Below are positions 1 to 34,590 of a stretch of 34,590 nt of DNA, in pieces. The DNA is from Gammaproteobacteria bacterium. GTDB lineage: Bacteria; Pseudomonadota; Gammaproteobacteria; JAUZRS01. A program made the position numbers and the translations under genes. Location: positions 1 to 34,590 of the forward strand of contig JAUZRS010000031.1 of NCBI GenBank assembly GCA_030950195.1, in the 5' to 3' direction. Below the pieces are notes generated by a model. The model ran no database searches, was not told where the DNA came from, and worked only from the letters and a program-made list of their open reading frames with translations. Position 1 is the first letter of the stretch, and the number at the start of each line of letters is the position of its first letter.

Positions 1-132
1 CCCGACTTTAGCGATCCCGTCGGCATTGCGCTGGACAGTTATCGTGATCGGGCGTTGGTCACCGATGCCAACCTCAACGCCTTGGTGGCGATCAATTTAA
101 GCAGCGGCGAACGCATCATCGTTTCAAAATAG
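1..132 (+). CDS. C-terminal end of a beta-propeller-like protein (5' end outside window)
   Basis: An open frame runs from the window edge to a TAG at 130-132 and gives 43 residues. The text (DPVGIALD, RALVTDANLNALVAI) resembles one blade of NHL or SMP-30-like beta-propellers, in which a 'GIALD...LYVTD...' pattern recurs. A rho-independent terminator follows directly, which supports this as a real gene end on the plus strand. The rest of the protein is outside the window, so neither signal peptide nor function can be judged. The fold assignment rests on one repeat only. Confidence 0.55.
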   Translation, partial: PDFSDPVGIALDSYRDRALVTDANLNALVAINLSSGERIIVSK

Positions 133-147
133 TTACTCTCCTCTTCG

Positions 148-171
148 GCTCTCATTCGAGAGCTGTTTTTT
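148..171 (+). terminator. Rho-independent terminator of the beta-propeller gene
   Basis: A perfect 6-bp stem (GCTCTC / GAGAGC) with an ATTC loop is followed by TGTTTTTT. It lies 15 nt after the plus-strand stop. The last bases of the T tract contain the stop codon of the convergent GST gene. Read on the minus strand there is no T tract after the stem, so it acts only on the plus strand. Confidence 0.8.
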
Positions 172-1087
172 AATCTCTCCCATGCGGAAAAAGAAAATCC
201 AACTCTGGCCCTTTCGGCACAATACCGGTCGGATTTACGCTGTGGTGACTGGCGTAATAATGGTATTTAATCTGCTGCATGTTCACCGTCTGCGCCACTC
301 CAGAGTATTGATACAGCTCCCGTGTGTACGCCCATAAATTAGGGTATTCGCGCAGCTGTTTTTTATTGCATTTAAAATGGCCGTAATAAACCGCATCAAA
401 GCGCAACAGCGTGGTAAACAAGCGCCAATCCGCTTCCGTGATCTGCTCACCAACCAAATAACGCCCCGTTGATAAACGCAATTCCAACTCATCCAAGGTC
501 TGGAATAACAGATCAAAAGCGGTTTCATAAGCTGTTTGTGAGGTGGCAAAACCAGCACGATAAACGCCGTTATTAATCCGCTCATAAATCACTGCATTAA
601 TAGCATCTATCTCCCCGCGCAACGCTTCAGGATAAAAATCCAAATCAGCCTCACCATACGCATCAAAGGCCGAATTAAACATGCGAATAATCTCAGAGGA
701 TTCGTTGTTCACAATCGTCTCACGCTGTTTGTCCCACAACACCGGCACCGTCACCAATTGATCCGCATCGGCACCGGCTTTGGCGTAGAGCTGATGCAGG
801 TACTCAAACCCGTAGAGATGATCCCGCGTAGAACCCGGATAAGCACCAAAACGCCAACTCTCATCGGGCATCAAGGGATGCACCACCGAGAGAGAAATCA
901 CCTCTTCCAAGCCTTTCAAGGCACGAAAAATCAACGCCCGATGCGCCCACGGGCAAGCATGGGAGATGTAGAGATGATACCGTCCCGCTTCGGCTTTAAA
1001 ACCGCCCTCGCCACTGGCTCCTGCTTGACCATCGACGGTTACCCAGTTTCTAAATTGGGAAGTCACTCGTTTGAATTCGCCTTGCAT
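170..1087 (-). CDS. yqjG: Glutathionyl-hydroquinone reductase-like omega/Xi-class GST
   Basis: This 305-residue protein belongs to the ECM4/YqjG family, which uses glutathione to reduce S-glutathionyl-hydroquinones in the cytoplasm. The N-terminal thioredoxin fold carries the family's catalytic cysteine motif CPWAHR, with Cys45 as nucleophile. Residues 110-130 contain the VPVLWD and NNESSEIIRMF segments that bind glutathione in this family. The C-terminal half is the all-helical GST domain ending in an HHSVNPTGIVPKGP-type tail, also typical. Length is slightly under the E. coli homologue. The gene is alone on its strand, about 105 nt downstream of yejE. It probably serves quinone or electrophile detoxification; the natural substrate is not known. 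Confidence 0.88.
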   Translation of the reverse strand: MQGEFKRVTSQFRNWVTVDGQAGASGEGGFKAEAGRYHLYISHACPWAHRALIFRALKGLEEVISLSVVHPLMPDESWRFGAYPGSTRDHLYGFEYLHQLYAKAGADADQLVTVPVLWDKQRETIVNNESSEIIRMFNSAFDAYGEADLDFYPEALRGEIDAINAVIYERINNGVYRAGFATSQTAYETAFDLLFQTLDELELRLSTGRYLVGEQITEADWRLFTTLLRFDAVYYGHFKCNKKQLREYPNLWAYTRELYQYSGVAQTVNMQQIKYHYYASHHSVNPTGIVPKGPELDFLFPHGRD

Positions 1088-1153
1088 AATGTCGCTCCGT
1101 TGTTGGTTCAGCGCCCAAAATAAACTTTAATATCAATCAAACCTAGATACCCC

Positions 1154-1181
1154 GTAGAGCCAAAACATGCCTTGGCTCTAC
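1154..1181. repeat. 10-bp inverted repeat between yejE and the GST gene
   Basis: GTAGAGCCAA at 1154-1163 is matched by TTGGCTCTAC at 1172-1181 with an 8-nt loop. It lies 12 nt past the yejE stop. On the minus strand the T7 run precedes the stem instead of following it, so it does not fit a standard intrinsic terminator. It may protect the yejBE mRNA 3' end or act as an atypical terminator. Confidence 0.45.
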
Positions 1182-1192
1182 AAAAAAACACC

Positions 1193-2233
1193 TCACCCCC
1201 GCCGAATGTCCATCGCCTCACGCAGCGCATCACCGATAAAAATCAGCAACACCAACGTCCCCACCAGCACCCCAAAGGTGCTCATGGAGAGCCACCACGC
1301 ATCAATGTTCTCTTTGCCCTGCGAGAGCAACTCACCCAAACTCGGTGTTGAAGGCGGCACGCCCAGACCGAGAAAATCGAGGCTGGTCAGCGCCAAAATC
1401 GAGCCGCTGATGCGAAAAGGCAGAAAGGTAATCACCGGGGTCATGCTGTTGGGCAACAGATGCCGCCACATAATCTGCCGATTGCCGACCCCCAGCGCGT
1501 GGGCGGCGCGCACATAATCCATATTACGCCCACGTAAAAACTCAGCACGAACGTAATCCGCCAAGCCCATCCAGCCAAACAGCGACAGCAAAATAATCAG
1601 CAGCCAAATGCTCGGCTGAAAAATCGACGAGAAAATAATCAGCAAATAAAGCTCCGGCATCGAACCCCAGACCTCGATAAAACGCTGCATAAAGAGATCA
1701 AAACGCCCTCCCAAATAACCCTGCAAGGCTCCGGCTAAAATACCGATCAACGTCCCCACCACCGTCAATGCCAAGGCAAACAACACCGAAATACGAAAAC
1801 CGTAAATCAGCCGCGCCAGCACATCCCGACCCCGATCATCGGTACCCAACAGATTATCCGCCGACGGCGGTGCAGGGTTGGGGTGCTCCGTTTCAAAATT
1901 GATGCTGTTGTAACTGTACTGATTCAGAGGAAAAACAGCCCAGTTTTCACCGCCCTCAAGCTGCTCGCGAATAAACGGGTCGTTGTAATCCGCTTCGGTC
2001 TCAAAATCACCTCCAAAGGTGGTCTCGGGGTAACTCACCAACAGCGGCACATACAGCTCACCTTGATAACTGAGCAACAGCGGTTTGTCGTTGCTCAACA
2101 CCTCAGCAAACAGGCTCAAAACAAACAGCAACGAAAAAATCCACAGGCTGTAATAACCGCGTCGATTGGCTTTGTAACGCCGCCACGCCCGCGCCCCTGG
2201 CGAAAGTGCCTGCACCGCCTTCACGCCGCTCAT
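1193..2233 (-). CDS. yejE: Peptide ABC transporter permease, YejE-type
   Basis: This 346-residue inner-membrane permease belongs to the BPD_transp_1 family. It has one N-terminal membrane segment (about 30-48), a long periplasmic insert containing LLSYQGELYVPLLVSYPETT and GTDDRGRDVLARL, both hallmarks of YejE/OppC-type permeases, and then a block of five membrane segments. The EAA loop that contacts the ATPase is at about 240-260 (AAHALGVGNRQIMWRHLLPN). Its start overlaps the yejB stop by 4 nt (ATGA), so the two are translationally coupled. In E. coli YejABEF imports peptides and microcin C. No ATPase gene follows; the next gene is a GST. Confidence 0.92.
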   Translation of the reverse strand: MSGVKAVQALSPGARAWRRYKANRRGYYSLWIFSLLFVLSLFAEVLSNDKPLLLSYQGELYVPLLVSYPETTFGGDFETEADYNDPFIREQLEGGENWAVFPLNQYSYNSINFETEHPNPAPPSADNLLGTDDRGRDVLARLIYGFRISVLFALALTVVGTLIGILAGALQGYLGGRFDLFMQRFIEVWGSMPELYLLIIFSSIFQPSIWLLIILLSLFGWMGLADYVRAEFLRGRNMDYVRAAHALGVGNRQIMWRHLLPNSMTPVITFLPFRISGSILALTSLDFLGLGVPPSTPSLGELLSQGKENIDAWWLSMSTFGVLVGTLVLLIFIGDALREAMDIRRG

Positions 2234-3279
2234 GAAGCCGACTCAAATTGAATCCGAGGATCAATCAAAACGTAACTCAGATCCGACAACAGTTTTGCAA
2301 TCAAGGCCAAAATACTGAACATATACAAGGTTCCTAACACCACCGGATAATCGCGCTGCAACACCGATTCATAGGCCAGCAGACCCAAACCATCCAGAGA
2401 AAAAATCTGCTCAATCAACAGACTGCCGGTAAAAAACGCACCCACAAAGGCCGCCGGAAAGCCCGTCACCAGCGGAATCATCGCGTTCCGAAACACATGC
2501 CGATACATCACCGCATTTTCCGACAGACCCTTAGCACGGGCGGTGATCACATACTGTTTGCGAATCTCTTCGACAAAACTGTTTTTCGTCAACAAGGTCA
2601 TCACCGCCAAACTGCCCACAGACATGGCCGTGATCGGCAGCACCATGTGCCAGAGATAATCCGTCACTTGGCTCCACCACGGCAGTTGATCCCAGTTGTC
2701 CGACACCAAGCCTCGCAGCGGGAACAGATCCCAAAAACTCCCCCCTCCCAGCAGCACCAACAGGGTGATGCCCAAAACAAACCCCGGAATGGCGTAGCCG
2801 ATTAAAATCAAGGTACTGGTCCAGGCATCAAAACGCGAACCGTCTCGAATCGCTTTTTTAATCCCCAATGGAATGGAAACCAAATAAGTGATTAAAAAGG
2901 TCCAAATCCCCAAACTGATGGAGACCGGCAATTTATCCACCACCAACTCCATCACCGATTTATGGTGAAAATAACTGTCACCAAAATCAAAACGCAGGTA
3001 GTTGCCCATCATGATCACAAAACGTTCATAGGCCGGTTTATCAAAGCCGTATTGGCTGCGAATTTTGGCAATGATTTCAGGATCCAGCCCCTGTTGACCG
3101 CGATAAAGACTCTCAGAGCCAGAGCTGGCTTCCGCCACCCCGCCTTTGCCCGACAGCTGATTGACCATCTGTTCCACCGGCCCTCCTGGAACAAACTGAG
3201 TCACCAAAAAGGTGATCAACATAATACCAAACAGGGTCGGAATCATCAGCAGCAGACGTTTTAAAATATAGCTCAACAC
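2230..3279 (-). CDS. yejB: Peptide ABC transporter permease, YejB-type
   Basis: This 349-residue membrane protein is the second permease of the Yej importer. It begins with the conserved MLSYILKRLLLMIPTLFGI membrane anchor, followed by the GPVEQ region, a periplasmic stretch and a BPD_transp_1 core. The cytoplasmic EAA motif is visible as ARAKGLSENAVMYRHVFRNA. It starts 1 nt after the yejA stop and overlaps yejE by 4 nt, so yejA-yejB-yejE form one transcription unit. Length is close to E. coli YejB. It forms the heterodimeric channel with YejE; substrates are probably oligopeptides. Confidence 0.93.
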   Translation of the reverse strand: MLSYILKRLLLMIPTLFGIMLITFLVTQFVPGGPVEQMVNQLSGKGGVAEASSGSESLYRGQQGLDPEIIAKIRSQYGFDKPAYERFVIMMGNYLRFDFGDSYFHHKSVMELVVDKLPVSISLGIWTFLITYLVSIPLGIKKAIRDGSRFDAWTSTLILIGYAIPGFVLGITLLVLLGGGSFWDLFPLRGLVSDNWDQLPWWSQVTDYLWHMVLPITAMSVGSLAVMTLLTKNSFVEEIRKQYVITARAKGLSENAVMYRHVFRNAMIPLVTGFPAAFVGAFFTGSLLIEQIFSLDGLGLLAYESVLQRDYPVVLGTLYMFSILALIAKLLSDLSYVLIDPRIQFESAS

Positions 3280-3280
3280 G

Positions 3281-5095
3281 TTAAGGCTTCTCGGTAGACC
3301 ACCAAGTTTTCAGCATCCAATCGGTGGCTGAAAAATAGAGTGGTAAGGTTTTTGGGTAGGCAAATTTATTCCAATAGGCAATGCGGTGTGTGTCGATGTA
3401 CCAATTGGGCAGCAGGTATTCCCCCTGCATCAAGACCCGATCTAACGCTTGCGCCGCCACTTTCAGCTCGGCGCGATTTTTGGCGTAAATTATGTTATCC
3501 AACAACGCATCCACCACCGGATCTTTCAAACCCATGTAGTTACGTGACCCCTTTTGATCCGCCGAGCTGGAGTGAAACATCGCTTTCAGCTCATTACCAG
3601 GCGATTGAGATTGACCGTAACTGACCACCATCATGTCAAAGTCAAAGGTGTCGGCGCGGCGTTGATAGAGCGAGGTATCCACGGTGCGGTAGTTCATCTG
3701 TATTCCCAACTTTTTTAAGTTGCGCGCAAAGGGAGCCAAAATACGCTCAAAGCCTTTTTGCGCCAATAGAAACTCAAACTCAAACACCTTGCCGTTTTCA
3801 TTCACCAACTGACCCTGCTTAATTTTCCAACCGGCAGCGGTCAGTAATTTTTTTGCTTGGCGTAGATTGTTACGCAACTGGCGACGATTGCTGCTTACCG
3901 GCGGCTGGCTTTTTTCTGCAAACACCGCCGCAGGCAGTTGATCACGAAATTCATTTAACAGCGCCAATTCCGCACCCTGCGGTTTGCCTGCATCGGCGGC
4001 CAACTCGGTGTTGCTGAAGTAACTGTCACAGCGCACGTATTGACCGTAAAACAGGTTTTTATTCGACCAATCAAAATCAAAGGCCAGAGTCAAGGCACGC
4101 CGCACCCGCCGATCTTGAAACACCTCACGCCGACTGTTAAACACAAAGCCCTGCATTCCAGCGTTGTTGCTGTGCGAGACCGTCTCTTTTTTAATCAACC
4201 CCTGCTTAAATTTACTGCCGTCATAATCTCGCGCCCAACGTTTGGAGTGATTCTCCAGTTGAAAATCAAACTCACCGGCTTTGAAAGCCTCCAGCGCCAC
4301 GGTCATGTCTTTGTAATATTTAAACATCACCGAATCAAAATTATAAAAACCGCGCCGACTGTTGAGGTTTTTGCCCCAATAATCAGGGTTCTTTTCATAA
4401 CGGATGTACTTGCCGGTCTCAAGCTTGACCACACGATAAGGACCACTGCCAATGGGTTTGACCTGCACCACCTTATCAAACGCCTTATCCCCCACCCAAG
4501 CGCGAGAAAACACTGGCAACTCACCCAAGATCAGATGCAGTTCTGGGTTTTTACGTGCAAAGTCAAAACGAATGTTGCGTTTATCCAAGACCACCGCCTG
4601 CTTAATATCGCCCCAATAGAGACGAAACTGCGGATGAGCTTGATCGCTGCGCAAAGTATCAAAGGAAAATTTCACATCCTCAGCCGTCACCGGATCGCCG
4701 TTGGAAAAACGCGCTTTGGCGTTGAGACGAAACTGCACCGACAAACCATCAGCCGCCAGCTCAATGTCTTCGGCCAACAGGCCGTACATACTAAAGGGCT
4801 CATCCAAGCTTTTTTCCAGCAAGGTCTCAAACACCAGACCATTCAAACCCTCAGCAGAAAGGCCTTTTAATAGATAAGGGTTTAAGGTCTCAAAGGTACC
4901 AAAACCGGCCAAGACCAACTCACCGCCTTGAGGCGCGTTGGGATTACTGTAATCAAAATGATCAAATCCAGCGGCGTATTTTGGGCTGTAACCCAAGCCC
5001 ATCGACGCTTGAGCCAGCAGCAGAGAAGGCAACAGAGAGAGCAGAAGAGCAACAGAGCCAAAAAACAACCGACTCAGAGGAGTAATTTTGAGCAT
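3281..5095 (-). CDS. yejA: Periplasmic peptide-binding protein, YejA-type
   Basis: A 604-residue solute-binding protein of SBP family 5. I place the start at ATG 5095, not at an upstream in-frame TTG at 5125, because AAAGGAA lies 6-7 nt before this ATG and the resulting N-terminus is a clean Sec signal peptide (positive MLKITPLSR, a leucine-rich core, cleavage after AQA near residue 30). The mature protein shows YejA landmarks: [37 protein letters not shown] and a C-terminal ALDRVLM...LPNWY. It delivers peptides to YejB/YejE and heads the operon, divergent from fabI. Confidence 0.92.
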
Positions 5096-5192
5096 CAACG
5101 ATTCCTTTGCTAGAAAAAAAGACAATTCTAGGGTATCTTACCGCGCGATACAGACTATTATTCAGCACACAAAAAAACAACCGGAGTTATTC
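5096..5192. promoter_or_regulatory. Divergent yejA / fabI promoter region
   Basis: This 97-bp spacer must hold promoters for both directions. An ATTCTAGGGTAT core can be read as a plus-strand -10 (TAGGGT, 16 nt after TTGCTA) and as a minus-strand -10 (TAGAAT). A second plus-strand -10 candidate, TATTAT, lies near 5156-5161. A short inverted repeat GTATC-N9-GATAC spans 5133-5151 and could be an operator. None of the -35 boxes is strong, so exact start sites are uncertain. Confidence 0.35.
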
Positions 5193-5981
5193 ATGGGCTT
5201 CCTTCAAGGGAAACGCGCTCTCATCGTTGGGGTCGCCAGTAAAAAATCCATTGCTTGGGGTATTGCTCAAGCCCTGCATCGTGAAGGTGCTGAGATTGCG
5301 CTTACCTACCAAAACGAGCGTCTAAAAGAACGCGTGACACAATTCGCCGCCGACTGCGATTCTCACATCGTCATGCCGTGCGATGTCGCCAGTGACGAGC
5401 AGATCGAAGCGGTCTTCACCGAATTGGGTAAACATTGGGATGGCTTGGACATCATCGTCCATTCCGTCGCCTTTGCCCCCAAAGAGCAATTGGAAGGCGA
5501 TTACACCGCTCAGGTGGATCGTGAAGGCTTCAAGCTGGCACACGACATCAGCTCCTACAGCTTCGGCGCGCTGGCCAAAGCCGGGCGTGAAATGATGGAA
5601 GGCCGTAACGGTTCTCTGCTGGCTTTGAGCTTCATCGGTGCAGAAATGGCGATGCCCAACTACAACGTCATGGGTGTAGCCAAAGCGAGCTTGGAAGCCA
5701 ATATGCGTTATCTGGCCTATTCTCTGGGACCAAAAGGCACCCGTGTTAACGCCATTTCAGCGGGGCCTGTGCGCACCTTGGCCGCTGCGGGCATCGGTGA
5801 TTTTCGCAAATTGCTCGATTACGCCGCCGATTGCTCTCCTCTGCGCCGCAACGTCACCATTGATGAGATCGGCAATTCCGCCGCCTTCCTCTGTTCCGAT
5901 CTGGCCAGTGGCGTCACCGGTGAAGTGATGTACGTGGACGGTGGCTTTAATATCTCCGCGATGCCCAACCCTTACATCTGA
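5193..5981 (+). CDS. fabI: Enoyl-ACP reductase (NADH), FabI
   Basis: This enzyme catalyses the last step of each type II fatty-acid elongation cycle, reducing trans-2-enoyl-ACP. The start is ATG 5193, preceded by CGGAG at 7 nt; it gives 262 residues, the same length as E. coli FabI, and the family start [14 protein letters not shown] longer in-frame extension upstream has no family support. The SDR cofactor loop is [13 protein letters not shown], and the catalytic pair is Tyr157 and Lys164 (YNVMGVAK). The residue equivalent to E. coli Tyr146 is Phe147 (LSFIGAE in place of LSYLGAE). The gene is monocistronic, with a strong terminator 30 nt downstream. Confidence 0.96.
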
Positions 5982-6010
5982 TTTATCATTTTGTAAGCGG
6001 CATAAAAAAT

Positions 6011-6034
6011 GCCCGACCTAGGTCGGGCTTTTTT
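6011..6034. terminator. Bidirectional terminator between fabI and ppiD
   Basis: GCCCGAC-CTAG-GTCGGGC is a perfect palindrome (6011-6028) followed by TTTTTT on the plus strand and preceded by AAAAAAT, so a U tract is also made on the minus strand. It sits between convergent fabI and ppiD and can stop both. Confidence 0.93.
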
Positions 6035-6081
6035 GTTTCTGGCCATTCCCACGCGAGGGCATGGAAACTTAAAAGATCATG

Positions 6082-8004
6082 TTACAGATCAGCGCGACGA
6101 ACGATCTCCGCCTTTGACTTCAACACCTCAAGCCACGCGCTGTATTCTGCCAAACCACGGGATTGAGCCAGACGATCACTGTTCGCCGGAGCCGTTTTAC
6201 TTTTATCCCCATCCGCCTTCTTATTCGCCACTTTAACCCCGCTCAAAATCAGCACCGCCTGATCCCCAGAAGGTAGGCGCACCAAATCAAAATTGCGTTT
6301 GCCTGCTGCCGGTTTGGCCATTTTAAACAGTTGTTTCAACAATGCGGGTTCTTGCGCTGTTTCATTGCGCCCGACCCATGTTGCTTCGTTGTAGTTCAAT
6401 TTAGCCGCATCCACCAACGCTTGCACAGAGTCACCGGCTTTTAGCGCTGTTAACAGCGTGTTCGCTGCTTCCTGCTGCGCAAGACGAGCTTTACGATCCA
6501 GCAACACGGTTTTAATCTCATCGCTGACCTCAGCCAAGGGTTTGACTCGGGCAGACTGATGCTCTTTCAAACGAATCACTAACTGATGATTGTCTGCCAA
6601 CTCCAAAACGGCACTGTTGCGCCCCTCTTGCAATACCTCTTCGCTAAAGGCGGCTTGGCGCACTTGTGGGTACTGGGCAACGCCTTTTACACTGCCACGT
6701 TCAATCCAGTCAGAAACCTGCACCTTCAGCCCAGTGGCCTCTGCTGCCGGCGAGAGGGAGTCAACGTTTTCGTAACTTTCATTACCGAGCAGTTCAGAGC
6801 GGTCGTAAAAAAGCGACTCTTCCACCTTTTTATGTCTCAGTTCCACTTCCAACTCAGCAGAAACCTCGGCAAACGGCTTAATCGTTTTGGCTTTAATCTC
6901 TTTAAGCTGAATCAGATGCAGGCCAAATTGGCTCTGCACCGGTTCACTGATCTCACCGGCTTGCAGGGCAAACAGCGCCTCTTCAAAGGGTTTGACCATC
7001 ATGCCCTTTGCAACGCTGCCCAGATCACCGCCCTGTTTGGCAGACCCAGGATCTTCCGACAGCACTTTGGCCAACTCGGCAAAACCTTCACCGTCAGCCA
7101 AACGCCGTTTGATATCCAACATCTCCTGCTGACGTTTTTCAATCTGCTCATCGGAGGCATCGGCAGAGAGTTTCAACAAAATATGGGCTGCAACCCGCTC
7201 TTCTGTGTTGGTTAAACTCGCTTTACGTTCAGCGTAAAGGGCTTGCAACTCTTCAGGTTCAATTTCCACCTCAGGCAATAACACCTCGGCATCCAGCTCC
7301 AAATACTCCAGCTTGAGCTTTTCAGGGTACTGGTAACGAGCTTGATTGTTTTTGAAATACTCTTCGATCTCCGCCGCAGAGACCATCGCCTCTTGGCGAT
7401 AGTTGGCCAACGGCAACGCAATGGAGGCCACTTCACGCTGCTGCTGCTTCAAGAGTTCGATCTGCTCCTGCTCACTGGGCAGCACAAAGGCGCTGTCCAC
7501 CAAACCTTGACGGATTTGATCCAAAGCGGCTGCACGGCGCACCGAGGCTTCAAACTGCGCTGAGGAATAACCGATGGAGCGTAACTGTGCTTCATAGGTA
7601 GTGCTGTCAAAGCGCCCCTCTTTTTGAAACACCTTCTCGGAGCGAATCTGCTTGGCCAGCAGATCATCGCCAATACGATAACCCTCTTCATCAGCGGCTT
7701 GGCGCAACAGTTCACGGTTAATCAGCGCCTCTAAGGCCTGCTTTTTCAGAAAACCGCCATCGCCCATACCGGCAGGCAATTTACCGCCAAAGGCTTTTTG
7801 CAGCCGATTTTTCTGCTCAGCGTACTCTCGATCCAACGCCTGCGAAGAGATTTCAGCCCCGTTAACTAAGGCCACGTAGCTGCTGCCATCACCGCTCAGA
7901 TAGGAGCTGATGCCAAAAAAAGCAAACGGAATAATAATCAAACCGATGATTCCGTAGGCCAACCATTTTGAGTTTTTTATGCCATCACTGAAAGACTGTA
8001 ACAT
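6082..8004 (-). CDS. ppiD: Periplasmic folding chaperone PpiD (SurA-N / parvulin)
   Basis: A 640-residue, membrane-anchored periplasmic chaperone that works near the SecYEG exit. Residues 1-12 are cytoplasmic, a single membrane helix lies at about 14-35 (LAYGIIGLIIIPFAFFGI), and the rest is periplasmic. A SurA_N-type region covers about 36-200 (ALVNGAEIS, LINRELLRQAA). One parvulin-type PPIase domain lies at about 267-368, with HILLK, GGDLGSVAKGMMVKPFEEALF and FGLHLIQLKEIK. E. coli PpiD is of similar size and its parvulin domain is inactive; activity here cannot be judged. Its place after lon-hupB is the usual gammaproteobacterial order. A possible -10 (TATAAA, 8041-8046) follows the tRNA terminator, so it probably has its own promoter. 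Confidence 0.94.
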   Translation of the reverse strand: MLQSFSDGIKNSKWLAYGIIGLIIIPFAFFGISSYLSGDGSSYVALVNGAEISSQALDREYAEQKNRLQKAFGGKLPAGMGDGGFLKKQALEALINRELLRQAADEEGYRIGDDLLAKQIRSEKVFQKEGRFDSTTYEAQLRSIGYSSAQFEASVRRAAALDQIRQGLVDSAFVLPSEQEQIELLKQQQREVASIALPLANYRQEAMVSAAEIEEYFKNNQARYQYPEKLKLEYLELDAEVLLPEVEIEPEELQALYAERKASLTNTEERVAAHILLKLSADASDEQIEKRQQEMLDIKRRLADGEGFAELAKVLSEDPGSAKQGGDLGSVAKGMMVKPFEEALFALQAGEISEPVQSQFGLHLIQLKEIKAKTIKPFAEVSAELEVELRHKKVEESLFYDRSELLGNESYENVDSLSPAAEATGLKVQVSDWIERGSVKGVAQYPQVRQAAFSEEVLQEGRNSAVLELADNHQLVIRLKEHQSARVKPLAEVSDEIKTVLLDRKARLAQQEAANTLLTALKAGDSVQALVDAAKLNYNEATWVGRNETAQEPALLKQLFKMAKPAAGKRNFDLVRLPSGDQAVLILSGVKVANKKADGDKSKTAPANSDRLAQSRGLAEYSAWLEVLKSKAEIVRRADL

Positions 8005-8060
8005 TGCTGTAGACCAATCCGTTTAAGAGTAGGAAGAAAATTTATACTGAATCAACAGTT

Positions 8061-8088
8061 AAAAAAAAAGGCACCTTAAGTAGGTGCC
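8061..8088 (-). terminator. Terminator of the hupB-tRNA-Val-tRNA-Asp transcript
   Basis: On the minus strand GGCACCT / AGGTGCC form a stem with a short loop followed by nine T residues. It lies about 15 nt past the tRNA-Asp 3' end and before ppiD. Confidence 0.9.
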
Positions 8089-8102
8089 CTTCTTCATGAT
8101 GC

Positions 8103-8179
8103 TGGCGGAGCGGACGGGACTCGAACCCGCGACCCCCGGCGTGACAGGCCGGTATTCTAACCAACTGAACTACCGCTCC
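8103..8179 (-). tRNA. tRNA-Asp (GTC)
   Basis: A 77-nt cloverleaf with encoded CCA. The acceptor is GGAGCGG / CCGCTCC, the D-arm AGTTCAGTTGGTTAGAAT, the anticodon stem CCGGC / GCCGG with loop CTGTCAC, and the T-arm GGGTTCGAGTCCC. Anticodon GTC reads Asp. It is 5 nt downstream of tRNA-Val. Confidence 0.97.
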
Positions 8180-8184
8180 AAAAA

Positions 8185-8260
8185 TGGTGGGTGTTGAGGG
8201 ACTTGAACCCCCGACATTCGCCTTGTAAGGGCGACGCTCTCCCAACTGAGCTAAACACCC
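8185..8260 (-). tRNA. tRNA-Val (TAC)
   Basis: A 76-nt cloverleaf with encoded CCA. The acceptor is GGGTGTT / AACACCC, the D-arm AGCTCAGTTGGGAGAGC, the anticodon loop CTTACAA (TAC) and the T-arm GGGGGTTCAAGTCCCTC. It begins only 15 nt after the hupB stop with no room for a promoter, so it must be processed from the hupB mRNA. Confidence 0.97.
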
Positions 8261-8275
8261 TAGATCAGAAGCGCG

Positions 8276-8548
8276 CTAGTTTACTGCATCTTTTAACGCT
8301 TTGCCAGCCTTGAAACTCGGTACATTGGAGGCTTTGATTTCAATCTCAGCACCGGTACGTGGGTTACGGCCTTTACGCGCTTCACGATGGCGTACCAAAA
8401 AGGTACCAAAACCAATTAAGGTAATCTGTTCACCGTCTTTCAAACGGCTAGAAACAACATCAACCATAGAGTCAAACACTTTGGCTGCGGTTGTTTTAGG
8501 CACATCTGCATTTTCAGCGATGGCTTCAATAAATTCTGTTTTATTCAT
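8276..8548 (-). CDS. hupB: DNA-binding protein HU (beta type)
   Basis: A 90-residue nucleoid protein that bends DNA as a dimer. The fold is complete: N-terminal helices (MNKTEFIEAIAENADVPKT), the GFGTF turn, the beta-arm with RKGRNPRTG including the Pro that intercalates into DNA, and the C-terminal helix (FKAGKALKDAVN). Length equals the E. coli protein. A GAGGG site lies about 8 nt before ATG. It has a near-consensus sigma70 promoter about 100 nt upstream, and two tRNAs plus a terminator follow in the same transcript. Its position between lon and ppiD is conserved in gammaproteobacteria. Confidence 0.97.
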   Translation of the reverse strand: MNKTEFIEAIAENADVPKTTAAKVFDSMVDVVSSRLKDGEQITLIGFGTFLVRHREARKGRNPRTGAEIEIKASNVPSFKAGKALKDAVN

Positions 8549-8650
8549 CTCGCATTCCCTCAGGTGGGTTCTTGGTTCTTAAAATTTAAAATTTTTTACC
8601 TGCTCGAATCACTTCGCTTCCGCTCAGCCTCTCCTCTAACGCGGCGAGGA

Positions 8651-8680
8651 TTTATACCAAGCCGAGCAAAGGGCTGTCAA
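8651..8680 (-). promoter_or_regulatory. Sigma70 promoter of hupB
   Basis: On the minus strand a consensus -35 TTGACA (8675-8680) is separated by 18 nt from -10 TATAAA (8651-8656). It lies in the lon-hupB spacer, giving a leader of roughly 95 nt. Confidence 0.82.
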
Positions 8681-8708
8681 GCAGAAGCAAGCGTAATTTC
8701 AGCCTATT

Positions 8709-11147
8709 TTAATGATGGCGCAGCGGTTCGGCTTTTTTAGGCTCTTTTCCCTTTGCATCATCACCGCCCTTATCAGATTTTTCTTCGGGGAGCGGCGTAG
8801 GCATGTGTTGCAAAGCCATATCCAACACCTCATCAATCCAACGCACAGGGCGAATGTCGAGTTTGGCGACGATATTGGCTGGGATTTCGGCCAGATCTTT
8901 GCGGTTTTCCTCTGGAATCAGGATGACCTCAATACCACCACGGTGTGCCGCCAGCAGCTTCTCTTTCAGGCCGCCAATGGGCAGCACCTCGCCACGCAGA
9001 GTGATTTCACCGGTCATGGCCACATTGGCCAGCACCGGAATGCCCGTCAATGAGGATACCAGTGCCGTACACATGCCAATACCGGCACTGGGACCGTCTT
9101 TGGGAGTTGCCCCCTCTGGGACGTGAATATGAATATCCTGCTTCTCATGGAAGTCCGCTGCCAGCCCCAAAAGCTTGGCGCGACTGCGAACCACGGTCAT
9201 GGCCGCCTGAATGGACTCTTTCATCACATCGCCCAACTGGCCGGTGTTGCTTAAACGACCCTTGCCTGGCATTACTGCCGACTCGATGGTAAGCAGCTCA
9301 CCGCCCACTTCCGTCCACGCCAAGCCGGTCACCTGACCGACTTGGTCACTCTCTTCAGCACGACCGTAACGGAAACGATAGACCCCCAGATATTTATCCA
9401 GATTATCGGACTTCACCACCATCTCGCCGTCAATTTTCTGCAACAAAATCTCTTTCACCACTTTACGGCAGATTTTGGAGATTTCACGCTCCAAATTACG
9501 CACTCCCGCCTCACGGGTGTAGGTGCGCACAATCTGCTGAATCGCCTCTTCGGTGATGTTCAGCTCGCCTTTTTTCAGGCCGTTGCTGCTTATCTGTTTC
9601 GGCACCAAATAGCGCATGGCGATATTGATTTTTTCGTCTTCCGTGTAACCAGGAATTCGAATCACTTCCATCCGATCCAATAACGGCCCTGGAATGGCCA
9701 AACTGTTGGAGGTGGCAACAAACATCACATCGGAAAGATCAAAGTCCACTTCAAGGTAGTGATCATTGAAAGTGTGATTCTGCTCGGGATCCAGTACTTC
9801 CAGCAACGCTGAAGAAGGATCACCACGGAAATCCATCGACATCTTGTCGATCTCATCGAGCAAAAACAGCGGATTTTTCTTCTCTACCTTGATCATGTTT
9901 TGGATGATCTTACCGGGCATGGAACCGATGTAGGTACGACGATGACCGCGAATTTCCGCCTCATCACGCACTCCACCCAAGGCCATACGGACAAACTTAC
10001 GCCCTGTGGCACGGGCAATGGAACGCCCCAGAGAGGTCTTACCCACTCCAGGCGGCCCTACCAGACAAAGAATCGGCCCTTTGAGTTTTTTCACCCGCTG
10101 CTGTACTGCGAGGTACTCCAGAATGCGTTCTTTGACCTTATCCAGACCGTAGTGATCTTCAGCTAAAACGTCCTCAGCAGCAGAGATGCTGCTGTTGACT
10201 TTGCTGCGTCTGCGCCACGGCACACTCAACAAGGTGTCAATGTAATTGCGCACCACCGCTGCCTCAGCGGATTGAGCCGACATCATTTTTAATTTCTGGA
10301 TTTCAGACTCGGCTTTTTCCCGCGCCTCTTTGGGCATTCCGGCTTTTTTAACCTTCGCCACCAGATCTTCGATCTCATTAGGCGCATCTTCCAATTCGCC
10401 CATTTCTTTCTGAATGGCCTTCATCTGTTCATTCAGATAGTATTCGCGCTGGCTTTTTTCCATCTGCTGTTTGACCCGACCACGGATGCGTTTTTCGATC
10501 TGCAACAGATCCAATTCGCCTTCGATCAAACGCATCAAGTGCTCCAGACGATCCTTCGCCTTCACCACCTCCAATACTTTCTGTTTCTCTTCTAACTTCA
10601 ATGACATGTGCGCTGCGATGGTGTCCGCCAGACGCGAAGGTTCATCAATCCCCGCCAAGGAGGTCAATACCTCTGGCGGGACTTTTTTATTCAATTTCAC
10701 ATATTGATCAAACAAACCCATGATCGAGCGAATCAAGACTTCCACTTCACGGTCGTCGTCAAGCACTTCTTCTTCAATCAGACTAATATTGGCACTGAAA
10801 TAATCGCCCTCTTCGGCCACCAACTCGGTAATTTCAGCCCGTTGGGTGCCTTCAACCAAGACCTTAATGGTGCCATCAGGCAGTTTCAGTAGCTGTAAAA
10901 TGGTCGATAAGGTACCAATGGGGTGAATCTCAGATTCATTCGGGTCGTCTACCTCAGCGCTTTTTTGCGCCACCAACAACACCTGCTTGTTGCCAGACAT
11001 CGCCGCATCCAAGGCATTAATGGACTTTTCACGCCCCACAAACAGTGGAATCACCATGTGCGGATAAACCACCACATCTCGTAACGGAAGTACGGGAAGC
11101 ATCGTTACCTGACCGCCTGTCACCATCGAACTGTTATCGTTGTCCAT
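8709..11147 (-). CDS. lon: ATP-dependent protease Lon
   Basis: An 812-residue cytoplasmic AAA+ serine protease that degrades misfolded and regulatory proteins. The N-terminal substrate-binding domain covers about 12-210 and is followed by a coiled-coil region. The AAA+ module has Walker A GPPGVGKT (364-371) and Walker B LFLLDEID (427-434). The proteolytic domain carries Ser687 (PKDGPSAG) and Lys730 (GGLKEK), the same 43-residue spacing as the E. coli dyad. The C-terminal tail ([18 protein letters not shown]) is charged and variable. GAGGATG precedes the ATG. A heat-shock-type promoter is readable upstream, and hupB follows. Confidence 0.98.
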
Positions 11148-11182
11148 TAGAGCATCCTCGTTAAAATTAGGCTTGCAAAGAC

Positions 11183-11209
11183 AATAGGGGCAAAAGCCGC
11201 CATTTCAAG
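11183..11209 (-). promoter_or_regulatory. Sigma32 (RpoH)-type promoter of lon
   Basis: On the minus strand CTTGAAA (11203-11209) is followed after 12 nt by CCCCTATT (11183-11190). This is close to the RpoH consensus CTTGAAA-N(11-16)-CCCCATNT and lies about 36 nt before the lon start. Heat-shock control of lon is well established in E. coli. Confidence 0.75.
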
Positions 11210-11216
11210 CATAAAA

Positions 11217-11238
11217 TTTTTTATTGGCCAATAAAAAA
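11217..11238. repeat. 22-bp perfect palindrome upstream of the lon promoter
   Basis: The sequence is fully self-complementary: six T, ATTGG, CCAAT, six A. It lies 7 nt upstream of the lon -35 box, and its A run doubles as the T tract of the clpX terminator. It could be an operator, an AT-rich UP-like element or simply part of the terminator. Confidence 0.6.
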
Positions 11239-11285
11239 CGCGCCGTGTGATTAAGGTCTAATAAAACTCTCAATCTCACTGCGCG
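11233..11285 (-). terminator. Terminator between clpX and lon
   Basis: On the minus strand a 14-position stem with two mismatches (CGCGCAGTGAGATT pairing with AATCACACGGCGCG) closes a loop of about 19 nt and is followed by TTTTTT. It lies about 40 nt past the clpX stop and separates clpX from the heat-shock-type lon promoter. Confidence 0.65.
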
Positions 11286-11322
11286 CCTCTGTTAACAAAA
11301 AAACGGGGCAACTTAGAAAAAA

Positions 11323-12618
11323 CTACTCATCGGAAGCCGCTTTTTTATAATTTGCTGCAATCAGCTCATCTTTGTCTTCCAGCACCAGATAAGGCTCAGA
11401 TTCACCGTTCACTACCGCTGCATCCACCACTACTTTTTTGACGTTCTCCATCGAAGGCAGATCGTACATGGTGTCTAACAGAACGTGTTCCAGAATGGTG
11501 CGCAAACCACGCGCGCCGGTTTTACGTTCCATTGCTTTGTGCGCTACCGCAGAAAGGGCATCATCACGCAATTCGATTTCACAACCCTCCATCTCAAACA
11601 GCTTTGCGTACTGCTTGCTGATGGCGTTTTTTGGCTCGGTTAAAATGCGCACCAAGGCTTTTTCATCCAGCTCTTCCAACGTCGCCATTACCGGCAAGCG
11701 ACCAATAAACTCAGGAATCAAACCGTAACGAATCAGGTCTTCTGGCTCCACATCCACCAACAACTCGCCAATGCTACGCTGATCGTCTTTGCTGTTGACC
11801 TCGGCAGAGAAGCCAATACCGCCCTTCTCAGAACGCTCTTTGACCATCTTGTCCAGACCAGAAAAAGCGCCACCAACAATAAAGAGGATGTTGCTGGTAT
11901 CCACCTGCAAAAACTCCTGCTGCGGATGTTTACGCCCGCCTTGCGGCGGCACGGAAGCAACGGTGCCTTCGATCAGTTTCAACAGAGCCTGCTGCACCCC
12001 TTCACCCGAAACGTCGCGGGTAATGGAAGGATTGTCTGATTTACGCGAAATTTTATCAATTTCATCAATGTAGACAATGCCCGTCTGAGCCTTTTCAACG
12101 TCATAATCGCACTTTTGCAACAACTTCTGAATGATGTTTTCAACATCCTCACCCACATAACCGGCTTCGGTCAATGTGGTGGCATCGGCAATTGCAAAAG
12201 GCACATCCAGCAGACGCGCCAAGGTTTCGGCCAACAAAGTTTTACCGGAACCCGTTGGCCCGATCAGCAAAATATTGCTCTTGGCTAACTCAACGGAATC
12301 ACTGCCTTTGGAATACTCAAGACGTTTGTAGTGATTGTAAACCGCCACAGCCAAGACTTTTTTCGCCCGCCGTTGATCAATCACATATTCATCAAGAGAG
12401 TGATTAATCTCATGCGGTTTAGGCAAGCGAGACGTAGACGTGATGGATTTTTCTTCCATCTCTTCACGAATGATGTCGTTACACAGCTCAACGCATTCAT
12501 CACAGATGAACACCGACGGCCCTGCAATCAATTTACGCACTTCGTGCTGGCTTTTACCGCAAAACGAACAGTAAAGCAGCTTGCCGCTATCAGAACCTTT
12601 CTCTTGATCTTTACTCAT
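11323..12618 (-). CDS. clpX: ATP-dependent unfoldase ClpX
   Basis: A 431-residue AAA+ unfoldase that feeds substrates to ClpP. The N-terminal zinc-binding domain has Cys17, Cys20, Cys39 and Cys42. Walker A is GPTGSGKT (120-127), the pore loop GYVG (153-156) and Walker B IVYIDEID (181-188); the RKH pore loop appears as GGRKHP. Length and motif order are those of E. coli ClpX. It lies 187 nt downstream of clpP, a spacer long enough for its own promoter, and a terminator separates it from lon. Confidence 0.98.
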
Positions 12619-12651
12619 TGCACGATCCTAAGTACCAATCTAATTTGCCTT

Positions 12652-12680
12652 ACCATAGGTGTTACCCCACTTTTTTTCAA
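12652..12680 (-). promoter_or_regulatory. Promoter of clpX
   Basis: On the minus strand TTGAAA (12675-12680) is followed after 17 nt by TATGGT (12652-12657), 33 nt before the clpX ATG. The -35 lies within CTTGAAA and ACCTATGG overlaps the -10, so a weak sigma32 reading of the same site is possible. Confidence 0.55.
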
Positions 12681-12805
12681 GCAGATAACAACATTGAATT
12701 CAGCGGACGACAGCCTCACATCCCGTAAGGTCAGATATTCTACGCTTTGCGTCCTTGCACATCTCGTGCAGATTTCAACCACAAACTCACTTTGAGTAAG
12801 CCTAA

Positions 12806-13432
12806 TTAGCGTTTATTCACCACTTGATCGACCAAACCGTACGCAACGGCTTCATCGGCGCTCATAAAATTATCACGTTCCGTATCCGCCGCAATGCTCT
12901 CAAGAGATTGTCCTGAATGATCCGCCAAAATTTTATTCAAACGCTCCCGAACACTCAAAATTTCTTTGGCATGAATTTCACAATCCGATGCCTGACCTTG
13001 AAAGCCTCCCCGCGGCTGGTGAATCATCACCCGTGAGTTGGGCAAAATATGCCGCTTACCCGCCTCACCCGCAGTCAATAAAACCGCCCCCATGCTAGCC
13101 GCTTGGCCGATGCAAAGGGTGCTGACATTGGGTTTCACAAACTGCATCGTGTCGTAAATCGACAGACCGGCGGTCACAGAACCACCAGGCGAGTTAATGT
13201 AGAGCGAGATGTCTTTATCAGGGTTTTCCGACTCCAAAAAGAGCAACTGCGCCACCACCAAGTTGGCCATATGATCTTCCACCGGACCGACCAGAAAGAT
13301 CACACGCTCTTTCAGCAGACGTGAATAGATATCGTAAGAACGTTCTCCACGGGGAGTCTGTTCAACCACCATCGGCACCAAACCCAGCGCCTGTGGTGCC
13401 ATTGCAGCAGAATCACACATTCCATTTTTCAT
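12806..13432 (-). CDS. clpP: ATP-dependent Clp protease proteolytic subunit ClpP
   Basis: A 208-residue serine peptidase that forms the barrel used by ClpX. The catalytic triad is Ser113 (GQAASMG), His138 (MIHQP) and Asp187 (TERDNFM). The N-terminal segment up to about residue 17 is probably a propeptide, since the mature family start is near [15 protein letters not shown] 13432 is preceded by GGAGAG and lies 2 nt after the tig stop, so tig and clpP are coupled. ATG codons at residues 5 and 11 are alternatives. Confidence 0.97.
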
Positions 13433-13434
13433 AT

Positions 13435-14766
13435 CTACTCTCCAGCAGCAGCACTCGGTTTAGCGGGATTCATAATTTCATCAAAGCTCATCGCTTTTTC
13501 AGAAACTTGCGCCTGATCCATGACCCAATCCACCACCGCTTCTTCCAGTACCACCGCTTCAACGTTGTTTAACATCTCTTTATTACTGTAATAGTAATTC
13601 ACTACTTGCTGCGGATCTTCGTAAGGTGCAGCGATGGATTCAATCATCTCACGCACCTTCTCTTCGCTCGGCTTCAACTTCGCCTGACTGACCACATCGG
13701 CAATAATCAGGCCTAGTTTGACACGGCGAGTGCCTTCATCACGGAAAATATCATCAGAGAAGCTGCTGCCATCGGCATCTGGCGCGTATTCACTCATCTG
13801 CTGCACCATCTGTTTGCGCAGTGCTTCAATCTCTTCTTGCACCAAGGCTTTAGGCACATCAATGGGGTTTTGCGCCAACAGACCGTCCATCACTTGCTGT
13901 TTGATTTTTTTCTTCACCGCTTGTTGCATCTCACGCTGCATGTTGTCTTTTGCACCGCTGCGCAACTCCTCAACATCACCGCTTTCGATACCCATTTCTT
14001 TAACAAACGCTTCGCTCATTTCAGGCAACTGTGATGCTTCAATCTTATGAACTTTAATCTCAAAAGTAGCCACTTTACCCGCCAGCTTTTCTGCCTGATA
14101 GTTTTCAGGAAACGTCACCTCAATGCTTTTCTCATCACCGGCGGACACACCGACTAACTGCGACTCAAAACCATCAATCATCGAGTTAGAACCGAGAATC
14201 AGAGGCGTACTCTCCGCACTGCCACCCTCAAATTTCTCACCATCAATAAAGCCGGTAAAATCAATGGTCAAACGATCACCGTCTTCCGCTGCACGATCCG
14301 CTGCATCCCACTGCAAACGCTGCTTGCGCAGGTTGTCGATCATTTTTTCCAAATCAGCATCGCCTACTTCAACTTGCGGCCTCTCAACAGAAATAGATTC
14401 TGTTCCACTGATTTTAAACTCAGGGTAGACTTCAAAGGTGGCCGTATACGCCAGACCGGCACCTTCGCTTAGCTCCATTTTGCTGGGATTAATCTGTGGC
14501 ATGCCCGCAGGACGAATTTTCTCTTGATCCAACGCCTCTTGAAAGGTGGTCTGAATCATATCGCCCATTACTTCTTGACGAACTTGCTCACCGAAGCGTT
14601 TTTGTACCACTTTCAAAGGCACCTTGCCAGGACGAAAGCCATCCAGACGCGCTGTTTTCATCAACGATTTAAGACGGCTTGCCACCGTCTCATCAATGCG
14701 CTCAGCGGGGACTTGAACCGTCAATTGGCGTTCCAATCCTTCCTTAGCTTCCACGGAAATCTGCAT
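13435..14766 (-). CDS. tig: Trigger factor, ribosome-associated chaperone
   Basis: A 443-residue chaperone that binds nascent chains at the ribosome exit tunnel. The N-terminal ribosome-binding signature is GFRPGKVP (43-50). The FKBP-like PPIase domain begins near 150 ([20 protein letters not shown]). The long C-terminal helical domain follows, with a Pro/Ala-rich tail. GAGGTG lies 5 nt before ATG. It is 45 nt downstream of tRNA-Leu with no clear promoter between, so it may be cotranscribed with that tRNA, and clpP follows at 2 nt. Confidence 0.97.
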
Positions 14767-14811
14767 TTGGCACCTCTAAAAATATGGGGAGAAAAGTGGG
14801 TGAATAAAATA

Positions 14812-14896
<85 letters not shown>

Positions 14897-14932
14897 AAAG
14901 TGAAATGTACCGCACAAACAAATCTTCAACAT

Positions 14933-14960
14933 AAAAAAGCCCGGCACTGCCGGGCTTTTT
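14933..14960. terminator. Terminator inside the tRNA cluster
   Basis: GCCCGGC-ACT-GCCGGGC forms a perfect 7-bp stem. A runs on one side and T runs on the other let it work on both strands; on the minus strand six T follow the stem. It is fused directly to a truncated tRNA and lies between tRNA-His and tRNA-Leu, so it should end the Pro-Arg-His transcript before Leu. Confidence 0.8.
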
Positions 14961-14984
14961 CTCTACCAGCTGAGCTAACAGCCC
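14961..14984 (-). pseudogene. 5' fragment of a tRNA, probably tRNA-Lys
   Basis: The minus strand reads GGGCTGTTAGCTCAGCTGG followed by TAGAG: a 7-nt acceptor strand, the conserved TAGC linker and a full D-arm. It then stops and runs into the A tract of the terminator hairpin. Anticodon and T arms and an ACAGCCC acceptor partner are missing. The 5' strand matches gammaproteobacterial tRNA-Lys best. The cluster has Pro-Arg-His-[fragment]-Leu, so it fills a tRNA position. Confidence 0.75.
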
Positions 14985-14992
14985 GCAAATTT

Positions 14993-15069
14993 TGGGGTGA
15001 ACGATGGGGCTCGAACCCACGACCACCGGAATCACAATCCGGGGCTCTACCAACTGAGCTACGCTCACC
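14993..15069 (-). tRNA. tRNA-His (GTG)
   Basis: A 77-nt cloverleaf including the extra 5' G-1 typical of tRNA-His and an encoded CCA. The acceptor is GGTGAGCG / CGTTCACC, the D-arm AGCTCAGTTGGTAGAGC, the anticodon loop TTGTGAT (GTG) and the T-arm GTGGGTTCGAGCCCCAT. Confidence 0.97.
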
Positions 15070-15085
15070 ATAAAACGGTCAAACA

Positions 15086-15162
15086 TGGTACGCCCGGCAG
15101 GGTTCGAACCTGCTACCCTCGGCTTAGAAGGCCGATGCTCTATCCAGATGAGCTACGGGCGC
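15086..15162 (-). tRNA. tRNA-Arg (TCT)
   Basis: A 77-nt cloverleaf with CCA. The acceptor is GCGCCCG / CGGGCGT, the D-arm AGCTCATCTGGATAGAGC, the anticodon loop CTTCTAA (TCT) and the T-arm GCAGGTTCGAACCCTGC. It lies 16 nt upstream of tRNA-His. Confidence 0.97.
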
Positions 15163-15197
15163 AGAAACGGAACAAAATCCGTGCATACTATAAAAAA

Positions 15198-15274
15198 TGG
15201 TCGGGGCAGAGGGAATCGAACCCCCGACCCTCTGCTCCCAAAGCAGATGCGCTACCAGGCTGCGCTATGCCCCG
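15198..15274 (-). tRNA. tRNA-Pro (TGG)
   Basis: A 77-nt cloverleaf with CCA. The acceptor is CGGGGCA / TGCCCCG with the bacterial tRNA-Pro C1, the D-arm AGCGCAGCCTGGTAGCGC, the anticodon loop TTTGGGA (TGG) and the T-arm GGGGGTTCGATTCCCTC. It is the first gene of the cluster, about 49 nt after the promoter -10. Confidence 0.97.
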
Positions 15275-15322
15275 ACGACCTGTCCCGAAGTACTTTCTAC
15301 AGCACCCCGTTCAGGGGCTGCG

Positions 15323-15351
15323 ATTCTATGCAAAGCGACCCGTTTCGTCAA
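15323..15351 (-). promoter_or_regulatory. Promoter of the tRNA cluster
   Basis: On the minus strand TTGACG (15346-15351), a 17-nt spacer and TAGAAT (15323-15328) are followed by the GC-rich CGCAGCCCC. A GC-rich discriminator next to a strong promoter is the usual mark of stringent control of stable RNA genes. Confidence 0.85.
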
Positions 15352-15449
15352 TGGCTTTTTTGGATAAATTTGTTATAGGCTGAACATCATCAATAACCCA
15401 CCCAATCTCAACCGCCAAAAACAGGACATCCTCAGCCTAGAAAGGTACT

Positions 15450-15479
15450 ATGACAACACTACACCGCTGGAATATCTAA
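15450..15479 (+). CDS. Possible 9-residue leader peptide before the channel gene
   Basis: ATG at 15450 opens a frame encoding MTTLHRWNI and ends with TAA at 15477. AAAGG stands 5 nt before the ATG. The stop lies 5 nt before the channel ATG, which itself has no recognisable Shine-Dalgarno sequence. This arrangement suggests translational coupling by ribosome re-initiation. A chance short frame cannot be excluded. Confidence 0.35.
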   Translation: MTTLHRWNI

Positions 15480-15484
15480 CAGAC

Positions 15485-16573
15485 ATGTTCACTTGGCTGT
15501 TTCACCTGCTGCACCGTAAATCGGAACCTGACCAACATCAGATGGCCAGCGCCCTGTTTCGTACCGCTGGCTACCTAAGCCTCATCATTCTGCTGCACAG
15601 CGCGGCGATGATTCAATTTGAACAACTCTCCCTCGGCGATGCCCTCTGGCTCAGCCTCACCAGCATCACCACCGTCGGTTACGGCGACCTCTATGCCCAG
15701 ACCTTTTGGGGACGCAGCGCCACCGCACTGTTAATCTACTTGGGTGGGATTTTTGTGCTGGCCAAAACCGCCGGTGACTATTTTGACTACCGAGCCGAAA
15801 AACGCCGCCGTCAACTGCGAGGCGAATGGATCTGGAATATGCACAACCACATTTTGATTATTAACACTCCGGCTGCACACGGCGCGCAGTACTTCAAACG
15901 CCTGATCGAGCAGTTTCAAAGCAGCGTTTTTGCCCGGCTGCCAATTCAACTTCTCAGCCGCGAATTTGGACAGGGGCTGCCGAACAGCATCAAGCAGATC
16001 GAACAGCTGACACACTACCACGGCAGCGCCACCCATCCCGCCAGTTTACAGGCGGTCAATGCTCAGCACGCCAAACTGATTGTGGTACTGGCCAAAACCG
16101 AAAACGACAGCCTATCCGACAGCCGCACCTTTGACATATTACATCGGCTGCGCGAAACCGGCACCCAAGCCAACGTGTTAGCTGAATGCGTCGATGATCA
16201 AAACCGAGCGCGGCTACAAAAGGCAGGAGCCGATATTGTCATTCGCCCCATGCGCGCCTATCCTGGCATGATCGTGCGCAGTTTTGCTGCTCCCGGTTCA
16301 GAGCAGATCATCGAAAACATGTTCAATTCCAGCAGCGATCAGTACCACCGTTTTGACATTCAGCTCGACCACCTCAGCTGGTCCGAGATCGTCTGCCGCT
16401 TGATGCAACACGACATCGGTACAGCGGTTGCGTACGTTGATATCAATGGCACAATGCACTGCAACCCCTCAGCTCACAGCCCCATCGAATGCTCGGCTCT
16501 GTTATTGATGATGCGTGAAAACCACAGCACCGACCTGACACAGCTCACCCACCTTTTAAAGGTTGCTCCATGA
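15485..16573 (+). CDS. Two-TM potassium-type ion channel with a divergent RCK-like domain
   Basis: A 362-residue predicted inner-membrane ion channel. A membrane helix at about 28-45 is followed by a pore helix and the K+ selectivity filter TVGYGD (63-68), then a second membrane helix at about 78-97. A basic linker (RAEKRRRQLRGEW) leads to a cytoplasmic region of about 240 residues with RCK/TrkA-N-like order (HILIINTP, AKLIVVLAKTENDSLSDSRT, ECVDDQNRARLQKAGADIVI). The glycine-rich GxGxxG nucleotide loop of classic RCK domains is absent; NTPAAHG stands there instead. It heads a five-gene operon and overlaps the next gene by 4 nt. Gating ligand unknown. Confidence 0.85.
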   Translation: MFTWLFHLLHRKSEPDQHQMASALFRTAGYLSLIILLHSAAMIQFEQLSLGDALWLSLTSITTVGYGDLYAQTFWGRSATALLIYLGGIFVLAKTAGDYFDYRAEKRRRQLRGEWIWNMHNHILIINTPAAHGAQYFKRLIEQFQSSVFARLPIQLLSREFGQGLPNSIKQIEQLTHYHGSATHPASLQAVNAQHAKLIVVLAKTENDSLSDSRTFDILHRLRETGTQANVLAECVDDQNRARLQKAGADIVIRPMRAYPGMIVRSFAAPGSEQIIENMFNSSSDQYHRFDIQLDHLSWSEIVCRLMQHDIGTAVAYVDINGTMHCNPSAHSPIECSALLLMMRENHSTDLTQLTHLLKVAP

Positions 16574-17583
16574 TTAAAAAACAGACCATGCCCAAATACG
16601 GCAGCTCTGCCCTATCTCTTTTCTTACTGATGTTACTGTTATTTCTGCTCAGCGGTTGCTCCAATGAGTACGCCGAAGACCTTCAAAAACGCCACAGTTT
16701 TGTTGGATCTCAACTCAACTCACTGGCAAACAAACTCGATCAAGGCAGACTCAGCAACGCCTTGCTAATCAAACACTACGCGAAAAAACTGCGCCAACAA
16801 AAACCCGAGCTGGACGAGATCATCGGCCAACTGGAAAAAGACGCAACCAGCCGCGGCCCCAATTTCCAAAGCCTGAAACAGCGTCTTTCCGCACTCAAAC
16901 TAAACCCTGACAACAAAAGCCAATATCTGCCCGCCGCTCAAGAGCTGGATGCCCTCACCGCTGCCAGCGACCCACTGATCTACAACGACTCTCTGCAAGA
17001 TGTGGTCAATACGCTGGCCGATCTCTCCAGCGGCACTCTGCCTCGGGTCAATGTTCCCAAACAAGCCACCAGCAACACCGTCGCTGGCAGCCCGCTGGTG
17101 GGCAACCCCAACTACGGCAGTTGGGTCTCTAATAGCAATGGCGGCGGCTTCTGGCAGTGGTACGGTCAATACCGCCTGCTCAGCGATGTGGTGGGCCTGT
17201 TCGGCTCACGACAAAGAATCGGTTATGATAATTGGAACCGTAGCCGTCATAACAGCTACTATAATGATTGGGGGCGTGGCGCTTACGGTACCGCCGGAGA
17301 TCGCCAACGCTGGGATCGTGGTCAACAACAGCTGGCCAACAAGGGAATTAAAACGCCGAAAGCAAAACGTTACGGCAGTGTCAACAGTCAACAACGGATC
17401 AGCACCTACAGCAGCATGCAAAAACGCAACAGCCGCATTCGTAAATCCACCACAGGGCCGGTCTCACTCAGCGGCAAGCCCAGTTCGGGTAACAGTTCAA
17501 GCAGCACAAAACGCACGTCCTCTTTTTTCGGTGCCAGCACACGCGGAAGCTCCAGCTCTCGCAGTCGTTTTGGTGGCAAGTGA
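16570..17583 (+). CDS. Lipoprotein of unknown function in the channel/DUF350 operon
   Basis: A 337-residue protein I do not recognise as a named family. It has a hydrophobic signal with lipobox FLLSGC, giving a lipidated Cys30. A helical, charged region covers about 31-135, probably coiled-coil. A Gly/Asn/Tyr/Trp-rich segment follows (GNPNYGSW, GGGFWQWYGQYRL, SRHNSYYNDWGRG). The tail from about 260 is basic and serine-rich, ending SSRSRFGGK. DUF350 proteins are often encoded beside such lipoproteins, for example yjfM next to yjfL in E. coli. It starts inside the channel stop (ATGA) after AAAGG; ATG at residue 7 is an alternative. It is probably envelope-anchored and works with the DUF350 protein. 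Confidence 0.75.
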   Translation: MIKKQTMPKYGSSALSLFLLMLLLFLLSGCSNEYAEDLQKRHSFVGSQLNSLANKLDQGRLSNALLIKHYAKKLRQQKPELDEIIGQLEKDATSRGPNFQSLKQRLSALKLNPDNKSQYLPAAQELDALTAASDPLIYNDSLQDVVNTLADLSSGTLPRVNVPKQATSNTVAGSPLVGNPNYGSWVSNSNGGGFWQWYGQYRLLSDVVGLFGSRQRIGYDNWNRSRHNSYYNDWGRGAYGTAGDRQRWDRGQQQLANKGIKTPKAKRYGSVNSQQRISTYSSMQKRNSRIRKSTTGPVSLSGKPSSGNSSSSTKRTSSFFGASTRGSSSSRSRFGGK

Positions 17584-17605
17584 GATCTCTCAGGGAGTTA
17601 AGATC

Positions 17606-18496
17606 ATGAATTACGTTGTTCTACACGATGCCTCATTCCTCTACTACTTTATCGACCTCGTCATTGTTTTGATGGTGCTTGCTGGGATCCGGTTTTTCTC
17701 CGGCACACTGGCCAGTAGCTCACTGACCGACACCGTCTCTAAAGAAGACAACTTCGCTATGGGCATCTCGATGGCAGGCGCGCTGATCGGCGTTTCGATT
17801 ATGCTTATGGGTGCGGTGGCCGGTGAAGCGGGCGTTGATCTGATCCATGAAGTCATCCTCATGTTCAGCTACGGTTTTGCTGGTCTGGCGCTGATGTGGC
17901 TCACTCATCAGGTGTTTGACTACATATCGCTACCCGAGATCTCAGTCAAAGAACAGCTGCACAAAGACAACGTCGCCGTCGGTCTGGTGGATGCAGGCAA
18001 TATGATCGCCACCGCAATTATTCTGCGCGCCCTGATGTCCTGGGTCGAAGGCAGTAGCCTAATTGGTTTAATCGCCCTATTGGGCGGCTACATCGCCTCA
18101 CAGATCATTCTCTATCTCGCCACCCGCTACCGTGCCACCGTCTTCTCACGTCACTACCCAGGTCGCACCCTGGCACAAGAGATTGCCGACGGTAACCTCG
18201 CTCTGGCGGTGCGTTTCACCGGTCATCGCATCGGGGTCGCCTTGGCGGTCACCGCCAGCTCTGGCATCGTGGTCTACAACGCCGGTGACTTGACCACCTC
18301 ACTGCTGGCATGGAGCGGCATCGCTCTGCTGATGTTTTTGATCCAAACCATCGTCTCTCTGGTGGCGCGTTTTATTATTCTACCGGGGATCAACATCTCC
18401 GAAGAGGTGGTGGATCAGCGCAACGTCGCCATCGGCGCATTGGAAGCGGCCATCTACATTGCCGTTGGGCTGATCTTTGTGGGGTTATTTGGTTAA
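17606..18496 (+). CDS. Double-length DUF350 (YjfL-like) membrane protein
   Basis: A 296-residue integral membrane protein made of two DUF350 units. E. coli YjfL, a single unit, is about 130 residues. Four related segments can be seen: DNFAMGISMAGALIGVSIML, DNVAVGLVDAGNMIATAIIL, NLALAVRFTGHRIGVALAV and RNVAIGALEAAIYIAVGLIF, each a polar N-[FVL]-A start followed by a membrane helix with a small or polar middle. I count eight to nine membrane helices. The start ATG 17606 has CAGGGAG 8 nt before it; a longer frame beginning near 17000 overlaps the lipoprotein and is not the gene. It lies 22 nt after the lipoprotein. The molecular function of DUF350 is unknown. Confidence 0.85.
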   Translation: MNYVVLHDASFLYYFIDLVIVLMVLAGIRFFSGTLASSSLTDTVSKEDNFAMGISMAGALIGVSIMLMGAVAGEAGVDLIHEVILMFSYGFAGLALMWLTHQVFDYISLPEISVKEQLHKDNVAVGLVDAGNMIATAIILRALMSWVEGSSLIGLIALLGGYIASQIILYLATRYRATVFSRHYPGRTLAQEIADGNLALAVRFTGHRIGVALAVTASSGIVVYNAGDLTTSLLAWSGIALLMFLIQTIVSLVARFIILPGINISEEVVDQRNVAIGALEAAIYIAVGLIFVGLFG

Positions 18497-18512
18497 CGGG
18501 GAGCACACCGTT

Positions 18513-19946
18513 ATGGGGCAAGAGATCGACGTTAGCCATTTCAGTGACGCAGATTTTGCCCGTTTTGAGCAACAACTCAAAACGGAAACAGAACAGCTTC
18601 AAGGTTGGTTCAAAGAGGGCGCACTGGCCAACCAGCCGCTCAAAATCGGCTTCGAGCTGGAAGCGTGGCTGCTGGACAACGAACTCGCCCCCGCCGCCAT
18701 CAACGACACCTTTATCCAGCAGCTCAACAACCCCAACATCACCCCTGAGTTGGCGCGGTTTAACATCGAAATCAACAGCCAACCGCTGCCGTTGACACAA
18801 AATAGCCTCTCCCAACTGGAGCAGCAATTAGAGCACCGCTGGCAGCAGTGCCACCAACAGGCACGGCGCATGAACGCCCACCTGCTGATGAGCGGCACCC
18901 TGCCCAACCTGCAACGGTCTGATCTCAACCCGCGCAACATGTCGAGCCTAAAACGCTACCACGCCCTCAATGAACAGGTCTTTCACGCTCGGGCAGAACA
19001 ACCCTTACAGATCGACATTCAAGGTCACGAACGGCTGCAAACTCAGCAGAGCAACGTCATGCTCGAAGCGGCCACCACCTCCTTTCAAACCCACCTGCAA
19101 GTGCCACTGACCCAAGCCCATCGCTATTACAACGCCTCTATTATTGCCTCAGCGCCCTTGGTGGCCGCCTGTGCCAATTCGCCGTATCTGTTTGGCAAAC
19201 AGCTCTGGCATGAGACCCGTATTCCGCTGTTTGAACAAGCGATCAATGTCGGTGGTTACGCCGATGCCGCCCACGGCCCTCTGCATCGGGTCGGCTTTGG
19301 TTCCGGTTTTGCCTACCACTCCTTGATGGAGTGTTTCACTGAAAATCAGCAGCACTTCCCCGTGCTGCTGCCCTTGAATCTCGAAGACGACCCGCAGCCG
19401 CTGCCGCACCTGCGGCTGCACAACGGCACCCTCTGGCGCTGGAATCGCCCTCTGCTCGGTTTTGATCAACAGGGCGTTCCTCATCTGCGCATCGAACAGC
19501 GCATTCTGCCCAGCGGCCCGAGCCTCTGCGACAACATCGCCAACGCGGCTTTTTATTACGGCCTGACTCACTACCTCAGCCAGCACGAGACTCTGCCCGA
19601 AAGCCAGCTTGAATTTGCCCGCTGCCGCGATAATTTTTACCACGCGGCGCGCAACGGCCTACAGACACAGGTGGTTTGGCTCGATGGCCAGCACCATAAT
19701 CTGCGCCGCCTGATTTTGGATGAACTGCTGCCGCTGGCACGCCAAGGGCTGTTTGATCTCAACCTCCATCAGCGCGACATCAGCCACTACTTGGGCATCA
19801 TCGAAGCGCGGGTGGAAAACCAGCAGACCGGTGCCGTCTGGCAACAAAACTACGTTCAACGTCATGGCCGCGACATGCAGCGTCTGACCCGCGCCTGCCT
19901 GTCACGGCAAAACCAAGCCAAACCCGTTCATCTCTGGAGTCTCTAA
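18513..19946 (+). CDS. Carboxylate-amine ligase of the glutamate-cysteine ligase 2 type
   Basis: A 477-residue predicted cytoplasmic enzyme of the GCS2/COG2170-like ATP-dependent ligases. The N-terminal substrate motif is KIGFELEAWLLD (about 44-55), with Glu48 and Glu50 as likely metal or substrate ligands, followed by FNIEINSQP. Later come LEAATTSFQTHLQV, HGPLHRVGFGSGF and a C-terminal helical part. Family members join glutamate to cysteine or to other amines; the substrate here cannot be read from sequence. ATG 18513 with GGGGAG 9 nt upstream is the start. It lies 16 nt after the DUF350 gene and 25 nt before a zinc deacylase gene, which could reverse or process its product. Confidence 0.75.
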   Translation: MGQEIDVSHFSDADFARFEQQLKTETEQLQGWFKEGALANQPLKIGFELEAWLLDNELAPAAINDTFIQQLNNPNITPELARFNIEINSQPLPLTQNSLSQLEQQLEHRWQQCHQQARRMNAHLLMSGTLPNLQRSDLNPRNMSSLKRYHALNEQVFHARAEQPLQIDIQGHERLQTQQSNVMLEAATTSFQTHLQVPLTQAHRYYNASIIASAPLVAACANSPYLFGKQLWHETRIPLFEQAINVGGYADAAHGPLHRVGFGSGFAYHSLMECFTENQQHFPVLLPLNLEDDPQPLPHLRLHNGTLWRWNRPLLGFDQQGVPHLRIEQRILPSGPSLCDNIANAAFYYGLTHYLSQHETLPESQLEFARCRDNFYHAARNGLQTQVVWLDGQHHNLRRLILDELLPLARQGLFDLNLHQRDISHYLGIIEARVENQQTGAVWQQNYVQRHGRDMQRLTRACLSRQNQAKPVHLWSL

Positions 19947-19971
19947 ACCACACCATGAACAGATCATCACC

Positions 19972-20991
19972 ATGTTAAAAGAGTGGCACCACCTCCCCAA
20001 AGGCTTCGAGCAAAGTTCCGCCAAAACGCTGTTGGGCTTGCTCGGCGGCTCGGCTCTGATTCATCTTGAGGGCGAAAAACCCGAGCGCCTGTTTGTCTCG
20101 ATTTTACTCCACGGCAACGAGGACAGCGGTCTGCTGGCGATGCAGTACCTGCTGCAAAAATACCGCTCTAAAAAATTGCCGCGCGCTCTGACCCTGTTTG
20201 TTGGCAATGTGCTGGCCGCTCACAAAGGTCTGCGTCGCCTACCCGATCAGCCCGATTACAACCGCTGCTGGCTGGGCAGCGAAGAGCCAGAGTGCGAAGA
20301 GACCCGCATGATGCAGAAGGTCTATGAGCGCATGGAGGAGGAGCGTCTGTTTGCCAGCGTCGATCTGCACAACAACACCGGCCTCAATCCGCACTACGCC
20401 TGCATCAATGTGCTGGAACAGCCCTTTTTTCAATTGGCGACGCTGTTTTCACGCACGGTGGTCTATTTCACTCGCCCTCGCGGGGTGCAGTCGCAGGCTT
20501 TTTCCCAGCTCTGTCCCGCCGTGACGCTGGAGTGCGGACGTGTCGGCCAGCAACACGGCATCCAACACGCCTTTGAGTTTCTCGATGCTTGCCTTCACAT
20601 GGATCACATCGCCCAACACGACGTGGCAGCGCACGACATGGATCTGTTTCACACCGTGGCGCAGGTCAAAATGGCTCCGCAGGTGGCGTTCAGTTTTAGC
20701 GCCGCCGACACCGCCGAGTTGCACCTCTCGCCGCAACTGGATCACCTTAATTTTCAGGAGCTGCCCGCTGGGAGCGTGTTTGGTCAGGTCTCAACGGAGC
20801 TGAAACAACCGCTGCTGGCCTACGATGAGAAGGGCAATGAAATCAGTGCGCGTTACTTTAAAATTGAAAATGGGCAACTGAAACTGAAACGCGCCGTGAT
20901 GCCGTCCATGTTGACCCTGAATGAAAAGGTGATTCGGCAAGATTGTTTTTGTTATTTGATGGAACGACTGGATTACAGCACAAAGGGCTAG
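19972..20991 (+). CDS. AstE/AspA-type zinc-dependent deacylase (M14-like)
   Basis: A 339-residue predicted zinc hydrolase of the succinylglutamate desuccinylase/aspartoacylase family. The zinc ligands are visible: His47 and Glu50 in LLHGNEDSG and His133 in DLHNNTG. The catalytic Glu is probably Glu187 in TLECGR. DYNRCW (95-100) matches the substrate-carboxylate Asn-Arg motif. A C-terminal beta-domain follows after about 230. The family cleaves N-acyl or amide bonds of small amino-acid derivatives. It is the last gene of the channel/DUF350 operon, and no clear terminator is seen before the IS. Its own Shine-Dalgarno sequence is weak, which suggests coupling. Confidence 0.82.
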   Translation: MLKEWHHLPKGFEQSSAKTLLGLLGGSALIHLEGEKPERLFVSILLHGNEDSGLLAMQYLLQKYRSKKLPRALTLFVGNVLAAHKGLRRLPDQPDYNRCWLGSEEPECEETRMMQKVYERMEEERLFASVDLHNNTGLNPHYACINVLEQPFFQLATLFSRTVVYFTRPRGVQSQAFSQLCPAVTLECGRVGQQHGIQHAFEFLDACLHMDHIAQHDVAAHDMDLFHTVAQVKMAPQVAFSFSAADTAELHLSPQLDHLNFQELPAGSVFGQVSTELKQPLLAYDEKGNEISARYFKIENGQLKLKRAVMPSMLTLNEKVIRQDCFCYLMERLDYSTKG

Positions 20992-21125
20992 ATTGGGTTT
21001 TTATACTCGTTTTTTAGCGGTTTTATGAGCCGACTCTGGAAGTTACGTTTACTAACTGATGTTACGCAGTGACACGCTGTTCTTGCCAATCAATTTTGAG
21101 ACCCCGCTGAACGTTCCGTATTATT

Positions 21126-21142
21126 CCCCTCCGTTGGAGGGG
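21126..21142. repeat. GC-rich palindrome next to the IS left end
   Basis: CCCCTCC-GTT-GGAGGGG is a perfect 7-bp stem with a 3-nt loop, 9 nt outside the IS terminal repeat. A degenerate copy (CCCCTCCCCTGGAGAGG) occurs near 32963-32979 inside the flagellar-operon insertion. Dispersed palindromes of this kind are common in bacterial intergenic regions. Confidence 0.5.
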
Positions 21143-21225
21143 TGGCAGGTGTGTAGTGGCATAGTAAATCTGTCCACCCAACAAGAGGTAAAATGATGCC
21201 TCCCCCAACCCTAAGGTGACAGAGA

Positions 21226-21533
21226 ATGACTGTTCAAACCCGCTCCACATTCACTCCCGAGTTCCGTTTAGAAGCGGCTCAACTGGTGACAGAACAAGGC
21301 TACACCATCAAAGCCGCTGCTACGGCCATGAACGTCGGTAAATCAACGATGGACAAATGGGTCAGACAGCTCAAAGCAGAACACAATGGGGTCGTGGGTA
21401 AAGCCACTCCCTTGACACCCGATCAACGTAAAATCAGAGAGCTTGAGAAGCGAATCAAACGCATTGAGATGGAGAAAGAGATCCTAAAAAAGGCTACCGC
21501 TCTCTTAATGTCCGATTCGATGCGAGGTGTTCG

Positions 21534-21537
<4 letters not shown>
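21226..21537 (+). CDS. IS3-family transposase OrfA
   Basis: A 103-residue DNA-binding protein. Residues about 8-55 form the HTH_Tnp_1 helix-turn-helix ([36 protein letters not shown]), and about 68-92 form the leucine-zipper-like coiled coil ([22 protein letters not shown]). A slippery heptamer A-AAA-AAG at 21486-21492 is in the correct frame for the programmed -1 shift that makes OrfAB in IS3 elements, and the -1 frame stays open into orfB. It overlaps orfB by 4 nt. The gene itself looks intact. Confidence 0.92.
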
Positions 21538-22264
<727 letters not shown>

Positions 22265-22390
22265 CTCCTAATCTTTGGACAGATTTACTTGACCACTACA
22301 GGTTCATCGTGAGGACCTCCTGTGAATGTGGAGGTACCGTAACTCAGACGTTCTGGGATGTTTAGGTGGGGTTTATTGAGCGCTTACATA

Positions 22391-22432
22391 CATAAAATAG
22401 AACTGTATTACCATAAAAAATACGGCCACTGG
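22391..22432. repeat. 42-bp dispersed repeat, copy 1
   Basis: This segment matches 32845-32886 at about 36-37 of 42 positions; the core TTACCATAAAAAATACGG is identical. The core contains an imperfect inverted repeat (CCATA / TACGG around A5). It lies in the 231-bp spacer between the IS and the CAP lipoprotein stop. The rest of that spacer holds an ACCTCC / GGAGGT inverted repeat (22315-22335) and a short CTAAG tandem repeat near 22498-22511, but no gene that I can support. Confidence 0.75.
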
Positions 22433-22531
22433 ATCAAGCACCACCTATTTTTCCATAAAAACAACATCCCACTTCATCGCGATTATTGTGGCATGACCTA
22501 AGCTAAGCTAAGTGTACATACAAAAACCATC

Positions 22532-23581
22532 CTACAACGGCAACGTTCGAAAACGCCACTGCACACTCTCCTGCACACCCCGATCTTCAAACACCACCTC
22601 AGCCACATAATCCGCTCGCTCTTGCAACAACGCCAAAGGAAACAGCGCGTATTCATAAACGCTGAATTTACCGTTCACATCCGTGGCATGCGAAATCAAG
22701 CGGGTGTTTGTCACCTCTCCTTGATCATCAAAGAGGCGAAACGAGATCAGTTTCACCTGCTCGCTAAAATAGTACGGGTTAAATTGAATCGAAAGTGGGT
22801 TGCCCGCCTGTTGATAATCGGGCAGCGGATTAGGCACTTCATTGCCCCAAAAGGCCGGATAAACATCGGTGGCTTGATCCATCGGCCATAGCACGTAACG
22901 TGGGTTTTGACTCGCTACACCATCCAATGCGGCTTGATAATCGGCGGTGGCTATTTTCAAATTTTCATCGGCACAAACAGCATAATAATAACCGCCAGAA
23001 ACAAAGGTGCTGTTCAAACACACATTATTTAATCCACTGCTGCCGCCGTTATGCACAAAACTGTAGAGGCAATTATTCTCCTGCGCGGTAAAACCAATCC
23101 CCACCTCGTCTCGATAAAAATCCAAAATAGTAAAACGGTGATAAATAGCCGTCATCAGACCGTCAATAGAAGCCACCACCGTGCTGCCCTGCCCCACCAC
23201 CCCTTCGTTGACATTGCTGCTGAGATAACCAAATTGAAGCGCCCGCGCAGCGGCGTCCACACCGCTAAAACCGACCCCAGTTTGCAGCTCAGCATGACCG
23301 GCCTGCTGATTGAGTTTTAAATAATCCGCATGGCTGCCCGCCGCCCCTTGCAAGGCATCACTGACCGTCACCGCAATCAATCCCGTCTGTTGACGCACGT
23401 CATTAAAATACCGATACGCCCGCGCCAAAGAGGGAACCGTACAACTGCGGCTGTTCAGCGAAGAGGTTTTTACGGGTGTATTCACATTTAAAGAGGCAGC
23501 AGAATCGCTGCCAGAATTTGAAGAACAGGCGGCTAAAATACCGACCAGAAAAAAGACAAAAATCGCTCGAAACAACATCAT
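22532..23581 (-). CDS. CAP (SCP/PR-1)-domain lipoprotein
   Basis: A 349-residue envelope lipoprotein. The signal peptide ends in the lipobox GILAAC, lipidating Cys19, and is followed by a serine/asparagine-rich linker. Residues about 48-185 have the order of a YkwD-like CAP domain: ARAYRYFNDVRQQTG, GSHADYLKLN with a conserved His, EGVVGQG and YHRFTILDFYRDEVGIGF. The C-terminal part (about 240-349) is beta-rich and may be an Ig-like domain. Four cysteines could form disulfides. ATG 23581 has AAGGAG 8 nt upstream. Bacterial CAP proteins have no settled biochemical role. It seems to be a single-gene unit. Confidence 0.8.
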   Translation of the reverse strand: MMLFRAIFVFFLVGILAACSSNSGSDSAASLNVNTPVKTSSLNSRSCTVPSLARAYRYFNDVRQQTGLIAVTVSDALQGAAGSHADYLKLNQQAGHAELQTGVGFSGVDAAARALQFGYLSSNVNEGVVGQGSTVVASIDGLMTAIYHRFTILDFYRDEVGIGFTAQENNCLYSFVHNGGSSGLNNVCLNSTFVSGGYYYAVCADENLKIATADYQAALDGVASQNPRYVLWPMDQATDVYPAFWGNEVPNPLPDYQQAGNPLSIQFNPYYFSEQVKLISFRLFDDQGEVTNTRLISHATDVNGKFSVYEYALFPLALLQERADYVAEVVFEDRGVQESVQWRFRTLPL

Positions 23582-23724
23582 TTTAATACTCCTTGTATTA
23601 GCCGCTTCCCTATGAAATAGACTAACTGGAACAATTAAAAATGACCGCCGATTGCTTCACATTCTCTTAGAAAACTCACGCAACACCCAGTTATTCTTTT
23701 TTCCGACCGCTAACGTAAACCATG

Positions 23725-23859
23725 ATCGTAGGTTGGGCTAAGCGTAGCGCAGCCCAACATAAACCCACCACCTTGGCATAAAAAAACCGCGCTCTTATTG
23801 TCTCCGATCACCACCTTACCCGTTGGGCCGCGGTCTCTGGCCTTAGCCCAACCTACGAT
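23725..23859. repeat. MITE/REP-like element with 17-bp terminal inverted repeats
   Basis: ATCGTAGGTTGGGCTAA (23725-23741) is repeated exactly and inverted at 23843-23859, enclosing 101 bp without coding potential. Nested stems occur inside (TGGGCT / AGCCCA; ACCGCG / CGCGGT), so the whole can fold into a long hairpin. The outer arm resembles the 'GTAGGTTGGGCT...AGCCCAACA' intergenic repeat seen in many proteobacteria. It occupies most of the 322-bp gap between two lipoprotein genes; the remainder is the upstream region of the CAP gene. Confidence 0.75.
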
Positions 23860-23903
23860 TTCAATGGTTTTTATTTATGTGAATTAGACAGCAACAACAG
23901 CCC

Positions 23904-26753
23904 TTAACGACTCTGCAATACAAACTCATCCATCACTTCATGCAAATAGTTGTACGCCACCACCTTAAGCTCATCGCCCTGCACCTGCACATGGACAAAG
24001 CCCCAACGTTTTTCAGGCGCTTTGGGTTCATCATTGCCTTTAGTGGCGTTATCAAACAAAACCGGCTGACCGTCGGCACGCCGAGCAATAAAGTCATAAC
24101 CAATGCCCCACTTACGTTTCTGCTCCAACCACAACTCGCTTTCATACTCGCTCGGTTGTGTGGAACGGTTGTGCAGATCCGCACCGCCGTTGCCGATGCC
24201 GATGTAGGTGATGCCCTCTTGAGTATCAATTTTACCGCCCGAGGTACGCATGATCTGGCCATTGGCATCAAACTTCAGCGGCTGCGTGCGCTGGTACATG
24301 TGATCATGGCCAAAAAGAACAAACTGCACTCCCAATGTTTGCAAACGGGGGAATAATTTCTGTCGCATACGTCGATTTTCGCTGCGATCCCCATAGGTGC
24401 CGTGGGGCCCGAACGAAAGCGGCGAATGATGAAACAAAACCAATTTCCACGGCTGTTGACTCGCTTTCAGATCCGCTTCCATCCACGCTAACATCTGTGG
24501 CAGACGCGCCCGCTCACTGTTTTTGCTGGCAAACTTCATCGAATCCAGCACCACAAAATGCACCGGCCCTGAATCAAAACTGAAATAACGTTCCCGATCC
24601 GCCTCTGGCATACCGGTGGAGCTAGGATAGGCAAACGAGGCCAGATACCCCTTGGGCAGATTCTGCTCTTTATTAGCGTATTCATGATTGCCCAGAGAAC
24701 TGAAAAAAGGCCGGTGCATTAAAATGCCACGTTCTGGCTGCTTTTTACCCTTACCGCTGAGTTGATCAAAAAACTTTTGCTCAAACTGCTTGTAGCTGCC
24801 ACTGGAATAGGCAATGTCCCCCACCCCAATGCTAAAGTCATGCGGGTATTTCCAGATGCCATTCTCACGGCTGGAGATGGCATCACGCACCTTGCGCGGC
24901 TGACTGTATTTGGTACCCGAATCACCAAAAGCGATAAAATTAACCGTTTTACTGCTCGCATCGGGCAAGGTCTTAAAAGAGACCGCACTGGCCAACAACA
25001 GACCGTTGTGCAGCAAGTCAAAACGGTATTCCGTATCCGGATCCAGATCAAACAGCTGCACCAGGTGCTGCTCAAAATCGTGCTTTAGGGACGTTTCCTC
25101 TTTGGCAAAATGCTGCTGACGAGAGGGGAAATCTTGCCAAGTGGTTTCGCCTTTTTTCCAGAGACGCAACAGACCGTGACCGGCAGCGTAACTGCCCCAG
25201 AGAATCTTTACCTCCGTGGCCGACTGCGCTTGCAAGTAGGGGTAACGAAACAGAATGCCTTTGGCCTCCTTACGCGGCATCACCTCTTTTTGTTGGCTAG
25301 GCTGCAACTCGCCAATTCGATGCTCTCGTTCATGCGCCCCCAGATCCGGGTGTTGCCGATCAAAGCGCGACACCCCCGAAAAATCGGTCAACAGGCCGTC
25401 CATACCCTCCGCACCTTCCAGCGCAGGGCTGTCTTGCTTCAGTTTCAATACGTTCAAATCCGCAAACAACGGGTCTTTGATCTCACTGTTTAAATCAAAG
25501 CCGGTTTTCTGCTGCCAACGTTTTAGGGAGACCTTCTCTAAACCCTGCTGCTCCCAATTGAAACGGATTTTTGCACCTTTATCTGTCCAATAAAGATTGT
25601 TATCCAGCTCTAAGGTTTTCGGATCGACCAAAGCGTTGCTGGAGATTTTCACCGCTGGGCGGCCTTTTGCCGAGGAGACATGCACAATGTTATTTTTGAT
25701 TGTGATGTTCTCACCCGCTTGTCCCACCTCCGACTCATTGGAGAGAAAAATCGCCCCATGTGCCCGGGTTGAGGCGTTGTAACAACTGTTGTTGTAAATC
25801 AACACCCCAGAAGAAGAGGCGCTGGCCAGACACGCCTCACCTGTGTTGATAATGACGTTGTTACGAATGATGCCATCGTAACTCTCAAACTTGCCGTCCC
25901 GCAGACGCTCTTTGTCCGTGGACTGACCCAGCATAATGCCGCGTTCGTAAATGTTACGCAGCACATTGCCCTCAAACAGCGTATCGCGGGCGTTGCCCTT
26001 GGCGTACAGACCGATGGAGGGGATGTCATGCACAACATTACGCGCCACCCAAGTACGATCTGCACCCACGATGTCCACACCCTGCGCGTTGGCACCGAGC
26101 TTGGCATCAGGGGAATAGATCTCATTTTCGTAGATCACCACATCGTCAGCGGTGTGTACCAGCTTGACGATGTCGCGCTTGGAGCCGTGCAGTTTGTTAC
26201 GGATCAAATGCACAAACGGCGTGTCGATCTTCACCACATAATGCTTGCCGCCCACCACCTCCAGACCCTCCACACTCCAGTACATCGGCTTGAAGTCGTC
26301 GTTGTAAAAATAGAGGGCTTGTGTGCGTCCCTGCGCTTCGATAACCACCGATTCATTGCCAAAAGCACGCAAATTGATCCACGCATCGGCGCGACCTGGG
26401 CGTTTGATGCTCACCCCTTTGTAACGACCTTCGCGCAAAAAGATCGTCTCGCCTGGCAGCACTCGTGACACCGCTTCTTTGAGGCTGCGCAAGGGGGTTT
26501 GCAACGTGCGCCCCTCGTTGTCATCGTCACCCTTAGGTGAAACGTAATACCGGCGAGGCTGCGGTGTTTTAATCCTTCCCAACGACGGCGAGACCTGCAA
26601 AGGAGACTGCTCTTTGGCAACCGCCGCCTCGCTGACCAACGGCGCAAGCGGCGGCAACTCACCACAGGCAACAAGAGACAACGACAGCGACATCCACATC
26701 AACCGCACCCATTGAAACGTGCTCCGACCTACTCTCAATCCGCCCATTCGCAT
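23904..26753 (-). CDS. Lipoprotein with beta-helix and purple-acid-phosphatase-like domains
   Basis: A 949-residue exported protein. The signal ends in LVAC (Cys30, lipobox). Residues about 68-475 form a right-handed parallel beta-helix of the pectate-lyase/NosD type: YYVSPKGDDDNEG, LREGRYKGVSI and many NNVI/NNIV turns. Residues about 495-597 look like the Fn3-type N-domain of purple acid phosphatases. Residues about 604-860 hold the metallophosphatase motifs: Asp611 (GDSG), Asp646/Tyr649 (GDIAY), Asn689-His690 (GNHE), His775/776 and GHDHMYQR (815-822), including the metal-charge-transfer Tyr. GAGGAAG precedes ATG 26753. It is divergent from a polysaccharide operon, so it may bind glycans and remove phosphate outside the cell. 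Confidence 0.85.
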   Translation of the reverse strand: MRMGGLRVGRSTFQWVRLMWMSLSLSLVACGELPPLAPLVSEAAVAKEQSPLQVSPSLGRIKTPQPRRYYVSPKGDDDNEGRTLQTPLRSLKEAVSRVLPGETIFLREGRYKGVSIKRPGRADAWINLRAFGNESVVIEAQGRTQALYFYNDDFKPMYWSVEGLEVVGGKHYVVKIDTPFVHLIRNKLHGSKRDIVKLVHTADDVVIYENEIYSPDAKLGANAQGVDIVGADRTWVARNVVHDIPSIGLYAKGNARDTLFEGNVLRNIYERGIMLGQSTDKERLRDGKFESYDGIIRNNVIINTGEACLASASSSGVLIYNNSCYNASTRAHGAIFLSNESEVGQAGENITIKNNIVHVSSAKGRPAVKISSNALVDPKTLELDNNLYWTDKGAKIRFNWEQQGLEKVSLKRWQQKTGFDLNSEIKDPLFADLNVLKLKQDSPALEGAEGMDGLLTDFSGVSRFDRQHPDLGAHEREHRIGELQPSQQKEVMPRKEAKGILFRYPYLQAQSATEVKILWGSYAAGHGLLRLWKKGETTWQDFPSRQQHFAKEETSLKHDFEQHLVQLFDLDPDTEYRFDLLHNGLLLASAVSFKTLPDASSKTVNFIAFGDSGTKYSQPRKVRDAISSRENGIWKYPHDFSIGVGDIAYSSGSYKQFEQKFFDQLSGKGKKQPERGILMHRPFFSSLGNHEYANKEQNLPKGYLASFAYPSSTGMPEADRERYFSFDSGPVHFVVLDSMKFASKNSERARLPQMLAWMEADLKASQQPWKLVLFHHSPLSFGPHGTYGDRSENRRMRQKLFPRLQTLGVQFVLFGHDHMYQRTQPLKFDANGQIMRTSGGKIDTQEGITYIGIGNGGADLHNRSTQPSEYESELWLEQKRKWGIGYDFIARRADGQPVLFDNATKGNDEPKAPEKRWGFVHVQVQGDELKVVAYNYLHEVMDEFVLQSR

Positions 26754-27106
26754 TCGTTTTACTTCCTCAAGTGAAACCGCATTGTATCAATTAAACTCTT
26801 GTTTAGATGAAAACAGCCGTGCAAACAAAACACCAATCAACAATAAATCCAACAATTATCCGATATTCCCTTAAGCTTCTGCGCAAAGTAGACGAATCTA
26901 GACAAAAGCTCGCCTTTATCGGCTACCGCAACGGTTTGAAATCTTCTAGAATGCAGAACACCAAGGAAGGGAAATTAATGGCTATCACTGCCGATGAGTC
27001 TAAAATTCACACTCATAAAAGCACCCATTTTATCTCTTAATTACACACAGCATGTCAGTAGACGTCCAACCCGTGACGCAGCTGATAGACCACAGAGGGA
27101 AGAACG
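26754..27106. promoter_or_regulatory. Divergent intergenic region before the polysaccharide operon
   Basis: This 353-bp AT-rich spacer separates the divergent phosphatase lipoprotein and glycan genes. On the minus strand TACAAT near 26782-26787 is a fair -10 for the phosphatase gene but lacks a good -35. On the plus strand TAGAAT near 26947-26952 is a possible -10, again with a poor -35. It contains one short frame with a strong ribosome-binding site (26978-27040). No RNA gene or strong terminator is seen. Confidence 0.35.
26978..27040 (+). CDS. Possible 20-residue small ORF
   Basis: ATG 26978 is preceded by AAGGAAGGGA, a very strong Shine-Dalgarno sequence, and encodes MAITADESKIHTHKSTHFIS. 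It ends 66 nt before the first gene of the glycan operon. A longer frame from 26807 has no ribosome-binding site and looks non-coding. It resembles no leader peptide that I know. Confidence 0.3.
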   Translation: MAITADESKIHTHKSTHFIS

Positions 27107-28264
27107 ATGCTCAAACTGTTACCTCGTAATGCCGGTATTTGGGTTGGCGACTATCTGCGCCAACGTCTTAGCTGTCCCACACCCAAACCGACCCCAGAGA
27201 ACCCAACTCACATTCTCTTCTGCTTAGTGGATCATTACGAACCGCGCTGGGGCAAGCCCCCACGGGAGCAAGAGTTCGCCCGAGTGGATTACTGGCTGGA
27301 ACAGTACCCTAAAATGGCCGCCCAGTTTACCGACAGCGACGGTTTTAACCCGCGCCACAGCTACTTTTTCCCCTACGACGAATACGAAGCGGAACACATC
27401 GAATCCCTTGCCCAGCTCTGTGAGCAAGGCTACGGCGAGATCGAAGTGCATCTGCACCATCGTCACGATACAGACGCCGGTTTTCGCCAGAAAATGAACG
27501 ACTTTGTTGAAATTTTGCACCAGCAGCACAACGCCTTGGGCATCGACAAAGAGGACGGCAAACCCAAATACGCCTTTATTCACGGCAACTGGGCATTGAA
27601 CAACTCACGCCCCGATGGCGATTGGTGTGGGGTCGATAATGAAAGCCAAATTTTGGTCGATACCGGCTGTTTTGTGGACATGACCATGCCCTCTGCGCCC
27701 AGCGACACCCAGACCCAAAAGGTCAACAGCATCTATTACGGCAACGAATTTGCTGGCAAAGCCAAATGCCACGACTTTGGCGACGACATCCGCGTCGGCA
27801 CCCCACAGCAAGAAAAACTCATGCTGATTCAAGGCCCCTTAATGCTGAACTGGAAAAACCGCAGCAAAGGTCTCATTCCCAAAATCGAAAATGCCGAATT
27901 GGATGCAGACAATCCGCCCACTCTGGATCGGGTCAAGCTCTGGCCAAAAGCCAACGTGCATGTGATGGGGCGACTCGATTGGCAGTTCATCAAACTGCAC
28001 ACCCACGGAGCGGGTGAAGCCAACGCCACCACCCTGCTGGAAAAAGAAGGAATGGAGATGCACCAACATCTGGCCACACTCTACAAAGACGATCCCTGTT
28101 ATCGCCTCCACTACGTCACCGCTCGTGAAATGAGCAACATCGCACTGGCGGCGCAAGACGGCAAAAGCGGCAACCCCAACCAATATCGGGACTACAAAAT
28201 CTTGCCTTCGAGCCGCTGGTCTCAGCAGAGTGCCAAACCCACTAAAAAAGTCTCCGGCCTATGA
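27107..28264 (+). CDS. Predicted polysaccharide deacetylase-like protein
   Basis: A 385-residue protein, the first gene of a four-gene glycan operon. I do not recognise a precise family. It has features of a NodB-like metal-dependent barrel: ILFCLVDHYEPRWG (Asp42-His43) where the first Asp motif is expected, EVHLHHRHD (113-121) where the His-x3-His metal motif is expected, and FIHGNWALNN (158-167). There is no signal peptide, so it appears cytoplasmic. GAGGGA lies about 9 nt before ATG. The stop overlaps the next gene by 4 nt (ATGA). It may edit a glycan intermediate before polymerisation. The deacetylase reading is an inference from motif spacing. Confidence 0.55.
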   Translation: MLKLLPRNAGIWVGDYLRQRLSCPTPKPTPENPTHILFCLVDHYEPRWGKPPREQEFARVDYWLEQYPKMAAQFTDSDGFNPRHSYFFPYDEYEAEHIESLAQLCEQGYGEIEVHLHHRHDTDAGFRQKMNDFVEILHQQHNALGIDKEDGKPKYAFIHGNWALNNSRPDGDWCGVDNESQILVDTGCFVDMTMPSAPSDTQTQKVNSIYYGNEFAGKAKCHDFGDDIRVGTPQQEKLMLIQGPLMLNWKNRSKGLIPKIENAELDADNPPTLDRVKLWPKANVHVMGRLDWQFIKLHTHGAGEANATTLLEKEGMEMHQHLATLYKDDPCYRLHYVTAREMSNIALAAQDGKSGNPNQYRDYKILPSSRWSQQSAKPTKKVSGL

Positions 28265-29358
28265 GTGAACAGCCCAAAACACGAGTGATGCTGATGAACG
28301 ATTCGCTCAATATGGGCGGCGCTGAAACCATGATTTTCAGCCTCATCTGTGATCTGGATGCCCAACGCATCACACCCTATGCCCTCTCCATGTCCGTTGA
28401 TGATGCCCTCAAACAGACCTTTTTAGACACAGGCATCCCCGTCTACGAATGCCCGAAAGGATCCGGTTTAGATTGGAGACTGCCGCTGCGCATCGCCAAA
28501 ATTTTACGCCGCGAAAAAATCGACATTCTACACACCCACAACTTTGCCTCATGGCTCTGGGGCGGTCTGGCGAGCCTCTTTGCGCCACGCTGTAAATTAG
28601 TCCACACACAACACTCCAACATCGTGCTCAACCGCCTGCCACCCAAACCGCTACGTAGCTTGCTGGCACGGATCAGCAAAAAAGTGGTCACGGTCAGTGA
28701 TCCGGTGGCCGAACACCTGCAACGGGACGGTTTTGTCCCTGCCAACAAATTGCAAGTGATCTACAACGGCATCCCTCTCAAGCCCGAGCAGCACAGCAAA
28801 GACCCTGATTATCGTCATCTCGCCATCGTGGCGCGTTTGGTGCCGGTTAAAAACCACGACTTATTGATTCGCAGCTTTGCCCAAGCCTGCCAACTGCAAA
28901 ACAACATCAAACTGGACATTCTCGGCGATGGCCCCTTGCGAGATGAACTACAGCAACTCAGCAACAGCCTCGGCATGGGCGACAAGATCAAATTTTGGGG
29001 CGAAGTCCCCAACGCCCGCGCTCTGATGACCAGTTTTGATGCCTTTGTGCTCAGCTCCCTCAGTGAGGGGCTTTCCATCTCCATTTTGGAGGCTTTGGCC
29101 GCCGGTCTGCCGGTAATCGCCACCGATGTCGGAGGCAATGGCACTTTGATTCACCATCAGAAAAATGGTCTGCTGGTACCTTCAGAAGATCAGCAACAAT
29201 TAGCCACCTCCATCAACCGCGTGTTAGCTGATGAAGATTTGCGTACCAAAATGGGTCAAGAGAGCTTAAAGATCGTCACCGAAGGTTTTTCCAATCAGAC
29301 CATGGTCGATCATTACCAACAGATTTACGCCCACGCTTTAGGACGGATTCAGCTGTAA
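28261..29358 (+). CDS. Glycosyltransferase family 4 protein
   Basis: A 365-residue GT-B retaining glycosyltransferase. The N-terminal acceptor domain starts with MLMNDSLNMGGAETMIF (Gly-rich loop, typical of Glyco_transf_4) and contains DILHTHNFASWLWG. The C-terminal donor domain starts near 185 (LAIVARLVPVKNHDLLI) and carries LGDGPLRDEL and the E-x7-E signature Glu269/Glu277 (SEGLSISILEA). No membrane segment is present. It overlaps the upstream gene by 4 nt and is followed at 43 nt by a second GT4, so both probably act on one lipid-linked or surface glycan. Sugar and linkage cannot be read. Confidence 0.88.
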   Translation: MSEQPKTRVMLMNDSLNMGGAETMIFSLICDLDAQRITPYALSMSVDDALKQTFLDTGIPVYECPKGSGLDWRLPLRIAKILRREKIDILHTHNFASWLWGGLASLFAPRCKLVHTQHSNIVLNRLPPKPLRSLLARISKKVVTVSDPVAEHLQRDGFVPANKLQVIYNGIPLKPEQHSKDPDYRHLAIVARLVPVKNHDLLIRSFAQACQLQNNIKLDILGDGPLRDELQQLSNSLGMGDKIKFWGEVPNARALMTSFDAFVLSSLSEGLSISILEALAAGLPVIATDVGGNGTLIHHQKNGLLVPSEDQQQLATSINRVLADEDLRTKMGQESLKIVTEGFSNQTMVDHYQQIYAHALGRIQL

Positions 29359-29401
29359 AATCACGTAGATCTTCATACAAAATAAGAGGCCAAAGCCAAC
29401 C

Positions 29402-30532
29402 ATGCCAACCCCGCTAAAACTGATCCATGTTATCAGTGCCAACGATGTCTTTGGCCCTGAAAAAACCACCATCAACGAGTGCCGCGCTCTCATCAAAGAG
29501 GGCTGGGATTGCCAGATCATCAACTTCTGGGATACCGATGACATCCCCATTCGCGCCAAAGCCGAGGCCGCTGGCGTTCCCTATCGCTGCATTATCAGCC
29601 ACAAGCGCTTTGATTATGGCGTGGTGGCGGAGCTGAAAAAAACCTTCGAGGAGACCGGCTGCGACCTGGTTCACAGCCACGGTTACAAATCCGATCTCTA
29701 CTGCCATTTGGCGGCGCGAAGACTGCCCACCAAAACCGTCACCACCATTCACGGCTGGACTTCGGAAAATCTAAAAGTGCGCCTGTATGAAAAGATGCAG
29801 GCCTTTATTTGGCGTTTTTACGACCGTGTGTTTGCCGTCTCGCGCCAGTATCGAGACATTGCAATCAAAAAAGGCGTGCCGCACAACAAATTGCACATTC
29901 TCTACAACGGCATCATCTACGACCCCAAGGCACCCCGCTCCAGCACAGAAGACAAACAGCAAGCCCGCAAAAAATTTGGCCTCAAAGAAGACGATATCAG
30001 CATCGGCATTGTCGGGCGGCTCAGCATTGAAAAAGCCCATGATTTTTATCTGGAGGTCGCCGCACTGGTAGTCAAAGAGCAGCCACAAGCCAAATTTTTA
30101 ATCATCGGTGACGGCTTGCAATACGAACCGCTAAAAAAGCAGGTGCAGCAACTGGGCATCACTGACAATGTCATTTTTGCCGGTCATGTGGACGACATGC
30201 AGAGCGCCTACGACGCGATGGAGATAGAGGCCATCTGCTCCCACCGTGAAGGGCTGCCCAACGCCCTGCTGGAAGCGATGTTAAACGAAATCCCCGTGAT
30301 TTCCGTCGCTGTTGGCGGTGTGCCCGATGTGGTGGAAGATGAACAAGGCGGAATCATCATCAACAACCGTGATCCTAAAAAATTCGCGCGCAAACTCAAA
30401 CATCTGATCGAAAGCGCCGAACTACGCCAACAACTGGGTGTAAAAGGCCGCAACCAGATCAAACAAAACTTCACCTTTCAGCGCCGTCTGGAACTGGTGA
30501 CCCAACACTACCGCGAACTGATTGGCGCTTAA
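29402..30532 (+). CDS. Glycosyltransferase family 4 protein
   Basis: A 376-residue GT-B glycosyltransferase. The acceptor domain has KLIHVISANDVFGPEKTT and DLVHSHGYKSDLYCHLAA. The donor domain begins near 200 (IGIVGRLSIEKAHDFYLEVA) and shows IIGDGLQYEPL and the E-x7-E pair Glu283/Glu291 (REGLPNALLEAML). It is soluble, probably membrane-associated. The sequence is clearly different from the preceding GT4, so it is a separate transferase rather than a recent duplicate. It lies 14 nt upstream of the membrane GT2. Confidence 0.88.
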   Translation: MPTPLKLIHVISANDVFGPEKTTINECRALIKEGWDCQIINFWDTDDIPIRAKAEAAGVPYRCIISHKRFDYGVVAELKKTFEETGCDLVHSHGYKSDLYCHLAARRLPTKTVTTIHGWTSENLKVRLYEKMQAFIWRFYDRVFAVSRQYRDIAIKKGVPHNKLHILYNGIIYDPKAPRSSTEDKQQARKKFGLKEDDISIGIVGRLSIEKAHDFYLEVAALVVKEQPQAKFLIIGDGLQYEPLKKQVQQLGITDNVIFAGHVDDMQSAYDAMEIEAICSHREGLPNALLEAMLNEIPVISVAVGGVPDVVEDEQGGIIINNRDPKKFARKLKHLIESAELRQQLGVKGRNQIKQNFTFQRRLELVTQHYRELIGA

Positions 30533-30546
30533 CTAAAGGATCTCTT

Positions 30547-31704
30547 ATGCCCATTGCCGCTTACCCACTGCTGCTGCTGTTTTTTCTACTGGGAGGATTT
30601 TTTCTCTATCTGCTGTTGCTCGCCTTTTGGGGGATCAAAGTCCGCCCCACTGACAATGAGATCCCCGCCTACCGTTTTAAGCTCTTAATCGCCGCCCACA
30701 ACGAAGAAAATAGCCTCTATGGCCTGATGCAGTCGATCAAAAATGCCAACTACCCCAAAGAATTAATCCAAACTCAATTTATCGCCGACCACTGCGACGA
30801 CGCCACCGTCGAGGTCATTCGTGAGCAAGGCTTTGAGGCCATTGACCGTCAGCAAGGGGCGCGAGGCAAATCCGCCTCCATTGCTGAGGCGATGAATAAG
30901 CTGATCCCCGATCTGGATGAAGAGAAAGACGTGGTGCTGATTTTTGATGCAGACAACCTTATTGATGGCGAATTTTTTAATGAAATAGCCAAAGCCTTGG
31001 CCAACGGTGCTGATGTGGTGCAAGGCAACACCGGCATTCACAATCGTTACGCCAGCCTCTTTACCAAACTCAACCACGTTAACTTTGCCGTCACCAACCG
31101 ATTTAAAGAGCTGGCACGCAGCCAAGCGGGGCTGACCTGCCGCCTGCGCGGTCACGGCATGGCCTTTCGCCCCAGTCTGATCAAACAGCTCAATTGGCAA
31201 GCAGGTACTTTGGTGGAAGATCAAGAGATGGTGTTGCAGTTGGTGCTCAAAGACCAGCGGGTTCGATGGGCGCATCGGGCTGAAGTCAACAGCGTCATTC
31301 CCGACTCACCCAAAGCCGCTGCGGCGCAACGCAAACGCTGGGCGGGCGGCAAAAGCGAGCTGACCAAAAACGCCACCCGAGTGTTATTTGACAAAGCCCG
31401 CACAGATAAAAGCCTTATTGCCTTTGATCTGATGATGGATTATATAATGCCCTCCTACGCCATTCAGCTCGGCCTGATTATGCTCTCGACGCTGGCCGCG
31501 TGGTTTTTTCTTGGCAGCGAAAACTGCCTCACCCACGGCTTTATTCTGCTCACCGTGGCCTTTTTGAGTTATTACTTTATCGCCAGCCTATTGGAAAAAG
31601 TGCCGGTTTTGGTCTTTGCCACCTTTCTGCTCTCGCCCTTTTTCATCTTCTGGCGCGTCTGGATCTTTATCAGCAGCCTGCGTGGCGCCAAAAGCTGGGA
31701 TTGA
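30547..31704 (+). CDS. Membrane glycosyltransferase family 2 protein, processive-type motifs
   Basis: A 385-residue inner-membrane GT-A enzyme. One N-terminal membrane helix (about 6-30) precedes the catalytic domain, which has AAHNEENSLYGL, the DAD metal motif (134-136), the catalytic ED (224-225, LVEDQEM) and QRKRW (261-265). D, DxD, ED and QxxRW together are the signature of chain-forming GT2 enzymes such as cellulose, hyaluronan and PgaC-type synthases. Three or so C-terminal membrane helices follow from about 300. As last gene of the operon it is the likely polymerase, or a lipid-carrier glycosyltransferase. It ends 12 nt before the convergent fliJ stop. Confidence 0.87.
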   Translation: MPIAAYPLLLLFFLLGGFFLYLLLLAFWGIKVRPTDNEIPAYRFKLLIAAHNEENSLYGLMQSIKNANYPKELIQTQFIADHCDDATVEVIREQGFEAIDRQQGARGKSASIAEAMNKLIPDLDEEKDVVLIFDADNLIDGEFFNEIAKALANGADVVQGNTGIHNRYASLFTKLNHVNFAVTNRFKELARSQAGLTCRLRGHGMAFRPSLIKQLNWQAGTLVEDQEMVLQLVLKDQRVRWAHRAEVNSVIPDSPKAAAAQRKRWAGGKSELTKNATRVLFDKARTDKSLIAFDLMMDYIMPSYAIQLGLIMLSTLAAWFFLGSENCLTHGFILLTVAFLSYYFIASLLEKVPVLVFATFLLSPFFIFWRVWIFISSLRGAKSWD

Positions 31705-31716
31705 TGTCCTGCACGC

Positions 31717-32148
31717 CTATTCCCGCCTGCGCGGGAATTGACGACCGGCCAAATCATCCAACTCCTTCTGCTCTTTTTTATCCGCTTGTTGCCTCTCACC
31801 CGCCACTAAATTCTGTTGATAGGTGTCAATCACACTCTGTTTTTGATGGGCTACTCGCCACAGCAGCAACTGCTGCTGATATTTTAATTCAAAATCAACA
31901 ATCACCTGTTGTTGAATCTCAACGGTTTGGCTGATTTTGGCCACAAAACCTTGATACGCCTGAAACTGGTTTACCGAACAATCCGTAGGTCGTTGCGTAA
32001 TGTATTCAGCCTGATAATCCACCAGCTGCTGTAACTGCGTCTGTTGTTGAAACAGCGCGTTTTTGGCCTCTACCAACGCACGTTCGGCCTGCTTTTCTTT
32101 CTGTACATAAATCGACTGAATGCCCTGAATCCGTTTTGATGCCTGCAC
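31717..32148 (-). CDS. fliJ: Flagellar export protein FliJ
   Basis: A 143-residue, almost wholly alpha-helical protein with the coiled-coil pattern of FliJ (IYVQKEKQAERALVEAKNAL, QQTQLQQLVDYQAEY, GFVAKISQTVEIQQQVI). FliJ sits inside the FliI6 ring and activates the export gate. The start is GTG 32148, with GGAGTGA 3 nt before it. The start and ribosome-binding site lie inside a 22-bp direct repeat whose other copy ends fliI, so the natural order fliI-fliJ has been split by an insertion. The last residues (RQFPRRRE) are encoded by a dispersed GC-rich hairpin repeat. Identification rests on length, coiled-coil and position. Confidence 0.85.
   Translation of the reverse strand: MQASKRIQGIQSIYVQKEKQAERALVEAKNALFQQQTQLQQLVDYQAEYITQRPTDCSVNQFQAYQGFVAKISQTVEIQQQVIVDFELKYQQQLLLWRVAHQKQSVIDTYQQNLVAGERQQADKKEQKELDDLAGRQFPRRRE
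31720..31737. repeat. TTCCCGC-type hairpin at the fliJ / GT2 junction
   Basis: TTCCCGC-CTGC-GCGGGAA is a perfect 7-bp stem. It matches the widespread proteobacterial dispersed repeat 'ATTCCCGCCTGCGCGGGAA'. It encodes the FliJ C-terminus and lies between two convergent genes. It lacks a T tract but may limit read-through in both directions. Confidence 0.65.
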
Positions 32149-32162
32149 ACGTCACTCCGTTA
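32141..32162. repeat. 22-bp direct repeat, fliJ-side copy
   Basis: Identical over 22 bp to 33095-33116, in the same orientation. On the minus strand it runs TAACGGAGTGACGTGTG and then CAGGC: a stop-codon triplet, the fliJ Shine-Dalgarno and the fliJ GTG start. It borders the DUF4160-DUF2442 insertion. Confidence 0.9.
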
Positions 32163-32191
32163 GCTTCATTTTGTCCGCGTGTAACACCTTG

Positions 32192-32440
32192 TTATGAAAT
32201 TTCTTGCCCATGACTCCATAGCTCATACTCACTAATATCAATACTGTTATTCCAAGCTACGGCATAACCACCCTGCTCTACTTGAACCGCCTTGAATAAA
32301 GCTTGATTTTTTAATGGAGAAAACATCTCTTTAGCCAGCAATGGAGTTATATCATATTTTCTTTTATGATTATTATTAAACTCAACGATCAAGGTATGAT
32401 CATCAATAGCTTTTACCGATTTTATTTTTGGATATGTCAT
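32192..32440 (-). CDS. DUF2442 protein, partner of DUF4160
   Basis: An 82-residue protein with the DUF2442 pattern: a short N-terminal beta-strand (KIKSVKAIDDHTLIVEFNN), YDITPLL, a central ALFKAVQVEQGGYAVAWNN and the C-terminal DISEYELWSHG. It begins 2 nt after the DUF4160 stop, so the two are coupled. DUF2442/DUF4160 pairs are common in mobile regions and have the size and layout of toxin-antitoxin modules; I know of no established biochemical role for this pair. fliJ starts 43 nt downstream and may be read from the same transcript. Confidence 0.85.
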   Translation of the reverse strand: MTYPKIKSVKAIDDHTLIVEFNNNHKRKYDITPLLAKEMFSPLKNQALFKAVQVEQGGYAVAWNNSIDISEYELWSHGQEIS

Positions 32441-32442
32441 TT

Positions 32443-32691
32443 TTAATTCAATGGTTGTAGTTTGTGGAATTCCTGACTATCCCACATCTGTTTCAATTCA
32501 TGCTTGTTAATGGTAGCCCACTCAACAACCAGTTTTTTGGCTCTTTTTGGTAAATCTCCTTCTATCATTTCAAGGGTGTTTATGCTGAACAAGCCAACAT
32601 ACTCACCATAAACCGCATGAAAATGTGGTGGCGGATGATCTCCAAAAAATAACTTTATGACTATTCCGTAAAATCTTGCTATTTCAGGCAT
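32443..32691 (-). CDS. DUF4160 protein
   Basis: An 82-residue protein with the diagnostic DUF4160 start MPEIARFYGIVIKLFFGDH, then PPPHFHAVYGEY, a His-rich turn that could bind metal or act catalytically, and a C-terminal WATINKHELKQMWD helix. GAGGAAG lies about 4 nt before ATG. It is the first gene of a two-gene unit with DUF2442. The long leader (about 420 nt from fliI) contains a promoter-like site, so the pair need not depend on flagellar transcription. The toxin-antitoxin reading is a hypothesis based on size, pairing and setting. Confidence 0.87.
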   Translation of the reverse strand: MPEIARFYGIVIKLFFGDHPPPHFHAVYGEYVGLFSINTLEMIEGDLPKRAKKLVVEWATINKHELKQMWDSQEFHKLQPLN

Positions 32692-32844
32692 GTTGCTTCC
32701 TCATATTTTTTTCTGTAACGACTGCAATAATTGGCGTTTTATAAAAATATTTCTGAATGGACGACCCACAGCACCTACTCCGCCTCTGTAATAAATAGCC
32801 AATTCTTAAAGGCCAACCACCTCTTCTGTAAGCAGAAACCTATA

Positions 32845-32886
32845 CATCAAACAGAACAATATTACCATAAAAAATACGGCCATTGG
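32845..32886. repeat. 42-bp dispersed repeat, copy 2
   Basis: Same orientation as 22391-22432 and nearly identical to it. It lies about 150 nt upstream of the DUF4160 ATG inside the insertion, in a 422-bp stretch (32692-33113) that has no other gene I can support. It is followed 3' by a GGCCATTGGCC palindrome and, at about 32963, by a degenerate copy of the GC-rich palindrome seen near the IS. Confidence 0.75.
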
Positions 32887-33046
32887 CCATTATCAGTAAA
32901 ATCAAAATAATCCATTAAAACCTAATATTGCACCCTGAGTGAAAAAACATGCAAACAATTCCCCTCCCCTGGAGAGGTGACTCAAAAAAGTGGGGGCTAA
33001 TTTCTGCAACCAAGGGAAATAATGAGGAACGTTCAGCTAAGCCTCA

Positions 33047-33077
33047 CAATTAAGTAGCACGAAAGCCTTGTCAAGGC
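33047..33077 (-). promoter_or_regulatory. Promoter with palindromic operator at the insertion edge
   Basis: On the minus strand TTGACA (33069-33074) and TAATTG (33047-33052) are 16 nt apart. The -35 box lies inside the perfect palindrome GCCTTG-A-CAAGGC (33065-33077), as expected if a repressor or autoregulator binds there. It lies just inside the fliI end of the insertion and points toward DUF4160, about 350 nt away. A transcript from here would cover DUF4160, DUF2442 and perhaps fliJ. Confidence 0.5.
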
Positions 33078-33094
33078 ATAACATCCATTTAGGA

Positions 33095-33116
33095 GCCTGC
33101 ACACGTCACTCCGTTA
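33095..33116. repeat. 22-bp direct repeat, fliI-side copy
   Basis: Exact copy of 32141-32162. Its TAA (minus strand, 33114-33116) is the fliI stop codon, and it also contains a now unused copy of the fliJ Shine-Dalgarno and GTG. Confidence 0.9.
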
Positions 33117-34472
33117 TTGTGCCTCCGGCAGAGCTTGTTTTAACTCTGCCAAAGACTCGACCAAGGTTACTTTTTCTGACATATTTTGCGCCAAAAAATC
33201 CATCAATCTTGGATGCTGTTCAATCGCTTCATCAATGCTCAGATCGCTGCCTTTTTGGTAAGCTCCCACGTTGATTAAATCTTCATTTTGCAGGTATTTT
33301 GAGTACATTTTTCGAAACCGCTGTGCGCTCTGCTGATGATCTTGATCGGTAATCGCCGTCATACAACGGCTAATAGAAGCCTCAATGTCAATGGCAGGGA
33401 AATGCGCCTGCTCGGCCAGCCTTCTTGCCAATACGATGTGACCATCCAAAATGGCGCGCGCCGAATCGGCAATGGGGTCATTTTGATCATCGCCCTCCAC
33501 CAGCACGGTATAAAAGGCGGTAATCGAACCGCCTTGATCACCGCCGTTACCCGCTCGCTCCACCAACTGCGGCAGTTTGGCAAACACCGACGGCGGATAG
33601 CCTTTGGTGGCCGGAGGTTCACCAATGGAGAGGGCAATTTCACGTTGCGCTTGGGCAAAACGGGTCAGAGAATCCATCAACAACAAAACGTTTTTGCCCT
33701 GATCACGAAAATATTCCGCAATGCTGTTGGCCAATAACGAACCGTGAATGCGCATCAAAGGCGAGGTGTCCGCTGGAGCGGCCACCACCACGGCTTTTTT
33801 CATCCCTTCGTCACCTAAAATCTCTTGAACAAATTCTTTTACCTCACGTCCTCGTTCACCGATCAACCCCACCACCACCACATCGGCGCTGGTATGCCGA
33901 GTCATCATGCCAAGCAAGACACTTTTACCCACACCGCTGCCTGCAAACAGACCCAAACGTTGACCTCTGCCAACGCTGATCAGGCTGTTAATCGCCCGCA
34001 CGCCCACATCCAACACATCCCGAATCGGTTCACGACTTAGGGGATTAATGGCCTTAGCATCCAGCGAAACAAACGCCTCGGCTTTGATGCTGCCTTTCAG
34101 ATCCAGAGGTTGACCGTGACCGTCCAACACCCGCCCTAAAAGCGACTCACCAACGGCAATTTTATACACCCCCTGATAGGGAATCACGCGCGCATTCGGC
34201 ACCAAACCTTGCAATGAGGTGGTGGGCATTAAAAACAGTTTATCGCCAGAAAAACCCACCACCTCCGCTTCAATCGTCACGCCACCAGGAGCCACAACCT
34301 GACACCGAGCGCCAATAGGGGCATGACAGCCCACCGCCTCCAAGGTCAAACCCACCATGCGAGTTAAAACACCCTCCACCGGCAAGGTCGGCAGCGGCGC
34401 TAAATGAGTCCGAATGGCTTTTATCCGCAATGACCAGTGATAACCATCGCCTAAAACCAATTCATCTCCCAT
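33114..34472 (-). CDS. fliI: Flagellum-specific ATPase FliI
   Basis: A 452-residue F1-beta-like ATPase that energises flagellar type III export. The P-loop is AGSGVGKS (177-184), followed by GERGREVKEF (206-215) and Walker B VLLLMD (262-267) with SLTRFAQAQREIA. The FliI-type export region SIGEPPATKGYPPSVFAKLP separates it from F1 subunits. The start ATG 34472 overlaps the end of fliH by 11 nt, a classic coupled arrangement. Its stop lies in the first copy of the 22-bp repeat. The gene is intact despite the insertion immediately downstream. Confidence 0.97.
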   Translation of the reverse strand: MGDELVLGDGYHWSLRIKAIRTHLAPLPTLPVEGVLTRMVGLTLEAVGCHAPIGARCQVVAPGGVTIEAEVVGFSGDKLFLMPTTSLQGLVPNARVIPYQGVYKIAVGESLLGRVLDGHGQPLDLKGSIKAEAFVSLDAKAINPLSREPIRDVLDVGVRAINSLISVGRGQRLGLFAGSGVGKSVLLGMMTRHTSADVVVVGLIGERGREVKEFVQEILGDEGMKKAVVVAAPADTSPLMRIHGSLLANSIAEYFRDQGKNVLLLMDSLTRFAQAQREIALSIGEPPATKGYPPSVFAKLPQLVERAGNGGDQGGSITAFYTVLVEGDDQNDPIADSARAILDGHIVLARRLAEQAHFPAIDIEASISRCMTAITDQDHQQSAQRFRKMYSKYLQNEDLINVGAYQKGSDLSIDEAIEQHPRLMDFLAQNMSEKVTLVESLAELKQALPEAQ

Positions 34473-34590
34473 CTGCTTCTCTCACACCGCCGAGAAGTGA
34501 CGCAGAAAGAGCTGTGAGACGCGCCTCCAAGGTGGCATCAATTTTTGAGGTTTCCGTAAAAATTTTACAGCCGCCCCGAGTCAGCATAGG
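34462..34590 (-). CDS. fliH: Flagellar assembly protein FliH, C-terminal end
   Basis: A frame enters from the window edge and ends with TGA at 34462-34464, inside fliI. The 42 residues (MLTRGGCKIFTETSKIDA, TLEARLTALSASLLGG) match the FliH C-terminus, where a RGGC segment and a DA-x-LE-x-R helix precede a short tail. FliH binds and restrains FliI. The overlap with fliI and the family order fliH-fliI-fliJ support the call. The N-terminal part is outside the window. Confidence 0.85.
   Translation of the reverse strand, partial: PMLTRGGCKIFTETSKIDATLEARLTALSASLLGGVREADGR

What the first reader, a model, noticed from the sequence alone, without database searches (positions are those of the whole stretch)
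15450..20991. Five-gene operon joining an ion channel, a double DUF350 protein, a GCS2-type ligase and an AstE-type deacylase
Seen: five same-strand genes with gaps of -4, 22, 16 and 25 nt. Known: GCS2-type enzymes form amide bonds on amino acids, and AstE/AspA enzymes hydrolyse amide bonds of small amino-acid derivatives; DUF350 proteins recur with lipoproteins and, in the E. coli yjf operon, with a glutathionylspermidine synthase-like protein. Inferred: the operon makes and removes a small gamma-glutamyl or similar metabolite that gates the K+-type channel or the DUF350 complex, by analogy with glutathione-gated KefB/KefC. I know of no described system with this set.
Basis: partly seen in the sequence, partly recalled or inferred. 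Interest (0 to 1): 0.78.

Follow-up and report, generated by a model that had tools for sequence, protein, structure and literature searches.

The report
Ligase–hydrolase pair beside envelope genes
The five genes are real and intact, but they are two separate gene sets that happen to sit together in one bacterial genus: a piece of a published envelope-stress operon, and a widespread, apparently uncharacterised pair of enzymes that makes and cuts an amide bond.

Summary
Confirmed: five intact same-strand genes at 15485-20991, gaps -4/22/16/25, also in the only other held genome of the genus. In 274 class genomes the ligase (GCS) occurs in 102 and the deacylase (AST) in 100, 98 shared; across 180 GCS loci AST lies within 300 nt downstream in 151 of 174, and the two are fused in at least two genomes. 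The channel, lipoprotein and double-DUF350 genes lie beside GCS only in this genus. Elsewhere they belong to a PspA-DUF2170-spermine-synthase operon, close to ones already published (PMC11237479), and show no co-occurrence with GCS (4 shared of 102 and 12). The unit is therefore two modules. GCS is a YbdK/GCL-fold amide ligase with its catalytic motif intact; AST is an AstE/AspA-fold zinc hydrolase with its active site intact. They most likely act on one small amide or one pathway. It is probably not glutathione: the genome has its own GshA. The only recurrent neighbour is murU (74 of 165), hinting at cell-wall recycling but not proving it. Substrate unknown. The conserved pair is the real find; the five-gene system is not.

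The parts
15485..16573 (+). Module B: K+ channel, 2 TM with TVGYGD filter and cytoplasmic RCK/TrkA-N-like domain lacking the dinucleotide glycine motif
   Evidence: Pfam; family alignment; adjacent to lipoprotein/DUF350 genes in other genera
16570..17583 (+). Module B: lipoprotein (lipobox LLSGC), conserved N-terminal domain, W..WYG.Y motif and Ser/Gly/Arg-rich tail ending in GK
   Evidence: sequence; always next to the DUF350 gene in 12 genomes
17606..18496 (+). Module B: double-DUF350 (YjfL-type) membrane protein
   Evidence: PF03994 165 bits; same double form in PspA operons
18513..19946 (+). Module A: GCS, uncharacterised GCS2/YbdK-fold carboxylate-amine ligase, GFELE motif 46-50, E328/R330
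   Evidence: model pLDDT 93 and PDB fold match to YbdK 1r8g
19972..20991 (+). Module A: AST, AstE/AspA-fold zinc amidohydrolase; H47, E50, H133 metal ligands, E187 base, R88 and N97-R98 (assignments by motif)
   Evidence: model pLDDT 96 and PDB fold match to AstE/AspA

Best explanation
Two functionally separate modules were joined into one probable transcription unit in this genus. Module A (GCS-AST) is a conserved enzyme pair: GCS uses ATP to activate a carboxylate, probably a glutamyl gamma-carboxylate, and joins it to an amine; AST, a zinc amidohydrolase, hydrolyses an amide whose amine half carries a free carboxylate. The most likely arrangement is that both act on the same small amide or on consecutive steps of one non-glutathione pathway. 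Module B (channel, lipoprotein, double DUF350) is the membrane part of a PspA/DUF2170/polyamine-linked envelope-stress operon, whose DUF2170-PspA part sits on another contig of this genome. Shown: gene content, catalytic-residue conservation, pair conservation, separateness of the modules. Inferred: co-transcription, the chemistry, the small-molecule substrate, and the absence of a functional tie between A and B.
For: GCS in 102 and AST in 100 of 274 class genomes, 98 shared; AST within 300 nt downstream in 151/174 loci, CH/LP/D350 beside GCS only in the own genus; fused GCS-AST ORFs of 816 and 825 aa with different linkers; both enzymes kept when unlinked (G020, G239). Catalytic residues invariant and confident folds. 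Module B in 10 genomes outside the genus, in eight of them with PspA/DUF2170/spermine-synthase-operon partners; DUF2170-PspA and a third partner on contig C86 of the own genome. LP-DUF350 against GCS: 4 shared, odds ratio 0.84, p = 1.
Against: No substrate identified, so 'same amide' is inferred from pairing and fusion. Tight spacing in two species (gaps -4/22/16-18/25) could mean a genus-specific functional link between A and B. Neighbour searches used profiles built from the window's channel, lipoprotein and DUF350, so remote versions could be missed.
Confidence: 0.68

Rival explanations
1. One reading: GCS makes and AST removes a small gamma-glutamyl-type metabolite that gates the channel or DUF350 complex.
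For: Five tightly spaced genes kept intact in both genomes of the genus; the channel has a cytoplasmic RCK-type domain.
Against: 178 of 180 GCS loci lack these genes nearby; no co-occurrence of the modules; 8 genomes carry the LP-DUF350 module with no GCS; the channel is not a KefB/C-type antiporter and lacks the nucleotide motif.
Confidence: 0.06
2. GCS and AST act in sequence in one biosynthetic route: AST deacylates a precursor, freeing the amine that GCS then couples; not a write/erase pair.
For: Nearly perfect co-occurrence and fusion fit a two-step pathway as well as an antagonistic pair; AstE/AspA-fold enzymes typically unmask N-acyl amino acids (fold matches; general knowledge).
Against: None specific.
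Confidence: 0.35
3. The pair serves peptidoglycan recycling, e.g. making or cutting a gamma-D-Glu-amino acid bond of muropeptides, next to amgK-murU.
For: murU within 300 nt upstream, same strand, in 74/165 loci; amgK within 2.5 kb in 50/154; no other recurrent upstream neighbour; GCS-fold enzymes make gamma-glutamyl bonds (known biochemistry).
Against: More than half of loci are not beside murU; adjacency is clustered on the tree (22 changes against 53 shuffled), which fits inherited synteny; amgK-like genes occur in 242/274 genomes whether or not GCS is present.
Confidence: 0.15
4. GCS is the organism's glutamate-cysteine ligase for glutathione, or a spare one.
For: GCL fold.
Against: The own genome has a full GshA (PF08886, 624 bits); GCS and PF08886 occur independently across the class (45 shared, p = 0.32), and 45 genomes keep both; no curated GCL cut-off reached.
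Confidence: 0.06

Closest known systems
PspA/CesT-Tir operons with spermine-synthase or ATP-grasp, DUF350, lipoprotein and K+ channel (PMC11237479)
   Same: Channel, lipoprotein and double DUF350 here are homologous to genes that sit in PspA-DUF2170-spermine-synthase operons in eight other sampled genomes.
   Different: In the window the PspA, DUF2170 and synthase genes are absent from the locus and GCS-AST follows instead; no Spermine_synth match in the genome. The paper's spermine-synthase group does not list a channel; several operons here have one.
YbdK / GCS2 carboxylate-amine ligases
   Same: Fold (1r8g TMt 0.82), GhExE motif, E..R motif.
   Different: 13% structural-alignment identity; 30 bits against a 425-bit YbdK cut-off; fixed hydrolase partner.
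AstE / AspA deacylases
   Same: Fold and HxxE...DxNR...H...E signature.
   Different: 14-17% identity in the fold alignments; 18 bits against a 180-bit aspartoacylase cut-off; no arginine-catabolism context seen at this locus; partner ligase.
KefB/KefC glutathione-gated K+ efflux
   Same: Membrane K+ pathway with a cytoplasmic RCK/KTN-type domain.
   Different: 2TM pore channel, no antiporter domain, glycine motif lost.

Membership tests
GCS2 family (PF04107) | Reaches the Pfam gathering score | tested here: met
   27.1 bits against 21
YbdK / glutamate-cysteine ligase (NCBIfam) | Reaches an equivalog or subfamily cut-off | tested here: not met
   30.4 of 425, 23.3 of 176.4 and 20.6 of 332 bits
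GCS2 / GS-fold ligases | GhExE metal/ATP motif conserved | tested here: met
   G46, E48, E50 invariant in 47 homologues; motif described in PMC2588565
Glutamate-cysteine ligase (function) | Makes gamma-glutamylcysteine | not testable with these tools
   Indirect: a separate GshA is present
AstE_AspA_cat (PF24827) | Gathering score and HxxE...H...E site | tested here: met
   44.8 bits against 25; H47, E50, H133, E187 invariant in 43 homologues
Aspartoacylase / succinylglutamate desuccinylase equivalog | NCBIfam equivalog cut-off | tested here: not met
   18.1 of 180 bits for aspartoacylase; no AstE model hit
KefB/KefC system | Antiporter domain plus nucleotide-binding KTN domain | tested here: not met
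   Only 2TM Ion_trans_2; glycine motif absent
PspA-CesT-DUF350 operon (PMC11237479) | PspA and DUF2170 in the same operon | tested here: not met
   Absent from the locus; present on contig C86
PspA-CesT-DUF350 operon (PMC11237479) | Channel, lipoprotein and DUF350 homologous to those of such operons | tested here: met

The most novel reading that the evidence does not exclude
GCS-AST is an undescribed, widespread proteobacterial amide-bond make-and-break cycle, independent of glutathione, that builds and removes a new gamma-glutamyl-type compound, possibly in cell-wall recycling beside AmgK-MurU.
Probability: 0.3. Interest if true: 0.7.

Novelty: new variant of a known kind. Interest (0 to 1): 0.42.

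Why it matters
A ligase and a hydrolase of known folds but unassigned substrates are kept together in about a third of the sampled genomes of the class, even when their genes are apart, and are sometimes one protein. That points to an unrecognised metabolite or modification cycle in many chemolithotrophic and methane-oxidising bacteria, and to a wrong 'glutamate-cysteine ligase' label. It also shows that the five-gene 'channel-metabolite system' should not be pursued as one unit.

Tried and rejected
KefB/C analogy: rejected on domain architecture. Glutathione ligase: rejected as the primary role. Five-gene system: rejected on distribution. AmgK co-occurrence as evidence: uninformative because AmgK-like genes are in 242/274 genomes. 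PDB sequence search with the single proteins found nothing; profiles and folds did. Pfam scan of upstream genes where murU is absent gave no second recurrent partner. Viral contigs: no GCS relative. Mirror-tree correlation GCS-AST 0.745 against GCS-amgK 0.702 and GCS-murU 0.681: too weak a contrast to count. Channel genes between GCS and AST in two genomes of one family (L043, L054) have a longer N-terminal membrane region, show no RCK domain by eye and lie on the opposite strand: judged coincidental. Paper searches found no description of the GCS-AST pair; only open-licence papers are held, and the 2009 amidoligase survey could not be read.

Full report
OBSERVATION. Pfam supports Ion_trans_2 plus RCK-like domains, DUF350, GCS2 (weak, 27 bits) and AstE_AspA_cat; the lipoprotein matches no Pfam family. 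The only other held genome of the genus has the same five intact genes with gaps -4, 22, 18, 25 and 93.5% DNA identity.

TWO MODULES. Across 274 genomes of the class, GCS is found in 102, AST (strong matches) in 100, and 98 genomes have both (odds ratio about 2000, p about 1e-66). These p-values ignore shared ancestry, but the pair is also kept in genomes where the two genes lie far apart or on different contigs (for example G020 and G239). The DUF350 and lipoprotein proteins are in 12 genomes, always together; four of these have GCS, as expected by chance (p = 1), and in the two outside the genus (G053, G239) the modules lie on different contigs. Over 180 GCS loci (100 from the class survey, 80 from the genome-contig scan, with some overlap of organisms possible), AST lies within 300 nt downstream in 151 of 174 with enough sequence, while channel/lipoprotein/DUF350 homologues lie near GCS only in the two genomes of this genus.

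MODULE B. In eight of the ten other genomes with the lipoprotein-DUF350 pair, it lies in operons with PspA, DUF2170 (CesT/Tir-like), a spermine-synthase protein with an N-terminal extension, and two conserved small proteins (not every member in every genome); the channel is in the same locus in six of the ten. Such PspA-CesT/Tir operons with spermine synthase or ATP-grasp, DUF350, lipoprotein and, in one group, a K+ channel are described in PMC11237479. The own genome carries DUF2170, PspA (63% identical) and the 213-aa partner (40%) on another contig and no Spermine_synth gene. So the window holds a detached part of that operon type. The channel keeps the K+ filter TVGYGD but has INTPAAHG where an RCK/KTN domain would have the dinucleotide glycine motif, and the motif is missing throughout its family.

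MODULE A, GCS. G46, E48, E50 (the GhExE signature), E86, E185, Q192, H194, R312, E328 and R330 are among the invariant residues. The predicted structure (pLDDT 93) matches YbdK (1r8g, TM 0.82 by target length) and then plant and yeast glutamate-cysteine ligases. It falls far below every NCBIfam cut-off for YbdK or GCL, so it is a separate subfamily.

MODULE A, AST. H47, E50, H133, E187, R88 and N97-R98 are invariant, matching by motif the zinc ligands, catalytic glutamate and carboxylate-binding residues known from AspA/AstE (family knowledge; partial alignment). The model (pLDDT 96) matches AstE, AspA, aminoacylase-3, DoeB and CphZ, enzymes that hydrolyse amides of small amino-acid derivatives (family knowledge). 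From this I infer a product or substrate with a free carboxylate on the amine side; this is not shown.

HOW IT MAY WORK. Fused GCS-AST open frames of 816 aa (L103) and 825 aa (L141) with different linkers argue that the enzymes work in one place on one compound or pathway. Glutathione is unlikely: the genome has a full-length GshA of the PF08886 type, and GCS and PF08886 occur independently across the class (45 shared, p = 0.32). Whether AST undoes the GCS product (write/erase) or prepares its substrate (sequence) cannot be decided from sequence.

NEIGHBOURS OF THE PAIR. murU lies within 300 nt upstream on the same strand in 74 of 165 loci and amgK within 2.5 kb in 50 of 154. No other recurrent neighbour was found where murU is absent. 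The murU link is clustered on the GCS tree (22 changes against about 53 for shuffled labels), so inherited synteny explains much of it. AmgK-like genes are nearly universal, so co-occurrence gives no further support. Cell-wall recycling is a lead, not a conclusion.

LIMITS. No biochemical evidence exists here for any substrate. Co-transcription of the five genes is inferred from spacing; the terminator and promoter scan is not informative.

Noticed in passing
window 21226-22264: IS3-type insertion sequence just downstream of AST: HTH_Tnp_1 orfA and an orfB broken into two frames (21534-21968 and 21968-22264).
   Followed up: partly
L043:8741-9724 and L054:6276-7247: In two genomes of one family a K+ channel gene with a longer N-terminal membrane region and no obvious RCK domain lies on the opposite strand between GCS and AST.
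   Followed up: partly
L234 (own genome contig C86:1-3316): DUF2170-PspA-213-aa-type gene trio, the rest of the envelope operon type, on a separate short contig.
   Followed up: yes
L220, L221, L224: Spermine-synthase type PspA operons that also carry the K+ channel; the published description lists a channel only for the ATP-grasp type.
   Followed up: partly
window 14812-15274: Four tRNA genes (Leu, His, Arg, Pro) on the minus strand stand between the tig-clpP-clpX-lon side and the operon start.
   Followed up: no
window 23904-26753: 949-aa protein joining a right-handed beta-helix region to a calcineurin-like phosphoesterase domain, minus strand.
   Followed up: no
G093 (L229) and G213 (L228): Two related genomes have AST but no GCS match, exceptions that could show what AST does alone.
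   Followed up: no
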